This document shows positions 1-64,000 of a stretch of 64,000 nt of DNA, piece by piece. Position 1 is the first letter of the stretch. Every line of letters starts with the position of its first letter. Under the pieces are notes generated by a model that searched no databases, was not told where the DNA came from, and was given only the letters and a program-made list of their open reading frames with translations. Origin of the DNA: Methanosarcina sp. KYL-1. GTDB taxonomy: Archaea; Halobacteriota; Methanosarcinia; Methanosarcinales; Methanosarcinaceae. The translations under genes were made by a program, and so were the position numbers. The DNA lies in NCBI RefSeq assembly GCF_024372725.1, contig NZ_VOUA01000007.1, positions 62,001-126,000 of the forward strand, read 5' to 3'.

Positions 1-416
1 ACACAAAACAGGTATATGGATCCTTTTTAGTTTCACTTCTGCTACCTCAAAGACCTGATAAAAAGAGCTATTTACGGCAGGTTTTTCTCCTCTTAATATT
101 TTTCCGGTTCGTGACCTTAAATATCTTCAACAAAACCAGATATAAAGTTTGTGATCTTTTCTCATTTTTTATTATATAATTCACATTTAACCTGGTTCCA
201 TTTTCTGATTTTATTGTGTTCTTTTATATTTTTATATTTTCTCTGCTCCTCTATATTCTGTTTCCCTTTTTTATTTTTTCGGTGTTTTGGAAGTCGAATC
301 AAGAGAATGAATGTAAATTAAGGTAAATTAGAGTAAAAGGGAGGTAGATGAAGGCAAAATAGGTGAAATATGGGCAAAATAAGGATAAAAAAGGTTTTAT
401 TGGAAAATAAACCTTT
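1..416. other. AT-rich intergenic stretch, no gene seen
   Basis: No open frame with a believable start lies here. The first 300 bases are AT-rich with many T runs. Bases 300-410 are purine-rich on the plus strand, with loosely repeated units such as aaggtaaatt and aggtgaaata. This lies downstream of the minus-strand nadC, so part of it may be nadC 3' untranslated sequence. I see no RNA gene. Confidence 0.6.
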
Positions 417-1250
417 TTAATTGCCTGAATCCACAATTTCCAGGCTTATGTCAATCCATCTGGATTTATGAATCAATGAACCCATGGATATGACATCCAC
501 ACCTGTTTTTGCGTATTGTTCGAGGTTTTCGCGGGAAATCCCGCCGGAAGCTTCTATCAGAACAGAGTTCCGCAGCCCTTTTTCTTCGAGTATGCCGAGG
601 GTGTTTCGGATTTCTTCCGGTTTCATGTTGTCGAGCATGATGATGTCTGCTCCCATTCCTGCGGCAAGGACCGCGTCTCCTGCAGACTCGACCTCTACCT
701 CGATTTTTCGGGTGAAACTTGATTTTCGGGCTGCCCTGATTGCGGCTTCGATTCCCATCAGCTTTATGTGGTTGTCCTTAATCATGACCGCGTCCGAAAG
801 GTTGAACCTGTGCGAGTCTCCTCCGCCGGCAATGACTGCTTTCTTTTCGAACTTTCTGATCCCGGGTGTGGTCTTCCGGGTACATGCTACTCTCGTGGTT
901 TCCGAGTGCCTCCTGACAATGTCGACGCAGGCCTGCGTCTGGGTTGCAATCCCACTGAGGTGCCCGAGGAAGTTCAGGACAAGGCGTTCCGCCCTGAGGA
1001 TGGAGACTGCTCCTCCCCTTAACCGGAAAATGATATCTCCTGCCTTGAGCCGGCTCCCGTCCTTCAGGTCGGTTTCGGCCTTAACTCCAAGGTAAGAACA
1101 GATTGCTGCAGCTTCCGTGATTCCGGAAACCGTACAGTCCTCTTTAGTGAAAATAACAGCTTCTGCAGGCCTGTCAGGTACAAGAGTACACGAAACATCG
1201 TCGTACCCCAGGTCTTCTTCTATGAAGCTTTCGATTTCCTTGATAAGCAT
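417..1250 (-). CDS. nadC: nicotinate-nucleotide pyrophosphorylase (quinolinate phosphoribosyltransferase)
   Basis: Cytoplasmic enzyme that converts quinolinate and PRPP to nicotinate mononucleotide, CO2 and pyrophosphate in de novo NAD synthesis. The 277-residue product has the usual family length. It carries the signature stretch TRKTTPGIRKFEKKA, then GGGDSHRFNLSDAVMIKDNH, and the C-terminal barrel motifs DIIMLDN and EASGG. The open frame runs about 200 codons further upstream, but that part has no family similarity, so I chose the ATG at 1250 (MLIKEIESFIEEDLGYDD), which matches the usual N-terminus. It is transcribed divergently from nadX, and nadA lies just beyond, so the whole aspartate-to-NaMN route is grouped here. 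Family assignment is very secure; the start is well supported. Confidence 0.95.
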   Translation of the reverse strand: MLIKEIESFIEEDLGYDDVSCTLVPDRPAEAVIFTKEDCTVSGITEAAAICSYLGVKAETDLKDGSRLKAGDIIFRLRGGAVSILRAERLVLNFLGHLSGIATQTQACVDIVRRHSETTRVACTRKTTPGIRKFEKKAVIAGGGDSHRFNLSDAVMIKDNHIKLMGIEAAIRAARKSSFTRKIEVEVESAGDAVLAAGMGADIIMLDNMKPEEIRNTLGILEEKGLRNSVLIEASGGISRENLEQYAKTGVDVISMGSLIHKSRWIDISLEIVDSGN

Positions 1251-1502
1251 GGTCTTTACCCTGGGTACTCTATGCTCCCCGGATTTATAAGGTGTGCGGG
1301 CGTTTCTGCTGTCAGGGGTTTTGTAGAAACGTTTGTAAGAGAGGGAATTAAGTTCTGGTAATAGAAAGTTTGCGAGAGGGGCAATAGAAGGTTTTAAGAG
1401 AGGGAATGGAATACAGTACCCCTTGTCCTCCGGGCTTGCAAAGCCAGGCACTGGAAAAAGTTGCAATAGATTAATGTACTTATTATTTTTCAGGAGTTTA
1501 GA

Positions 1503-2318
1503 ATGCTCAAAATAGGAATTATTGGCTGCGGATTTATCGGCGGGCAGATCTGCAGGGCTGTTGACAAAGGTGAGGTGGAGGCGGAACTGTATGGCCTCTG
1601 TGACTCCTCGGTAGTTAAGGCCCTGGACCTTGCAGCTTCCCTCAATACATGCAAACCGCAGTACATGGAAATTGAAAAACTCGTTAGGAATGTGGACCTT
1701 GTAGTGGAATGTGCTTCCCAGGCGGCAGTCCGGTTCATAGTTCCCGAAGCCCTCAAAGCAGGGTGTGACGTAATGGTCCTCAGTGTCGGTGCCCTTGCGG
1801 ATAAAGCCCTCAGGGAGGAGCTTTTCAGGCTTGCGAAGGAGCACAACTGTAAACTCTACTTCCCCTCGGGAGCTGTTGTGGGGATCGACGGGCTGAACTC
1901 TGCATCTTCAGCAGGTATTTCCTCGGTTACCCTGACCACCCGGAAGCCTCCTTCAGGTCTTAAAGGGGCACCTTTTATCGTAGAACACGGGATTGAGCTT
2001 GAAAAAATTGATACGGAAATTGTCGTTTTCGAGGGCCCTGCCTCCGAAGCTGTGAAAGCTTTCCCTGCAAACGTAAATGTCGCAGCAACCATCAGCCTTG
2101 CAGGCATAGGTTTCGAGCGGACGAAAGTAAAGGTAATCGCCGATCCTTCCCTGTCCCGAAACGTCCACGAAATCGCAGTCGAAGGCGATTTTGGCAGGTT
2201 TTCCGCCAGAGTTGAAAACTTCCCTTCCCCCGAAAACCCGAAAACAAGTTATCTTGCGGCCCTTTCGGCAATTTCCGCCCTGAAAAAGATGGTAAACCCA
2301 TTCCAGATAGGGACCTGA
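1503..2318 (+). CDS. nadX: L-aspartate dehydrogenase
   Basis: NAD(P)-dependent enzyme that oxidises L-aspartate to iminoaspartate, the substrate of quinolinate synthase. It replaces the flavoprotein NadB in many archaea. The 271-residue protein starts with a Rossmann nucleotide-binding motif (GIIGCGFIGGQI), has the SGAVVGIDGL segment near residue 120, and the C-terminal catalytic-domain signature PANVNVAATISLAGIG. A ribosome-binding site (aggag, 1492-1496) sits upstream of the ATG. The product feeds NadA, encoded about 0.5 kb downstream on the same strand, and NadC, encoded divergently. The context makes the function firm. Confidence 0.94.
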   Translation: MLKIGIIGCGFIGGQICRAVDKGEVEAELYGLCDSSVVKALDLAASLNTCKPQYMEIEKLVRNVDLVVECASQAAVRFIVPEALKAGCDVMVLSVGALADKALREELFRLAKEHNCKLYFPSGAVVGIDGLNSASSAGISSVTLTTRKPPSGLKGAPFIVEHGIELEKIDTEIVVFEGPASEAVKAFPANVNVAATISLAGIGFERTKVKVIADPSLSRNVHEIAVEGDFGRFSARVENFPSPENPKTSYLAALSAISALKKMVNPFQIGT

Positions 2319-2783
2319 ACCCCGGAAGCCCGGTTCCTCAGGCCGGGTGCAGTGGACCCTGAACCACGCACCGGCCAGAAGTTTCTTTTATATTTTTATA
2401 TTATTTCTATATTTTTTCATCCTCTTCTATCTTTTATCTCACATGTTATATTTTTTATATCTTAATTTACTCATTACTGTCTCAGGCAGCCTATCTTCCC
2501 TGTGTTCATAAATGTTATATAGTTCGTAAGAGTTAAGCAGGTACGTTCCCCGGAACTGGTAGCATGAGTGCAGAAAAGCTCTTGATGGATCGATTTCCTT
2601 TATCGAACTTTCTTTATTTCGAGCTCACTTTCATGTCCCGGATCAACTTCAAGTAAACATCAACCAATGCCAGCATAAGCCTTTATGTTTACATCCACCT
2701 TTACTTTAACTTCAGCCTTTATGAACCATAATTATATTCCATCTCAAAAATTATATTCCATCTCAAAAGCTCCCGGTGGTCCC
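2319..2783. other. intergenic region upstream of nadA
   Basis: This 465-base gap separates nadX from nadA. It is T-rich after nadX (2385-2470), consistent with transcription termination, and then becomes mixed. The open frame of nadA extends into it (from 2685), but the extension has no family similarity. I see no RNA gene or clear operator. A tandem ttatattccatctcaaaa duplication lies at about 2730-2768. Confidence 0.5.
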
Positions 2784-3701
2784 ATGCAGCAAGCAGAACT
2801 TATAGAAAGGATCAAAGACCTGAAGAAAAAAAGAAATGCAGTGATTCTATCTCACTATTATTCCCGCCCCGAGGTCCAGGATATTGCGGATTTTGTTGGG
2901 GACTCCCTTGCCCTTAGCCAGGAAGCCGTCCGCCAGACTGCAGATGTTATCGTTTTTTGTGGGGTCCACTTCATGGGGGAAAGCGCTGCAATCCTCTCTC
3001 CTGAAAAGACCGTCCTTTTGCCGGAAATCGATGCTAGCTGTCCGATGGCCGACATGGCAGGCCTGGAGAGTCTCAGGAAAGAAAAAGAAAAGCACCCCGG
3101 AGTCCCGGTTGTCTGCTATGTGAACAGTTCGGCTGCGGTCAAGGCTGAGTCCTACATCTGCTGCACCTCTGCAAACGCCGTGGAAGTGGTAAACTCCCTG
3201 GATGCCGAAGAGGTCATCTTTGTACCGGACAAAAACCTTGCAGCATATGTGGCATCGCGTACGGACAAGAAAATCATTCCCTGGGAAGGGCACTGTCCCA
3301 CGCATCACCAGATCCTCAGGGAAGACGTCCTGAAGATGAAGGAAGAGCACCCTGAGGCTAAATTCATCGCCCACCCGGAATGCCGCCCCGAAGTCCTGGA
3401 ACTTGCGGACCGTGTTGCAAGTACCAGGGGGATGATCATGTATGCAAAAGAGTCAGAAGCCAGGGAGTTCATAGTGGGGACCGAGTGCGGGCTTATCCAC
3501 GGGCTTTTGAAGGAAGCTCCTGAAAAGACCTTTTACTGCATAACCCCGTACGCCTGCTGCCCGAGCATGAAGATGGTCAACCTTGAAAAGGTCCTGGCTT
3601 CCCTTGAAAAGATGCAGCATGTGGTCACAGTACCCGAAGACATAAGGATACGGGCAAAAGAAGCCCTTGACCGGATGCTTGCCGTGAAAATTAACAGGTA
3701 A
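2784..3701 (+). CDS. nadA: quinolinate synthase A
   Basis: Iron-sulfur enzyme that condenses iminoaspartate with dihydroxyacetone phosphate to give quinolinate. From the chosen ATG ([20 protein letters not shown]) the protein has 305 residues, typical for the family. Conserved motifs include [19 protein letters not shown] near the N-terminus, CTSANA, HPEC and CCPSM, which carry the three cysteines that bind the [4Fe-4S] cluster, and EMHH-like WEGHCPTHH. The start at 2784 is preceded by ggtggt and matches other NadA N-termini. The longer upstream reading frame looks like untranslated sequence. It works with NadX and NadC beside it. Confidence 0.95.
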
Positions 3702-3877
3702 GTGAACATTAGCAGGGAAGGTCCGCAAGGTTTCCGGGTTGAATCTCCCTATTGAATCTCCGGGCCTCAAACCGGCTTCATTTGAAAAGCCGGGTCTTTT
3801 CATTCCTTTATGGACAGGCTGGGGTCCCGCCGGGAAAATCCGATACTTTTAATACTTTATAATGCTGCTTTCTTCTG

Positions 3878-4747
3878 ATGTCTGCCGGAGTACGCACATA
3901 CCTGGAACTTATGAGATACGGAAACTGCCTTATGGCAGGTTTTGCAGCCGTAATCGGAACGCTGATAGCTTTCAATATCCTGAAATCCGACCCATTGAGT
4001 TCATATCATCCGGGGACGTTTCCTTTTCTTGATGCAGCCCTCGTGTTCCTGGTGGTATTCCTTGTCTCAGGCGCAGGAAACGCTATCAATGACTATTTTG
4101 ACATCAAGATCGATTCCATTAACCGGCCCGAGCGTCCCATCCCCTCCGGAAGGGTGAAAGCAAAAGAGGCCCTTTACTTTTCCTATTTCCTCTTTGCTCT
4201 GGGTACAGGGCTTGCTTTTTCTATCAACACCATCTGCGGGGCAATTGCCCTGTTTAATTCCCTGCTCCTTATCTTCTACGCAAAAACCCTGAAAGGGACT
4301 CCCCTTTTCGGAAATCTGAGCATCGGCTACCTTACCGGTTCCACCTTTTTGTTCGGGGCTTCGGTTTTAGGGTACCAGGGACTTGAAGCGCTTTTCGTGC
4401 TCTTCTTGCTGGCCGCCCTTGCCATCACGGCCCGGGAAATCGTAAAGGATATAGAGGATATGGAAGGGGACAGGCAGGAAGGTGCAGACACCCTGCCCCT
4501 CCGGATAGGCGCAAAAAAAGCAGGCTACCTGGCAGTGCTGATCGGGTTCCTTGCAGTGTTTTTAAGCCCGCTCCCTTACCTGATGTCCATTCTGGGCATG
4601 CGCTACCTCTACCTGGTTTTCCTGGCAGACCTGGGTTTCCTGGCAGCAATCTACCAGCTCCTTGCCCGGGACAACCCGACGAAATCCTCTAAAATGTTCA
4701 AAATTGCCATGCTTTTTGCCCTGATCGCGTTTGTGGCCGGGGCTTAA
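3878..4747 (+). CDS. digeranylgeranylglyceryl phosphate synthase (UbiA family)
   Basis: Integral membrane prenyltransferase that adds the second geranylgeranyl chain in archaeal ether-lipid synthesis (geranylgeranylglyceryl phosphate to digeranylgeranylglyceryl phosphate). The 289-residue protein has about eight membrane segments and the two aspartate-rich UbiA motifs: [20 protein letters not shown] near residue 71 and [20 protein letters not shown] near residue 187. It begins [17 protein letters not shown], typical of the archaeal lipid branch. It stands alone between nadA and a convergent S-adenosylmethionine synthetase gene. Another UbiA prenyltransferase role (for example methanophenazine synthesis) cannot be excluded, but the sequence style favours the lipid enzyme. 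Confidence 0.85.
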
Positions 4748-4903
4748 ACTCCGGTTAGGCATATACGGTCAGGAATATACGATCAGGGTTTAAACTCTGC
4801 CCGGGGCGAAAACTCTGCCCTAAACGAAAAATCTGGCAGGGCCCAGATTTTGCAGTCTGGTCCAATGCTGCTTTTCCCTGCAAGGTATTTTCAGCAGGTA
4901 TTT

Positions 4904-6136
4904 TCAGCAGATGGAAATCTTTCCTGCCGCAAGTTCCATGCAGAACTCCTGGATGTTTTCAAGCTCTTTTTCTATGACCTCGGCAGCTTCTTTTTCCACA
5001 TCCCCTGCCGATCCTTTTTTCATGATCAGCTGGGCGGTTGCTATCTGCGGCCTGTCGATGGGAGTCCCGATCTCGCTCAGGAGCCAGACATAGACTTCGG
5101 AAAGGTCAGGCACCTGCCTGTAGATCCGGTCTGCAATCCTGTGGGAAAGGATGTTGTAGATCTTTCCTATGTGGCTGACCGGGTTTTTCCCGGCGGCAGC
5201 TTCACTGCTGACAGGACGGTTTAAGGGGATGATCCCGTTTACCCGGTTTCCGCGCCCCACCTGCCCGCAGTCGGCGTCTTCTGCTGATGTGCCCGTAACA
5301 GTGGTGTAGACCCCTTCAAGGCCGCGGCCGGGCATGTCAAGGGTGTTTAAGGACGCCGAGGTCTTCATGGCTGTCCCGGCTCCGGATTCCTCTACCTCTT
5401 TTTCCGCAAACCCGGAGGTAAATCTCTCTATCTGTTCGTGCAGCTCGGTTTTCTTCCTGAAATAGTCTGCTTCGGACTCCACAAAGCGGTCCACAAGGGG
5501 CATTGCAACCGTCAGGTGGACGTCGGAACCGTGCCTTAGCCCCATTACCTTGATGTCTTCCCCTGACTCCGGGTGCTCTTTCTTGAACTTCCTGGAGTTA
5601 AGGTGGCGTTCGCATTCGAGCACCAGCCGTTCCGTGGGGCTGAGGGGGGCATACCCAACGGCTGCTGAGGTATCATTTGCCCCCAGGGTCTCCCCTCCCC
5701 GGCTGAAGATGTCCGTCAGTTCGGCTGAGCCTTTTTTCAGCTCCACCTGGTAAAAGAGGTTTTCCGGGTCAACAAAGCGGAGGTTTTCGGAGAGCCATTC
5801 CTTTGCTGTGTCAACCGCAAGGCCGGAGACATCGATTTCGACTCCTCCTGCCTCGAAGGTTGCCCGGTCCCCGAAGATGAGGCGCATAGGGCTTACGACT
5901 TCTCCCCCTCCGAATTTCCCTTTCACTTCCCCGGCAACAAGCAGTCCCTTGTCGATGTTGTGGTGCAGGATGGTCCCGAAGGTTTCCAGGTACTTCTTGC
6001 AGAGGTTCACGGAAACCTGTTCCATTATGGAATCGCAAATGTAATCCGGGTGCCCCACACCCTTTCTTTCGACAACTTCAACCTTTTGCCGGTAGACTTC
6101 CGAAGCCTTCAATTCTTCTATAACTATATTTCTCAA
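4904..6136 (-). CDS. mat: S-adenosylmethionine synthetase, archaeal type
   Basis: Makes S-adenosylmethionine from methionine and ATP. The 410-residue protein belongs to the archaeal family, which is very different from bacterial MetK. Recognisable motifs are ERKGVGHPDYICDS near residue 24, GAGTAMKTSASLNTLDMPGR in the middle, then CGQVGRGNRVNGIIPLNRP and NPVSHIGKIYN. The length and N-terminus (MRNIVIEELKASEVYRQKVE) fit the family. The gene is convergent with the UbiA gene. Its promoter region contains an unusual tandem 14-base repeat (6196-6316). Confidence 0.95.
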   Translation of the reverse strand: MRNIVIEELKASEVYRQKVEVVERKGVGHPDYICDSIMEQVSVNLCKKYLETFGTILHHNIDKGLLVAGEVKGKFGGGEVVSPMRLIFGDRATFEAGGVEIDVSGLAVDTAKEWLSENLRFVDPENLFYQVELKKGSAELTDIFSRGGETLGANDTSAAVGYAPLSPTERLVLECERHLNSRKFKKEHPESGEDIKVMGLRHGSDVHLTVAMPLVDRFVESEADYFRKKTELHEQIERFTSGFAEKEVEESGAGTAMKTSASLNTLDMPGRGLEGVYTTVTGTSAEDADCGQVGRGNRVNGIIPLNRPVSSEAAAGKNPVSHIGKIYNILSHRIADRIYRQVPDLSEVYVWLLSEIGTPIDRPQIATAQLIMKKGSAGDVEKEAAEVIEKELENIQEFCMELAAGKISIC

Positions 6137-6195
6137 ACTCTTACCCCCATAAATTCCCCGTAAACGGGCGATGCAATATTTTGCAGGAGTCCGTC

Positions 6196-6316
6196 AAATG
6201 GCTCAAATTAAATGGCTTAAATTATGACTCACCTTAAATGACTCACCTTAAATGACTCACCTTAAATGACTCGAATTAAATGGCTCAAATTAAACGGCTC
6301 AATTAAATGATTTATT
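6196..6316. repeat. degenerate 14-bp tandem repeat upstream of mat
   Basis: About nine head-to-tail copies of a 14-base unit, consensus aaatgRctcaMMtt, fill the gap between mat and the RNA ligase partner gene. The central copies (ttaaatgactcacc, three times) are nearly identical and the outer ones drift. A further partial copy is at 6331-6350. There are no spacers of CRISPR type. The tract lies in the 5' region of mat. Confidence 0.8.
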
Positions 6317-6342
6317 AAGAGATTCGGATGTAATGGCTCAAA

Positions 6343-7092
6343 TTAAATGAAATCAAGCTCTTCTGAGTGCCCTTCTTTCTTTTTGTCTTCTTTTGAAGGC
6401 CCGGCTTCCTTTTCACCGTCCGGCCGGTGCTTCAGGTATTCCTTGATCATCATCGGGAAGGTATTTGCAGGCACAAAGCGGACCCCCAGTTGCTCTGCCC
6501 ATTTCTCTATCCCGTAATCGCTTGCGACTACGGCGGCATCGAGTTCCTTGGCAAGGATAAGGACGTCAATGTCCGGGGCGCTGTCCAGGATTCCATAGCG
6601 AAGGGCAGCACGGTATTTGTTCCGGAACTTCCCGATAATCCCGCCTATGACCTCCCTTTCCACTTCTTCCCGGTACTCCTTTTTCCTGTTCTGCGGGTTC
6701 TCCATGAAGAGGCATTCAGTGGCAGCTTCCCATATGGCATCTTCCGCAACGCCCATTCCCCTATTGATCCTCTCCCGCATGTATGCCACGTATTCGTGGA
6801 AGATCTGGGAAGTTACGTCCACCCTGTAGCGGTCAGGAGACTTTTTTACAAGCCAGGTATCGATCTTTGCCGTCACTTCCCTATCGCAGCCGTTGCGGCT
6901 GGCAAATTCATACATCTCCTTGTACACCGACGGGTAGGGTACGTAACAGCTGATCCCGTACTGCAGGCGGGCGTCGGCTATCAGGTCGAGGATTTCCTTC
7001 ATCCCCTCGCAAAGGGAGGTGTAGCCCAGGACCTCGCGGGTCTGCAGATCCGTTAATGCTGTGGTATCCAGCACAAATCTCTGCTTAAGCAT
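6343..7092 (-). CDS. RNA ligase partner protein (PIN-domain, UPF0278 family)
   Basis: The 249-residue protein from [15 protein letters not shown] matches the archaeal family found beside, or co-occurring with, ATP-dependent RNA ligase. The N-terminal [10 protein letters not shown] and the later [21 protein letters not shown] segment give the acidic residues of a PIN nuclease-like fold. I chose the internal ATG at 7092 because the 17 upstream codons have no family similarity. No RNA ligase gene is nearby in this window. The C-terminus is lysine- and glutamate-rich. The molecular activity of the family is not well established; the fold is inferred from the acidic motifs. Confidence 0.82.
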
Positions 7093-7118
7093 TTTTCCAA
7101 AATCCTGTAGATTGGTAC

Positions 7119-7203
7119 GTATTTTAAATGGTAAGCATTTCAAAATCGTCCTTATTTGAAATGGTCCTTGTTTGAAATGCCTTATTTTAAATGGTCCGTA
7201 TTT
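7119..7203. repeat. short imperfect direct repeats upstream of the RNA ligase partner gene
   Basis: Four loose copies of a 14-16 base unit (ttatttgaaatggtcc, ttgtttgaaatgcc, ttattttaaatggtcc and a partial copy near 7119) run in tandem just before the start of the minus-strand gene. The aaatgg core is also present in the 14-base repeats on the other side of this gene. Confidence 0.6.
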
Positions 7204-7675
7204 CTTAAGATATCCTTTATGGCCTCAGGAGCTTCGCAGAGGCTCAGTCTGTAAGCCCTTCCTGAGTTTTTCCAGGGTTGCTTTGAGTTATCCCATTTCC
7301 CTCTTTATGTATTGAACAAGGAACAATAAAATTCTTTGTCTCATTCCGGCCTGACTCTTTTCGGCCTTTTTTGCCTTCTGTTTTGTTTTTGTCACGTCCG
7401 ATTTTCTCATTTTATTTCCATTTTTAATTTTTTTATTTAAAATATGTTTTTCATACCCTATCTTTTGCTTTCAATTATTCTTCTTTCCATTTTTTTGATC
7501 TATCTCTGGCAGATTTATAATTATTATTTATGTTATTTTCCTTTGAATTTTGATCAAAATCAATAACTGTATATAGTTTTAAAACATAAATTTACATAGG
7601 GAAGTTAATATCAGAGGCGGACAACCGTACTCTAAACAGACTCTGAACAGATAGTTTTCTTGGAGGTTTTTTGCT
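7204..7675. other. intergenic, AT-rich, probable promoter region
   Basis: No convincing gene. T- and A-rich from 7380 to 7600, with a TATA-like tract near 7567-7590 (aactgtatatagttttaaaa). It ends in a good ribosome-binding site (tggaggtttt, 7660-7670) that serves the small frame beginning at 7676. Confidence 0.5.
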
Positions 7676-7828
7676 TTGAAGGCAGCGTATTGCTCCGGAA
7701 AACATTCAAATAATAGTAAATCTGTTTACGGCGTTACGGTAATGTACATGTCAGCCCCGGTTGAAACTCCCATCCTGAACCCTCAACAGGTGCAAAAACC
7801 GGGCACTAAAAAGGTTGATTGCAGTTGA
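7676..7828 (+). CDS. possible small protein, 50 residues
   Basis: A TTG start preceded nine bases upstream by GGAGG opens a 50-codon frame (MKAAYCSGKHSNNSKSVYGV at its start) that ends at 7828. I do not recognise a family. Two cysteines and a polar composition are visible, with no membrane segment. The strong ribosome-binding site and the TATA-like tract upstream are the only support. It could be a leader peptide or small gene upstream of the zinc-ribbon gene at 7993. Confidence 0.35.
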   Translation: MKAAYCSGKHSNNSKSVYGVTVMYMSAPVETPILNPQQVQKPGTKKVDCS

Positions 7829-7992
7829 GTGGGGAAAACGGAAACTTTAGGGCTATAAAATACGGTAGATGAAAAACATACGGTAGAAAAACTGAAAATT
7901 GGTGGATCAAATTGAGCGCAAACACGGAAATCTTAAATACAGGCCAGGGACAGGGCCTGGCTAGAAATCCTTTGGGTAAAGGAGGCGATGCA

Positions 7993-8340
7993 ATGGCAGA
8001 GTATTGCAACATCTGTGGTCGGGAGCTGCTTGAAGACGTGCTGGTAGTGGATACCAGTCTTGACATGAAGCCTATCATGTTCAGGGACGTCCATGGGGAC
8101 CGGTCCGATCTGATATGTATTGATTGTGCAATTGATTCAGTTGAAAACCCGCCCTTCGTGTGCTCAAGATGCGGACAGCCAATTGAATTTAATGAAAAAT
8201 TCTATATTTTCAAGGAAGCCGTCACAAAACCTGGAGGTCCCAAGGTTGACTTCAAGGAGAGCTGCCTTGAGGATAAATACGTCTGCAGCACATGTTTCGA
8301 TGAGATCATGAACCCTGACCACGAAGAAATAGAAGCCTGA
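7993..8340 (+). CDS. small zinc-ribbon protein with four CxxC motifs
   Basis: A 115-residue soluble protein with four CxxC pairs: CNIC near residue 5, CIDC near 46, CSRC near 58 and CSTC near 101. This suggests two zinc sites. Composition is acidic and there is no membrane segment. I place the start at the ATG at 7993 because of a strong ribosome-binding site (aaaggaggcga, 7977-7987). An alternative TTG start at 7912, with ggtgga before it, would add 27 residues. The exact family is not recognised. A nucleic-acid-binding or regulatory role is possible but not shown. Confidence 0.75.
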   Translation: MAEYCNICGRELLEDVLVVDTSLDMKPIMFRDVHGDRSDLICIDCAIDSVENPPFVCSRCGQPIEFNEKFYIFKEAVTKPGGPKVDFKESCLEDKYVCSTCFDEIMNPDHEEIEA

Positions 8341-8375
8341 TATCAGTTTAGATAGAAGACCTTTTTGTTTTACAC

Positions 8376-8490
8376 GCCCTGAAGTCGCTTTTCCTCAGGG
8401 CAAATAACGGGCCTTTCAGCCCGAAACAGGGTTCATGCCCGAAAAAAACAGAACTGCTTTTCCAGTTCTGTTTAACCCGATTTTTTCCTT
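8376..8490 (+). terminator. two hairpins and T-run after the zinc-ribbon gene
   Basis: A 7-bp stem (gccctga/tcagggc, 8376-8401) is followed by an 11-bp perfect stem (8446-8473, arms aaacagaactg and cagttctgttt) and then a T-rich run from 8481. This arrangement fits intrinsic termination of the gene ending at 8340. Confidence 0.55.
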
Positions 8491-8940
8491 TGTTTTCCTT
8501 TTCCTTTGTTTACTGTTAGTTTTCCTGCTTTTCCATCCCTCTGTTCAAGGCTACAGATGGAAATGCTGAAACATGCTTTAATATGCAAACACTTCTCAAT
8601 TATGAATGGAGTTCTCGTGAATCCTGTTTGTGAAATTTTCTTCTACAGGTTGTGGAAAACGTTCCCTGAGGGATGCCCTGAATACCATAAGGGGTGCCCT
8701 GAGGTCTGTAACAAACGGTTTCTCGAGAGCCGTCACCTGAGCTTCAGATGAAAGGTTCATGGAGGCTTCTTAGAAAAGGGATTTCCAGAGATGCCCGGTT
8801 CAGGAGCATGAACTTTAATTTCATGAAGGCGTAATTATTGGTCATAAGGAACATAATCATGGTTTCATAATCATGATTCAATGAGCACAAATATTGGTTT
8901 CATGTAACTCCAAAATTCTCGTTTACGGGGGTGTAATTAA
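8491..8940. other. intergenic region, no supported gene
   Basis: An 81-codon frame exists at 8506-8751 but lacks a ribosome-binding site and family resemblance. Internally repeated phrases (gatgccctga/ggtgccctga near 8672-8703, and several catgaa/tcatgatt words near 8815-8900) make it look like drifting non-coding sequence. The last bases contain the ribosome-binding site (gggggtg) for the thioredoxin-like gene. Confidence 0.5.
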
Positions 8941-9333
8941 TTGGAAGAAAGCTACGTAGTTGAAATTGAGGATGCGACCTGGGGTACACAGGTGGAAAGT
9001 TCTAAAAAACCGGTTATTGTGATGTTTTACAGCCTTAGTTGCCCGTTTTGTAAAGCGATGGAGCCCTATTTTGAGGAGTATGCGAAAGAATTCAGGGATT
9101 CTGCGGTCTTTGCACGGATGAACGTGACAATAAACACCTGGACTGCTGAAAGGTACGGGGTCCAGGGCACACCCACCTTCAAGTTCTTCTGCCATGGGAA
9201 GCCCATCTGGGAGCAGGTAGGGCAGGTCTACCCTTCCATCCTGAAATCCGCTGTTGAGAACATGGTCGAGTACGGCGAGGACTGCGTGCGGAAAACCACG
9301 CCAATCGGGCAGGACATTACAGGTTACGTGTAA
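8941..9333 (+). CDS. thioredoxin-fold protein
   Basis: Single-domain thioredoxin-like protein of 130 residues, probably a cytoplasmic disulfide reductant. It has the redox motif CPFC in FYSLSCPFCKAMEPYFEEYA near residue 35 and the conserved cis-proline segment GVQGTPTFKFF near residue 77. The start is a TTG at 8941 following a gggggtg ribosome-binding site. No signal peptide is visible. The active-site dipeptide Pro-Phe differs from the classical Gly-Pro and is nearer to glutaredoxin- and NrdH-like variants. The partner reductase is not in this window. The adjacent FetAB-like operon is convergent. Confidence 0.85.
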   Translation: MEESYVVEIEDATWGTQVESSKKPVIVMFYSLSCPFCKAMEPYFEEYAKEFRDSAVFARMNVTINTWTAERYGVQGTPTFKFFCHGKPIWEQVGQVYPSILKSAVENMVEYGEDCVRKTTPIGQDITGYV

Positions 9334-9341
9334 GCTGCCTT

Positions 9342-10172
9342 TCAGTGGCAATGGTGCCTGCTTTCCTTTTTTCCTTTTCCTTTCTTTTCCCTGTAAATCT
9401 CCTTTCTTACAAGCCCGTATTCGTCAAAAGTAGTCCGGATGGTGCTGAGGATGGAAAAGGTCGTACTCATGGCAGTGGAGACATAGAGTGCTATCATTAT
9501 TGAGATCTGGTATTTGATTGCGAGGATCGGGCTTGCGCCCCCCAGGATCTGCCCTGTCATCATCCCGGGCAGGAAGACCAGTCCTGCGGTTGCGATGTTT
9601 GCAAGGGTGGGGCGGAGTGCCGAGCGCAGGCATTTGCGGATGTAGGGCAGGAGGGCTTCGTATTTGCTTGCCCCCAGGGAAAGGTTGTAGAGGTACCTGT
9701 TCTCGTTTCTCTTTATGTCCTCATAAAAATCCCCGATCCCTACCACATTTCCCCTCAGGGAGTTCCCGAGGATCATGCCCCCGATGGGAATAAGGTAGCG
9801 GGCTTCCAGAAGGTTTTCAAGGTCAAGCACGAATTCGTTGAAATACAGGAGCACGCTCAGGTTGGCTGCGGCAAAGGAGAGGAGCATGGGGGCAAGGAGC
9901 CTTCCCATTTTGAGCTCAACGTTGCGTATGGTGGTATAGGTTGCAATTGTGACCATCCCCAGCACCCAGGCCAGGTTCAAAAACCCGTTGTTCAGGTCGA
10001 AGACAAAGGTCAAAAATACCCCCACCATTAAGAGCTGAACTGTCATCCTCGCAACCGAATCTGTAGTTACCCGGATGATATGCAGTTTTATCAGGTAGCT
10101 TATCGTCAGGGGAATTGCAAGGAGCAAGAAGCACTGGACCATGGAAAGGACCGATATGTCGGGGCTCGTCAT
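9342..10172 (-). CDS. ABC transporter permease, FetB/YbbM (UPF0014) family
   Basis: Membrane subunit of a two-component ABC system. The 276-residue protein has about seven hydrophobic segments and the family-typical stretches GGMILGNSLRGNVVGIGDF and LPGMMTGQILGGASPILAIK. In Escherichia coli the homologous FetAB pair helps remove excess iron, so metal export is the most likely role, inferred here by homology. It begins one base after the stop of the ATPase gene, so the two are translationally coupled. The C-terminus is rich in lysine and histidine (KGKGKKESRHHCH). Confidence 0.85.
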   Translation of the reverse strand: MTSPDISVLSMVQCFLLLAIPLTISYLIKLHIIRVTTDSVARMTVQLLMVGVFLTFVFDLNNGFLNLAWVLGMVTIATYTTIRNVELKMGRLLAPMLLSFAAANLSVLLYFNEFVLDLENLLEARYLIPIGGMILGNSLRGNVVGIGDFYEDIKRNENRYLYNLSLGASKYEALLPYIRKCLRSALRPTLANIATAGLVFLPGMMTGQILGGASPILAIKYQISIMIALYVSTAMSTTFSILSTIRTTFDEYGLVRKEIYREKKGKGKKESRHHCH

Positions 10173-10173
10173 C

Positions 10174-10902
10174 TTAAATTCTCCTCCCTTTACTCATCCC
10201 TCTGCTCATGCTTTTTTCCGGTTCTGCATTGCTGTTTTCATTTGTCCAGCTTCGGCTTTTTTCGTTTTCCTCATTTTTGCTGAGTTCTACTACTCTGACG
10301 CCGTCTCTTTCCCATTCCCTGTCGTGAGAAATAATAAAAAGGGTCCATTCGCTGTGCTGCAGGAAATAGTCAGCTACCTTTTTCTTGAGTTCGGCATCAA
10401 GGGCAGAAGTGGCTTCGTCAAGGAGAAAAATGTCTCTTCCCAGCAGCAGGGCGATAAGGATTCCCACTCTCTGCTTCTCTCCCCCGGAAAGATCTTCAAA
10501 GTTTTTGTCAAGCGTATCTTCTTCCAGTTCAAATTCTTCCATCAGCCTGTGCAGTTTTTCCCGGCTCATCTTCGTCCGGTTGGGGCGGTAGGAAAAGATT
10601 TCCTCAAGCAGCTCCTTTACATGCCCCTGCCCGAGGTCCGTGTCCTGGGAGACGTAGGCAACTTCTCTTCGGATTTCCCAGGCAATGGAGGGGTCAACGG
10701 GCCTTTCCCTGTAATAAAGTGAGCCTTCAGAGGGTTTTTCGAAACCAAGGAGCATCTTGAACAGGGTGGACTTCCCGGTTCCGGATTTGCCTTTGAGCAG
10801 GATTTTCCAGCCCTTCGGAATGCTGAGGGAAAAGCCTGAAAGTACTTTTTTACTGCCGTACGATATGCCGACATCTTCATACCTTATTATATCGTCCTGC
10901 AT
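10174..10902 (-). CDS. ABC transporter ATP-binding protein, FetA/YbbL type
   Basis: ATPase partner of the downstream permease. About 242 residues from MQDDIIRYEDVG. Walker A is GKSGTGKST, the signature is LSGGEKQR, and the Walker B region is IFLLDEATSALD, followed by a switch histidine in IISHDR. The frame can be extended to a TTG at 10926, but the ATG at 10902 gives the normal family start. The C-terminal 30 residues (asparagine-, serine- and arginine-rich) extend past the usual domain end. It is the first gene of a two-gene operon; the divergent neighbour is dys. Confidence 0.88.
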   Translation of the reverse strand: MQDDIIRYEDVGISYGSKKVLSGFSLSIPKGWKILLKGKSGTGKSTLFKMLLGFEKPSEGSLYYRERPVDPSIAWEIRREVAYVSQDTDLGQGHVKELLEEIFSYRPNRTKMSREKLHRLMEEFELEEDTLDKNFEDLSGGEKQRVGILIALLLGRDIFLLDEATSALDAELKKKVADYFLQHSEWTLFIISHDREWERDGVRVVELSKNEENEKSRSWTNENSNAEPEKSMSRGMSKGRRI

Positions 10903-11153
10903 CGTTTGATTCCCGGGTGCTTTCAATATATATTATACCCCGTAAGATTTTATTATATCCCGCAAGATTTTTCCATTTTCCTGCCTTTTCCGGGAAAGAC
11001 TTTTATCCTGCATATTTCGGAAGAGAAGGTTTATCTGTACGTACGTGTTCACATAAATCATTCCCAGATATCTTGCTTCGTGAGGACGATTGCTTTCCGT
11101 ATGGGATTCCAGCTATCGGTACCTTTCATGAAGGCTGAGGATTGTATCATAAG

Positions 11154-11175
11154 TATATAGATTGTCCTCTATATA
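11154..11175. promoter_or_regulatory. perfect AT-rich palindrome between the FetA-like gene and dys
   Basis: TATATAGA, a six-base spacer (ttgtcc), then TCTATATA. It lies in the 375-base gap between divergent genes and contains TATA-like elements on both strands, so it may be a two-way promoter core or operator. It is about 100 bases before dys, so an untranslated leader would be implied. The rest of the gap shows no gene. Confidence 0.4.
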
Positions 11176-11277
11176 ATTGGTTTTATCTCTCTACAATATA
11201 GATATTTCCGCAATAAATATGTTTACTCTGATTAATCCCGTGCTTACTTTAATACCCTTAATCCCTGAGGAATAAAA

Positions 11278-12231
11278 ATGGACTGTGAAGCTTCCAGCAA
11301 AAAACTCTCAACTCCTATCAAAGGCGCAAAAATAGTTCCTGGCATGACCGTGGACGAGCTTGTAGGAGAATACAGCGGCTGCGCTTTTGGGGCAGGCAGG
11401 CTTGCTAAGGCCGTAGACATCTATTACGAGATGCTGGCCTCGGAAAATACTACGAAGTTTTTCGGGCTTGCAGGAGCCATGACCCCTGCAGGTATGAGAA
11501 ATGTCATTGCGGACCTGATCCGGGACGGGCACATAGATGTTCTTGTGACCACCGGGGCCAATATGGTGCATGACACGGTAGAAGCCCTGGGCCTGCACCA
11601 CTATAAAGGCACGGATGCCGTAAATGATCTTCAGCTCCGGGACGAGTGCATCGACCGGATCTATGACGTTTATCTCCCGGACCAGCACTTTACGGACCTG
11701 GAAGAGTTTTTGCAGGACGTCTATGCCGGACTTCCGCAGGAAAAGCTCTCCATCCGGCAGGTCCTTACGGAAATCGGGAAGAACCTGGAAGACGATTCTT
11801 CCATCCTGAAAACCGCTGCCGAGATGGGTGTGCCTGTCTACTGCCCGGCCCTTCAGGACTCCGTGATCGGGCTTCAGGCCTGGCTCTACAAGGAAGGAAA
11901 CCCCCTGCATGTGGACGCATTTGCCGATATGCACGAGTTCATTGATATCTGCTACGGGGCAGAAAGTGCAGGAGCCCTGCTGATCGGAGGAGGGGTCCCC
12001 AAAAACTACATCCTCCAGTCCATGCTTGTTACCCCGAAGTCCTTTGACTACGCAATCCAGCTCACAATGGACCACCCCGAGACCGGGGGCTTAAGCGGTG
12101 CTACCCTGGACGAAGCCCAGTCATGGGGAAAAGTCGGGGAAAATGCAAAAGCAGTAACCGTGTATGCGGATGCGACGATAACGCTCCCCCTTATGGTCGC
12201 AGCTGTCAGGACGCGCCTTTCGAAGAGGTGA
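11278..12231 (+). CDS. dys: deoxyhypusine synthase
   Basis: Transfers the aminobutyl group of spermidine to a lysine of translation factor aIF5A, the first step of hypusine formation. The 317-residue protein has the NAD-binding segments TTGANMVHD near residue 97 and [11 protein letters not shown], and the catalytic lysine in the C-terminal DEAQSWGKV motif, followed by [13 protein letters not shown]. Length is normal. A weak ctgagg ribosome-binding site precedes the ATG. It is followed four bases later by pyrF, so the two are probably cotranscribed. Methanosarcina genomes can carry more than one dys-like gene, so a paralogue elsewhere is possible. Confidence 0.93.
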
Positions 12232-12235
12232 TTTT

Positions 12236-12901
12236 ATGGAAAGGAACACCTGCATGATTCTTGCCCTTGACGTAACCGACAGGGAAGATGCCCTGAGGAT
12301 CGCCGAGGACGTCTGGGAATTCGTAGACGCCATAAAGGTTGGCTACCCACTCATACTGGCTACCGGCCTCGGGATTATCCGGGAACTTGCCGAATTTGCC
12401 CCGGTTATCGCCGATTTCAAGGTTGCCGACATCCCCAACACCAACCGCCTTATCTGCGACCAGGTCTTTGAAGCCGGAGCCGATGCCGTCATTGTCCAGG
12501 GCTTCACGGGAAAAGACAGCCTTGAAGCCTGCATCGAGGTTGCTTCCGAATACAAAAAGGACGTTTTCGTGGTAACCGAGATGAGCCACCCGGGCGGGGC
12601 CGAGTTCCTCCAGCCTCTTGCAGAGGCAATCACAAGAATGGCCCTTGAAGCCGGAGCCTACGGGCTGGTCGCTCCCGCAACCCGCCCCGAAAGAGTGAAG
12701 AAAATCAGGAGGATCATCGGAGACAAACTCACAATCATCTCCCCCGGCGTAGGAGCCCAGGGCGGAAAAGCTTCGGACGTCATCGCTGCCGGCGCAGACT
12801 GGGTGATCGTGGGCAGGAGCATCTACAAGGCAGAATCCCCAAAAGAGGCTGCCAGGGAGATTGCTGAGGAAATCCAGGCTGAACTCCGGGGAGGAAACTG
12901 A
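12236..12901 (+). CDS. pyrF: orotidine 5'-phosphate decarboxylase
   Basis: Final step of UMP synthesis: decarboxylation of orotidine monophosphate. The 221-residue TIM barrel has the diagnostic catalytic motif [11 protein letters not shown] (Asp-x-Lys-x-x-Asp), the phosphate-binding SPGVGAQGG loop and WVIVGRSIY near the end. The start overlaps the ribosome-binding region at the end of dys (gaggtgatttt). Length and motifs are complete. Confidence 0.95.
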
Positions 12902-12924
12902 AGAATATTTTTCTTGAAAGAGGC

Positions 12925-13376
12925 AGCCTTTTTAAAATACAATTATAATCTCAATTACGTGCCTGTGATGATAAATCTGGCTGATTCCATGATGAGCCCT
13001 ATGAGTTCTGAGGCACACATTAAATATTTCTTAAATTCAATATAAATGCCAGCTTCACTCCTTCTTTTGCACTGGAGGCAAACCAGATGCGCTTGTGGCT
13101 CCATTGGGACCAAATCTGGCCTGATCTTTCTCTAAATTCAATTCCTGGATCAAATCTGCCTCTTTCAAGGTTTAAACAGTTTTATAAATTGTTGCAAGAC
13201 TGACTGTTGGATAGATCTTCTTGACTTCGTTATAAATTCTCTGAGCCATTGGGTGGGCATGATTGTGGAGAACAAATCGACCGATCGCTATTCTCTGGGG
13301 TGTGGCCCTGTATCCTTTTCCGCGGAGAGCTTTGATTATGGATGAGTTTGAGTTCTGAAGGCTATTCGTAGCTCAT
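12925..13376 (-). pseudogene. PerR/Fur-family regulator, inactivated
   Basis: Reading the minus strand from about 13376, the translation has a clear Fur/PerR winged-helix: RGKGYRATPQRIAIGRFVL, then HPMAQRIYNEVKKIYP and VSLATIYKTV. A TAA stop interrupts the frame straight after TV, where a sense codon such as CAA is expected, and similarity resumes at once (TLKEADLIQELNLEKDQARF). A frameshift follows, after which PMEPQAHLVCLQCKRRS gives the family's metal-site Cys-x2-Cys. The tail (ESARFIITG, then a shifted VIEI) still resembles the dimerisation domain. The start region also has a stop in the likely frame. The gene points away from katG, as a peroxide-sensing regulator often does. Multiple lesions make it a pseudogene. 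Confidence 0.85.
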
Positions 13377-13381
13377 TATTA

Positions 13382-13400
13382 TTTAATACTCAATATTAAA
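13382..13400. promoter_or_regulatory. candidate PerR/Fur operator
   Basis: A perfect inverted repeat, TTTAATA - five bases - TATTAAA, sits immediately upstream of the broken PerR-like gene and between it and katG. Its size (19 bases) and AT-rich arms resemble Fur/PerR boxes. The family relation is inferred from position and symmetry only. Confidence 0.4.
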
Positions 13401-13790
13401 TAGATATCAGTGGTTATAGTAGTTGAATATTGAATTGGAATAAGTTCTTCAAGGATAGTAAGCTATTGGTAATTATTAAAGGGGGAATAACAAGGGGGAA
13501 ATATGGCTAGAATCGGAGTCGTAAGACCTAAAGTAACGAACTTATAGGATTGGAAAGGCAAATTCGACAAGAGGCTGACGGTTTTAAAGAATAGCGCATG
13601 GACTTTACATGAGCTGTATTATGATGAAGCCTATTGAGGCTTATGTCATTCATACCTTAAATGATGACAAATTGGACATGGCAAAACAGCATGTAAGAAT
13701 TTCAAGCTTTTGGAAAGCAGACCGAAATTAATCTCTCTGGCAATCGGCACTCAATTCTTCCAGGAGGAGACAAGATTGAAGAGATTGCAT
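13401..13790. other. intergenic, gene debris upstream of katG
   Basis: At 13503 an ATG after a ribosome-binding-like gggggaaat opens a short frame (MARIGVVRPKVTNL) that stops after 14 codons. In another frame 13621-13731 could encode 36 residues (contains IEAYVIHTLNDDKLDMAK). Neither is a recognised family. Together they look like remains of a decayed gene. A ribosome-binding-like aggaggag at 13761 has no gene after it. Confidence 0.4.
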
Positions 13791-16040
<2,250 letters not shown>

Positions 16041-16059
16041 TCGTAGCATAAAGGTCTTC

Positions 16060-16285
16060 CAGGGCTTGAAAATCTTCAAAACAAACGACTTTGCTCAGGC
16101 TGGAGAAAGGTACCGGTCGCTTGACAAGAGGGCACAGGAACATATGATTGGCGACCTTGTGGCCGACCTGAGCCTTGTCACCATTCCAGCTATTCAGAGA
16201 CGTGCAATCGAAAACTTTGCGGCAGGCTGATGAGACTTTTGCAGCATCTGTAGCAAAAGGAGTTCGGGGATATTTTGAAATAAAG
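16060..16285 (+). pseudogene. C-terminal remnant of a monofunctional catalase
   Basis: Just after katG, a plus-strand frame reads NDFAQAGERYRSLDKRAQEH, then MIGDLVADLSLV and AIQRRAIENF, which is the C-terminal part of a classical haem catalase. After ENFAAG a one-base shift moves the similarity to ADETFAASVAKGVRGYFE in the next frame. The haem-binding core and all upstream parts are missing. It could also be traced as the end of a fusion with katG, but a stop lies between them. The likely reading is that a second catalase gene has been deleted and partly decayed. Confidence 0.75.
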
Positions 16286-16424
16286 AAGGCCTACCCTCGA
16301 ATTCTCTATTTTTTATCTCGGAATCGCCCGTTGATTGCTTTCATTTTGGCTTCTGGATTGCCTGATTGTTATGCGAGATTACTATTTCCGCAAGTTAAGA
16401 ATCTCTATTAATCAACGAACTCAC

Positions 16425-17144
16425 TCATTCCAGGCCCCATTTCTTCCTGAACTCGAGCTTCTGCTGGCTGTTCATCCAGTGGCTGCCGTCACAGTAGGGC
16501 TTGTTCTCCGACTTCCCACAGCGGCAGAGGGTTACTCTGTTTCGGGATTCGTACATGCTGCCATCTGCAGATTCAATAGGGACACCGCCTCTAACCCAGA
16601 GGGGGCCTTCGCAACCTTTTTGTTTGTCGTGAACCAGTACAATAGATGGTTCAAATTCTTTTTCAAAGGGTTTGCCTGTCTTCTTGTCCCACAGGACCAG
16701 CCGTCCCGATGGGCAGATCATGGCTTCCTCTATGGCGGTTTGTCGGGCTTCCGGGTCGTCTGATTTTTGTATGAGATCCCTTATTCCTCCAGACCGCTGG
16801 CAGAAACGGGAATGATCGCAGAGCTCGTGGGCATCGGTGAGTTTTAGATCAGGACCTTCAAACGTTTCCGCTTTTTCCAGGTAAGGCTTTCTGCTGGCAG
16901 TTTCGCTACCGTCAAAACCGATCTTGCGGTGGGTCCCATCACAGAAGGGCTTATTTTCGGATGAGCCGCAGCGGCATAAGATATAGGCTTCCCGCCGGGG
17001 GTATTCCTTTAGATCAATTAATTCCCTGGTGTGGCCGGCGTCATCGGTGACAATTACCTGTTCTAAAAGCGGCACTCCACCTGTAACCCGATACGGTCCA
17101 TCTTTGATTATCTTCATCCTCATTTCTTTATCATTGACTGCCAT
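16425..17144 (-). CDS. double CDGSH-type iron-sulfur protein
   Basis: A 239-residue soluble protein with two CDGSH-type [2Fe-2S] motifs: CRCGSSENKPFCDGTH near residue 57 and CRCGKSENKPYCDGSH near residue 212. Between them lies a region with further cysteines (ELCDHSRFCQRSGG, then MICPSGRLVLWD) that resembles the divergent iron-sulfur domain often fused to CDGSH motifs. Each CDGSH domain normally binds one cluster through three cysteines and one histidine, all present here. A GGGGGAT ribosome-binding site precedes the ATG. The substrate is unknown; redox or cluster handling under oxidative stress is inferred from the katG context. It is convergent with the catalase remnant. Confidence 0.85.
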   Translation of the reverse strand: MAVNDKEMRMKIIKDGPYRVTGGVPLLEQVIVTDDAGHTRELIDLKEYPRREAYILCRCGSSENKPFCDGTHRKIGFDGSETASRKPYLEKAETFEGPDLKLTDAHELCDHSRFCQRSGGIRDLIQKSDDPEARQTAIEEAMICPSGRLVLWDKKTGKPFEKEFEPSIVLVHDKQKGCEGPLWVRGGVPIESADGSMYESRNRVTLCRCGKSENKPYCDGSHWMNSQQKLEFRKKWGLE

Positions 17145-17226
17145 ACATAATCCCCCATTACCTCTTATAATGCATTACTGGATGTTTATTCTGACTATTC
17201 GCCTCTTGATGATTTCTATTTTTCTC

Positions 17227-17572
17227 TGCTCTGGTTGAAACAGGCGGCACATGGTCTAGATTTCTGTGAAATTGAGGAAAGCGAGGAAGATGTAAAATCA
17301 ATTAGCTGGAGCAGTACTTTTAAGGAGAACGCAAAAGATCCTGTAAAAATAGCAGGGATTTAGAGCTGCTTGCTGAGAACATGCATAAATCTCTTGTAAA
17401 GCACCGATTCCTTTACAAAGTTGTAACAATCAGAATTCACTATGATGATTTCTCTACGTATACACGCTCAAAGACTATCCTAGTCTGGACATCGGATATT
17501 TTCGTAATTAAGAGGACAGCCGTGCAGCTACTTGAGCTTGTCACGAAGCTTGTGAAGGAGAAAAGGAAATGA
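17227..17572 (+). pseudogene. C-terminal remnant of DNA polymerase IV (DinB)
   Basis: The translation begins WLKQAAHGLDFCEIEESEED, continues VKSISWSSTFKENAKDPVKI, and hits a stop. A one-base shift restores LELLAENMHKSLVKHRFLYK, then RIHYDDFSTYTRSKT and FVIKRTAVQLLE. This is the little-finger domain of a Y-family polymerase. The palm, fingers and thumb are absent, so there is no activity. An intact dinB may exist elsewhere. Confidence 0.8.
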
Positions 17573-17579
17573 ATATTGA

Positions 17580-18128
17580 TTACTTCCTTTCAAGAAATTC
17601 AATGAACAAATCTAAATTCTGCTCTTTCATTTCAATACAAAAATCATTATTTTTTTCGATGTTTTTATACTGTTCGTACAAGTCAGTTAATTGACTATAC
17701 ATTGTTGAGCTTGCAGATTTATACCATTGTGCATAATCTTGAATTATGTTGACAGACATCGGACACAATAACAACGTTAAACCAAATCCTGCTTCCGCAT
17801 CCGGAAAAATTACAAAAGGAAAACTTCTACAGGCTTCCGGCCTGTTATCGTATATTCTGCATTTTGAGTCTATCAATAGTGGGCACTTCCCGACGATTGA
17901 TTTATAACATCCTTCCAACTCTGATTTTACCGCACTCGATTTTAAAATCTTCGCACTTTCTTTATCTACATTTTTTAATATTTTTTCATATTCTTTTCTA
18001 TGAAAATCAATAATATGAGTTTTGCAGCAACTCGCATTACATGATTCAGGACAGCTATAATGTTTAAGTATGCTTTGAGTTTTTGAGCTTAACCAGTCGT
18101 ATTTTTCAGAACGTCGTCTTTTGTCCAT
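17580..18128 (-). CDS. YkgJ-family cysteine-cluster protein
   Basis: Soluble protein of about 182 residues from MDKRRRSEKYDWLSSKTQ. It contains the family cysteine pattern: CPESCNASCCKTH near residue 26, GKCPLLIDSKCRIYDNRPEA near residue 85, and CRSFPFVIF next. This family is thought to chelate iron or zinc. The C-terminal 50 residues are polar and likely helical. I used the ATG at 18128 rather than the frame's upper limit at 18182 because the upstream part is a hydrophobic stretch unlike the family. It ends 8 bases after the dinB remnant, facing it. Function in the cell is unknown. Confidence 0.75.
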   Translation of the reverse strand: MDKRRRSEKYDWLSSKTQSILKHYSCPESCNASCCKTHIIDFHRKEYEKILKNVDKESAKILKSSAVKSELEGCYKSIVGKCPLLIDSKCRIYDNRPEACRSFPFVIFPDAEAGFGLTLLLCPMSVNIIQDYAQWYKSASSTMYSQLTDLYEQYKNIEKNNDFCIEMKEQNLDLFIEFLERK

Positions 18129-18605
18129 AGCATTCACCCAGTTGAAAGAAAAAAGAGATGTTGCGTATATAATAGCTATCAATTACCCTATTTTATTAGG
18201 ACTTAACATACTGATAAAACTTATTTATCCCAAAATTATTTCTCATTTCCTATTCTGGTTGTAATCCTTTTCTTTTGTGCCACATATCAAATAAGAGCCT
18301 ATCAGAATAGTGAGATCGTCCAGTGATAGCTGATTGATGTTTTCACGACATTGTATACAACATGGCTTTAGCTTTCGTTTATATGGTCATATTGAAGATT
18401 TGCTCAAGCAGTGCTAAATTTACGAGAAAAGAAAGAGCTTGAAGCTGTATCTCACTATTTTGGAAAATCTCAATCAACAAATAATGTACTATCTATGGAA
18501 TTATCGAGTTCAGAAAAGCTTCCGTAAAAATTTGTTGAAAATCAAAAGATAAATTTAGGAAGACGTGCCTAAGGTTAATCGTTAAGTGTTGAGAAAGGTG
18601 ATTAA
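18129..18605. other. intergenic, possible fragments of insertion sequence
   Basis: AT-rich. A phrase agagcctatcagaata at 18292 resembles the end of the IS5-type remnant at 39208 (agagcctatccgaaaa). A plus-strand frame near 18397-18527 reads REKKELEAVSHYFGKSQSTN, with weak resemblance to the end of a tyrosine recombinase, but it has no start and I do not trust it. No other gene is seen. Confidence 0.4.
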
Positions 18606-19058
18606 TTGGGTACTGAAAATCTTCGGACTTATAATAAAATTGAACCATCTTCGTGTTCTATGAAAGACAAAATAATACTAATTATCTGGTTCTCTGCATT
18701 ACTACTATGGCTCATAGTATACGCGATCAAAGTAATAAATTTTTACGAATATGAAGACGGTACATTATTTGACATTGGTTCATTAATAAAAGCATTATTA
18801 TTTCTAGCCGCATTTTTTTTTATGGGGTCTATCATTCTGGGAATATGGGCACACTATAAAATAAAACGTGCATATTGCAATGATACATCAAGAGGGATAA
18901 TGAATGCAGTTAAGTGGTTCATATTCGGACTCTTTGTTCTCATGATCTCTATTCCACATATATTTTTCCCAGAATTTGACAGATTCTCTGCGACATACTT
19001 AATTGCATTGACGTATGCAGGAAAACACGTAATGGGAAAGCTTTCAAAAAATCCGTGA
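18606..19058 (+). CDS. hypothetical membrane protein
   Basis: A 150-residue protein with a TTG start and an upstream gaaaggtg ribosome-binding site. Four hydrophobic segments are visible: residues 23-45 (IILIIWFSALLLWLIVYA), 58-82, 102-118 and a weaker one near 128-142. The loops carry charged residues such as HYKIKRAYCND. I do not recognise a family. The gene sits in the accessory region between decayed sequences and has AT-rich codons. It may be a recent arrival or orphan. Confidence 0.6.
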   Translation: MGTENLRTYNKIEPSSCSMKDKIILIIWFSALLLWLIVYAIKVINFYEYEDGTLFDIGSLIKALLFLAAFFFMGSIILGIWAHYKIKRAYCNDTSRGIMNAVKWFIFGLFVLMISIPHIFFPEFDRFSATYLIALTYAGKHVMGKLSKNP

Positions 19059-19426
19059 GTAAATCCTGGCTTAACTTGAGAGTTAAAGAAAGGCTTATTA
19101 TAAGTCCCTGTATTTGATTATAAGATGCTTCCCCACTCCCTTACCCAGTTCAGAAACGCTTAGCTTTCGGGCTTATTTTCCTACGTTTTAGACATTTAAC
19201 CTTCTATAAATTGATGAAATACTTTGCATTCGTACAGGCTATGGAACGTTTCCTTCTTTTTTGCCAGTGGCCTCCCGATATCTTCTCACTTCGTAAGCAT
19301 GCAGGTGTGGAGGGAAGTTATTGAATGGAAATTAATTTTTTTAAAAGATAAAGCATAAATTAACATTGTAGTTTTATGTCATTTTTTAGGTCCTTCAACT
19401 GTTTTATATAAGAGGAGGAAGCTGGG
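19059..19426. other. intergenic, no gene seen
   Basis: No supported frame. The end of this stretch carries a strong ribosome-binding site (aggaggaagc, about 19412) and leads into the aRF1 fragment. Bases 19180-19320 have mixed composition suggesting decayed coding sequence that I cannot assign. Confidence 0.4.
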
Positions 19427-19667
19427 ATGGCTGAATACTGTACATATGAAAAATATGTATTTAAAAAGAAGCTTGAAACTCTGAGAAGTAAAATTGGAAA
19501 GGGCACAGAATTAATTTCCCTTTCTATTCCTCCTGACAAACAGGTTTCGGATATTACAAAGCATTTAAGAGAAGAACATGAGCAGGCTTCGAACATTAAG
19601 TCTAAACTTACCAGCAATAACGTACAAGGAGCACTTGGTTCTTTGCTGGCAAAGTTAAGATCTCTTA
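19427..19667 (+). pseudogene. N-terminal fragment of peptide chain release factor aRF1
   Basis: Starting with MAEYCTYEKYVFKKKLETLR after a strong ribosome-binding site, the first 80 codons match the archaeal class I release factor N-domain, including TELISLSIPPDKQVSDITK and the conserved ASNIKSKLTSNNVQGALGSL. The frame then runs into the terminal repeat of the IS5-family element at 19668. The NIKS-type codon-recognition loop region (NIKS in ASNIKSKL) is kept, but the GGQ catalytic domain is lost. The functional gene must be elsewhere. Confidence 0.8.
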
Positions 19668-20553
19668 GAGGCTGTCTGAATATTCATCTTTCAGTTGTTT
19701 AAAGGTTTGATCTTAGCCAGTCATTTGCTCATTATATGGATCATAGCAGCATAAATGAAGGCTTGACTGGACTCTGTCAATCCTTCATAATCTTTGCTCA
19801 ACCGCCGATAACGACCCAGCCATCCAAATGTACGCTCTACCACCCACCTGCGAGGAAGTACTTGAAAACCTTTGACATCATCTTTACGCCTTACTATTTC
19901 CAAAACCCAACCACACGTTATCTTTACCCAATCAACCAGCTGACCAGCATAAGCAGCATCGGCCCAAATAAGCTGCAATCGAGAGAATGTTCCTTTTATT
20001 TGTTCCAGAACAAGTTTAGCTCCATCTCTATCCTGAATATTCGCTGCATGAACTACAACCGTTAATAGTAGTCCTGTTGTATCCACTAAAATGTGGCGCT
20101 TTTGTCCTTTGACTTTCTTGCCAGCATCATAGCCACGCACACCAGGGGTTTCTGTGGTTTTGACTGATTGACTATCCAAAATAGCTGCACTAGGTTCTGG
20201 TTCTCTACCGTTTGCAATTCTCAGTTCAGTTCTCAGCGAAGCATTTATGCGCTCCCAAATTCCGTAAAGCCGCCAAAGACGGAAATAGTGGTAGACAGTT
20301 TGCCACGGTGGAAATTCGTGGGGTAACATTCGCCATGCACAACCAGAACGTAATAAATAGAAGATAGCATTCAGTATTTCTCGATAAGAATGAATACGTT
20401 TTCGACCGCGAATACTTTGGGGAGTAGGAAGATGAGGTTTGATTAGTTCCCATTCTTTATCAGATAAATCACTGGGATAAGGAAGTCGTTGTGTTTGTTT
20501 GGACATTTACGAACAATCGTGGTACAAGTATTATTTAATTTTAAGACAGCCTC
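19668..20553. mobile_element. IS5-family insertion sequence, 886 bp
   Basis: The element is bounded by inverted ends GAGGCTGTCT (left, 19668) and AGACAGCCTC (right, ending 20553), with one further matching A after a mismatch. Flanking triplets are TTA on the left and TGA on the right: both TNA, but not identical. With aRF1 on one side and an unrelated frame on the other, this hints at rearrangement after insertion. One intact transposase gene fills the element. Confidence 0.85.
19721..20506 (-). CDS. IS5-family transposase (DDE)
   Basis: Single 261-residue transposase. It has the N-terminal helix-turn-helix domain typical of this group (YPSDLSDKEWELIKPHLP), followed by the DDE catalytic domain: first Asp in AILDSQSVKTT, second in IWADAAYAGQ, and Glu in VVERTFGWLGRYRRLSKDYE. 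The protein style, including the GVRGYDAGKKVKGQKRHILV stretch, is common in cyanobacterial copies, so recent transfer is possible. It appears intact, so the element may still be active. Confidence 0.92.
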   Translation of the reverse strand: MSKQTQRLPYPSDLSDKEWELIKPHLPTPQSIRGRKRIHSYREILNAIFYLLRSGCAWRMLPHEFPPWQTVYHYFRLWRLYGIWERINASLRTELRIANGREPEPSAAILDSQSVKTTETPGVRGYDAGKKVKGQKRHILVDTTGLLLTVVVHAANIQDRDGAKLVLEQIKGTFSRLQLIWADAAYAGQLVDWVKITCGWVLEIVRRKDDVKGFQVLPRRWVVERTFGWLGRYRRLSKDYEGLTESSQAFIYAAMIHIMSK

Positions 20554-20776
20554 TGAGATAATAGAAATAGATGGCTTGGAATATGCACTGGTAAATTTTG
20601 GCGAGCATGAAATCAGCTACCTGAAAGTAGATGCCATGGACAAACCCGTGTATACTCTCATATACAGAACTGAGCAGGTTACTGAGGAGGGGGTGCTGTA
20701 TGTCTACCTCTTCACTGAAATCTTTGAAACAAAGGAAGCGGCGCAGGTAAAGGCTGAAGAGCTGAACAACACATGA
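20554..20776 (+). pseudogene. 3' fragment of an unknown small gene beside the IS
   Basis: Straight after the right end of the element the frame reads EIIEIDGLEYALVNFGEHEI, continuing to TEIFETKEAAQVKAEEL and a stop at 20776. It looks like the back half of a small acidic alpha/beta protein. It is not a continuation of aRF1. I do not recognise it. The frame upstream is the insertion sequence, so its own start is lost. Confidence 0.5.
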
Positions 20777-20943
20777 GGCAATATGACGATAAGTCATTTC
20801 CATTTTGTGTTGGGTTAAAAAGCAAAACGTCAAAAACCTATGGAAATATTACATAAAATCTCAAATTTTTTAAACACACCTCGATAAAAATCAATCCTAT
20901 AATGCAAATGTGTGTGGTTGGAATTTCATATGGGCTTTCTTAT

Positions 20944-22107
20944 TCAATTCTTTTGAGATCTTTTTAAGTTTTCTCTATTTTCAGACTTCTCAGCTTCTTC
21001 TTTTTCCAAAACTTCCTTCAATTCCTTTTCCAGTTTTTTCCTCCTTATATCCAGGTGATCGGCTTTCAGGTTAAGGCTTTGAAGCTGCCTCGAGCGCATT
21101 TCCGGCTCAATTATTTCTTCGCTTTCTTCCATTTGTTTTTTCATGGCTTCGAATTCGGTTTTGACCTCTTCTTTCCGGGTTTTTAAGAATTCCAGTTTTT
21201 CCGAAAGCTCTGCTTTTCTATTTTGTTCCGGCACGCCGCTTACCTGCTGGCCCAGTTCCTTTTCCTTCTCTTCCAGGGTTGAGAAGACAATCTCGATCCT
21301 GCCCAGGATTTCGGCTTCTATTGCTTTGTCAAAGATGATTTCTTCAGGCTTCTTTTTCGGGGGCTTTTCAGGCACCTCCGCTTTTAGGAGCTCTTTTGGG
21401 GGGATGAATACGGTCCCTTCTTTCAGGATCCTCTGGTTCATGAAGTTTGGGGAGACGATTTCTACATCAGCTTCGTGAAGGGCATCCAGAACGGCTTTCT
21501 TGAAATCCGAACGGGCCGTGATCAGGCTCTCAATGTTCTTTAAAAGCCCTCCCACCTTATATGTGACCGAAAAGTCCCCGAGTTCCAGGACGTGGACGAA
21601 AGGGTTTTCAAGTCCTGTTTTTTCTGCGGCAAGGAGAAGGTTTTTTTCGATTCTCTGGCGGGGAACGTCATAGCCCAGGGAGACGCAGGTACAGATGATG
21701 GTGCCTGAAGTCCTGATTGTTTTTAAGGGGTTTGAGACCAGTTTGAGGTTCGGGAAAGTCACCAGGTCCCTGTCTATCGACTGGACCTCGGTGTGCAGGA
21801 TGTGGATGTCGGTGACTCTTCCGAATATGTCTTCACTTTCAATGTAGTCCCCTACCCTGAAGGGCTTTATAATCCTCAGCATGATCCCGGACATCGCATT
21901 AGCAATAAAAGTGGTGGAGGAAAGCGCAATCGCAGCTCCGGTAATGATTCCGAGCAGCTGGAGAATCGATTCCTTGTACTGGTCCGCAATTGGTAGGCTG
22001 AACACGACAAAAATGAGGCCGATGCTGAGAATGATAAACTGGATTAGCTGTTTTGTGAACTTCACATCGGTACGGACCAGCTTTGTCCGGGTAAGCAGGC
22101 GCCCCAC
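20944..22107 (-). CDS. MscS-family mechanosensitive channel with long coiled-coil tail
   Basis: The MscS core is clear: a pore helix (GIITGAAIALSSTTFIANAM), the beta-domain segment RVGDYIESEDIFGRVTDIHI and TFPNLKLVSNPLKTIR. The C-terminus from about residue 250 is highly charged and predicted coiled-coil. The first legal start in frame is GTG at 22107, yet the frame continues upstream with a clear membrane helix (ASIITLAVTIFLIFAVG). The ATG at 22204 lies one base out of frame, beside a five-G run at 22198-22202. Removing one G would give MGRRELSYFFQIIEEYLASI and a full first helix. The coordinates use the GTG; the gene may be frameshifted. Confidence 0.85.
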   Translation of the reverse strand: MGRLLTRTKLVRTDVKFTKQLIQFIILSIGLIFVVFSLPIADQYKESILQLLGIITGAAIALSSTTFIANAMSGIMLRIIKPFRVGDYIESEDIFGRVTDIHILHTEVQSIDRDLVTFPNLKLVSNPLKTIRTSGTIICTCVSLGYDVPRQRIEKNLLLAAEKTGLENPFVHVLELGDFSVTYKVGGLLKNIESLITARSDFKKAVLDALHEADVEIVSPNFMNQRILKEGTVFIPPKELLKAEVPEKPPKKKPEEIIFDKAIEAEILGRIEIVFSTLEEKEKELGQQVSGVPEQNRKAELSEKLEFLKTRKEEVKTEFEAMKKQMEESEEIIEPEMRSRQLQSLNLKADHLDIRRKKLEKELKEVLEKEEAEKSENRENLKRSQKN

Positions 22108-22381
22108 CGCAAAAATAAGAAAAATGGTTACTGCAAGGGTGATAATGCTTGCCAGGTACTCTTCAATGATCTGGAAAAAATAGCTCAGCTCCCTTCTCCC
22201 CCATTAGAATCTCCTTTCGCTTATCGGACTCGAAATTAGTTAATCAATTAGTTCTTGATGCTTGATATTATTACCTTCATAGCTCGCTAAATTGCAGTTC
22301 GTCCTTGCAGGAAATAAATTTTAAGCCAGCTGGATAACTTTAAAAGCTCCCGGATAAATTATTGTATTAGGTGAACTGAAA

Positions 22382-23173
22382 ATGAAAATAGCAGTATGCG
22401 GGAAAGGCGGAAGCGGAAAGAGCACTATTTCCGCCCTTCTGGCAAAGCAGATGGCAAAAACAAAGAACGTGCTTGTGCTTGATACCGACGAGTCCAACTA
22501 CGGGCTGCACGGCCAGCTCGGGCTTGCGGCCCCAAGAGACCTTATGGAGTACTTCGGGGGAAAACAGGGCTTCAAGCAAAAGCAGAGAGCTCCCAGGACC
22601 GCTTCCCTCGGCGGACTTGCAGTCCCCGGGGCTGCCGCAGGCCAGCAGAAGTCCCGCTTTTTTGAGGAAAGGTGGAGCTTTTCCGACCTGCCTTCGGAAT
22701 TCGTGGAAGAAAAGGAAAAGATAAGGCTCATGGCAGTCGGCAAGATCCACGAGTTCGGGGAAGGCTGCGCCTGCCCTATGGGTGTCCTTACCCGTGAGTT
22801 CCTGGAAAACCTCGACCTCTCGGAGGACGACATCGTCATCGTGGACACGGAAGCCGGGGTTGAGCATTTCGGGCGTGGAGTTGCAAAGGACTTTGACACG
22901 ATCCTGGTCGTGGTCGACCCCTCCTTCGAATCCCTTAAGTTGTCTAAAAAGTTCGAGGAACTCGGGGAGCAGGCAGGAAACAGGGTTTTCTTCGTGCTGA
23001 ACAAGGTAGAGGAAGATATTGAAGGAGACCTGCTGGAGGCCGTTGATTCTTCGAAGGTTGCCGCAGTGATCCCTGCAGACAGGGAGCTTTTCAAGGCGTC
23101 CCTGAAAGGTGCAGAATTCGATGTTGAAATTGAGGGGATCGTAAAACTTGCGGAGTTTCTGGACAAGAATTGA
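22382..23173 (+). CDS. CooC-type nickel-insertion ATPase
   Basis: SIMIBI-class P-loop ATPase of 263 residues. The N-terminal deviant Walker A is CGKGGSGKST, residues 6-15. A Cys-x-Cys motif in EGCACPMGVLTREFL matches the metal- and nucleotide-linked dimer motif of CooC. Switch II/Walker B is IVIVDTEAGVEHFGRG, and the base-recognition segment is FFVLNKVEE. In known systems CooC loads nickel into the C-cluster of carbon monoxide dehydrogenase. No dehydrogenase gene is nearby, so the target here is unknown. A second, paralogous copy near a CODH operon is likely in this genome. Residues 65-85 form a Gln-, Ala- and Gly-rich insert. Confidence 0.88.
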   Translation: MKIAVCGKGGSGKSTISALLAKQMAKTKNVLVLDTDESNYGLHGQLGLAAPRDLMEYFGGKQGFKQKQRAPRTASLGGLAVPGAAAGQQKSRFFEERWSFSDLPSEFVEEKEKIRLMAVGKIHEFGEGCACPMGVLTREFLENLDLSEDDIVIVDTEAGVEHFGRGVAKDFDTILVVVDPSFESLKLSKKFEELGEQAGNRVFFVLNKVEEDIEGDLLEAVDSSKVAAVIPADRELFKASLKGAEFDVEIEGIVKLAEFLDKN

Positions 23174-23948
23174 TTCTTTGGTTCATTGATCGCGGACTCA
23201 TTGATTCGCGGGGCGGGAAGCGGGTTCAGTGGATTCAGTGGGTGCCCCCGTCTTAATCCCACCTCGCGGCCCTTTATTTTAGTTGCGCGTTCACTTAACC
23301 GGGGCTGCATTCCCGGGCATAGCCCGGCCGGAGCATGTGTAAAATTATGAGGACGAAAATGCTGAAAATACATCATCAAGTTTACCGGACGAAGATCTTT
23401 TGAATCGCTGCCTCTGGTAGGGCCAGATGCGGTTGAACGCTGAGGTTTCGAAGGCGGTAGCGGTTTTTACAAAGATTTACATTGGTCTTGTTTTATGTTC
23501 TTTTTGCGGCTTCGTATTTTCATTATGCATGCGGAAAACGCCGTTTGCTTCGAAACGGAACAAGACACGTTTGATACGGCATTCCTATTGCCCTGTTTTT
23601 TATTCGAAACTCATGCCCATGCCTTTTTTTATGTCCTCTTGAGCGAAGCGCAGCGAGCGAAAAGGACGCGCACTGCAGAGCCGCAACTCTGCTGGCGCAA
23701 CTCTGCTGGCGCAATTCGGGCAATTATCCGAAAGTATATTATTGATCGTGTTATTTTGGATAATGCAAAAGTTTTACTTAGTTTGCGGACAGCAGGTTTT
23801 GTTTGCCGGGGCTGTTATTCCTTAACTTTCGATTCATTGGCTTATTGACAAAAAATATATTGAAATGTTTGAGATATTTACGATGTTTGAAATATCTGGA
23901 TGTTGTTGGAGTTATATTTTCATTATTTAAAACGCTGGAGAACGTAAA
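23174..23948. other. long intergenic region before iorA
   Basis: Two overlapping frames (23427-23642 and 23495-23848) are open but have no ribosome-binding site or family resemblance. A GC-rich patch at 23640-23720 contains a tandem caactctgctggcg duplication and the palindrome-like gcgaagcgcagcgagcg. The last 100 bases are AT-rich and probably carry the iorAB promoter. I see no RNA gene. Confidence 0.45.
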
Positions 23949-25757
23949 ATGACTACACGCGAGTACATGCTTGGAAACGTGGCAATCGCCCGTGGCCTTC
24001 TGGAAGGCGGCTTGCAGGTGGCTGCAGGCTATCCGGGGACTCCTTCTTCGGAGATCATCGATACCCTTGCGGCCCGGAAGGACCGGGACTACTATATCGA
24101 ATGGTCAGTGAACGAAAAGGTGGCAATGGAAGTGGCTGTTGGAGCCGCCTGGGCCGGGGTGCGCTCGGTTGTGACCATGAAGCACGTGGGGTTAAACGTT
24201 GCAGCAGACCCCTTCATGACCCTGGCCTATGCCGGGACAAAGGGCGGGCTGATCGCAATTGTGGCCGACGACCCGTCATGCCACTCCTCTCAGAACGAGC
24301 AGGACACCCGGCGCTACGCCCAGTTTGCCCTTGTGCCCTGTTTTGACCCTTCGACCCCCCAGGAAGCCAAGGACATGATCCCATTTGCCTTTGAGTTTTC
24401 GGAGAAGTTCGAAATCCCCGTCATCTTCCGGCCCACAACCCGGATCTCCCATGGGAAATCCGATATCGAGCTCGGGGAAATCCCGACCGACAAACCGCCC
24501 GCCAATTTCGAAAAGCTGCTCGACCGCTGGGTCATGCTCCCGAAGAACGCAAGGCCCAGGCACACTCACATCCTCTCGATCCAGCAGGACATGGAAGACG
24601 CCCTGTCTGAGTCTCCCTGGAACTCCCTGGAATTGAACCCGGACGCAAAGTTAGGGGTAATCGGGGCAGGCATTGCTTCGGTCTATGCAAAAGAAGCGGT
24701 CCAGGGGTTAGGGCTTGAAGCCTCCTTCCTGAAGATCGGGGCTTACCCGGTCCCGAAGAAGCTCATCCGGGAACTGCTGGAAACCGTGGACACCGTGCTC
24801 GTGTTTGAGGAACTTGAGCCTGTTGTGGAAGAGCAGGTAAAAATTATTGCACAGGAAGCCGGGCTTTCGGTCCAGGTCCTGGGGAAGATGAACGGTTTTG
24901 TCTCGCGGGAAGGGGAACTTGACGTCAGCGCTTTCCTTGAATCTCTCAGGAAAGTTTTCAACCTGCCTGAAGAGCCAGAATCTGGAGCTGCAGCTGCGGC
25001 CCCTGGACTTGCCCCCCGCCCGCCTGCCCTCTGCGCCGGCTGTTCCCACAGGGCGACTTTCTATTCCATGAAGAAGGTCTTTGGAAATGACGCAGTCTAC
25101 CCAAGCGACATCGGCTGCTACACCCTGGGCATCCAGAGCGGGACGGTCGAGACCACCCTCTGCATGGGCTCAAGCATAAGCATCGGATCAGGGCTCTACC
25201 ATGCCGGGGAAAAGCGCCCGATCTGTTGCTCTATTGGGGACTCGACCTTCTTCCACACAGGCATGAACTCGCTTTTGAACGCCATCTACAACAAAGCCGA
25301 CATCACGGTCACCATCCTGGACAACCGCATCACAGGAATGACCGGGCACCAGCCAAACCCGGGTATGGGCTTTACAGCAACCGGGGAGCCGACTGTGGAA
25401 GTCTCCCTTGCCGAACTCTGCAAGGCCCTGGGAGCCGATTTCGTAACCATGGTCGACCCATATGACCTTGAAGAAACCCAGGAAGCCTTCAAGGCTGCAA
25501 AGGAATTCGAAGGCACTGCCGTGGTCATTGCCAGGCAGCCCTGCGTAATTTCTGCAAAGCGGGCCGGGATGAAGCGGGCCAGGTACGCTGTCGACTCCGA
25601 GAAGTGTGAGGGCTGCAAGCAGTGCGTGAAGTTCGGCTGCCCTGCAATCGAGTTTGATGAGGAAAACAAGCGTGCCGTGATCACTGCCCTCTGCAGCGGC
25701 TGCGGGGTCTGCGCCCAGATATGCAAGTTTGACGCAATCACGGAGGTGAAGAAATGA
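23949..25757 (+). CDS. iorA: indolepyruvate:ferredoxin oxidoreductase, alpha subunit
   Basis: Catalytic subunit of the enzyme that oxidatively decarboxylates aryl pyruvates (from aromatic amino acid turnover, or in reverse for synthesis) with ferredoxin. The 602-residue protein has the pyrimidine-binding domain at the N-terminus (AAGYPGTPSSEIIDTLA). The thiamine diphosphate domain follows, with CSIGDSTFFHTGMNSLLNAI near residue 422. Two C-terminal [4Fe-4S] motifs, CEGCKQCVKFGCP and CSGCGVCAQICKF, complete it. All are intact. Its stop overlaps the iorB start by four bases (ATGA), so the two are coupled. Confidence 0.96.
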   Translation: MTTREYMLGNVAIARGLLEGGLQVAAGYPGTPSSEIIDTLAARKDRDYYIEWSVNEKVAMEVAVGAAWAGVRSVVTMKHVGLNVAADPFMTLAYAGTKGGLIAIVADDPSCHSSQNEQDTRRYAQFALVPCFDPSTPQEAKDMIPFAFEFSEKFEIPVIFRPTTRISHGKSDIELGEIPTDKPPANFEKLLDRWVMLPKNARPRHTHILSIQQDMEDALSESPWNSLELNPDAKLGVIGAGIASVYAKEAVQGLGLEASFLKIGAYPVPKKLIRELLETVDTVLVFEELEPVVEEQVKIIAQEAGLSVQVLGKMNGFVSREGELDVSAFLESLRKVFNLPEEPESGAAAAAPGLAPRPPALCAGCSHRATFYSMKKVFGNDAVYPSDIGCYTLGIQSGTVETTLCMGSSISIGSGLYHAGEKRPICCSIGDSTFFHTGMNSLLNAIYNKADITVTILDNRITGMTGHQPNPGMGFTATGEPTVEVSLAELCKALGADFVTMVDPYDLEETQEAFKAAKEFEGTAVVIARQPCVISAKRAGMKRARYAVDSEKCEGCKQCVKFGCPAIEFDEENKRAVITALCSGCGVCAQICKFDAITEVKK

Positions 25758-26359
25758 GCGCATCTGAAGGCCAGAAGCAGAAGTTCGATCTTCTAATCAC
25801 CGGAGTCGGCGGCCAGGGGGCAATCCTTGCCTCGGACATCATAGGAAAAGCCGCAGTCATAGCAGGGCTTCCCATCCGGGCAGCCGAGACCCACGGCATG
25901 GCCCAGCGGGGGGGCTCCGTCGTAAATCACATAAGGATCGGAGAAGAGTTCGGGTCCATGATCCCGAAAAAGAGCGCTGACCTCATGCTCGCCCTCGAGC
26001 CCATGGAGGCCCTGAGGTACGTAGACTTCCTCAAAGAAGGCGGCGTGGTCATCGTAAACACCGAGCCCATCATTCCCGTAACAGTCACTTCCGGAATGGC
26101 AAAGTATCCTGAAGTTTCAAAGGTCCTTGAAACCCTCTCGCAGAAATTCACGGTAAAAGCCTTCAACGCCGACGAGCTGGCCGTGGAAGCCGGGAGCAGG
26201 CTTGCGATGAACGTGGTGATGGTGGGGGCGGTTTCAAACTACCTGCCGATTCCAAAAGAGGTCCTGCTGGAGAGTGTAAAAGCGCTTGTTCCGGCAAAGA
26301 CAATCCAGGTGAATGTAAAGGCATTTGAGCTTGGAAGGGAGAAGGTAGAGAAAAGTTAA
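25754..26359 (+). CDS. iorB: indolepyruvate:ferredoxin oxidoreductase, beta subunit
   Basis: Second subunit of the same enzyme, 201 residues. The gamma-type 2-oxoacid oxidoreductase motif GVGGQGAILASDIIGKAA is at residue 17. It is followed by ETHGMAQRGGSVVNHIRIG and, near the middle, the DLMLALEPMEALRY segment. It starts inside the iorA stop codon region. The pair is complete and no accessory gene accompanies it. Confidence 0.95.
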   Translation: MSASEGQKQKFDLLITGVGGQGAILASDIIGKAAVIAGLPIRAAETHGMAQRGGSVVNHIRIGEEFGSMIPKKSADLMLALEPMEALRYVDFLKEGGVVIVNTEPIIPVTVTSGMAKYPEVSKVLETLSQKFTVKAFNADELAVEAGSRLAMNVVMVGAVSNYLPIPKEVLLESVKALVPAKTIQVNVKAFELGREKVEKS

Positions 26360-26467
26360 GAAGATAGAGGAAACCGGGAAGGTAGAGGAAAGTTAAGAAT
26401 GTTAAATGGCGCAAATTTTTCAGGATGAATCCTGAAATTTCTTTATTTCTTTATTCGAGTGCCATCC

Positions 26468-26499
26468 TTTTTAACTTTTTAACTTTTTAACTTTTTAAC
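26468..26499. repeat. 8-bp tandem repeat between convergent genes
   Basis: Four perfect copies of tttttaac lie in the gap between the ends of iorB and the first VanZ-like gene. A second pair of direct repeats (aggtagagRaaagttaagaa) lies just upstream at about 26342-26400, overlapping the iorB end. The T-rich tract may help termination of iorAB. Confidence 0.6.
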
Positions 26500-26562
26500 T
26501 CCTGGCTTTAAAACAAGCTGTTGAATCTTTCCCGTTTCTCTTTCCCGTTTCTCTTTTCCGGT

Positions 26563-27090
26563 TCACAGTTCTTCTTTTTTCTTTTTTTGGATTGATTCCA
26601 GTAGAAGAATAAATCCCTTCAGTCCGAAGATAAGCATGACCAGGGCGAGCTGTGCAAGGGCAAGTCCCATCATGTTCGAAAACACATCTGCCATGTCTGT
26701 CTTTCTATTCAAAGTAAAAAACTGGATTATCTCCATTATTAACCCGTACACGGAACCCACATATACGGCAGCAAGGGCTGGCCTGCTGTTGAGTATTTTG
26801 TTTTTTGATTTCAGGAATGCGAAGTAGAGCAGGAGCCCAAAAGCAGCGTAGATCCCTATATGGCCTATATCCAGGGACATGTCTGCAGCATGGTGGTATA
26901 ATCCGGTCAGAAAATCCGCAGCAGAAGAAAAGCCATTCTGGACCAGGAAATCTCTCGTGTTATAGAATATGTTGATTTTAATGAATCTTTTAATAGGGGA
27001 TACGCTGGATGTTACGGAGAGGTAAAATATTACGATTGTGTACAGGACCGTAATTATGATTATGTTGCTGGGTTTTGTAAGCTTTGACAT
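26563..27090 (-). CDS. VanZ-like membrane protein (copy 1)
   Basis: A 175-residue protein with about four membrane helices (near residues 8-25, 76-92, 106-124 and 140-165). Features of the VanZ-like family include VIFYLSVTSS at the first helix, DIGHIGIYAAFGLLLYFAFL, and YGLIMEIIQFFTLNRKTDMA followed by DVFSNMMG. The Glu and Gln in the IMEIIQFF segment and the Asp of MADVFSN are family hallmarks. The biochemical role of VanZ proteins is poorly known; links to envelope lipids and glycopeptide resistance come from bacteria. It is a tandem paralogue of the next gene upstream on the minus strand. Confidence 0.8.
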   Translation of the reverse strand: MSKLTKPSNIIIITVLYTIVIFYLSVTSSVSPIKRFIKINIFYNTRDFLVQNGFSSAADFLTGLYHHAADMSLDIGHIGIYAAFGLLLYFAFLKSKNKILNSRPALAAVYVGSVYGLIMEIIQFFTLNRKTDMADVFSNMMGLALAQLALVMLIFGLKGFILLLESIQKKKKEEL

Positions 27091-27141
27091 TTAACCATAA
27101 AGTGGTTGTTCAATCGTGAATATAAATTTTTATCCTTGAGT

Positions 27142-27648
27142 CTATTCTTGAGTCTCTCTCATTCTGGAAATCCCTCTAAGGCCGGAAGCAAAGATAATTA
27201 CAAAAATCTGGGCAAGTATGAGTCCGAGAAGATTCGACATTGCATCTGCCATGCTTGCCACACGGAAGGGGAGGTACATCTGAAATATTTCGTTCAGGAT
27301 CCCGTAAGCTGTACCTGCGGAGATAGCGTAAACTGCGGCATATTTTACGAGTTTCGGGTTTTTGGAATTTAAGAACACAAAATAAAGTAAAACCCCAAAT
27401 CCGAAGTAAATAACAACATGTCCGGGATCTATGGATATGCTGATAGCAAAATTGAGAGCATCAAGCAAAAAGTCCGTGATAAAAGAAAGGTCGTTGGAAG
27501 CGAGGACATCCCTGGTTGTGTAACCCAGGTTCATTTTCAGAAAATTTTTCAGGTCCCACAGGTCAGCAGTGACTGATAAGTAAAAAATCAGGGTTGCGTA
27601 TAAGGTCGTGATCAAAATGAACAGGTTGGATTTTTTGATTTTTAACAT
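27142..27648 (-). CDS. VanZ-like membrane protein (copy 2)
   Basis: A 168-residue paralogue of the neighbouring gene, with the same four-helix layout and matching motifs: LIFYLSVTADLWDLKNFLKM, IDPGHVVIYFGFGVLLYFVF and GILNEIFQMYLPFRVASMAD, ending AMSNLLG. I prefer the ATG at 27648, since alignment with copy 1 places its first residues there. A GTG at 27702 is possible. The two copies are 51 bases apart and likely arose by tandem duplication followed by clear divergence. Confidence 0.78.
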   Translation of the reverse strand: MLKIKKSNLFILITTLYATLIFYLSVTADLWDLKNFLKMNLGYTTRDVLASNDLSFITDFLLDALNFAISISIDPGHVVIYFGFGVLLYFVFLNSKNPKLVKYAAVYAISAGTAYGILNEIFQMYLPFRVASMADAMSNLLGLILAQIFVIIFASGLRGISRMRETQE

Positions 27649-27702
27649 TTTCTCTGGAGTATTTATGGAAGATACCTGATTTAAAGGTATTTGATAGGTC
27701 AC

Positions 27703-28112
27703 AGTTGAACGCCTTGAATTTTAATAATCCATCATCTGAAATATCCCGAAATTTTTCGAGATATTCTGAAGGCTCATCTATACAAAAATTTTTAGTACAT
27801 TGAACTAGTTATGTTAATTCTTAATCCTTTAACACCTGGAGCAGAATCATGGCCAATAAGTGCATAAGAGCCGGTTCGGAAGTGGATCTCCTGCTTGAAT
27901 CCTATAAGTACAGGCGATCAATTTAATAAGATTTTTATATCTGTTATACAGATAACATTGTATAATATTATTGGTATATATATTACAAACTGTTATTATA
28001 TTATATGTATAACTTTCATCTATCATATTAAAAAAAGATTGTAACCTGGAACTGTTAAGCCGGGACTAAAAGAAATACAAAATGAATCAAACCTGAAGAA
28101 TAGGAGGTGAAT
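27703..28112. other. intergenic region with palindrome, upstream of the GPT-like gene
   Basis: The AT-rich gap contains a 7-3-7 perfect palindrome TATCTGT-tat-ACAGATA at 27938-27954, in the promoter zone of the gene starting at 28113. A 25-codon frame at 27849-27926 (MANKCIRAGSEVDLLLESYK at its start) has a ctggag ribosome-binding-like site but no recognised family. Several TATA-like runs at 27955-28020 could be the promoter. The GPT-like gene has a strong aggagg at 28102-28107. Confidence 0.45.
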
Positions 28113-29102
28113 GTGATCACCTTAACTAATTTATATCCTGATAACTGGATTCAAGAAATTGAGCTCTTAAGTAATTTTTTGCTGCCTTTGTTAGTTACAG
28201 CAGTGGCCATGCCTTACTTCATTCAAAAATTGAAAGATAATAACTTTGTGGTTAAAGATTATTATAAGAAAGAGCTAACGATGGTGCCGACGTCAGGCGG
28301 GCTTCTTATCCTGATCATAGCGCTGCTTTCAATCTCCTTGAATTCCCTTTTTTTTAAGTTCACAACCCAGAACTATGTCATTCTGGTAATTATCGTGCTT
28401 TTCGGCCTGTTCGGGGTACTTGATGACATGATAAACATAGGCCGTTTGTCCAAGCTCGTAATTATGTATTACTGCACCTACCCGCTTATCCAGTATGTGC
28501 CTCAACCTCTTGTGTTGCATACGGATGCGTGGGCCATTTCTCTTGGGGTGCTTTCTCTTCAGTTCATAGTCCCAACATATGTCCTTGTTGCATCAAACCT
28601 GGTAAACATGCACTCCGGCTATAACGGTTTGGCTTCCGGGTTATCAGTGATCGTATTGAGTTCTCTTATTATCAAATCCATATTGGTAAACGACATTGAA
28701 AATATAGTTACAGTAGTTGCTTTAACCGGGGCTTTGATTGGCTTTTACATCTATGACCGCTACCCATCCAAAATATTTTGGGGGAATGTGGGTTCCCTGG
28801 TAATAGGGGCCACTATAGGCTCTATCATAGTCATACAGGGTTTTTTGATAAGCGGCTTCATCATGCTCATTCCGCACACAATCAATTTCCTGATGTATGT
28901 GTACTGGAAGGTTAAGAAATACCCGGTTGCAAAGTTTGGAAAATGCCGGGAAGATGGAACAATAGAGGTCCCAAATCCTCTCACTTTGAAATGGGTGCTT
29001 CCTTACTACTATAATGTGACTGAGAAACAGGCAACTTATGCAATGTTCTTGCTGACTTCAGTCTTTTGTGCTATAGGTATTCTCATTCCGGGAAGGTTGT
29101 AA
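28113..29102 (+). CDS. UDP-GlcNAc:dolichyl-phosphate GlcNAc-1-phosphotransferase-like protein
   Basis: Polytopic membrane protein (329 residues, about ten helices) of the GPT/MraY/WecA family. In archaea this family starts N-glycan assembly on dolichyl phosphate. The aspartate motif is in GVLDDMINIGRLSKL, and NMHSGYNGLASG matches the family loop. A late loop with HTINFLMYVYWKVKKYPVAK is typical of the archaeal branch. The GTG at 28107 overlaps the ribosome-binding site (aggagg, 28102-28107), so I place the start at GTG 28113. The sugar is not proven. It is the only plus-strand gene at the edge of the envelope-glycan region, so it could prime the glycan built by the downstream cluster. Confidence 0.82.
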   Translation: MITLTNLYPDNWIQEIELLSNFLLPLLVTAVAMPYFIQKLKDNNFVVKDYYKKELTMVPTSGGLLILIIALLSISLNSLFFKFTTQNYVILVIIVLFGLFGVLDDMINIGRLSKLVIMYYCTYPLIQYVPQPLVLHTDAWAISLGVLSLQFIVPTYVLVASNLVNMHSGYNGLASGLSVIVLSSLIIKSILVNDIENIVTVVALTGALIGFYIYDRYPSKIFWGNVGSLVIGATIGSIIVIQGFLISGFIMLIPHTINFLMYVYWKVKKYPVAKFGKCREDGTIEVPNPLTLKWVLPYYYNVTEKQATYAMFLLTSVFCAIGILIPGRL

Positions 29103-29194
29103 CTAAAATAAAAAAAGAAATCAAGGGGAGGTGCAACATGTGAGATCTCCCTTGATTATCCTTGATTATAATCCTTTATCTTGATTCTAATTCT

Positions 29195-30478
29195 TCAACT
29201 TCTTTTGAACATCATTAATACGGGCAAGAACAGTATTATTCCCACCGCAATATAGATAATTGCAGAGTAATCCTGATTTTCCTGCACCCCTTTTTCATTT
29301 TCAGGATACAGGGCTGTATTTGAAGTATCTTCTGTAAGTTCCTCATTCAAATCCTGGGCCTCGCTTGAATCTTGAATCTCGCTAGAATCCCGGATTTGAT
29401 TTTCCATGCTCTGGAAAGCCTGGGAACTCTGCCCGGTTATCGCAAATGGAGAAAATCCGGGAGTTTCGGCTTCAAAATACAGGTACAGGCCATCTTCTCC
29501 GGTTTGCCGGGTTTCGAGCGCATTCCACATGTCATCGCTGAAATGGTTCAGGGTTATCGAGGTACGGTCAATTCCGTTTTCATTTATCCAGGCCCTGTCG
29601 ACCCTGAAGCCCACAACGGCGTTTTCAAGGTTTTCGGGGTTTGAAATTCCATCCGTGCCTATCCAGATGTTCATGTGCTGGTACACCTGGCCTTCAGGTT
29701 CGACCGGGGTCAGTGAGGATTTTTCCTTGAGCATCTCGATGATTGCAGTGGTCTTCCCAAAGCTTCTTTTGGGGTCAAATTCCACATACCTTATGTCATT
29801 CGTGTCCCCTTTGAAAGTATATTTAGCCCGGACCCCGTTGGTTATGAAGCACTGGGAAATCTCTTTCAGTTTGATGTTCTGAGTGGATTCGGGAGAACCT
29901 GCGCCTCCCCCTCCTCCACCACCACCGCTTCCACCAGATGTTTGTTCAGATGTGGATTTCGAAGTCTCACCAATCTGGATATTACTGTTTACAACTGTTA
30001 CCGGAATTGAATAACCGCTTGAATTGCTTACCACAACATTTGAAAGCTGTAATTTGCATACCCCTGACCTGTCGCTTGAAACCAGATCAACCGTTGCAAA
30101 AGTCCCGGGCGCTGTCACCATATTCTTACCCAGGATAAGGCCGTATATACCTGTAACAGTGCCGCGTGAGTTGTCAGTGGTACCTGAACTGAATATGGTG
30201 GTGCTGCCTGTCCGTTTTAATAGGTCTCCCTCCCGGATCTCTTTTACATTGACCAGAGAGTTATCGAAAATGAAGTCAAGCTGAGCTCCGGATATCGAAG
30301 TATCAGGTTCGATATATATGTTCAGGGTGAAGTCCTGTTCCCCTCCTATAGATTGTGTTTCTGGTGATATTCTCACAATAGTCTCGGATGAAGCGGTACC
30401 CATAAATGCAATGCTCAGAGAGAGCAATAGCAGTAAAGCCAGACTAAAACGTAATGTATCATTCTGCATGTTTTTCAT
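29195..30478 (-). CDS. membrane-anchored surface protein with cohesin and PGF-pre-PGF domains
   Basis: Secreted protein of about 427 residues. A signal peptide (ALLLLLSLSIAFMGTASS) is followed by a cohesin-like beta domain (about residues 35-170; ISGAQLDFIFDNSLVNVKEI, then IFSSGTTDN). A Gly-rich linker follows, then a domain resembling PGF-pre-PGF (SFGKTTAIIEMLKEKS to FSPFAITGQ), an acidic Ser/Glu-rich stalk, and a C-terminal membrane helix ending in KRS. There is no PGF-CTERM motif. The cohesin module is a paralogue of that in the neighbouring 1126-residue protein. Cohesins bind dockerins, and a dockerin sits at the end of that neighbour. The start was placed at the ATG giving MKNMQND; upstream alternatives exist. 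Confidence 0.8.
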   Translation of the reverse strand: MKNMQNDTLRFSLALLLLLSLSIAFMGTASSETIVRISPETQSIGGEQDFTLNIYIEPDTSISGAQLDFIFDNSLVNVKEIREGDLLKRTGSTTIFSSGTTDNSRGTVTGIYGLILGKNMVTAPGTFATVDLVSSDRSGVCKLQLSNVVVSNSSGYSIPVTVVNSNIQIGETSKSTSEQTSGGSGGGGGGGGAGSPESTQNIKLKEISQCFITNGVRAKYTFKGDTNDIRYVEFDPKRSFGKTTAIIEMLKEKSSLTPVEPEGQVYQHMNIWIGTDGISNPENLENAVVGFRVDRAWINENGIDRTSITLNHFSDDMWNALETRQTGEDGLYLYFEAETPGFSPFAITGQSSQAFQSMENQIRDSSEIQDSSEAQDLNEELTEDTSNTALYPENEKGVQENQDYSAIIYIAVGIILFLPVLMMFKRS

Positions 30479-31004
30479 GTGCACTATATTTTCCCCCATG
30501 CATTTCCTATGAAATTTGTTTTGTAATATTTATAAATCTCTTAATATTCATAGATCTTTATTTTACGCGTTTTATTATAAATTTCTTTCTTATGACACTG
30601 GTCTTTTTATGACAGAGAAAAAGGATCAAATAAGTCTGTAGTCATGAAGTCTCTCAATCTGCCAAAATTAAAAGTGAGATTTTTGAAATTTTCATGGTTA
30701 TCTGGATGTATCTTGAAATTGATTTCCCGAAAACTTCCAGTACTCACGGACAGAATTATTCATGGACAGAATTATTATGAGCAGAGCTACTATAGCTCAA
30801 ATTTGTCAAATGCCCCCTTTATATTATTACCATTCCCTCTCCTTTATTTGCCGGGCAAGGTATAAGTAACTTTTTTTATACAGTATTGCTATATACTTAT
30901 AGAAAAATAACAATGTGTTAAGACTCGACTAAATATGAAACTAGTGAGTACGGTATCAACACGAGATGTCAAAAAAATAATAATATGTCAAAAAATTGAG
31001 ATCT

Positions 31005-31046
31005 ACGTTGAAAAAAGTAATTCTGACGCAGGTTCCTGTACCTGCG
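31005..31046 (-). terminator. hairpin terminator after the large surface-protein gene
   Basis: On the minus strand a stem CGCAGGT-6-ACCTGCG (31027-31046) is followed by a TTACTTTTTTC run. It lies 60 bases past the stop of the surface-protein gene. The rest of the 30.5-31.1 kb gap is AT-rich with TATA-like stretches near 30870 and no supported gene. Confidence 0.55.
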
Positions 31047-31108
31047 CCATATTTTTTATTCTACAGTATACCTTTTTTCTCTACGTTTCTACCTACCTTT
31101 TCACAAAT

Positions 31109-34100
31109 TTACTCTATCGTTTCACCAAAGTAGTATCCCACAATGCTAAGGTCCTGAATATTAGTGGAACCGTCCTCATTCACATCCCATGCCGGGTAAG
31201 GTTCGGTTGTGGTGGTCCCATATTTCTGGGCGACCACGGTTACGTCCAGGATATCCACCTTCTTATCTTTGTTAACATCCCAGCGCGGCTGGTAATCATT
31301 GATGTAGATAGTGTGCTGGTCTGTTACCTGGTCCGTCCCATCACTTACCGCTACCTCTATCGTGTGGGTCCCGCTGCTTGAGAAGCCGGTGTTCCAGACA
31401 TAACTCGAATCAGTGCTGCAGGTTATCCCATCGATCTTGATAACGTAGCTCAAGGGCTGTTCAGCTGCAGCGGATGCCCTTACTATAATGTTGATTTTAT
31501 CTTTTTCCGTGAAGACTGATCCGTCATCCGGCTCAAAAGAATCAATGACCAGAGCAGGATTCACGGTTATGGTAACATCTTCGGAATCGGTAAGGTAGCC
31601 GTCGCTTACTTCAAATGTGACTGTATAAGTTCCTGCCTGTCCCTGAGATGGTGTCCAGATAAACTGCCCTGATGCCGGATCAAAGTATGCTCCTTCCGGG
31701 AGGCCCGCGGCTGAATACGTCAGTTTATCTCCGTCCATATCGTTAGCATTTACCGTGAAGGTCAGAGACTTTGTTTCACCAATCGATTTTGAGCCAATCG
31801 GATTCAATTCTGGCGCAGTATCGATTAGCACGGTCGCATTATTGATTGTGATTGGGGCAGGGTTTGAATTGCTGTCACTGACAATCACATTTGATAACTT
31901 GAGTTCTATATATCCGGTCATGTTTCCTGCGGTCATGCTGATGGTTGCCATCACGCCCGGTGAGGAGACGCTTGATTCTCCCAGAATTGAGCCGTAGACA
32001 TTTCCTACTTTTCCAGCGGTGTTGTCAGTGGTTCCACTGCTGAAAAAGGTTGAAGCTCCTGCCTGGCTAAAGAGGTTTCCTTCGGTTACGCCGTTTGCAC
32101 TTACCATTGAACCGTTGAATCGAAGGTCTAACTGGGATCCGGCTATGGCTGTGCCTGGCTCGATCTCGACATCTAAGGTAAAGGGCTGGTTAGGAGCGAC
32201 TAACTGGTATTCCGAAGTTTGGTATTCCGGAATTACTGTAACTATTGATGTATTCTGGGGCTCCACTGAACCAATCACATCTACTATCCAGATATGCAGG
32301 ATTGATTCTTCGCCGCTGGAACCGGTCACCATAACCTCATATGTGCCGGGTGTATCCCAGGTCCGGGTTATGGATGCGGCATCACTCTGGACCATTTCCC
32401 CGTTGATGAACCAGTTTGTGGTCAGGGGCTGATCTGAATTAACACTGAACGTTACAGGTTCATCAGTGTTTTGAGTAAGTGTAGTATCTGTCGGAAAGAA
32501 TTCTATGACTGCCTTCGGCAGGGCACCTGAATCTTCTCCTATGTTCCAGGTCTGGTTAACAGTACCGTTTGCATTGGATCCGACAAACTTAATTGTGTGG
32601 CCGCCTTCCTCCACAGTCCACGTGTAACTCATGGCTCCTTCGTTTACTGGCTCATCAACATCATCAACATACCATTTCATATTGGTCAGAGGTTCATCTG
32701 TCCAGACCCTGAAGATCTTTTTATCACCCGTGTTGAAGGGGTTCTCTTCACTTGGGGCGAAACCGGTTTTGTGCGGGCCTATTAAATCGTCAGGGATTAT
32801 TGCTGTGATGGTGTATGTTGGGACGTTGGGATCTTCACGGTACCATGAAGAATCGGGAGTGATGCCTGAAAGAGATATATTGAGGCTGCTTTGGGTAATT
32901 ATGCTAATTGTATGTGGTAAGTAATCATAAGTTCCATCTGGGTTCCTGTGATATTCATTTATCGCGGGTGAGTTGGCTCTGTTATCATTTGGTAGGTACG
33001 TATGGCCTTCGGAATTTGTAAAAAATATTGTTTTGTCTCTGGCATACCCATTCTGTGATTGATAATCAGAGATATTAGAACTAATTATTAATTTTGTATT
33101 AGGCACAGATGTTCCATCTTCATATTTCGTAATCATATCCAGATAATATGCATTATAGAAATCTGTACTTGAATCATAGCTGGCTTTTCCGTAACGGACA
33201 TTGAGAAGTTTTGCTCGAATAGACTTCTGTATCCAAATATCCTTATAAGAGGAATTATATAAAGATGCATCAATTAATACGATGTCTTCGGTCGTTAAAC
33301 CATCATAAGTAGTTGGTTCCCATGTTGTGGTTGTCCAGATATCGTTAAGACCTATCACAGTTATATTGCTACATCCCATCATTTTAATGCCATTATGGGG
33401 ATTTTCAGGTTCGCTACCAACTGATATTTTGTTTATAGTTACATTATTGGCATTATCAGCAATCGAAACCCCTGATGCAGATGGGCTATATGTTGATATA
33501 TCACGGAAAATTATATCATGTGCGCTAGAACTAGATATTATAAAATCATTACTGTAGCTATCATTCACTGTAATATTCTCAATGGTTAGATTGTATCCAC
33601 CATGCACATCTATTCCATTATGACCAGCATAATTCACTGTTACATTTTTAACAATTGTGTTATGTTCTACTCCTGAAATGTATATCCCACCCCAGCGAGG
33701 GCTTTCAATATTTAGATCATGAACATAATTGCTATGCCCATTATTTATCGAGAGCCCGTTTGAGGAAGTTGCGTGAGTATTTCTGAAACTCGGATCATTG
33801 TAAAATATATAGTCTGATAATTCGCAATTTTTACAACTTGAAAGAGCTAGTCCTGTATATATAATGTTTCTACATTTGATATTAGAAAAATCAGTATTGC
33901 TTATATTGACTATCATAATCCCTTTGTAGGAATCTTCAACAGACACCTCGGTGATATTACTGATATCGTTATAGCAATAAATCCCCCTAATCGCTTTGAA
34001 TGTCACATTGTCTAAAGTTGCATGATATGTGTCTATTTGTGTCATATCAGCGTATTCCGATAATGGGATCATAGTTCCTGATGTTTCATTCCAACCAATA

Positions 34101-34489
34101 ACAGTAACATTTCTAAATACAAATTTTCCGTATCCTGTCTCGTACATGGTCCCAAATTCAACGTGCCCGCCACTCGAACCAATCGTTTTTCCTAGTCTCA
34201 CCTCTGTGCAATCATCAGAAGAGTCGAAGACTAATGTGGAGTTATTACCACATTCTACACGCTTACGATATACCCAGACCTTTTCAGATGTCTGATTGAT
34301 ATAATATTCCACATTACCATAACTTGGGTTTTTGGTTAACCAAGCATCTAATTTAGATTCAAGCGTTGTAGAATTGATGTTACCTTCATCAACTAATTTG
34401 ATTGCGCCGTCACTCCCCCATACAGTTGCAGAAGCAGGGTCAACAAGCATTAACATAAAAACAGCTAAGATAATGATTCTCTTCATCAT
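31109..34489 (-). CDS. large surface protein: beta-helix, cohesin and dockerin modules
   Basis: A 1126-residue secreted protein. It has a signal peptide (residues 1-21), then a right-handed parallel beta-helix region (about 70-440) with many NxT/NxS sequons and short repeats such as NVTVNYAGHNGIDVHGG. PKD/Ig-like domains follow (about 545-735), then a cohesin (about 745-905; PGTAIAGSQLDLRFNGSMV, TFFSSGTTDN), a putative Ig domain (about 905-990), another beta domain, and a C-terminal dockerin with two EF-hand-like repeats (DVNKDKKVDILDVTVVAQKYG and DVNEDGSTNIQDLSIVGYYFG). Dockerins bind cohesins with calcium, so the protein could dock onto the neighbouring anchored cohesin protein or onto itself. 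The beta-helix may bind or cleave polysaccharide. Its catalytic nature is not known. Confidence 0.85.
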   Translation of the reverse strand: MMKRIIILAVFMLMLVDPASATVWGSDGAIKLVDEGNINSTTLESKLDAWLTKNPSYGNVEYYINQTSEKVWVYRKRVECGNNSTLVFDSSDDCTEVRLGKTIGSSGGHVEFGTMYETGYGKFVFRNVTVIGWNETSGTMIPLSEYADMTQIDTYHATLDNVTFKAIRGIYCYNDISNITEVSVEDSYKGIMIVNISNTDFSNIKCRNIIYTGLALSSCKNCELSDYIFYNDPSFRNTHATSSNGLSINNGHSNYVHDLNIESPRWGGIYISGVEHNTIVKNVTVNYAGHNGIDVHGGYNLTIENITVNDSYSNDFIISSSSAHDIIFRDISTYSPSASGVSIADNANNVTINKISVGSEPENPHNGIKMMGCSNITVIGLNDIWTTTTWEPTTYDGLTTEDIVLIDASLYNSSYKDIWIQKSIRAKLLNVRYGKASYDSSTDFYNAYYLDMITKYEDGTSVPNTKLIISSNISDYQSQNGYARDKTIFFTNSEGHTYLPNDNRANSPAINEYHRNPDGTYDYLPHTISIITQSSLNISLSGITPDSSWYREDPNVPTYTITAIIPDDLIGPHKTGFAPSEENPFNTGDKKIFRVWTDEPLTNMKWYVDDVDEPVNEGAMSYTWTVEEGGHTIKFVGSNANGTVNQTWNIGEDSGALPKAVIEFFPTDTTLTQNTDEPVTFSVNSDQPLTTNWFINGEMVQSDAASITRTWDTPGTYEVMVTGSSGEESILHIWIVDVIGSVEPQNTSIVTVIPEYQTSEYQLVAPNQPFTLDVEIEPGTAIAGSQLDLRFNGSMVSANGVTEGNLFSQAGASTFFSSGTTDNTAGKVGNVYGSILGESSVSSPGVMATISMTAGNMTGYIELKLSNVIVSDSNSNPAPITINNATVLIDTAPELNPIGSKSIGETKSLTFTVNANDMDGDKLTYSAAGLPEGAYFDPASGQFIWTPSQGQAGTYTVTFEVSDGYLTDSEDVTITVNPALVIDSFEPDDGSVFTEKDKINIIVRASAAAEQPLSYVIKIDGITCSTDSSYVWNTGFSSSGTHTIEVAVSDGTDQVTDQHTIYINDYQPRWDVNKDKKVDILDVTVVAQKYGTTTTEPYPAWDVNEDGSTNIQDLSIVGYYFGETIE

Positions 34490-34997
34490 TCAATACTTCC
34501 CTTTATTGAAGTTTTTAATGTTATTCCTCAAACGTAACTATTCGATCTAGGCAAAAATATTAATAGATATACTTGTTAAGGTTCAATGTATAATCTTTTA
34601 TGGACTAATTTCTTGAGTTTTTAGTTATATATTGCATTTTTTCTTTTTTCATCAGTTAGTAATCATACTCATCTTGCATCTAAATAAACATCAATCAACT
34701 GATTTATGTTAGACTGAATCGTTACCGTCAAACGTTAATTATAGAGCTTAATCCCTAAACTCTAAATTTGCTTCTTTGAATATCGTCTTTTCAGTAACCA
34801 ATGGTGTTTCGAATCATGAAAGTAATCTTGAAGACTCATTACTGATTAAAAATAAAGGGATTTGTGGTAGCTTGTGTACAATTGATTTTAATAAATTATT
34901 TTTCTGGTAATTATTTGATATAACTCTCCATGGTCATATTTTGTTGGTCTTTTCATATTATATTGGTCTTCTAATGTTCTACTGTTAATATTTTGAA
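34490..34997. other. intergenic, AT-rich
   Basis: The promoter region of the large surface-protein gene (TATA-like runs near 34555-34580) grades into AT-rich sequence. I see no gene. No assignable remnant is visible before the palindromic repeat at 34998. Confidence 0.45.
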
Positions 34998-35160
34998 ACA
35001 CTAGTACTGCGATTCCAAAATATCTCCATAACTATGGATATTGAAATCAATCTGCATGTCAACGTAAGGAACCACGGATAGACACGGATTTAGGTCATCC
35101 GTGTTAATCTGTGTTCATCCGTGGTTTACTCACAGATTTTGGAATCGATGTACTAGTACT
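34998..35160. repeat. palindromic repeat element (REP/MITE-like)
   Basis: A roughly 160-base element has outer inverted arms (actagtactgcgattccaaa at the left and attttggaatcgatgtacta at the right, imperfect). Between them is an inner hairpin: accacggatagacacggat at 35070-35088 against atctgtgttcatccgtggt at about 35109-35127. The right arm ggaatcgatgtactagta recurs at about 39849-39866 in this window. There is no coding content. The symmetry suggests a mobile, non-autonomous element or a folded RNA. Confidence 0.7.
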
Positions 35161-35460
35161 TCGAGTCTGGTCTGCAATCCTTATATACCGTGTAATCTCA
35201 GTAGAAATGGATCGAGTTTTGAGACCGCCTGTAGTAGATTGTAATTTTTATCTTCAATAAATTGAAACCTTACTCATGCAAAGTAATAAAGCAGAATAAG
35301 AGTATCCTCTTCAAATTGTATGGGAATAGGTAAATTTCACACATGTGCTAAAATTTAAGAATTTTTTTAAGTTTGAGAACCACACTCAAATCGGAGTTCT
35401 AAGATCTCATGAAAATCGAGATGTAACTATGGATATTACATAGGTCTAACAAAAAATTAA

Positions 35461-35667
35461 TTAAGTTCCATAACGGTTTAAAGCTACCGATTTTTGATCC
35501 AAATCCGTGAGTCCTATCCCAATTGTATAGTCAAATTGAATTTTAAGACACGCTTTTAGACCCTGTATAGGTGGGAAATTAGCTATTATTGTTACACATT
35601 CATTTATTTGAGTAGTTCTATATTTTTTTGGTTTTATATTAAAATGCTTTGAATTGTTGCTAATCAT
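35461..35667 (-). pseudogene. degenerate element end, similar to the MITE at 39438
   Basis: The minus-strand frame reads GLKACLKIQFDYTIGIGLTD, which matches the sequence encoded across the right end of the 39438-39676 element (RACLNIKFDSTTGTDLRHLN). The DNA word attttaagacacgctt near 35545 is the same terminal repeat. The rest of the frame is unassigned. It is likely a decayed copy of the same insertion-sequence-derived element. Bases 35161-35460 and 35668-35850 around it hold no gene, apart from the agtatcctcttcaaatt repeat copies. Confidence 0.5.
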
Positions 35668-35850
35668 AATTAATTTCGTGTTAGATCCTATTAATTATAT
35701 GTCGCTTGATGTGGCTTTATACTACAAAATATAAACTCCGGCCAAAAGGCTAAATTAAATTCCTAAATATATGACAAAATTGTTTCATATTTTTCTAGTT
35801 GGAAAATTCTCCCTTGAATTTGAAGAGGATACGAATCAGATCAAACTTAA

Positions 35851-36876
35851 CTATACTAATTTTTCATAAAGTTTATTAAAATATATCATTATGTAATACC
35901 CCATAAATAAGGTAAATGGAATACCAATAAAGAGAGTTAAATAATCACTTAAATATGAATTTGTAATGTCCAGGGGAATTAATGAATTAACAAAGGTTTC
36001 AAATACTGTTAGGATTGGAATATGAAATAAGTACGTGGAATAAGAACTATCAGCTAGGTTTTTCACTAATTTGGGTAGCTTAAACATACTTTGACGGGGA
36101 GTTTTTATTTTGTATAATGTAAATACAAATAATAAAATCAGAAAAAAAATATCATGCTTTATATCTGCAAGATTGTCTGCGTTAATCCCAAAATAAGGAA
36201 GTAATAAAAATACAAACAATAAAATAGAGTAAAATAAAGTAATCTTTTTTAAGGATTGTAAGCTTTCTGCAGTAGCACTTAAGATCCCAGCAATAAAGAT
36301 AAAGTAAAAAACAAATACATTAACATTTATCATATTAAATTCATTTTTCAGAAATAATAAAGGAAAAACTGCAAAAAAAGAATATATCAGCAGACTTTCA
36401 ATGTTCTTTGAATAACATAGAATTATGGAGAACAAAAGGTAATATAAAAGGATAACACCGACAAACCACCATATAGACAAAGAGTAATTCTCAGAAAAAA
36501 AACCTTGAAAGCCTAATACGTTTAAAAGTAACATAAATTTATCTGAATCAATATCATTAGAGCCTAAAACATCAAAGCCTACTCTGTTCATAACACAGAT
36601 CAAAGCGATGGAAAGCCAATACAAAGGATATATTTTTGTTGCTCTTTTCTTAAAAAAAGAATAAATGTTTCCATAAGTATTAAATTTATTATTTAGTTGC
36701 ATTAAAAATCCGGAAATAAAGAAAAAAATTGTAAGACCTAATACTGCAAAAGTTCCATCTAGTTTTTCTAATATAGGTAACTTAGTATAACTGTCAATGT
36801 GCGCAAAAATTACAAAAATAATTGCCATTGATCTTAGGATGTCAATTTCCTGAAAACGACTTACCACGTTTTTCAC
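35851..36876 (-). CDS. membrane acyltransferase (acyltransferase 3 family)
   Basis: Integral membrane protein of 341 residues with about ten helices. The N-terminus EIDILRSMAIIFVIFAHIDS has the active-site histidine motif of acyltransferase family 3, and the C-terminal TYLFHIPILTVFE segment is typical too. Such enzymes O-acetylate or otherwise acylate extracellular sugars, so a role in decorating the envelope glycan is likely. The gene is flanked by copies of the 17-base gtatcctcttcaaattt word (one inverted), and its neighbours are decayed elements, so it may have moved as part of a cassette. Confidence 0.85.
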   Translation of the reverse strand: MKNVVSRFQEIDILRSMAIIFVIFAHIDSYTKLPILEKLDGTFAVLGLTIFFFISGFLMQLNNKFNTYGNIYSFFKKRATKIYPLYWLSIALICVMNRVGFDVLGSNDIDSDKFMLLLNVLGFQGFFSENYSLSIWWFVGVILLYYLLFSIILCYSKNIESLLIYSFFAVFPLLFLKNEFNMINVNVFVFYFIFIAGILSATAESLQSLKKITLFYSILLFVFLLLPYFGINADNLADIKHDIFFLILLFVFTLYKIKTPRQSMFKLPKLVKNLADSSYSTYLFHIPILTVFETFVNSLIPLDITNSYLSDYLTLFIGIPFTLFMGYYIMIYFNKLYEKLV

Positions 36877-37622
36877 CTTTAAATAAAAATTACTTCAAGA
36901 GACTACAACCTGAACATCTTCGCAATCTATAGCCTTATATCAAAAGATTGGACTTTATATAAATGTTTCGATTTTAACAACTCCAAAAAAGGTATCCTCT
37001 TCAAATTTGATGGGGTTTCAATCACAGGAAAAATATAATAGTTGTTCCATTTCCCCTTATTTTACATTTCGCCCCCCTCTCAAAAATCAGGTGATTTTTT
37101 GCGAAAACTGTAAGGATTTATTAGGTCTGTTATGGGCACAAGCTCAACAAAATAAATAATTTTGGTGGAATCCTGCAATTCTCCAAAAACTCCTGGCCAA
37201 AATAGTAAAAAATACAACAAAGTTGATTTGTTTTTCAGCAAAATATCATGGGAGATTGAATAATTAATTACGAAGATCGGAAAAAATGAGCACTTAACTG
37301 TAAAAATAAAAAAATTAAGTTGCTTTTTTTGGGTGGGGGTCGAAATGCAAAGTTTACTCAAATTCGGATGAAATTTTATGATTATTTTTGAAATTGAAGA
37401 AAAACCAGAAAAAATTAAAAAGACTCAAATTTTACGACCAAAATGAAGTTAAGAATAGTGGAAACTGTCAAAGTTAGGATAAAAACAGGAAATACGTACC
37501 AGTAATTTTCTAAAGAGTTTATGAAAAAATTTAGTAAAATTTATATTAGCAGGTGAGGAAATTTATACCGGCCAAAATGGGGAAAATTAAATCGGCCTTG
37601 ACACTGCGGAAAGTCGGATTAA
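36877..37622. other. intergenic, AT-rich with hairpin
   Basis: A 93-codon frame (37080-37361) is open but its composition looks like chance. It has no ribosome-binding site. A perfect hairpin, aaaaatca-gg-tgattttt, sits at 37082-37099. The gtatcctcttcaaattt repeat is at 36992-37008. I see no RNA gene or insertion sequence. Confidence 0.4.
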
Positions 37623-39098
37623 TCATATTTTACAGAACTTTCGGGACGCTGCCATCTTTATTGAAATAATTAATGATTTAAATAATCTTTTGTCTTCTTT
37701 TGAAAGGAAAAAGACCATAACTATAGTTGTAAACAAAACAATTGAGACTAGGTCAATAAAAAATTGGTTAACTATATTTGCCTTTATATTACCATAAACA
37801 AATAGAGCTGCAGTTAGAGATAATTTGAAATACCATTCGTAGTCAATCTTCAGATTAAGTTTTTTGACAACAAAATAAATATTTATAAATGACGCAAAAA
37901 TTAGGGATAGAGTAGTTGCTAATGCCGCACCCGTAATACCGTATAGAGGAGTGAGTAAAATATAGAACACCACACCTACTACAGCTGAAATTGTAACTTT
38001 AACAAATTCTGTATTGGGAAAACCAGCTCCCGCCAAAGATCCAGCTATAGGTTTATTAATGGAACCAAAAATAATCGTTCCAATGAGCAATATCTTAAGT
38101 GGGAGTACTGCACTTATAAAATCTGTACCAAATAAAAATACTATAATTGGTTCTGCAAAAATCCATATAGTTAGACCTGCTACGAGTAAAGCTATTGAGG
38201 AATACTTCATACTTTTGTCAACCATCTTGTTCAGCCGGTTAATGTCTTTTTTTGCCCAGTAATCAGAAGTTGCAGGATATGATATTTGTTGTATAGCACC
38301 GGGTAAAATCCAGAAAAATTCACTCAGAGATAGTGCAACAGAATAATAACCTATGTCTGTAGCCGTTAAAAAATATCCGATTAAAAAAATATCTGCTTTG
38401 TAATTTATTATTCCAACAGAATTTGAAAGCAGCATTTTACTCCCAAAAGATGCTAACTTCTTTACATCTTCTACGAAATTATTAATTTTAAAGTCTACAA
38501 ATCCCTTCATATAAAAGATCGCTATTACAAATCCTATTATTACGGCAAGTATACTTCCAGTTACTACTCCACCTAACCCATATCCCAAAATTAAAAGCGT
38601 AATAGTTAAAACAAAATTAATCACATTTTTAAGTGTAGATATATAAGAGTAACACTTCATAGATCGGATTCCATTAAAAAAAGTAAGAATAACTGTGAAC
38701 ATTAAAGAAAAAGGAATTGCAAGTGCGTATATATTTAAAAGAAATCCTAAAGAGGGCATGTCAAAAAAATCCTCTATATAACCTGAGATTGCTATTAAAA
38801 CAATAATAAAAAATGTTCCCACTAATAACATTGTTACAGTAGCGCTTAAAATCAATGAGGACCTATCTTTTTTATCTTTTAACTCCGATTCATATTTAAT
38901 AACTGCAGCAGGGACACCAAAAGATGCAATAAGTTCTACGAAGCCTGCAATGACTGTAACCATTGCAAATAAACCAAGTCCTTCGGGACCCAGATACCTA
39001 GCTAGAAGGGGCTTCCTTAAAAAATTGAGTGCGTAAGTAAAAAGTGATGCTAAAAGTACGAAACTTGCATCAAAAATAAACTTCTTCTTTGACTGCAT
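37623..39098 (-). CDS. polysaccharide flippase (Wzx/MVF-MOP family)
   Basis: Membrane protein of 491 residues with about 12-14 helices, related to Wzx-type lipid-linked oligosaccharide flippases. The opening segment ASLFTYALNFLRKPLLARYL and GPEGLGLFAMV are characteristic, and a hydrophilic loop around residue 210 (VDFKINNFVEDVKKLASFGS) follows the usual pattern. It would move the glycan assembled on dolichyl or polyprenyl phosphate across the membrane. It is separated from the glycosyltransferase cluster by 1.2 kb of decayed mobile DNA, but points the same way. Confidence 0.88.
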   Translation of the reverse strand: MQSKKKFIFDASFVLLASLFTYALNFLRKPLLARYLGPEGLGLFAMVTVIAGFVELIASFGVPAAVIKYESELKDKKDRSSLILSATVTMLLVGTFFIIVLIAISGYIEDFFDMPSLGFLLNIYALAIPFSLMFTVILTFFNGIRSMKCYSYISTLKNVINFVLTITLLILGYGLGGVVTGSILAVIIGFVIAIFYMKGFVDFKINNFVEDVKKLASFGSKMLLSNSVGIINYKADIFLIGYFLTATDIGYYSVALSLSEFFWILPGAIQQISYPATSDYWAKKDINRLNKMVDKSMKYSSIALLVAGLTIWIFAEPIIVFLFGTDFISAVLPLKILLIGTIIFGSINKPIAGSLAGAGFPNTEFVKVTISAVVGVVFYILLTPLYGITGAALATTLSLIFASFINIYFVVKKLNLKIDYEWYFKLSLTAALFVYGNIKANIVNQFFIDLVSIVLFTTIVMVFFLSKEDKRLFKSLIISIKMAASRKFCKI

Positions 39099-39207
39099 AA
39101 TTTTTTTGACAACTCCTCATTATTTAATTAATGCTGTTTTATCTTGTTTCCACAAATATTTCTTTATCATTCTTTATTTTCGTGTGAAACTGTAAAATAA
39201 TAAGGCT

Positions 39208-39362
39208 CTTAGAGCCTATCCGAAAAGTCCCGCTGCTCTGAAAGTTATCCCTGAGCATGCGAAATGAAGCATAGCAAGGTAATTCTCAATTTTCTTTTCC
39301 CATCGAATAAGCAGTCTTCTGAATCTATTCATCCAAGAATGCGTCCTTTCTACAATCCACCT
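39208..39362 (-). pseudogene. C-terminal remnant of an IS5-type transposase
   Basis: The minus-strand translation reads WIVERTHSWMNRFRRLLIRW, then EKKIENYLAMLHFACSGITF and a stop. This is the final catalytic block of an IS5-group transposase, including the glutamate of the DDE triad. It differs from the intact element at 19668. The terminal word agagcctatccgaaaa follows at 39211. The upstream part has been lost. Confidence 0.75.
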
Positions 39363-39437
39363 TCATATAGTAAATTTTTGAATATTGATCTCACTTGTCA
39401 AACTCATTCTGGCTCAAAATGAAGGGTGATTCTCTAA

Positions 39438-39676
39438 GAGGTTGTCTTAAAATTCAAACCATTTCTGCATTTGGATAATGGGCATTTTTGATTTTAAATT
39501 CAGACTGAAAATTTATTACATTGTAATCACTCATTCAATGTATGAAATCAAATACATTAGACATCATAGCTAGAATTTCCACTTTAGGCATCTAACGGTT
39601 TAATGCTAACGTTTTCAGTTCAAATGCCGTAAGTCTGTCCCTGTTGTAGAATCAAATTTAATATTAAGACACGCTC
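39438..39676. mobile_element. MITE-like element, 239 bp, with TAA target duplication
   Basis: Inverted ends gaggttgtcttaaaattcaa (left) and, reverse-complemented, gagcgtgtcttaatattaaa (right) enclose about 240 bases with no complete gene. TAA flanks both ends directly, as a 3-bp target duplication. The end sequence resembles the ends of the intact IS5 at 19668 (gaggctgtcttaaaattaaa on its right side), so an IS5-type transposase could mobilise it. Confidence 0.7.
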
Positions 39677-39989
39677 TAAGAGTTAGTGAATACTATCATA
39701 ATTGAGAATGCAATTCAAAATTTTGTATAGATTTCTATGTTAGTTATGACTTTGCAGTTTTTCAGATTATATTGAATCTCTGCAAGGCGTTTTTTGCAAC
39801 CTTGAACTGTCAGAGTTATCGAAATCTGTCAAATTTAGGATATATTTGGAATCGATGTACTAGTATCTTTGCACTGTTTTAGTTATCAAAATCTGTCAAA
39901 TTAAGGGGTATTAACAAAGGTCAATTAGTTTCAGACAGTTAGTTGTTGAATTAAAATGATTTTATTTATGTGGACGTTTGCGGAATGTC

Positions 39990-40130
39990 GGCTTTATGGT
40001 CTCTTTTCTTCGGGAGCTTCTCATCAATAAGTTAGTCAACTTCAAGTTCCTGGAAAACTCCAGCTATGAGACCAAGGTGACCTAAAAAGCTTGCACGTTT
40101 CACAGCTGCATCAACGCTTATACTACTGTT
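39990..40130 (-). pseudogene. N-terminal remnant of an IS1634/IS4-type transposase
   Basis: The minus strand encodes FLGHLGLIAGVFQELEVD, a stop, then LIDEKLPKKRDHK. This matches the N-terminal domain of the IS1634-type transposases frequent in Methanosarcina. Only about 45 codons survive. Bases 39677-39989 between this remnant and the MITE contain another copy of ggaatcgatgtactagta and no gene. Confidence 0.6.
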
Positions 40131-40290
40131 TTTTGGGCTATTGAATTTCACTAATGTGAAAATATAAAATAAAGTATGTTAAATTATACGTTTACCTGCC
40201 GAATGCAGGCTACAAGAATAAAGCCGCAAGATATCGTTTTTGGTCACAAAGTATAAACTCCGGTATAAGTGTTTCAAAACATCAACCACA

Positions 40291-41094
40291 TCAAAATTGA
40301 CGACCAATGTACTCTTTTACCCAAATCCGTATTTGTTCAAATATATTATATTCCCAATGTATAGGGTGAGTTAACAATAAGATAACCTGCATTTGTTTAT
40401 CAACCGCCTCAATTGGAGATACTCCATATCTCCATAGCCCATTCTTCGCAGATGCATCTGAAATATAAATATCAACTGAATTGAGAATATCTTTACTATA
40501 AGCTTCAGCTAACAATCCAAACTCCTGTATCTCTGAATCTTTAACTAAAATATTATTTGGTAACCCAAGTTTTCTATTTATTGGCTCTCCATGCGATGCA
40601 GCAGTGTAAGTTTTGCCAAATAATATATTAAAATTGATGATTTCTTTTTTCAATTCTTCAACACAACTCAAATAATCACATTCTGTAAAATCATTTTTCT
40701 TTTTAATTCCCTTTTTTATAGCATATGTTGCTAAAGTTTCATAATGTAAGCCCACTTCACTTCCATACTTACTTATTTCTTCAATTAGTTTTTTGTTTAC
40801 AGTTAGCCACCTAAAATAAAATGTAGAGTTCACCCCAATTTTTCTTTCGATCTTAAACATTTTGGATGCACCACTTATGGAATAATCAATATCGTGGCGC
40901 ATAATCAATACTTTCTGATCTGGAACACTTCGATAGTTCATGTACCAGTCAAACAATGATGTTACTGTATATCCGTTTTTAACAGCATGTTTTACAATAT
41001 TTTCATATTCTTCCCATCGAGGTTTCTGTAAGCTTAGCCACAAAGACATCGATATATTCTTTAATAGTCTTGTACCTTTATTATTCAGATTCAT
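40291..41094 (-). CDS. polysaccharide deacetylase-like protein
   Basis: A 267-residue soluble protein with motifs of the carbohydrate esterase 4-like fold: a metal-binding Asp pair in LIMRHDIDYSISGA near residue 63, EVGLHYETLATYA for the His-x3-His-like site, and a C-terminal LLLTHPIHWEY. It resembles the protein at 52712 and may act on an N-acetylated sugar during glycan assembly, or be a pseudo-enzyme. Whether all catalytic residues are present cannot be judged without a model. It overlaps the upstream glycosyltransferase by four bases and is the last gene of the cluster transcript. Confidence 0.72.
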   Translation of the reverse strand: MNLNNKGTRLLKNISMSLWLSLQKPRWEEYENIVKHAVKNGYTVTSLFDWYMNYRSVPDQKVLIMRHDIDYSISGASKMFKIERKIGVNSTFYFRWLTVNKKLIEEISKYGSEVGLHYETLATYAIKKGIKKKNDFTECDYLSCVEELKKEIINFNILFGKTYTAASHGEPINRKLGLPNNILVKDSEIQEFGLLAEAYSKDILNSVDIYISDASAKNGLWRYGVSPIEAVDKQMQVILLLTHPIHWEYNIFEQIRIWVKEYIGRQF

Positions 41095-42317
41095 ATTTCA
41101 ACTTCTATTTGGTTGTATAATTTAATTAGTTTCAAACTCTCTTCTTCCCAGCTATACTGTTTTTTAGATATTAATACATTTTTTATCTTCTGTTCGTATA
41201 TATCTGGATCGATTACTTTTTTTATTGCATTTGCCATGCTTTCAGGATCTCTTGGGTCGAAAACCTCTCCCATTTTCCCATCTATTGCCAACCTTCTCAT
41301 TTCTGGAAAATTGCTGACCGCAAAAGGAATTCCTGCCATTATAAATTCTCCAACTTTGTTAGGTAATGAAAAATAGTAACTCAAACATATGTTTTGAACA
41401 GGGGCAACTCCAATGTCAGCTGAGCTGACATAATCTATTAATACTTCGTGAGGGACAGCATCTAACATTTTCACTTTATTAGAATAACCCTCTTGCTCAA
41501 TTCTTTTTCGAATTTTATCCTTAAGATAACCATCTCCCATTATAACTACAACCACATCATCCAAGTATTTGCTGCATGTAATAAGTTGTTCTATTCCTCT
41601 TCCTTTAAAAACAGCCCCCTGGTACAACACTATCTTTTTATTTTCATCAATAGATAATTCGTCTCTTAGTTTTCTGCTTTTACTCACATTAGAGTATTCT
41701 GGAAAGTTAGCCACAACAACTGGATTTTGAATTTTATATTTCTGGGCAAGGTAATCAGAAATTGATTTATTAACGGTAATTACTTTATCTGCTTTTTTTA
41801 TTAAGAAATTCTCCATGATGAAAATAAACGGTTTTTGAATCCTGCCGCGTGATGAAATAAAATTTCGACTTTCGGTCCAAAGCTCGTGTGAATCATATAC
41901 TAATTTTTTTCTTTTTATAGATGAGGAGATGTATCCAACTAATAACGTTTCAAAGTCATGTGCGTGATATACGTCTGTATTTTCATTCAATAATATGTGC
42001 AATGTATTTATATTATATATTGTGTGATATATTTGTAAAACAAGATGGTCAAGAATTTTTAGAAAAATATTTTTTCTGTTGTATTGGTACACTTGAGAAC
42101 TAAATGGGTTGATATGTTTAAAGAGTGTTAAATCACTTATTTTAGCTATTTTTACATCTGCATTTGATAATTTTTCAGAATTATTACTTAAATTATCCCC
42201 AAAGATAGTTATTGAAACTTGGTGCCCGTTTTCCATCAATGTTTTACATTCCTTTAAGACACGTGAATCTTTTTTTAATTCACCAAATGACCTTTTTAAA
42301 ATCATACACACTTTCAT
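41091..42317 (-). CDS. glycosyltransferase, GT4-type
   Basis: GT-B-fold glycosyltransferase of 408 residues. The N-terminal domain begins MKVCMILKRSFGELKKDSRV. The C-terminal nucleotide-sugar domain contains KIVLYQGAVFKGRGIEQLIT, then VVIMGDGYLKDKI and SYYFSLPNKVGEFIMAGIPF with the acidic E-x7-E type motif region. It has no membrane segment. It adds an unknown sugar to the lipid-linked glycan. Start and stop overlap or abut neighbours, so it is cotranscribed. Confidence 0.88.
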   Translation of the reverse strand: MKVCMILKRSFGELKKDSRVLKECKTLMENGHQVSITIFGDNLSNNSEKLSNADVKIAKISDLTLFKHINPFSSQVYQYNRKNIFLKILDHLVLQIYHTIYNINTLHILLNENTDVYHAHDFETLLVGYISSSIKRKKLVYDSHELWTESRNFISSRGRIQKPFIFIMENFLIKKADKVITVNKSISDYLAQKYKIQNPVVVANFPEYSNVSKSRKLRDELSIDENKKIVLYQGAVFKGRGIEQLITCSKYLDDVVVVIMGDGYLKDKIRKRIEQEGYSNKVKMLDAVPHEVLIDYVSSADIGVAPVQNICLSYYFSLPNKVGEFIMAGIPFAVSNFPEMRRLAIDGKMGEVFDPRDPESMANAIKKVIDPDIYEQKIKNVLISKKQYSWEEESLKLIKLYNQIEVEI

Positions 42318-42320
42318 ATT

Positions 42321-43385
42321 TCACAACCATTTGTTTTTGTAATTATTATCAGATTTATAACTGTTAGATGTTACAATTTTTATTAATTCACTAAAACGTT
42401 GCTCCCAAGCCATTTTAGTCATTTTATCTAAGGTAGTATTTTTATCAATCGAAAAGCTTTGAATATTATTAAGAGCATCCGATAAGTTGCTTTCATCCCA
42501 CTTATCTATATACATGATATTATCATTTAGATCTACATAAGATGCATATTCTGAAATTCCTTCCAATTGTGTTGAAATAATCGGCTTACAAGAAGCTAAC
42601 GCAGATCCTAGCTTCATAGGCATACATATTTCAAAATAGTCATTAGTCGGATAAGGTATTAGGATAACATCAACATCTCTCAATTTGTGTATAAGATTTT
42701 CATGGTCCATTTGACCTAAATATTTAACATTATTTGATTGTGCAATCTCTTCACCATCAGAAGGGCCAACAAGATGTAGTTCCCAATTACTAAAATTTGA
42801 AAATATGTTAATGATTTCAGGAATAGCTTTTCCTCTTTTCATACTCCCAAAGTACACAGCTATTTTTTTATTGTTTTCACATTTTATACTTGTAGGTGAG
42901 ATGCTTAATTCATCTTTACCTATTCCAGGTGGCATAACTATTAAATGTTTATTTTTTAAAGACTTAAAATAATTTGTTAAACCTGGAGCTGCAATGATTA
43001 TATTATGTGAACAGTATATTAAAAGCGACTCAATTAACCATATTGAACATCTTTGAAAAATCGAATATTTTTTTCCATCTAAATCAAATTGTTGTGCTAC
43101 AGGAGAATCATGGATAGTTAGTATTAACTTTTTTCTTGAAACCAAAGACATGAAAATGGCAATCAAGGACATTGATCTTCTTGAAGGATAATGAAACCAT
43201 AAGATTTTATTTTTCAGAAACGAAAGCTTAATAAGCATTTTTAAACTATTAAAACTATCCATATAATATATTTTATTTCCGGCCTGTTTAAGCGCAAGCT
43301 GTGAGTAATATTTTCTTACAGTACCCCCATAAGTCATGTTCTTTTTATCTTCAATTTTATTATTATCAAAAAATATTACATTCAT
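42321..43385 (-). CDS. glycosyltransferase, GT-B fold
   Basis: A 354-residue protein from MNVIFFDNNKIEDKKNMTYG. The frame allows a start at 43421, but this ATG lies after aagtgggtat-like sequence and fits the fold. The C-terminal domain carries KIAVYFGSMKRGKAIPEIIN, VDVILIPYPTNDYFEICMP and a late MKLGSALASCKPII, the pattern of GT4/GT1-type nucleotide-sugar binding. Specificity is unknown. It sits between two other glycosyltransferase genes in the same operon-like row. Confidence 0.8.
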   Translation of the reverse strand: MNVIFFDNNKIEDKKNMTYGGTVRKYYSQLALKQAGNKIYYMDSFNSLKMLIKLSFLKNKILWFHYPSRRSMSLIAIFMSLVSRKKLILTIHDSPVAQQFDLDGKKYSIFQRCSIWLIESLLIYCSHNIIIAAPGLTNYFKSLKNKHLIVMPPGIGKDELSISPTSIKCENNKKIAVYFGSMKRGKAIPEIINIFSNFSNWELHLVGPSDGEEIAQSNNVKYLGQMDHENLIHKLRDVDVILIPYPTNDYFEICMPMKLGSALASCKPIISTQLEGISEYASYVDLNDNIMYIDKWDESNLSDALNNIQSFSIDKNTTLDKMTKMAWEQRFSELIKIVTSNSYKSDNNYKNKWL

Positions 43386-43413
43386 AATATACCCACTGAC
43401 ATCACTAACATAA

Positions 43414-44541
43414 TTACCCACATAGAGAATCTATACACTGCTTGAACTTTAAGAATAGTTTTTTATTATTATTTTTCTCTTCAAATATCTTCCTCGAATT
43501 TATACCCATTTCATTTTCTAGTGTATCATCTGAAATTATCTTTAATATCGCCTTTGATAACTCCAAACTATTTCCATTGCTCACCATGTATCCGTTTATA
43601 CCCTCTTTTACCATATCATACCCGGCACCAACTGCATCAGTCGTTATTACAGGCTTTCCAAAAGCCATTGCCTCGTTTACAACTAAACCCCATGGATCAT
43701 AAATATTATTAATGAATATTGAAGGTAAAATAAAAAGATTGCATGCTTTATAATAAGATCCTTTTTCACTCTCGTTTCCTACAAATCCTTGAAAAAGAAT
43801 ATTTGTAACACCCATTTCTTTGGATAATTCTTTACAGTGATTTTCTAAAGGACCGGTTCCTACGATGATCAAAAAAGCGTTGTCTATCTGTTGATTCACA
43901 AGTGATATAGCTTCAATCAAAAACGTCAAGCCTTTTTCTTCAACAAGCCTTCCAACATACAATATAATTTTCTTATTTTGCAAATTGAGTTTTTCCCTGA
44001 AATCACCGCTATAAATTTGACTGTAGTCTACAGAGCATTGTGGATGAGTAAAAACCTTATCTTTATCTACCCCGATACCTGCTTGTGCTTGAGCCGCTTT
44101 AGTTCCCGTAGCTATAACTGCATCAGAATGTCTTGATATAAAAAAAGTAATGGAGTTTAGGATTTTTCTTGTAGTGGATGTATTCTCCCAGTGCCAGAAT
44201 TCCGTCCAGTATATAAATTTTTTACGAGTTAATTTTGCAATTGGCCAGCAGATGTACCAGCTATTGGATACTAAAAAAACATCATATTTTCCAAAAAGTA
44301 ATTCCTTTATTAATTTGGGGTACATTCCAATATCGCGATTTCTTATTAAATACTTTGTCCTTAATATTTTATGTTTCCAGCCAGGAGGATTTAAATGCTT
44401 TTCCTTAACGTTTGCTTGCCCTCTTCCTTGCTTTGTAAAAATAAAGGTGATGTCGTATTCAGAGTTAAGCATCTCAAATAATTCTATTCTATAATCCATA
44501 AGTGCAGGATGAATAAAACCGATTTTTATGTTTTTGTTCAT
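43414..44541 (-). CDS. glycosyltransferase, GT4-type
   Basis: A 375-residue GT-B enzyme from MNKNIKIGFIHPALMDYRIE. The ATG at 44541 follows a ggggtac site; the frame's upper limit is 44553. The C-terminal domain has KKIILYVGRLVEEKGLTFLI, LIIVGTGPLENHCKEL, and DPWGLVVNEAMAFGKPVITT with the E-x7-E motif. It is one of three consecutive glycosyltransferase genes and probably extends the same lipid-linked chain. Confidence 0.9.
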   Translation of the reverse strand: MNKNIKIGFIHPALMDYRIELFEMLNSEYDITFIFTKQGRGQANVKEKHLNPPGWKHKILRTKYLIRNRDIGMYPKLIKELLFGKYDVFLVSNSWYICWPIAKLTRKKFIYWTEFWHWENTSTTRKILNSITFFISRHSDAVIATGTKAAQAQAGIGVDKDKVFTHPQCSVDYSQIYSGDFREKLNLQNKKIILYVGRLVEEKGLTFLIEAISLVNQQIDNAFLIIVGTGPLENHCKELSKEMGVTNILFQGFVGNESEKGSYYKACNLFILPSIFINNIYDPWGLVVNEAMAFGKPVITTDAVGAGYDMVKEGINGYMVSNGNSLELSKAILKIISDDTLENEMGINSRKIFEEKNNNKKLFLKFKQCIDSLCG

Positions 44542-44599
44542 AATGTACCCCAATCTTCAGTTGATATGTTTTCCAAGGAGATCAGTACTTCTTCATTTA

Positions 44600-46156
44600 T
44601 CAGTCTATTATCCATATGCTAATCCCTCCATCATCAAATATGGAACTCTTTTTTGATCTAATAGATTGAATTCCACGTCCTGAATTCGTTGACGGCATTA
44701 TAAAGTAGGATAAATCGTAAGACTTCAAAATTGGTTTCACTCCTTTATAATCAATATCATTTTCCAACATCCACCTTGTTTTTCCTTGAATATCTACACT
44801 ATTTTCAGCTAAATAGGGTCCATTGAAGTAAAAACTTGATGATGTTGGACTTACTTCACTTACTTCTATTTGTGATCCATTTATGAAACCATAAGCTAAA
44901 TCTGATGTCCCAGCTAGTGGCATTATCGGGTGTCCATCTGATGCAACGAAAAGTCGGTTTGATTCACCAATCCCGAAACCATATTTATTTTGTGGGATAT
45001 ATTCATTTGACCAGACGCTTGCAGAATAAGTAGAGTCTTTCATAAACCAGTTGTAATCCGAAATCCTGTTCGTTCGTTCATGGTTATAATATGATGAAAA
45101 AACTGTAGATGACAGTATCAAAAATACAACAAACACTTTATAAGTAGTAGATTTAACGGATGCATCTAATAGATTTCGAAAAGCAATTGATATAAAAATA
45201 ATTAGATATAATAATAGAACATAAGTTCCGTAAGTAGGGTTATAATTAAAAGGAATTAATATAAGTATTAATATTAAGAAATACCACTCTTTTAATATTT
45301 TATTTTTCTTAAATGCTAAATAGATAATCCCAGAAGCTGCAAAAAAGATTAATGGTCCAATAAACCGCGTGTTTATTGTAAGCATGCTAATAATCCAGCC
45401 ATATCTTGATCCAGCTTTTATCATCGATCCATCTATAAAAGGTATTAAAAAAACGATCGATAATCCGAAAAGGTAGAGATAATTAAAATTAAAGTTAATA
45501 TGTATGGGCATTGTTTTCTGTGAAAATGCTTTTGAAAATAATGTTAAAAATACATATATAATTGTAAGAGGGAATAAGAAATAAAAAAAGTTGTGTGTCG
45601 TAGCAAGAAATACTCCAATCATTAATACAAGAATCGAACTTTTTAAGTATTCAATCTTACTCAATAAGGCGAATAAAAATAAAGGAAGTAAAACCATGAA
45701 CAGTCCTCTTGAGCTTGGTTCCCATGTAGTGAAAACCAATATTCCCTGAGAAGTGGAGAATAGAAATGCCGTTACGTATTTAAACAAAAAATCATCGTAA
45801 ATATGTCCTGCTAATACATATGTTGTAAATACGCTAAATAAACCTATAAGTATTGAATAAAGTAATATCGATTTCTCCATATGTATGCCAGTTAAGCCAA
45901 TAATCTGTGAAAATCCTGAAAGAGAAAAAGGTAAAGCACTAGCATATGAATAAGGATATAGTCCAGCAACTGAAAGCCAATTTATCCACCAGTTTGCTTG
46001 TCCAAAAGTAGTAATTGAATTAGCCAAGGAATGTATAAAAAATGAGTCAAATCCTTTTTCATGAGGAATTGAAGGAATCCTTATTACTATGTTTTGTATT
46101 AATAGCAATGCAAGCATAACTATTTTGTTTTTCTTTGAAACTTCAACTTTGAGCAT
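44600..46156 (-). CDS. polytopic membrane protein, possible GT-C transferase or polymerase
   Basis: A 518-residue protein with about 12-13 membrane helices and a C-terminal soluble part (about residues 370-518). The N-terminal loop SIPHEKGFDSFFIHSLANSI contains an acidic residue in the position where GT-C enzymes keep their catalytic Asp/Glu. The soluble tail contains YNWFMKDSTYSASVWSNEYI, suggesting recognition of glycan or acceptor. It may be a lipid-sugar-dependent glycosyltransferase or glycan polymerase; I do not recognise a named family. Its start overlaps the upstream GT2 gene by 37 bases. Confidence 0.7.
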   Translation of the reverse strand: MLKVEVSKKNKIVMLALLLIQNIVIRIPSIPHEKGFDSFFIHSLANSITTFGQANWWINWLSVAGLYPYSYASALPFSLSGFSQIIGLTGIHMEKSILLYSILIGLFSVFTTYVLAGHIYDDFLFKYVTAFLFSTSQGILVFTTWEPSSRGLFMVLLPLFLFALLSKIEYLKSSILVLMIGVFLATTHNFFYFLFPLTIIYVFLTLFSKAFSQKTMPIHINFNFNYLYLFGLSIVFLIPFIDGSMIKAGSRYGWIISMLTINTRFIGPLIFFAASGIIYLAFKKNKILKEWYFLILILILIPFNYNPTYGTYVLLLYLIIFISIAFRNLLDASVKSTTYKVFVVFLILSSTVFSSYYNHERTNRISDYNWFMKDSTYSASVWSNEYIPQNKYGFGIGESNRLFVASDGHPIMPLAGTSDLAYGFINGSQIEVSEVSPTSSSFYFNGPYLAENSVDIQGKTRWMLENDIDYKGVKPILKSYDLSYFIMPSTNSGRGIQSIRSKKSSIFDDGGISIWIID

Positions 46157-47022
46157 AGTATATTCCTCAGCCTTTTGTCATAGTAATTAAGAACTTCTTT
46201 ATCATCTATTCGGGGGCTTTTTTTCAGATAACTTGCAAAGTACCCATAGATATACGCAATTCCAATACCAGTTTTAAAATAACCCTTTCTACTATAGAAA
46301 AGACTCATTCCTTTTAGCAAAACATGCGATCGTGTGTATCCTATGAAATAATTGTTAGAGCCCAGCTTTTTATATCCTATCCACTGTCCTTGAGCACTCG
46401 CATATGGCCTGGTCGAAACTGCATTAATACTCTCATACTGTCTTGTATCCCAACCTTTTATTTTTGCTTTAACATTTGAAACGCTATCTGGGCTACACGT
46501 TAGAAGATACCTGTCTGTTTCTTCGAAACATTCTTTTCTCCATAGACGTGCGCCTCCGCTAGGCAAATCGCTTCTGAAGTTGCTCCATAGAATTTTCCCA
46601 TCCACAATATTTCCTATGTGACCGCTGCAAATTCCAAGCTTAGAGTTTTTTACGAATTCAGACATTAGAGCTTCAAAATAATTAGTTTCGAGAATTATAT
46701 CTGCATCAACAACTCCAATATACACATAATTAATTCCATGATCTAGACAATACCGGATAGCGTAATCAAATCCTTGTCTATATACATGAGCAACATGTAT
46801 TCCTAGGTCTCTAGGTGCTTCATTTAGCCTGATAGTTTTTATCCAATTATACTTTTCAGTTATTTCCTTTAATGTATTTGGTGTTTTATCTGTGCTTCCA
46901 TCATCTACAATTACCCAAAGCTTAGGCTGTATAGTTTGATTAACAACTGACTCTATGAGTTTTGGTAGACTTTCTTCTTCATTTTTGCACGGTGTTACAA
47001 GTGTATAGTCTGTCATAGCCAT
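46120..47022 (-). CDS. glycosyltransferase family 2
   Basis: A 300-residue GT-A enzyme. It opens TLVTPCKNEEESLPKLIESV, has the nucleotide-binding VIVDDGSTDKTPNTL and the metal-binding GVVDADIILETNYFEALM (D-x-D), with GARLWRKECFEETDRYLL downstream. The C-terminal 80 residues are basic (RSHVLLKGMSLFYSRKGYFK) and may be membrane-associated. It overlaps the genes on either side. Sugar specificity is unknown. Confidence 0.92.
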   Translation of the reverse strand: MAMTDYTLVTPCKNEEESLPKLIESVVNQTIQPKLWVIVDDGSTDKTPNTLKEITEKYNWIKTIRLNEAPRDLGIHVAHVYRQGFDYAIRYCLDHGINYVYIGVVDADIILETNYFEALMSEFVKNSKLGICSGHIGNIVDGKILWSNFRSDLPSGGARLWRKECFEETDRYLLTCSPDSVSNVKAKIKGWDTRQYESINAVSTRPYASAQGQWIGYKKLGSNNYFIGYTRSHVLLKGMSLFYSRKGYFKTGIGIAYIYGYFASYLKKSPRIDDKEVLNYYDKRLRNILCSKLKFQRKTK

Positions 47023-47657
47023 AGACTATCATCCATTCTTATTACTTCAAAACATTCGGCGTATTTGTATCCCATCGCCCAACCGTAATTTTTTGCCATA
47101 GCATTTATACACTCGATTAGCTTTTCACCACCGAACTTTTCATACTGGCTGCTGTAAGCTCTTATTGCATTCAGTTTAATTTCTATAGTTTCTGTTATGT
47201 CAACAAAAAACTGAGGTCTAAAAGCAAAAACATTCGGACGGTAAGGCAACGGCGAACCACTCAGCAAATTTTTAACCCTTCCTTGACGACAGACTGCAAA
47301 CATTATTTCTGATGCAGCTTTGTGGTCTTGATGGGAGTCAAAAGGATGATGGGAAATACAAACATCAGGTTTTATTTTATCTACTAATTTGTCTACCTTG
47401 GAAATAATTTCTCCATTGGTTTTTAACTCAGTATCTTGATAATCGAAAAATATAACCTCTTTTATCCCCAAAATATCTGCTACTTCTTTAGCTTCATCTC
47501 TTCTTTGTTTTACTGAAATACTAACTCTGTCTTTATATCCAGAAGTTAAAATGAGATGGTATACGTCGTACCCGTTTCTTGCAAACTTTGCAATCGTGCC
47601 TCCAGACTCAAGTTCCATGTCATCTGGATGGGCACTTACTGCAAGGATTTTTTTCAT
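47013..47657 (-). CDS. PIG-L family N-acetylglucosaminyl deacetylase
   Basis: A 214-residue zinc-dependent deacetylase of the LmbE/PIG-L family. It has the AVSAHPDDMELESGGTIAKF motif at the N-terminus and the SHHPFDSHQDHKAASEIMFA metal motif near residue 100. Such enzymes remove acetyl groups from N-acetylated sugars, so a sugar of the glycan may carry a free amine, later acylated by the neighbouring acetyltransferase. It is fully overlapped with flanking genes, a tight operon. Confidence 0.9.
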   Translation of the reverse strand: MKKILAVSAHPDDMELESGGTIAKFARNGYDVYHLILTSGYKDRVSISVKQRRDEAKEVADILGIKEVIFFDYQDTELKTNGEIISKVDKLVDKIKPDVCISHHPFDSHQDHKAASEIMFAVCRQGRVKNLLSGSPLPYRPNVFAFRPQFFVDITETIEIKLNAIRAYSSQYEKFGGEKLIECINAMAKNYGWAMGYKYAECFEVIRMDDSLWL

Positions 47658-48082
47658 TGTAATAACCTCTGATAAATATAATTTTCATTTTCTGAATATG
47701 CACGTTTAAATCCTGACTTTTCATAAAAATTATGGGCGGTAGCATTGTCTGTTTTTACTTTCAACGTAATACTATTCAGCTTGTGGTTTGTGGAATTAAT
47801 CACCTTTGTGATCAACTGTGTTCCTACTCCCATATTTTGGAATTCCTTTCTTACAGCAAATCTATGAATATGCAATGTACGTTCATTTTTTATAGAACAT
47901 ATTATAAATCCAGCAACAGTATCTTCTCTTAAAGCAACATAACTGTTATCCCATTTCCCATTAAGCTCTACCAAAAAGTTTTCATGTCTCCAGCGTTCAT
48001 TAATTTTTATGACTGAGTCTATTTCTATCAATTCTTCTATATTTTCGAGTAATATTTCTTTTGTTAATTTTATTATATTCAT
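47654..48082 (-). CDS. GNAT-family N-acetyltransferase
   Basis: A 142-residue acetyltransferase with the acetyl-CoA-binding region RKEFQNMGVGTQLITKVINS (Q/R-x2-G-x-G/A), preceded by TLHIHRFAVR and followed by LKVKTDNATAHNFYEKSGFK. It overlaps the PIG-L gene by four bases and WbqC by one. Together with PIG-L it could swap an acetyl for another acyl group on an amino sugar; that is inference. Confidence 0.85.
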   Translation of the reverse strand: MNIIKLTKEILLENIEELIEIDSVIKINERWRHENFLVELNGKWDNSYVALREDTVAGFIICSIKNERTLHIHRFAVRKEFQNMGVGTQLITKVINSTNHKLNSITLKVKTDNATAHNFYEKSGFKRAYSENENYIYQRLLQ

Positions 48083-48750
48083 TATGGGATTCTCCCATCA
48101 TTAAATAATGAATCAATAGCAGACATATTTGGCTCAAATCCATTATACTGCTGTTGATAAGCTGGATGTTTGAACTCTTGAAAAGTCACATGGATATTTT
48201 TTTCCTCAAATAACTGGTGTTCAAGGTAATTTTTTCCCATGGGTCCTGATAAGTAAACATCCCCCTCAACTGCGCTTACAAGATCAACGAGTTTCTCGGT
48301 GGATTTTGAATTGAATCCGAATTCACTGGAATAGATTATCTCCGTAGCAATGTCAAATGATTTCATCAGAAATTCTATTAGTTCCATGTTAATATCGATA
48401 AGCACGTCGTATTGTTGTTCATAGATCCGCTGAATATCTTTTTCATACTTTGGATAATAGGGAGCTTTTCTATAGTTGTCGTGGATTTCTTTGAAATGTG
48501 CTTCCTGCCAGTTCATACCACTTATTTTTACATTATTTTTTATTTTTATTTGATTAATTGGTATATGCTTTTTTTCAACTGGAACAGTGAGCCACTCCCA
48601 CCCATGGTGTATCCTTATCCGGTTTCTGTGTTGAAAATCTCCTTTACTAAACTGGGCATCATCATAGATAATAAATACATCAGACTTCTTCAGCTTATCA
48701 ACAAAACCCATATATGGCAAATAATTCGGTTGATGTATTCCCACTATCAT
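48082..48750 (-). CDS. WbqC-like protein
   Basis: A 222-residue protein of the WbqC family, found in O-antigen and other surface-glycan clusters. Signature stretches are GIHQPNYLPYMGFVDKLKKS, FIIYDDAQFSKGDFQHRNRI and, near the end, FQEFKHPAYQQQYNGFEPNM. Members are thought to be thioester- or PLP-linked acyl/amino sugar transferases, but biochemistry is scarce. It is the last gene before a gap holding a miniature element at 48812. Confidence 0.82.
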   Translation of the reverse strand: MIVGIHQPNYLPYMGFVDKLKKSDVFIIYDDAQFSKGDFQHRNRIRIHHGWEWLTVPVEKKHIPINQIKIKNNVKISGMNWQEAHFKEIHDNYRKAPYYPKYEKDIQRIYEQQYDVLIDINMELIEFLMKSFDIATEIIYSSEFGFNSKSTEKLVDLVSAVEGDVYLSGPMGKNYLEHQLFEEKNIHVTFQEFKHPAYQQQYNGFEPNMSAIDSLFNDGRIP

Positions 48751-48811
48751 TTTTCCAACACATTCCTACTTTTATTTCTAAATTATCTATATTTTTATTT
48801 TAACTACTACA

Positions 48812-48929
48812 TAGGACTTACGCAGTTGAACAAAAAAACCAGTGGCATTAGACACAAAACTGTCTCAATCACAATCATGTTGACGAGTTCGCATGTGCCT
48901 GATTTTACTCTTCAAGTGCGTAAGTCCTA
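48812..48929. mobile_element. MITE, 118 bp, with 7-bp target duplication
   Basis: Inverted ends taggacttacgcagttgaa and (right, reversed) taggacttacgcacttgaa enclose about 80 bases without a gene. Direct repeats tactaca flank both ends (48805-48811 and 48930-48936). It lies within the glycan cluster, between the WbqC and DUF354 genes. The terminal sequence is of a type used by several archaeal and cyanobacterial insertion sequences; the mobilising transposase is not in this window. Confidence 0.8.
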
Positions 48930-48956
48930 TACTACATTTAAATTTGCGAACTTATA

Positions 48957-50018
48957 TTACATATTTGGGAGAATTTTCAAAGAAATATTTGAGTCTAATT
49001 TATTCATATTTTCAATAGTCTCAACCATAAACTCAACAACATCTACTTTTTCGCTCAACATTTTATCTCGCTTGAGATGCCATGCATTTTTACTGGATTT
49101 ATCCTCTAAGATTTCAATTGCTTTCTGCAGTCCTTCATCCCTTTTTTGAAGTGTGTACACAAGTCCGTAGTTTTGCTCCAGTTCGTTCAAGTACCCTCTC
49201 TGGGTACTGGATACATAAATTGAAGGTACGCCCAGAATAGCTGCTTCCGAAGCCATTGTAGCACCTTCTCCGATGCACAGGGATGAATACGAGATTAAAT
49301 CGTGCAGATTTTTTGGGTTAATCTTTAACTGGTGGTCTCTTATTGTCTGCCATTGGGTGGTTTCGGAAGAAATTATTACTTTTCCGTATTTTTCAAGTTG
49401 ATTTACGTATTCCCGCAGGTCTTCTTCAGTTTTAAAGTTCAGTCCTGTCGCGTTTATGTCATGGTGTGCAGCCAGAGCTGATAAGCGGAGAATTATATAT
49501 TCATCCAGACCATACTTTTTCGGGATTTCCGGATTTGGCTTGAAATATTTGGGGTGCAAGTATGCTAATTCGTAATATCCGTTAAAACGTTCCTGCTTTG
49601 GCCCAAGATCAGTATAAAAGCTTGAAGATGTGTATATTTTATTGGTAAAAGGAAGCATTAATTTTATAGCAGGTACTGCGATTTCGGTATCTATATATGC
49701 TAGGTGTGGCTTTCCAAGCAATCGGCTAACGTGGGCGGCATATGGCGATCCTAAACTTATGAATATGTCCGGCTTATATTTTCTTGCAATGTCGTATAGC
49801 CATAAGTCTTTGTGTACAATTCCAAATGCTTTTCCAATGATATTTTTGTAATGTGGTCCGAATTCAAACCGAAATCCATATTCTTCTAATATTTTTTTAA
49901 TATTCTCTTTAGCCCTCCCTACTATTTTGATTTCATGACCATGGTTTTCAAGTGAAAATATCACATTTTTGAACACATTAACGTCTTTTGGGTGCCCGAT
50001 ATCAATTATTATTTTCAA
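48957..50018 (-). CDS. DUF354 family, GT-B-like sugar-processing protein
   Basis: A 353-residue protein from MKIIIDIGHPKDVNVFKNVI. The family (DUF354, archaeal) has a GT-B fold related to UDP-GlcNAc 2-epimerase and MurG-like transferases. It contains PDIFISLGSPYAAHVSRLLG and, in the C-terminal half, SSLCIGEGATMASEAAILGV followed by PSIYVSSTQRGYLNELEQN. It probably binds a nucleotide sugar or a lipid-linked sugar. The exact reaction is unknown. Confidence 0.82.
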   Translation of the reverse strand: MKIIIDIGHPKDVNVFKNVIFSLENHGHEIKIVGRAKENIKKILEEYGFRFEFGPHYKNIIGKAFGIVHKDLWLYDIARKYKPDIFISLGSPYAAHVSRLLGKPHLAYIDTEIAVPAIKLMLPFTNKIYTSSSFYTDLGPKQERFNGYYELAYLHPKYFKPNPEIPKKYGLDEYIILRLSALAAHHDINATGLNFKTEEDLREYVNQLEKYGKVIISSETTQWQTIRDHQLKINPKNLHDLISYSSLCIGEGATMASEAAILGVPSIYVSSTQRGYLNELEQNYGLVYTLQKRDEGLQKAIEILEDKSSKNAWHLKRDKMLSEKVDVVEFMVETIENMNKLDSNISLKILPNM

Positions 50019-50467
50019 GAGACCACCACATCATTTATTTTCTTTGCAGGGACTCCTGCTACAATCGTATATGGCTCAACGTCTTCTTTTACCACTGCTC
50101 CTGCACCCACAACTGATCCTTCACCTATAGTTACATTTGGAAAAATAATGGAGCCAGCGCCAATCCAAGCATCATGTTTTATCTTAATCGGACCTTTTTC
50201 TGTTTTTACATGTTGTCTAATTTTTGAAAAATTAGGTTCTGAGGACGTAATAAGAATAACTCCTGGGGCTACAGCTACTCTATCCCCAATAAAAAGATTA
50301 TCTTTGTCTGCAAGTTCATCGACTATTATAATCCTTTCTCCAATGTACACATCTTTACCAATGTTGTAACCGCATGATCTTAATAATGCGATCCTGAATT
50401 TGTTTATTGGCAAGGTTGGTGCAATCATTTTTAGGATTCTTTTGATTATTGTTCTTAATGAAGGCAT
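50015..50467 (-). CDS. hexapeptide-repeat acyltransferase
   Basis: A 150-residue left-handed beta-helix acyltransferase. Imperfect hexapeptide repeats run from NIGKDVYIGERIIIVDELAD onward (VAPGVILITSSEPN, IKHDAWIGAGSIIFPNVTIG, EGSVVGAGAVVKEDVEPYTI). His in IKHDAWIG is the usual catalytic base. It overlaps the aminotransferase gene by 13 bases, suggesting that an amino sugar made by that enzyme is N-acetylated here. Confidence 0.9.
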   Translation of the reverse strand: MPSLRTIIKRILKMIAPTLPINKFRIALLRSCGYNIGKDVYIGERIIIVDELADKDNLFIGDRVAVAPGVILITSSEPNFSKIRQHVKTEKGPIKIKHDAWIGAGSIIFPNVTIGEGSVVGAGAVVKEDVEPYTIVAGVPAKKINDVVVS

Positions 50468-51648
50468 GCTTTAACAATCTCTGAGATCATTTCCAATTCA
50501 TTTTTTTTTAATGTGTAATAATTGGGCACAACAAGTACTTTTTCAGACACTTTCTCGGTATCTGGACAATTATTTTTGTACCCATAAAGAGACTTTGCAA
50601 TTAGTGGAGTGTTGCTAAACATTTTAGCTGTATCCACACCTTTTTTACGAAGACTATTACTCACTTTATCTCTTGTTGATTCATCTTTAAACTGGATTGG
50701 AAACAAAAAACAATTGCAATAAGTGTGAGGTTTTTCGAAAGGTAATTTTAATTGTGAACCTGAGTCCTTCAACTTCTTTAGTAAATATATTGAGTTTTCT
50801 CTTTGTTTTTCTACATTTTCTTCGAAAATTTGTATTTTTTCTGTAATAGTATGTAAATCCGTGTTTCTTATTTTTGTTTTTGGGAAGGAGTATTTGTTCA
50901 TGATATCAATTTTTTTCTCGACCAGAGATCCTATTGGTAGAGCGAATGAACCAAACCAGGGCCTGTGGTAAAGAGTCGAGCGCATGTATGTTGTTAAAGT
51001 GTGTTTGATTTCGTTTGCTATCGACAGTTTCGGCAGTTTTTCGATTTCATTTCTGATTCTTAAAGCAAGATCTGGATCATTTGCGGTTATCATCCCGCCT
51101 TCTCCCGCAGAAAGGTATTTTCCAGATCGAAATGAGAAGAAACCAGCTGTTGATTTTGTGCCAAGTAATTCTCCATGAAGCTTACTGAGCAAAGCATGGG
51201 CGCAATCTTCAATCAGGGGTCTTTCACCGGTTATTTTCAGGATCCTGTCAAGATCCGAGACTCTTCCGAAAGTGTGGACTGCGATTACCGCTTCAACTTC
51301 CTCGATTCTCTCTTCTAGGCTCTCTGGGCTGAGGGTATAATTCTCAGGATCTATATCAAGAAAATGAGGTTTGTAACCCGCGTGCAATATCGCATCAAAA
51401 TCGCTTGGGCATGTATACAACGGCACACCTATCTTTGAATTTGGTGGCAATTGTAGTGCTTTCAGTATCACATAAAGGGATGTTCTTCCACTATTGGTAA
51501 ACCCTATGGATGAATTGCAAAATAGTTCTTCTAGTTGTGTAATATCCGCTTCAGAATTAAGGTTCATTAGAGAATGTACGAAATCTTTCGTATCATAGTC
51601 TATGTTAAACCGCGGAATCAACATTGGATTTGGCCTAATGAAATTCAT
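50455..51648 (-). CDS. DegT/DnrJ/EryC1/StrS-type sugar aminotransferase
   Basis: PLP-dependent aminotransferase of 397 residues that aminates nucleotide-linked keto sugars. The fold is recognisable from GFTNSGRTSLYVILKALQLP near the N-terminus, the PLP pocket PLIEDCAHALLSKLHGELLG with Asp, and the Schiff-base lysine in FFSFRSGKYLSAGEGGMI. The C-terminal PNYYTLKKNELEMISEIVK is normal. The lysine environment (FRSGK) is slightly unusual compared with the HPxK found in most members, but the lysine and the GEGG are present. It is paired with the hexapeptide acyltransferase. Confidence 0.9.
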   Translation of the reverse strand: MNFIRPNPMLIPRFNIDYDTKDFVHSLMNLNSEADITQLEELFCNSSIGFTNSGRTSLYVILKALQLPPNSKIGVPLYTCPSDFDAILHAGYKPHFLDIDPENYTLSPESLEERIEEVEAVIAVHTFGRVSDLDRILKITGERPLIEDCAHALLSKLHGELLGTKSTAGFFSFRSGKYLSAGEGGMITANDPDLALRIRNEIEKLPKLSIANEIKHTLTTYMRSTLYHRPWFGSFALPIGSLVEKKIDIMNKYSFPKTKIRNTDLHTITEKIQIFEENVEKQRENSIYLLKKLKDSGSQLKLPFEKPHTYCNCFLFPIQFKDESTRDKVSNSLRKKGVDTAKMFSNTPLIAKSLYGYKNNCPDTEKVSEKVLVVPNYYTLKKNELEMISEIVKACLH

Positions 51649-51686
51649 CCCCGTCGTTCTCGAATTGAATGATTCTTTTTGAATAG

Positions 51687-52712
51687 TTACGCTTTTATGT
51701 TCATATATTTCCCAACTGTTTTGTATATTTTTAGCCCTGATTTCATAATTTCTTCTCTACTTTTATTATGAACTTTCTTATATCTCCCGTAGTTAACCTC
51801 TTCACCCCCAAACCTCTTTTTGAACTCCCTTACCCCATAAGGCTTGTCCGGGTGGCCTGCCCCTCCGAAATCAAACACCTTTTCTTTTCCGGCATACTCA
51901 CGCAGCATGTGCCACACGACTGCTTCATTCACGTAATTTATTTCCTGTTTTGAGCCTGCATACCAGTCATGCACCATGCCTTTGTACTTCAAAACTACCC
52001 TCGACCCTACCACTTCGCCATCTAAATTGGCAAGGTAGAAATCGACAAAACCGGTACCAACGAATTTTTCGTATACACTCTCAAGAAGAGAAATATCGGC
52101 AAGAGGCAACCTTACATTTTTGTAGGTTTCCTCAATTTGCCTGTAACAGTCTTTTATCTCTGTTTTATCTTCGATTTTTCTTATCTGGATCCCAATTTTT
52201 TCAGCTCTGTTGATCCCTTTTCGGCGAGGTTTGTGGATGTCTTTCCAGATATCTTCTATTGAGCGGTCAAGGTTAATCAGATAATTTAAGTGCGGTTCAT
52301 ACTGGTATCCGAGGGGTTCTAAGGTGTTTCTGGCGTTTTCCATGTTCCATACATTGCGCATCTGGGTGTAGATTGCTCTGTTTTGAAGAACCTGTTCATA
52401 ATAATTGAGTAATTGTGTAACCGCTTCAAATCCTTTTTTATCTTCTATAAAAATTGGGCCGCCATTGATTATTGACCTTGAGGAAATTGAGCCTATCAGT
52501 CCAGTGGCATCCCGGATGATTACTGCCAGGGTAACTGCCATTATTTCTAGGCTTTCCGAATCTACGGCAGCTAGGGAAATAGGCTCATAATTTTTGGTTG
52601 AGCTATATACGTCTGCCATATAACTAGTCTGAAAAATGTTCCCCTTCGGATGATTGAATACAAACTCATCCCATTTTTCCCGATCGATTGAATCTTTAAT
52701 TTCAATCATCAT
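51687..52712 (-). CDS. FemAB/BioF2-like acyltransferase
   Basis: A 341-residue GNAT-fold protein related to FemAB peptidyltransferases. Recognisable segments are FQTSYMADVYSSTKNYEPIS, HKPRRKGINRAEKIGIQIRK, and the C-terminal YAGSKQEINYVNEAVVWHML and FDFGGAGHPDKPYGVREFKKR. In bacteria related proteins are linked to exosortase-type (PEP-CTERM) polysaccharide loci. The acceptor in archaea is unknown because there is no peptidoglycan. It starts within one base of the deacetylase-like gene that precedes it in the transcript. Confidence 0.85.
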   Translation of the reverse strand: MMIEIKDSIDREKWDEFVFNHPKGNIFQTSYMADVYSSTKNYEPISLAAVDSESLEIMAVTLAVIIRDATGLIGSISSRSIINGGPIFIEDKKGFEAVTQLLNYYEQVLQNRAIYTQMRNVWNMENARNTLEPLGYQYEPHLNYLINLDRSIEDIWKDIHKPRRKGINRAEKIGIQIRKIEDKTEIKDCYRQIEETYKNVRLPLADISLLESVYEKFVGTGFVDFYLANLDGEVVGSRVVLKYKGMVHDWYAGSKQEINYVNEAVVWHMLREYAGKEKVFDFGGAGHPDKPYGVREFKKRFGGEEVNYGRYKKVHNKSREEIMKSGLKIYKTVGKYMNIKA

Positions 52713-53551
52713 TAAACTCCGTAATTCCTGCTTTTTTGAACCCTATTCCTGTACCACACAATCCCCGCCTTCCCAACATTTTTCATATTCTGGAATGCCA
52801 GCTCCTTGGTCCATCCCCCAAAATCATCACACCACCTGTTAGGGTGCACAAGCAGGCATATGCGGGAAATTTTTTCGCTCCGGATCAATTGTATGACGTC
52901 ATAGGTAGAATATATGGTCTTAAGGTCAGAGCATGCTGCATTTAGTCCTGCCCTTTCAATAGTATCTTTTACTCTGATGTTCAAATCAGCCCAGGTCCTG
53001 CCCGTGTCCGTAAGGTAGAGGACTTTGTTGTAATCAATTGAAAGGTAGGGCTCTCCCATAATCCCGAAATCTTTGAAATCATACTCCTGCCACAAATCCC
53101 GGTTTGACCATGACTTGAGGGGGTTTCCGTGCATGCAGACCGTTTTTATTTCGGTAACGTTTTCGGTAACTTTCCTGAGGTCTTCGAGTTCCTCTTTGAA
53201 GATTTCGATTGCTTTTTTTGGGTCCCCGTTTGCCTTGTCCATAACTTCGTAGTGAAAGCCTATCTCGTGGCCCATTTCTGCCATCTGGCGAATGATCTCG
53301 GGCTTGAAAGTTTCCTCGACGTGCCGGAAATAATAGGTTGAGTTTATCCCGTAGCCGTGCTCAAGTTTCGCCATTTCCAGGTTCCGGTTTACTGCCCGGT
53401 CCACGTCATGCCGCAGGATAACGCACTTTTCGGGTTCAAATTTTAGGAAATCCTGCACAGTGCAGGTAGAATAATTTGTGTTTTTGATAGCCTGCAACAG
53501 GCATTCGTACTTCTTTAAAGTGAAATCCCTCAAAATTTTCCCCCAAACCAT
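52712..53551 (-). CDS. polysaccharide deacetylase-like protein
   Basis: A 279-residue protein with the same design as that at 40291: CVILRHDVDRAVNRNLEMAK near residue 48, EIGFHYEVMDKANGDPKKAI, and LLVHPNRWCDDFGGWTKEL at the C-terminus. The Asp pair and the His-x3-Glu-like site fit a metal-dependent esterase. It is the first gene of the minus-strand cluster and lies back-to-back with the archaeosortase gene, with 313 bases between. The association with FemAB and a sortase-like protease mirrors the bacterial XrtA-type pattern. Confidence 0.8.
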   Translation of the reverse strand: MVWGKILRDFTLKKYECLLQAIKNTNYSTCTVQDFLKFEPEKCVILRHDVDRAVNRNLEMAKLEHGYGINSTYYFRHVEETFKPEIIRQMAEMGHEIGFHYEVMDKANGDPKKAIEIFKEELEDLRKVTENVTEIKTVCMHGNPLKSWSNRDLWQEYDFKDFGIMGEPYLSIDYNKVLYLTDTGRTWADLNIRVKDTIERAGLNAACSDLKTIYSTYDVIQLIRSEKISRICLLVHPNRWCDDFGGWTKELAFQNMKNVGKAGIVWYRNRVQKSRNYGV

Positions 53552-53864
53552 TCCATTTTGCAGAAGAGTTACAGTTTATTTTCCTTCGGGTTGAAAATGC
53601 CCCTTGTAAAATATGCCCCCAAGGAAATAAACATGAATTGCCTCTTTTTTGCAAATTTTTATTTTTTTATATTCTTTTTATGTCTGAATTTGTTTATTTA
53701 GTTTGTGATTTTCTTCTATATATTGTTTTGTCTGTACACTCATTTTCAGGAATTTTTTAGTTAAGGCTTTTTCAGGTTTTAGGATTTCAACTCCTTCTAG
53801 TCTGGAGGAAAATTTAAAAGAATTCATATAAAATAAAGTAGATTAGTATAACTGAGGGCTTGTA

Positions 53865-54701
53865 ATGGGGAAAGAAAACAAAAACCTGATACTTATTTTG
53901 CTTGTGCTCGCACTGTTTACAGGAATGGCAGTTGAAATCAGTGAGGGCTCAACTGTTATTGGGGTGATTCTGTTCCTTGTTTCTGTATTTTTACTGACCA
54001 GAATTAACTTTAAGAATCTGGGCGGTTCAGGTATCCTTAAAAATTCAAAAAGTTACTTTGTTGCGGGGACTTTCATAGTAGCTGCTGACCTTATCTACAA
54101 TTTCAAAAATGGAAGTGAGCTTGGAACTCTGGATGTCATGACAGTATTCTTTGGGGCTTCCCTGGCTGGCAGTCAGCTGCAGAACCCTCAAATAAATAGG
54201 ATCTCCAGGTTTGGGGCATATATTTCATCCGTTTTTGTCGTCCTTTACCTGATTTTCTACACCATGTTTGCCTACTTTAACATTGATTTCATGCATAAGT
54301 TTGACCACTACCTCATACTCCTGCCCACCGTGAGCCTGTTAAACCTGGCGGGAATCCCTCTTGAAGTAATAGGTACGGAGACCGTTCGAATAAGCGGTGT
54401 TGAGGAAATTGTTCTGGTTATCGGGGGCCCCTGCTCCGGACTGTATTCCATGTTCCTTTTAATCGGAATCGTTTTGGGGTATAGCAGGATTGAAAAACTG
54501 AATACGAACAAAACCTTCATGATGTTTGGGCTTTGTGTGCTTGTTGCCTATATTTCAAACCTGTTCAGGGTCATAGTCCTTTATTTCACGGCCTATACAT
54601 ACGGGCAGGAGGCAATGATGGTGGTCCACACGCATCTCGGATGGATCATATTTGCAGCCGTTGCAGCTCTCTTAATGTATTTCATAGAGCGGAAAAAGTA
54701 A
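53865..54701 (+). CDS. archaeosortase-family transpeptidase
   Basis: Membrane cysteine transpeptidase of 278 residues with about eight helices. The exosortase/archaeosortase triad is visible: cysteine in VIGGPCSGLYSMFLL (near residue 188), arginine in AYISNLFRVIVLYF (near 230), and histidine in VHTHLGWIIF (near 255). Archaeosortases cut proteins with a C-terminal PGF- or PEF-CTERM signal and are thought to attach them to membrane lipid. A PEF-CTERM protein is encoded 4.6 kb downstream, so a PEF-type enzyme (ArtC-like) is the best guess; the subclass is inferred. It is transcribed away from the glycan cluster. Confidence 0.88.
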   Translation: MGKENKNLILILLVLALFTGMAVEISEGSTVIGVILFLVSVFLLTRINFKNLGGSGILKNSKSYFVAGTFIVAADLIYNFKNGSELGTLDVMTVFFGASLAGSQLQNPQINRISRFGAYISSVFVVLYLIFYTMFAYFNIDFMHKFDHYLILLPTVSLLNLAGIPLEVIGTETVRISGVEEIVLVIGGPCSGLYSMFLLIGIVLGYSRIEKLNTNKTFMMFGLCVLVAYISNLFRVIVLYFTAYTYGQEAMMVVHTHLGWIIFAAVAALLMYFIERKK

Positions 54702-54754
54702 GGTTGAAAAAAGCTCCAAAGCCTTTTACAATTTCTGGTTCAGTTCTTTAACAC

Positions 54755-55840
54755 TTATCTCGTTCGTTCTTTTTTTACAAAATACCTTAATAGACGAACG
54801 TGGGTTCGAAAAAACTGCTTTGTAAACCTGCAGAGACTCTTTTTGTGGTATTTCCCTATTGTTACTTTTGCAGTGATTCCCATAAGCATTAAAACTGCCC
54901 CGGTATATCCCGCGGCAATACCTCCGTTAATAAGGAAGTTGAAGTCTTTCAATGCAAAAGTAACCACGACTATAATTACAAACAAAAACACCATATAAGA
55001 CACAAAACTGCTTGCCATTGCAAGTTTCCAGCTTCTCAGGTCAAAATAACCCGGGACCCGTGAATACTTTTTAATGATACCGTTTTCAGGATAGCTGGAA
55101 TGGCTGAGTATGTGTGCAGTCCTGGCCCCTATTTCCGGGTGTGTGTCAAATAGTGATATAAATATGTAACTATCCCCCCTGCTCAGGTGCGTATGTGTGC
55201 CGAACAGGTGGAAATGGCCGGGGTTAAACTTACTGATAACTGGCTGAAGGGGGATGTATTGTTCAAGAAACTCAAGGTTTTTTGCCAGGACCTTGGGGTT
55301 TCTTGTAATTTTGATGCCTTCCGCATCAGCCTCAAATTCCCTTCTTACTGGCCTTGTAAGCTGCACAAGGGTTGCTGCAGGAGGGGCAGCAAGGGCGGTT
55401 GCTATAAACCTGAAAACTCTCGGGGCCGGGTCCTCTGGCTGCCCGAAGCCTGAAAGAATCGATCCCCACATCACAAGTTCCGGAAAGGTCATTATTAAGC
55501 CTGCAAAAAGTGCCGTGACCGTGTTCAGGCTTACATCCCTGTTTTTTATGTGCCCTATTTCATGGGCAAGAAAAACTTCCAGGTTCAGGTCATCAAAGGT
55601 TTTCAGCATCGCCGTTGAAATGGCAATGGATGCATTGCTCCCGTTTTTAACCGTAAACATCACAGGGATTTCAGATTCGAAACTGTACAGGTCGGGGGCT
55701 CTTACCTGGGCTCTTGAAGCAAGGGTTTCAAGAATAGTGTACAACAATGACCTCTCATTCCGCGGGACCTTTTGTGCCTTATACCATTTGAGGACCCATC
55801 TGCCGCTTGAGAGGTAGATATACACGCTTAAGATGGCCAT
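54755..55840 (-). CDS. M48-family metalloprotease, HtpX-like
   Basis: Membrane zinc protease of 361 residues with the motif LAHEIGHIKNRDVSLNTVTA (His-Glu-x2-His). The third ligand is in RREFEADAEGIKITRNPKVL, and later membrane helices (SFVSYMVFLFVIIVVVTFAL) follow. Members degrade misfolded membrane proteins. The first legal start in frame is the ATG at 55840. Upstream of it the frame continues through a probable first helix (LYFVLPTALFIISTAL) to a stop. A perfect ribosome-binding-like ggggg is followed four bases later by ATA at 55951, which may be a rare or mutated start. It lies convergent with the archaeosortase gene. Confidence 0.88.
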   Translation of the reverse strand: MAILSVYIYLSSGRWVLKWYKAQKVPRNERSLLYTILETLASRAQVRAPDLYSFESEIPVMFTVKNGSNASIAISTAMLKTFDDLNLEVFLAHEIGHIKNRDVSLNTVTALFAGLIMTFPELVMWGSILSGFGQPEDPAPRVFRFIATALAAPPAATLVQLTRPVRREFEADAEGIKITRNPKVLAKNLEFLEQYIPLQPVISKFNPGHFHLFGTHTHLSRGDSYIFISLFDTHPEIGARTAHILSHSSYPENGIIKKYSRVPGYFDLRSWKLAMASSFVSYMVFLFVIIVVVTFALKDFNFLINGGIAAGYTGAVLMLMGITAKVTIGKYHKKSLCRFTKQFFRTHVRLLRYFVKKERTR

Positions 55841-56202
55841 TACAAGGGCAACGGCTGCCGTAGCAGGGACGCTGCCTGTAAGTGCTGTTGAAATAATAAA
55901 GAGAGCTGTAGGTAGTACAAAATACAGGGATGCTTTAAAATTGTTGTTTATAGTAACCCCCTCATACTATTTTGAATCTGATTAAAATTATGCTAATAGC
56001 TTAATATGAAACTTTCGATTTTTACTCTTCCTGTTTATGGGCAGCAATTTTAGAAAAGTACACAAGCTTGTAATGCATTTTTTGGAAAAGATGTTCTTAT
56101 GATAATTTAGTTTCACATCCCTGTATACTGAATTTCTATCGGGACTTTCATATTAATATTTAGAAAGAATTATATGTTTTCAACGAGTTAACTTATTTCA
56201 CA
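55841..56202. other. intergenic region containing possible N-terminal extension of the protease
   Basis: The first 110 bases probably encode the start of the M48 protease if a non-standard start (ATA at 55951) is used. The rest is AT-rich, with a promoter-like region before the DUF1616 gene. No other gene is seen. Confidence 0.5.
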
Positions 56203-58623
56203 ATGCCAAACTTCAAAAAATGTATTTTTGTTGAAGATTTGCTTGCAGTTACTTTTCTTTCATGTCTGGGGGTTGTCTTCGTACTTGTCCCTCCATTCAA
56301 TGAAACTTTTCTCCGGATCCCAATAGCTCTGTCTCTCTTCTTTTTCGTTCCTGGCTATACTTTTATAGCTGCACTCTTTCCGGGGAACAAAGAAATTAGC
56401 GGCATTGAACGTTTTACATTAAGTGTAGGTTTCAGTCTTGTACTCACGGTTTTTGACGGCTTTTTAATAAGCCTGCTGCCCTGGCGCTACAGGCCTGCCC
56501 CAATCGTTGTGTCAATCCTGGGGATGACAGTGTTTTTTTGCATAATCGCATTTTTTACAAGGAAGCACCTTGACGAAAGTGAGCAGTTCTCATTCTCTGT
56601 TAAAGAATTCATACGATCCATTCAGTCAGATGATCTTGCTGAAACTGATGAGACCGATGAGGCAGTAGAAGTATCATCGGATTCAACTGAAACCAGGCGT
56701 TTCCACAGGTCCAGAAGCAAGGTCAAAGCAAAAGGTTTAAAACACAAACCCGGTCCAAAGGTCGGTCAGATACCTCTCCCTCCCGAAATTGAAAAAGCTC
56801 TCGTAATTGCCCTGGTCGGTTCGATAATAATCGCAAGCGGGATGCTTGCATATGCTAAAATTACCCGGGAAAAGGAAACCTTTTCGATGTTGTATCTCCT
56901 GGGACCGGATGGAAAAGCTGAAGGCTATCCTTCAGAGAGTTTCATTAATATCCCTATTACGGTTACTGTGGGAATAGATAACCACGAACTTCAGGACGTA
57001 AACTACATCTTGCAGATGAAAATAGATGGGGGGGTAATTGAAGAACTGAATATCCCCCTTAAAGAGGGGGGAAGCTGGCAGAAGGACCTGACATATACCC
57101 GCTATGAGTTGAAGAACAGTCGGTCAAAGCTTGAGTTTGCGCTTTTTAAAGATGAAATCTCATACTTCCCCTACAGGACTGTCCACCTCTACATACAGAA
57201 CAACAACTCCTTCACTCATCTTGGTGATGATTATGGAGATATTTCTAAGCTTCCGAAAATTAAAAACGGAGACATGGATTTTGCTTCTGGATGGGCTTTT
57301 ACCTCAAACACCGAAAATATAACCGGTTCTTATGTGAATGATTCCGGTTTGAATTCCTCTGCTGCGTACCGCATGGTAAACTCATACGAGGGTCTTCTCC
57401 CAATGTATACGGTAGAGTACGGCGAACTTTCCCAGAGACTTGAGTGTGAGGAAGAAACCCTTGCCGTAATCTCAGCTTCTGTCAAAGATAACTTCAGCTC
57501 CAAATCCCAGGCACAGGGTGATTCTCAGTTCAAGCAGATTGCTGTAGACGGGAAAGTTTTCTGGGAAGACAGTGTCTCTGGAGATGAAGGCTGGCAGCGC
57601 ATTGAAGTTCCGGTTTCCCTTAAGGCAGGCAAGAACAACCTTACTCTGCGTTTATTGCAAAGAGGAAGTTCCGAACTTGTCCCCCTAGAAGTGCTCTGGG
57701 ACAACATTTCTCTCAAGCCCATCAGGGAACTCTCCCCGTACCTGGAAGAAGGTTCTCTCGTCGAAAACATCCCTCCGGTTTCAAAGGTGCTTGAACTTCA
57801 GCCTTACTCCAGCAAAGAAAGCTTCACGGTCCGGTGGAACGGGACGGACGAAGGTTCCGGGATAGCTTACTATTCTATCTCCTATAGTGTTGATGGGACC
57901 ACCTGGAAACCCTGGATTGAAAAAACCAACCTGACTTCTTCCATATTCTCGGGAGTAAACAACAGGACATACTATTTCCGTTCAAAAGCCGTTGACAAGG
58001 CCGGCAACGTGGAACCCGAGCACGAGACTCCGGACACAATGACTGCAGTTTACACTGAGCTCCCAAAAATAGAGCTCGATATTACTCCAAATCCCTGCAA
58101 GGGAAGTGCATGGTTCACAGTAACATCTTCCGTGTCTCTTGAAGACCAGTTCTGTCTGGTTGGGCTGGAAAATATGGACCCTGAAGTTGTTAAGATGACT
58201 TCTTCGGACGGGCTTATCTGGAGGGGCAGTTATGTAGCAAGACATAACGGCATCTATTACGTAGAAGCAGTATGCACGGATGTTTTTGGCACGACAACCT
58301 CAACTTTTGATGAGTTGCTTGTTGAGAATTCCCTTGCTAACTTTGAGATAGAGGTCAACCCCGAGATTATTGACAGGGGAACAATTGAGATTAAGGTTAC
58401 TCCCTCAACAGCCTTAAAGAGGCAGCCTTATGTCTCCATATCAGCCAATGAAGATATCGATGTCACTTATCTCACTTATTCCGAGGATGGGGAGTACATC
58501 TACACAGCTAAAATCACCCGGGCTATAGATGAAGGAACGCACAAAGTCTCAGTAACCGGATATACTTTGGATTCTGAAAAATTGGAAGGTTCAAGCTCAT
58601 TTGTAGTCGAACACGCTGATTGA
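56203..58623 (+). CDS. DUF1616 membrane protein with large extracellular beta-sandwich region
   Basis: An 806-residue protein. Residues 1-130 hold four membrane helices of the archaeal DUF1616 domain (FFFVPGYTFIAALFPGNKEI, TLSVGFSLVLTVFDGFLISL). A basic, Ser- and Lys-rich cytoplasmic or linker segment (about 140-205, RSRSKVKAKGLKHKPGPK) precedes a fifth helix near 215. The remaining 580 residues are beta-rich: DUF1616-type ectodomain, a carbohydrate-binding-like stretch, a fibronectin type III-like module (SKESFTVRWNGTDEGSGIAY) and further sandwich domains. There are many Asn-x-Ser/Thr sites. It may link the membrane to the S-layer or bind glycan. It is flanked by the archaeosortase locus and the PEF-CTERM gene. 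Confidence 0.8.
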   Translation: MPNFKKCIFVEDLLAVTFLSCLGVVFVLVPPFNETFLRIPIALSLFFFVPGYTFIAALFPGNKEISGIERFTLSVGFSLVLTVFDGFLISLLPWRYRPAPIVVSILGMTVFFCIIAFFTRKHLDESEQFSFSVKEFIRSIQSDDLAETDETDEAVEVSSDSTETRRFHRSRSKVKAKGLKHKPGPKVGQIPLPPEIEKALVIALVGSIIIASGMLAYAKITREKETFSMLYLLGPDGKAEGYPSESFINIPITVTVGIDNHELQDVNYILQMKIDGGVIEELNIPLKEGGSWQKDLTYTRYELKNSRSKLEFALFKDEISYFPYRTVHLYIQNNNSFTHLGDDYGDISKLPKIKNGDMDFASGWAFTSNTENITGSYVNDSGLNSSAAYRMVNSYEGLLPMYTVEYGELSQRLECEEETLAVISASVKDNFSSKSQAQGDSQFKQIAVDGKVFWEDSVSGDEGWQRIEVPVSLKAGKNNLTLRLLQRGSSELVPLEVLWDNISLKPIRELSPYLEEGSLVENIPPVSKVLELQPYSSKESFTVRWNGTDEGSGIAYYSISYSVDGTTWKPWIEKTNLTSSIFSGVNNRTYYFRSKAVDKAGNVEPEHETPDTMTAVYTELPKIELDITPNPCKGSAWFTVTSSVSLEDQFCLVGLENMDPEVVKMTSSDGLIWRGSYVARHNGIYYVEAVCTDVFGTTTSTFDELLVENSLANFEIEVNPEIIDRGTIEIKVTPSTALKRQPYVSISANEDIDVTYLTYSEDGEYIYTAKITRAIDEGTHKVSVTGYTLDSEKLEGSSSFVVEHAD

Positions 58624-59312
58624 ATAGGGTTTTAGTCAGATTTTATTAATACTCATCTAAGATTAAAATTATTCATGTTTCTTTCTGTTTTATGCATTTC
58701 ATTTTTAACGCAGGTTCTGGGTAATAATTGGAGCATTTCCCTTTTTAAAGTTTCATTATATAATCTTTATTGTTTTTCCCAAATTTTGTAATACGTTATT
58801 GCTCATGAACTGTATATTCACATCTTCTACTTCCTTCTTACAAATTTTGAAGTAACAACGTAAAGAATGGGTGTTAATATCCTATATATTTATTTAATTA
58901 TTTTTTTATTGTGTGTTCGTAGCATTTCGTTTTTTACAAACAGTTTCAAATCTTTATTTTTATATTTTTTTTGAACAACCTTTTATACTTTTGTACAGTA
59001 CATTCTTAATTGTAAATTAATGGATGAATATTTCTTCACAATATTATTTGTGAAGTATGTCCCTCCAAATGGCACAAAAACGCATGAATATTTTTGGTGT
59101 CATATAACAAATTTAGATGTGTGGAACTTAGACCTATTCCCTTAGAATCTGATCGTGGGGGCCAGTTACTGAAAGTTCATTTACAAAAATGACTCTCAAA
59201 TTTACTAAAACGATAAAATGTTCCTTTAGAGTTAGAGATTTGATCAATAACTCCCCCGCTGCCAAAATATTGGAGTAGTAAAAAATCATTCGCTGAAAAG
59301 GGGTTGTTAAAT
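58624..59312. other. AT-rich intergenic region before the PEF-CTERM gene
   Basis: The first 350 bases are T-rich without a gene. From about 59040 the sequence is less biased and includes the G-run gatcgtgggggcc at 59151, of unknown role. The last bases carry the gggg ribosome-binding site before ATG 59313. I saw no riboswitch or RNA gene that I could support. Confidence 0.45.
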
Positions 59313-59891
59313 ATGAAGAAGTCAATATTGTTACTGGCAAGTGCTTTGCTCATGCTGTCTCTTGCCGGGTCTGCAACGGCTAGCCCGTCTTTTATGTATA
59401 CGAATCCGGGTGATATCTACTTTAGTCCTTCATCAATAGGATATGCGGCAGTCGTAGTTTGGGACATTAACTGGGATGATGCCCAACCTAATCCTGGACA
59501 TCATAATAGGATTGCCTCATTGGAACCTGAAGTTGACAATCTAGAAGCGCGGCTAATTATCAAAACAAGTTCTGGCGATTTCGTCACCAACTGGGCAACC
59601 AAAGGCAATCCAGTAAGTGTAGTTTATAATACCGAATATAATAATTACGTAGATAAAGGTGTTTCTGGATTTAGTTCAGAGGACGAAGTTTCATATAGAT
59701 TAGAAGTACAAGGATCCGCAACAGGTCAGATTATATTACGCGATAAGTTTGAAACTGACGGTAATGAGGGGAGTGATTCCGCATGGGCGAGTCCTAGGGC
59801 TCAAGTCCCTGAATTCCCGACCGTTGCCCTCCCTGTAGCCGCAATCCTCGGACTTGTCTTCATCTTCGGGCGCAAGAAAGAAGGGTTATAA
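59313..59891 (+). CDS. PEF-CTERM surface protein
   Basis: A 192-residue secreted protein. It has a signal peptide (SILLLASALLMLSLAGSATA), a beta-rich soluble part, and a C-terminal sorting signal VPEFPTVALPVAAILGLVFI followed by FGRKKEGL. That is the PEF-CTERM pattern: Pro-Glu-Phe, a membrane helix and a basic end. PEF-CTERM proteins are substrates of archaeosortases, and the enzyme encoded at 53865 is a likely partner. I use the ATG at 59313 with an aagggg ribosome-binding site. The mature domain family is not recognised. Confidence 0.88.
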   Translation: MKKSILLLASALLMLSLAGSATASPSFMYTNPGDIYFSPSSIGYAAVVVWDINWDDAQPNPGHHNRIASLEPEVDNLEARLIIKTSSGDFVTNWATKGNPVSVVYNTEYNNYVDKGVSGFSSEDEVSYRLEVQGSATGQIILRDKFETDGNEGSDSAWASPRAQVPEFPTVALPVAAILGLVFIFGRKKEGL

Positions 59892-60039
59892 GCTCATAAC
59901 TTCTAATCCCTCTTTTTAAATTTTTACTTTTTGTAATTGATGTTTTTATTTGCAAGTGGGGTTAGTGTGTTTTGAAAGTAAAACGGTATCATTGATTCCC
60001 GAAAAATTGCTGATTTGAAGAATGAAAGGTGGTATCCGG

Positions 60040-60186
60040 ATGGAATACATACGGAAAACTTGCCCGATCTGTGGGAGTGAATTTGTAGTCCTTAAAAGTG
60101 TGGAGGATAAGGCAGTTTACTGCACCCTCGCGTGTCTTTCGCTAGCCCGGGATAAGCTTGGGGAGCTCAGTTTTGCTGCCTGCTGA
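60040..60186 (+). CDS. small zinc-ribbon protein, 48 residues
   Basis: A very short frame with a gaaaggtgg ribosome-binding site encodes a 48-residue protein with two cysteine pairs: CPICG near residue 8 and CTLAC near residue 30, consistent with one zinc site. Such microproteins are frequent in archaea and are often nucleic-acid- or partner-binding. It lies between the PEF-CTERM gene and the PASTA cluster, on the same strand as both. Confidence 0.6.
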   Translation: MEYIRKTCPICGSEFVVLKSVEDKAVYCTLACLSLARDKLGELSFAAC

Positions 60187-60412
60187 TAACGTAATCTTTA
60201 CAGTTATCGGGTTAATACAGTGGTTTTTTCTTATGGTGTCCGGGGATTAAATTTTTCTCAAGGGCACAATTTTATCTTTTTTTATGGATTACTTTTTCAT
60301 GGGTTAATATTATTTTTTTATTGTATTTCTTATTTTTTGAACACAGTTTTTATAAACAAGAACGTACTATTTTTAGTATCCTTTTAAATTAATTAAAAAG
60401 GGGAATATTATA

Positions 60413-61030
60413 ATGGTAAGTGTCGGTCAGGAATTGCTGAACGTTCCCTTCGGGGATATGATCAAGGAAATGGCCCTTGCGATTGCGGAAGGGCAGATGG
60501 CGCTCGACATGAACTCGGTCCAGGTTGCACAGGCCCTTGCGGCTACCGAACTGGCTCCCGGGAGTGTTGTGATGTATATCGAGGAAACCGTGGACGAAGA
60601 CGGGAACGTCACGGCAAGCAGAGTGGTCACAAACGATGCCCCCATGTCGCTTCTGACCTACGGGCTCGAGCCGCGTTTCTATGAATTCACGGAGTCCATC
60701 ATTGAGGTCAAGATGACAATTTCCATGATGAGGGAGACTTCTGCCGAAATGAATTACTCCCGGGAATTCAAGTTCACAAACACCTCAAAGGTCACAGGCA
60801 GCATGGAGTCCGGCGGGCTTTCAAAAATCCTCTTCGGAAAGGCAAAGGTAACTGCCGAAAACACAAACACCGTTGCTTACACCTCCACTTTTAATGCAAA
60901 GTACAGCTCCAAGTACACCTTCAAAGAGGAAGGGACAAGCCTGCTCAGGACAACCCTCAAGCCGGTCCCTGCACCTGAAAGGTCCATCCCGAAGATAACC
61001 GTTAAGGCCCCGTCGGGCGGGTCAAGCTGA
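60413..61030 (+). CDS. uncharacterised protein, first gene of the PASTA cluster
   Basis: A 205-residue soluble protein. The N-terminal 50 residues (PFGDMIKEMALAIAEGQMAL, DMNSVQVAQALAAT) form an amphipathic helix. The rest is beta-rich, with alternating segments (IIEVKMTISMMRETSAEMNY, KVTAENTNTVAYTSTFNAKY) and a Pro-, Lys- and Ser-rich tail. There is no signal peptide. Layout and short motifs recur in the next protein (for example EVxxxLARLLxEVGRSVAET versus this helix, and DLELKMSLTMKLEEE versus IIEVKMTISMM). I do not recognise a family. It has a strong AAAAAGGGG ribosome-binding-like site. Confidence 0.7.
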   Translation: MVSVGQELLNVPFGDMIKEMALAIAEGQMALDMNSVQVAQALAATELAPGSVVMYIEETVDEDGNVTASRVVTNDAPMSLLTYGLEPRFYEFTESIIEVKMTISMMRETSAEMNYSREFKFTNTSKVTGSMESGGLSKILFGKAKVTAENTNTVAYTSTFNAKYSSKYTFKEEGTSLLRTTLKPVPAPERSIPKITVKAPSGGSS

Positions 61031-61183
61031 GCCTTCCGGGCAAAAAGCTCCTTACTGCCGGCAGGCCACTCAATTTTTGAAGGGTGAAGTGCCGGCAGCT
61101 GCAGTACGGCCGTCTTAAGGCTCCCTGTGGGGTCCGGCTGTGCTGGTACATTTTTTCATAACTCGTTTCAAGGAGTTGTTAAT

Positions 61184-61588
61184 GTGGTTAAAAATGGGGA
61201 AGAGATCGAGGAAGTACTGATCACCCCCCTCGCCAGGCTTCTGGGCGAAGTCGGGCGTTCCGTGGCCGAGACCCAGAGGACTCTTGACCGGAACTCCATC
61301 AAGACCCAGCTTGAGATTGAAGAAGACGAGGGCCTGAAAGACTACGACATTCAGGCAACCTGGTACCATATCCCGGAAGTTGACCTCGAGCTTAAGATGT
61401 CGCTTACTATGAAGCTGGAAGAGGAACGGGATTCCAAAAACCTGGTGAGGGGTTATAAGCCGGTGCTCAATGCCGCGCCCTTGAATGCCTCGTACAACTC
61501 CCTGTATAGTTACGACGTGCGGGGTTCGAGCAGCATTAAGGCAAAAATCGTATCCATTCCGGCGTCTTCAAAGCTCAGGGAGGAGTAA
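61184..61588 (+). CDS. uncharacterised protein, second gene of the PASTA cluster
   Basis: A 134-residue soluble protein from a GTG start at 61184 (with aaggag upstream, 61169-61174). It is a shorter relative of the preceding one: an N-terminal helix (PLARLLGEVGRSVAETQRTL), a beta-type region (DLELKMSLTMKLEEERDSKN) and a C-terminal beta segment (NASYNSLYSYDVRGSSSIKA). An upstream frame is open but unconvincing. The two are likely to form a hetero-oligomer or act in series. Confidence 0.65.
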   Translation: MVKNGEEIEEVLITPLARLLGEVGRSVAETQRTLDRNSIKTQLEIEEDEGLKDYDIQATWYHIPEVDLELKMSLTMKLEEERDSKNLVRGYKPVLNAAPLNASYNSLYSYDVRGSSSIKAKIVSIPASSKLREE

Positions 61589-61609
61589 AGCCCTTTCAGG
61601 AGGAGTGGA

Positions 61610-63337
61610 ATGATGAATTTAAGTGAACTCAGGAACAATCTGGAGGTATTCAGAAAGTCGGGGGCAATAAACAGCGCAAGTTATACCACCCTTGCAGCTT
61701 CCCTGAAAGATGCGGAAACAGAGCTTGAGTCGGTGCAAAAGGAAGCTTCCGTTAACAAAGAACTTTCAAGCAAGCTGCTTGGGGAAAAGCTGACCCTTGA
61801 GCGGGAAAAGCTTGCCCTGTCAGTCCAGGTGGAAAAGCTTTCCAGGGAGAAGGCAGTGCTCGAGTCCCAGGTTTCTGTACTCCAGAGGACCAGGCCTGCC
61901 CTGTCGCCGGCAAATCTCGTGAGCACTTTTCGGGCTTCCCTGGAACAAATGGATAAAGGGCTCAAGACGGCACCTTCGGGGACAAATTACCAGGTCAGCA
62001 GTATGACCGTGAGCCTGAAGACCAACCTTGCCCTTGAGGGAGAAGAACTGAGGTTCCAGATGCCAAAGGCAGACGACATAATCCTTCCGGAAAACCTCAG
62101 CACGATAGAATTCTCCTTAAAGGCGGTCCCCCAAAAGCCGGACCTGACTTCATACGGGGAAGTCCCGGACCTGATCGGGCTCTTGCAGGAAACAGCCGAA
62201 GGCAAACTGCTGGAAGCAGGCTTCAAGGTAGGAGAAGTCCTGAAAAAGGAAAGCAGTGCCCCGCAGGGCACGGTCATAGCCCAGCTCCCCTCCGAAGGGT
62301 CACTGGCAGAACCCGGCGCAGTTGTGGACCTTGTAATTTCGGGAGCCTCTCCCGTGGAAGTCCCAAACCTTCTGGGGCTTGAGCTTGAAAGTGCAAAACA
62401 GGCCCTTGAAAAAACCAGGCTCCGGCTTGGCGGGGTCAGGGAACAGCCCTCGGAAGGAAAAGCTGGGGTAGTGCTTGCCCAGAGCCTCAGGGCAGGTTCG
62501 AAGGTAGACGCAGACTCAAGCCTGGTCCTTGTGGTTTCAAGTGATGTCCTTTCCGTCCCAAACCTGCTCGGGCTTGAGCTCGAAAGCGCCAAACAGGTCC
62601 TAGAAAAGTCCCTGCTCCAGTTAGGCGGCGTCAGGGAGCAGCCCTCGGAAGGAAAAGCCGGGGTAGTGCTTGCCCAGAGCCTCAAGCCCGGGACGGAAGC
62701 AAAAGTAAATTCAAGGATAATGCTTGTGGTTTCCACTGAAATTAAAAAAGAGACTCCTGAGATCATCGTCTCTGAAAAGCCGAAGAGGACTTTTCCTGAA
62801 ACCATTGTAAAACCGGCATCCGGAACTGTCGTAAAGCCTGTTGCGGAAACTACTGTAAAGCCTGTTGCAGAGACTACTGTAAAGCCTGTTGCAGAGACTA
62901 CTGTAAAGCCTGTTGCGGAAACTACTGTAAAACCTTCGACTGAGGAGCCCTCCAGGGTTTCGACAGAGCCTGCATTCAAGGCCCCTGTTGAGACTCCTGC
63001 TAAAGTTTCGACTGAAATTCCTGCTAGGGTTTCAGCTGATACTTTGCCAAAAAGGGTGGTTTCCGAACCTTCAAAGCCGGAAGTAAGGACTATTCCCAAC
63101 GTTGTTTCCCAGCCTCTTGAAAAAGCGGTTTCCCTTCTCGGAGGCGAAGGGCTGAAAGTAGGAAAGGTCTCTGAACTCTTAGCCCGGTCTCCTGCAGGAA
63201 CAGTTATCAGCCAGAGTCCCAGGGCCGGTTCCATAGCCAACCCGCTTATCCCTGTGGACCTTGTGGTTTCCAAAGGGATGCCGGCAATTAACCTGGACAG
63301 GAGCAGCATCTCTGGCATTTCCAGTCTGAGGCGTTGA
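61610..63337 (+). CDS. coiled-coil protein with four PASTA domains, no kinase
   Basis: A 575-residue protein with no signal peptide and no membrane helix. Residues 25-95 are coiled-coil (TELESVQKEASVNKELSSKL and beyond). Residues 105-175 are a beta-type region echoing the two upstream proteins (SSMTVSLKTNLALEGEELRF). PASTA domains lie at about 183-246, 249-311, 315-376 and 493-555 (VPNLLGLELESAKQALEKTR is domain 2; domain 3 is almost identical). A Thr-, Lys-, Pro-, Val-, Ala- and Glu-rich linker with four TVKPVAET repeats (406-441) joins the third and fourth. PASTA domains in bacteria bind muropeptides and belong to kinases and penicillin-binding proteins, but archaea of this type lack peptidoglycan. 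A strong aggaggag lies upstream. Confidence 0.85.
   Translation: MMNLSELRNNLEVFRKSGAINSASYTTLAASLKDAETELESVQKEASVNKELSSKLLGEKLTLEREKLALSVQVEKLSREKAVLESQVSVLQRTRPALSPANLVSTFRASLEQMDKGLKTAPSGTNYQVSSMTVSLKTNLALEGEELRFQMPKADDIILPENLSTIEFSLKAVPQKPDLTSYGEVPDLIGLLQETAEGKLLEAGFKVGEVLKKESSAPQGTVIAQLPSEGSLAEPGAVVDLVISGASPVEVPNLLGLELESAKQALEKTRLRLGGVREQPSEGKAGVVLAQSLRAGSKVDADSSLVLVVSSDVLSVPNLLGLELESAKQVLEKSLLQLGGVREQPSEGKAGVVLAQSLKPGTEAKVNSRIMLVVSTEIKKETPEIIVSEKPKRTFPETIVKPASGTVVKPVAETTVKPVAETTVKPVAETTVKPVAETTVKPSTEEPSRVSTEPAFKAPVETPAKVSTEIPARVSADTLPKRVVSEPSKPEVRTIPNVVSQPLEKAVSLLGGEGLKVGKVSELLARSPAGTVISQSPRAGSIANPLIPVDLVVSKGMPAINLDRSSISGISSLRR
62826..62935. repeat. 24-bp tandem repeat coding for TVKPVAET
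   Basis: Four near-identical 24-base units (two code GCG-GAA, two GCA-GAG at the same positions), plus a partial unit, encode repeated TVKPVAET in the linker of the PASTA protein. The variation is synonymous, so the expansion is older than the last few mutations. Length may vary between strains. Confidence 0.85.
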
Positions 63338-63366
63338 TCCTAAAATCTACCCTGAAGGTTTTTTCC

Positions 63367-63630
63367 ATGGTTCTGGAAACGCATCTGATAAAGATTTCCC
63401 CGGACGCCTCCCTCCCCCAGATTCAGGAAGTTCTCAAAACTGTCCTTATGGTGGGTGGAAGGATCGAAATGGCATCCGGGAAGACCATCATAGCGAGCTT
63501 CGACAATGCATATTCCGATCTTGTCAAGAAAAAGAAAGGTGTAGAGCTTGTTGGTGCGGTGAACTTCAGGGGACGAAAGATTCAGAAAGTCGTAAAAAAG
63601 GTTTCCAGAAAGGAAGGATCGAATTCTTAA
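63367..63630 (+). CDS. small basic protein, last gene of the PASTA cluster
   Basis: An 87-residue protein from ATG 63367. The frame can be extended to a TTG at 63334, overlapping the stop of the PASTA gene. The body is a ferredoxin-like alpha/beta pattern (THLIKISPDASLPQIQEVLK, MVGGRIEMASGKTIIASFDN, GVELVGAVNFRGRKIQKVVKK), similar in outline to inhibitor-I9 or propeptide-like folds, followed by a lysine-rich end. No catalytic residues are obvious. It could be a chaperone-like, inhibitory or DNA-facing partner in the cluster. Confidence 0.65.
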   Translation: MVLETHLIKISPDASLPQIQEVLKTVLMVGGRIEMASGKTIIASFDNAYSDLVKKKKGVELVGAVNFRGRKIQKVVKKVSRKEGSNS

Positions 63631-64000
63631 TTAATAGGGGAATTTTTCTAATTCTCCTTCTTTTTTATGCTTCCTAACTTATCTACCCTTTCTACCCTTT
63701 CTATCCTTTTATATCCCTATTGACTTCCTAAAGGTACTTTCTGTATGAGGTTAAAATTACTTGTTATGTGTTTTCATCCTGATGTAGTATTAATATCGCG
63801 GGAAAATTCCGTTGATCCCTGGTTAATCGGTTGACGTTGTCCGGAATATCCGAAAATGGCGGTTTTCCCCCTTTTCTCCCTGCGGCTGTAGTTTGCCTGC
63901 CATTCAGGAAATATAAAACAATGATTTAACTTATACGACCTAACTCCGGTGGTAAATTATCTGGAGCATGATCGAAAATACGATGGAGACGTGTTTCGGG
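63631..64000. other. intergenic region at window end
   Basis: A T-rich tract after the last gene (63650-63720, with tandem ctatcctttt-like words) fits termination of the PASTA cluster. The rest holds no supported gene up to the window edge. Confidence 0.5.

Follow-up and report, generated by a model that had tools for sequence, protein, structure and literature searches.

Described PASTA proteins include the PknB/PrkC kinases, PBPs and SpoVD. Among archaea, Archaeoglobus fulgidus carries a cluster (AF0414-AF0417) that was found to be raised with lactate, and which resembles the locus reported here in consisting of short DUF2589-related genes, but for which no PASTA domain was reported (PMC3949148). 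A further domain, Trypco2, was described from conflict systems, such as those of the vWA-MoxR type (PMC7159879). The window analyzed here, i.e., a stretch of 64,000 nucleotides from Methanosarcina sp. KYL-1 (contig NZ_VOUA01000007.1, positions 62,001 to 126,000), contains a quartet of genes (A, B, C, and D) that combines DUF2589-like and PASTA proteins. Its C protein shares four bona fide PASTA domains with the kinases, PBPs and SpoVD, but lacks their kinase, transpeptidase or transmembrane parts, has an N-terminal coiled coil and a beta segment, and differs from them as well in having A, B, and D as operon partners.

The preliminary description had reported four tightly spaced plus-strand genes, two of them for related soluble proteins. 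The four plus-strand open reading frames were recovered where expected, with A at 60413..61030 (205 aa; an N-terminal helix followed by a beta-rich region), B at 61184..61588 (134 aa), C at 61610..63337 (575 aa), and D at 63367..63630 (87 aa). Homologues were used to set the start of B (GTG at 61184) and to reset that of D (ATG at 63367, not TTG at 63334). The resulting gaps are 153 nt between A and B, 21 nt between B and C, and 29 nt between C and D, thus only B-C-D can be called tightly packed. A TATA-box-like element (TTTATAAA, approximately at 60350..60357 on the plus strand, read directly from the sequence) is located ~60 nt 5' of gene A. The gene found 5' of the quartet (59304-59891) codes for a secreted protein with a PEF-CTERM-like end (PEFPTVALPVAAILGLVFIFGRKK) and is unrelated to it. 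Hydropathy (maximum 19-residue KD mean 1.25 for A, 0.84 for B, 1.66 for C, and 0.94 for D) revealed neither a transmembrane segment nor a signal peptide in any of the four proteins; on this basis, the products look intracellular. All four proteins are devoid of Cys. D is indeed a small basic protein (net charge +8); a hint of the ferredoxin-like fold proposed for it at the outset came only from profile similarity to the propeptide of subtilisin E (1scj_B, I9-like), which was non-significant (E 0.5).

Four PASTA stretches were recognized in C (Pfam PF03793, E 3.3e-45, 152 bits vs. a cut-off of 23.2), the first three at 62159..62737 and the fourth, following a Pro/Thr-rich linker, at 63089..63274 (plus strand; contig position 125089-125274 for the latter), and the solved structures that they match are PASTA regions of kinases. 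No kinase domain was found in C: the NF033483 match stayed below its cut-off (128 vs. 450 bits) and was confined to the PASTA part, in agreement with the initial view that this coiled-coil protein carries four PASTA domains and no kinase. The architecture of the PADLOC PD-T4-6 defence kinase (kinase plus PASTA) was absent too, with matches restricted to the PASTA regions of C. PASTA was the only informative result of the single-protein searches (Pfam, NCBIfam, PHROGs, and PADLOC). A match of this strength might point to an envelope- or peptidoglycan-linked system, with PASTA serving, as in bacterial kinases, to sense or bind polymers of the wall, and one of the bacterial loci (L104) has a gene with PG_binding_1 and M15 peptidase domains directly 5' of the set. 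We hold such a role to be very improbable, given that A-D all lack a signal peptide or transmembrane segment, that Methanosarcina has no peptidoglycan, and that several bacterial C proteins have no PASTA domain.

The part of C that is constant across loci is the coiled coil together with the beta segment (61910..62140 on the plus strand in the window, about residues 101-177). The tail consists of PASTA domains in most archaea and in the bacterial loci L103 and L104, of PASTA plus HHH_5/DUF4332 in L034 and L056, and is absent in L066, L106, and L062. As PASTA is missing from several bacterial clusters and HhH/DUF4332 is added in some archaea, PASTA is not the defining part of the system and, judging by these domain compositions, appears to be its optional, exchangeable tail. 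Two loci (L028:932-5512 and L030) carry a giant additional C-type protein of about 1500 aa with many PASTA repeats directly 5' of the quartet. PASTA domains turned out not to be singular among archaea, with matches in 49 of the 60 sampled relatives, mostly to another small coiled-coil PASTA protein encoded elsewhere in the genome. In KYL-1, this second kinase-free protein (172 aa; coiled coil and one PASTA domain) is encoded on contig C9 (L151:3825-4343, about 61824-62342 of the contig) next to genes for TPR proteins, and similar single-PASTA open reading frames exist in nearly all sampled Methanosarcina; PASTA was rejected as a marker of the cluster for this reason.

A scan of genomes recovered 39 A loci. 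When profiles of all four proteins were applied, the order A-B-C-D was found to be kept in 34 of the 35 archaeal loci not cut by contig ends, i.e., in the window and 33 others (three more loci were cut), the single exception being a divergent Methanophagales locus (L064) with A-B-C, in which D was not detected. The archaeal loci are related to each other and hence do not represent 34 independent events. The conserved order excludes chance. Co-conservation in order, which the preliminary description had suggested to look for, was therefore found in archaea, and reordered sets were present in bacteria. These observations support that the four genes form one unit and behave as a system. Identity to A amounts to 63-84% for most of the other archaeal loci and to about 35-55% for bacteria, where the quartet is sparse and was detected in three phyla (7/395, 1/296, and 1/296 sampled genomes). 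The bacterial gene orders are D-A-B-C (L061, L103, and L104), B-C-A (L065 and L066), and D fused to a glycosyltransferase followed by A-A-B-C-C (L062, L063, and L108). In L062 (3717-5897), the D-like domain forms the C-terminus of a GT4-type glycosyltransferase located 5' of A-A-B-C-C, and a large 903-aa gene, glycoside hydrolase-like in appearance, comes after the set. A Sphaerotilus plasmid has two A-type genes inside a run of five hypothetical genes. A divergent three-gene version was found in another Methanosarcina (G023, L150:13896-16235), comprising an A relative (97.2%) with an extra C-terminal region, a short B-like protein, and a C analogue ending in DUF4332/HhH without PASTA; it lies near a tRNA-like gene.

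Paralogy of the two related proteins A and B was established by hhalign (99.5%, E 2.6e-23). They are not family orphans, since the comparison of A with the uncharacterised family DUF2589 (PF11655; 15 strict members) gave 96.8% (E 2.5e-10, 173 columns), with a maximum of 5.7% for 60 reversed or column-shuffled decoys. The DUF2589 profile likewise recovered A proteins of bacteria (about 2e-7 at Z 1000) and none of 1000 shuffled sequences. B reached 0.3% when compared directly with the strict DUF2589 profile, and is joined to the family only through A (99.5%). Up to an E of 1, direct sequence searches with the Pfam DUF2589 model left A, B, and 25 A-family members without a match, and the KYL-1 genome gave none either. 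Profile comparison thus identifies A as a remote relative of DUF2589, and the kin of A and B is itself a family of unknown function rather than an already characterised one. The likeness comprises the nearly full-length profile-profile alignment of A, the tandem paralogue pairs, and the succession of an N-terminal helix and beta strands, but the A family remains below Pfam detection and the sampled DUF2589 clusters have no PASTA partner. DUF2589 genes of other archaea occur as tandem paralogue pairs, and in an Archaeoglobi-type locus (L137) the gene after such a pair encodes a third small protein, which the A/B profile recognizes (E 2.7e-5), a pattern expected of hetero-oligomers. The invariant residues of A are mostly Gly, Pro, or hydrophobic, with Cys and His absent, so that no active site is evident.

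The AF2 model of A was unusable (pLDDT 50), and that of B (mean pLDDT 76) consists of a long helix (residues 16-47) followed by strands. A search of PDB sequences with the A/B profile gave no match, and nothing significant was obtained when the B model was compared with PDB structures (Foldseek, VIA-align). The fold closest to it was that of a viral protein without a name (BFVD A0A516L4Y6, E 0.007, TM 0.55), and a T4 gp19-type tail-tube gene (L061:510-941, Pfam 3e-36) precedes D-A-B-C directly on an Acidimicrobiaceae MAG contig. Both could hint at derivation from, or partnership with, an apparatus of the phage-tail-like or contractile injection kind. The tail gene was, however, seen on this one contig only, no A homologue was found in viral contigs (pattern search) or phage records, and no PHROG match was significant; we therefore view a tail-related origin as quite unlikely.

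The N-terminal part of C had been said to echo both A and B. A resemblance was detected between the beta segment and B (hhalign probability 13%, pairwise E 0.002), which is only suggestive, while neither A nor D gave a signal against the C profile. The same segment weakly resembles Trypco2 (PF19631; 33%, E 4e-4), and we regard both likenesses as leads and not as proof. At the family score cut-off, Trypco2 matched neither C nor any other protein of the KYL-1 genome, and the quartet, in contrast to the vWA-MoxR conflict systems, has no trypsin-like protease. Trypco2 was also absent from 80 genomes of the phylum to which the genome of L061 belongs, and a search of plasmids with Trypco2 of the M. 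acetivorans type gave no match. In one genome (G015, L154:1216-3229), a Trypco2 protein is encoded beside a subtilase-TPR gene.

In Methanosarcina and Methanolobus loci with sufficient flanks, the quartet is mostly located directly 5' of the uL3-uL4-uL23-uL2 genes of the S10 operon (Pfam, tblastn), D and uL3 being 1.5 kb apart in KYL-1 and L032 forming an exception; other archaeal families have different neighbours. An A match was present in 26 of the 60 sampled relatives (a few being short fragments or a distant paralogue), a recognisable A is absent from about half of the sampled Methanosarcina, and broken remnants persist in some of them, such as G009 with a stop within A, beside B and C. 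In the A tree, Methanolobus, Methanosarcina, and ANME-type lineages were broadly grouped, which, taken together with loss and decay in many Methanosarcina, indicates that the system is mainly inherited in archaea, yet dispensable. Patchy retention with remnants, the sparse and scattered bacterial occurrences and the weak resemblance of the beta segment to Trypco2, a domain of conflict systems (PMC7159879), would all suit a module for stress or conflict (anti-virus), where C would detect its target, foreign or damaged, and A/B would carry out the response or keep it contained. This possibility appears unlikely to us, considering that the cluster encodes no nuclease, NTPase, protease, or toxin, that PADLOC matches came only via the PASTA part of PD-T4-6 kinases, that the chromosomal place 5' of the S10 operon is fixed and not an island, and that the archaeal A tree broadly tracks lineages.

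Paralogous subunits, fixed partners, modular tails, and the absence of residues that would be candidates for catalysis are best accommodated by a scaffold, compared with which the conflict, phage-tail, and envelope-sensor explanations are weaker. We thus propose, with a probability of roughly 50%, that the quartet is a cytosolic, non-enzymatic hetero-oligomeric assembly composed of DUF2589-like A and B, a coiled-coil hub (C), and an exchangeable, client-binding PASTA tail. A and B, each with an N-terminal helix and long beta strands, would together build the body of the complex, C would oligomerise via its coiled coil and dock on this body via its beta segment, the C-terminal modules of C (PASTA, PASTA plus HhH/DUF4332, or none in some bacteria) could act as multivalent arms for a client, and D, small and basic, may have an auxiliary role or aid assembly. 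The presumed absence of catalysis derives from residue conservation. The poor model of A, the fair model of B that has no PDB fold match, the weak link between C and B, and the dispensability implied by loss and decay in many Methanosarcina count against a scaffold. Of the undescribed intracellular scaffold or sensor envisaged at the outset, the intracellular look and the scaffold have stood, no description of the quartet was found in the literature searched, and the sensor received no direct support. A broader reading, which we advance tentatively and consider somewhat doubtful, is that of an undescribed cytosolic assembly common to archaea and bacteria, with DUF2589-superfamily subunits, a coiled-coil hub, and PASTA/HhH arms binding an intracellular ligand, where the use of PASTA would be unconnected with cell walls.

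DUF2589, an almost unstudied family that a single paper (PMC3949148) of the literature searched mentions once, is now tied to a four-gene system that is well delimited and whose partners are clear. The quartet suggests that organisms lacking peptidoglycan use PASTA inside the cell, as a module that can be exchanged. Given its conserved position 5' of the S10 operon and its recurrence in archaea and bacteria, the quartet can be put to the test as a candidate for a cellular complex of a new kind.
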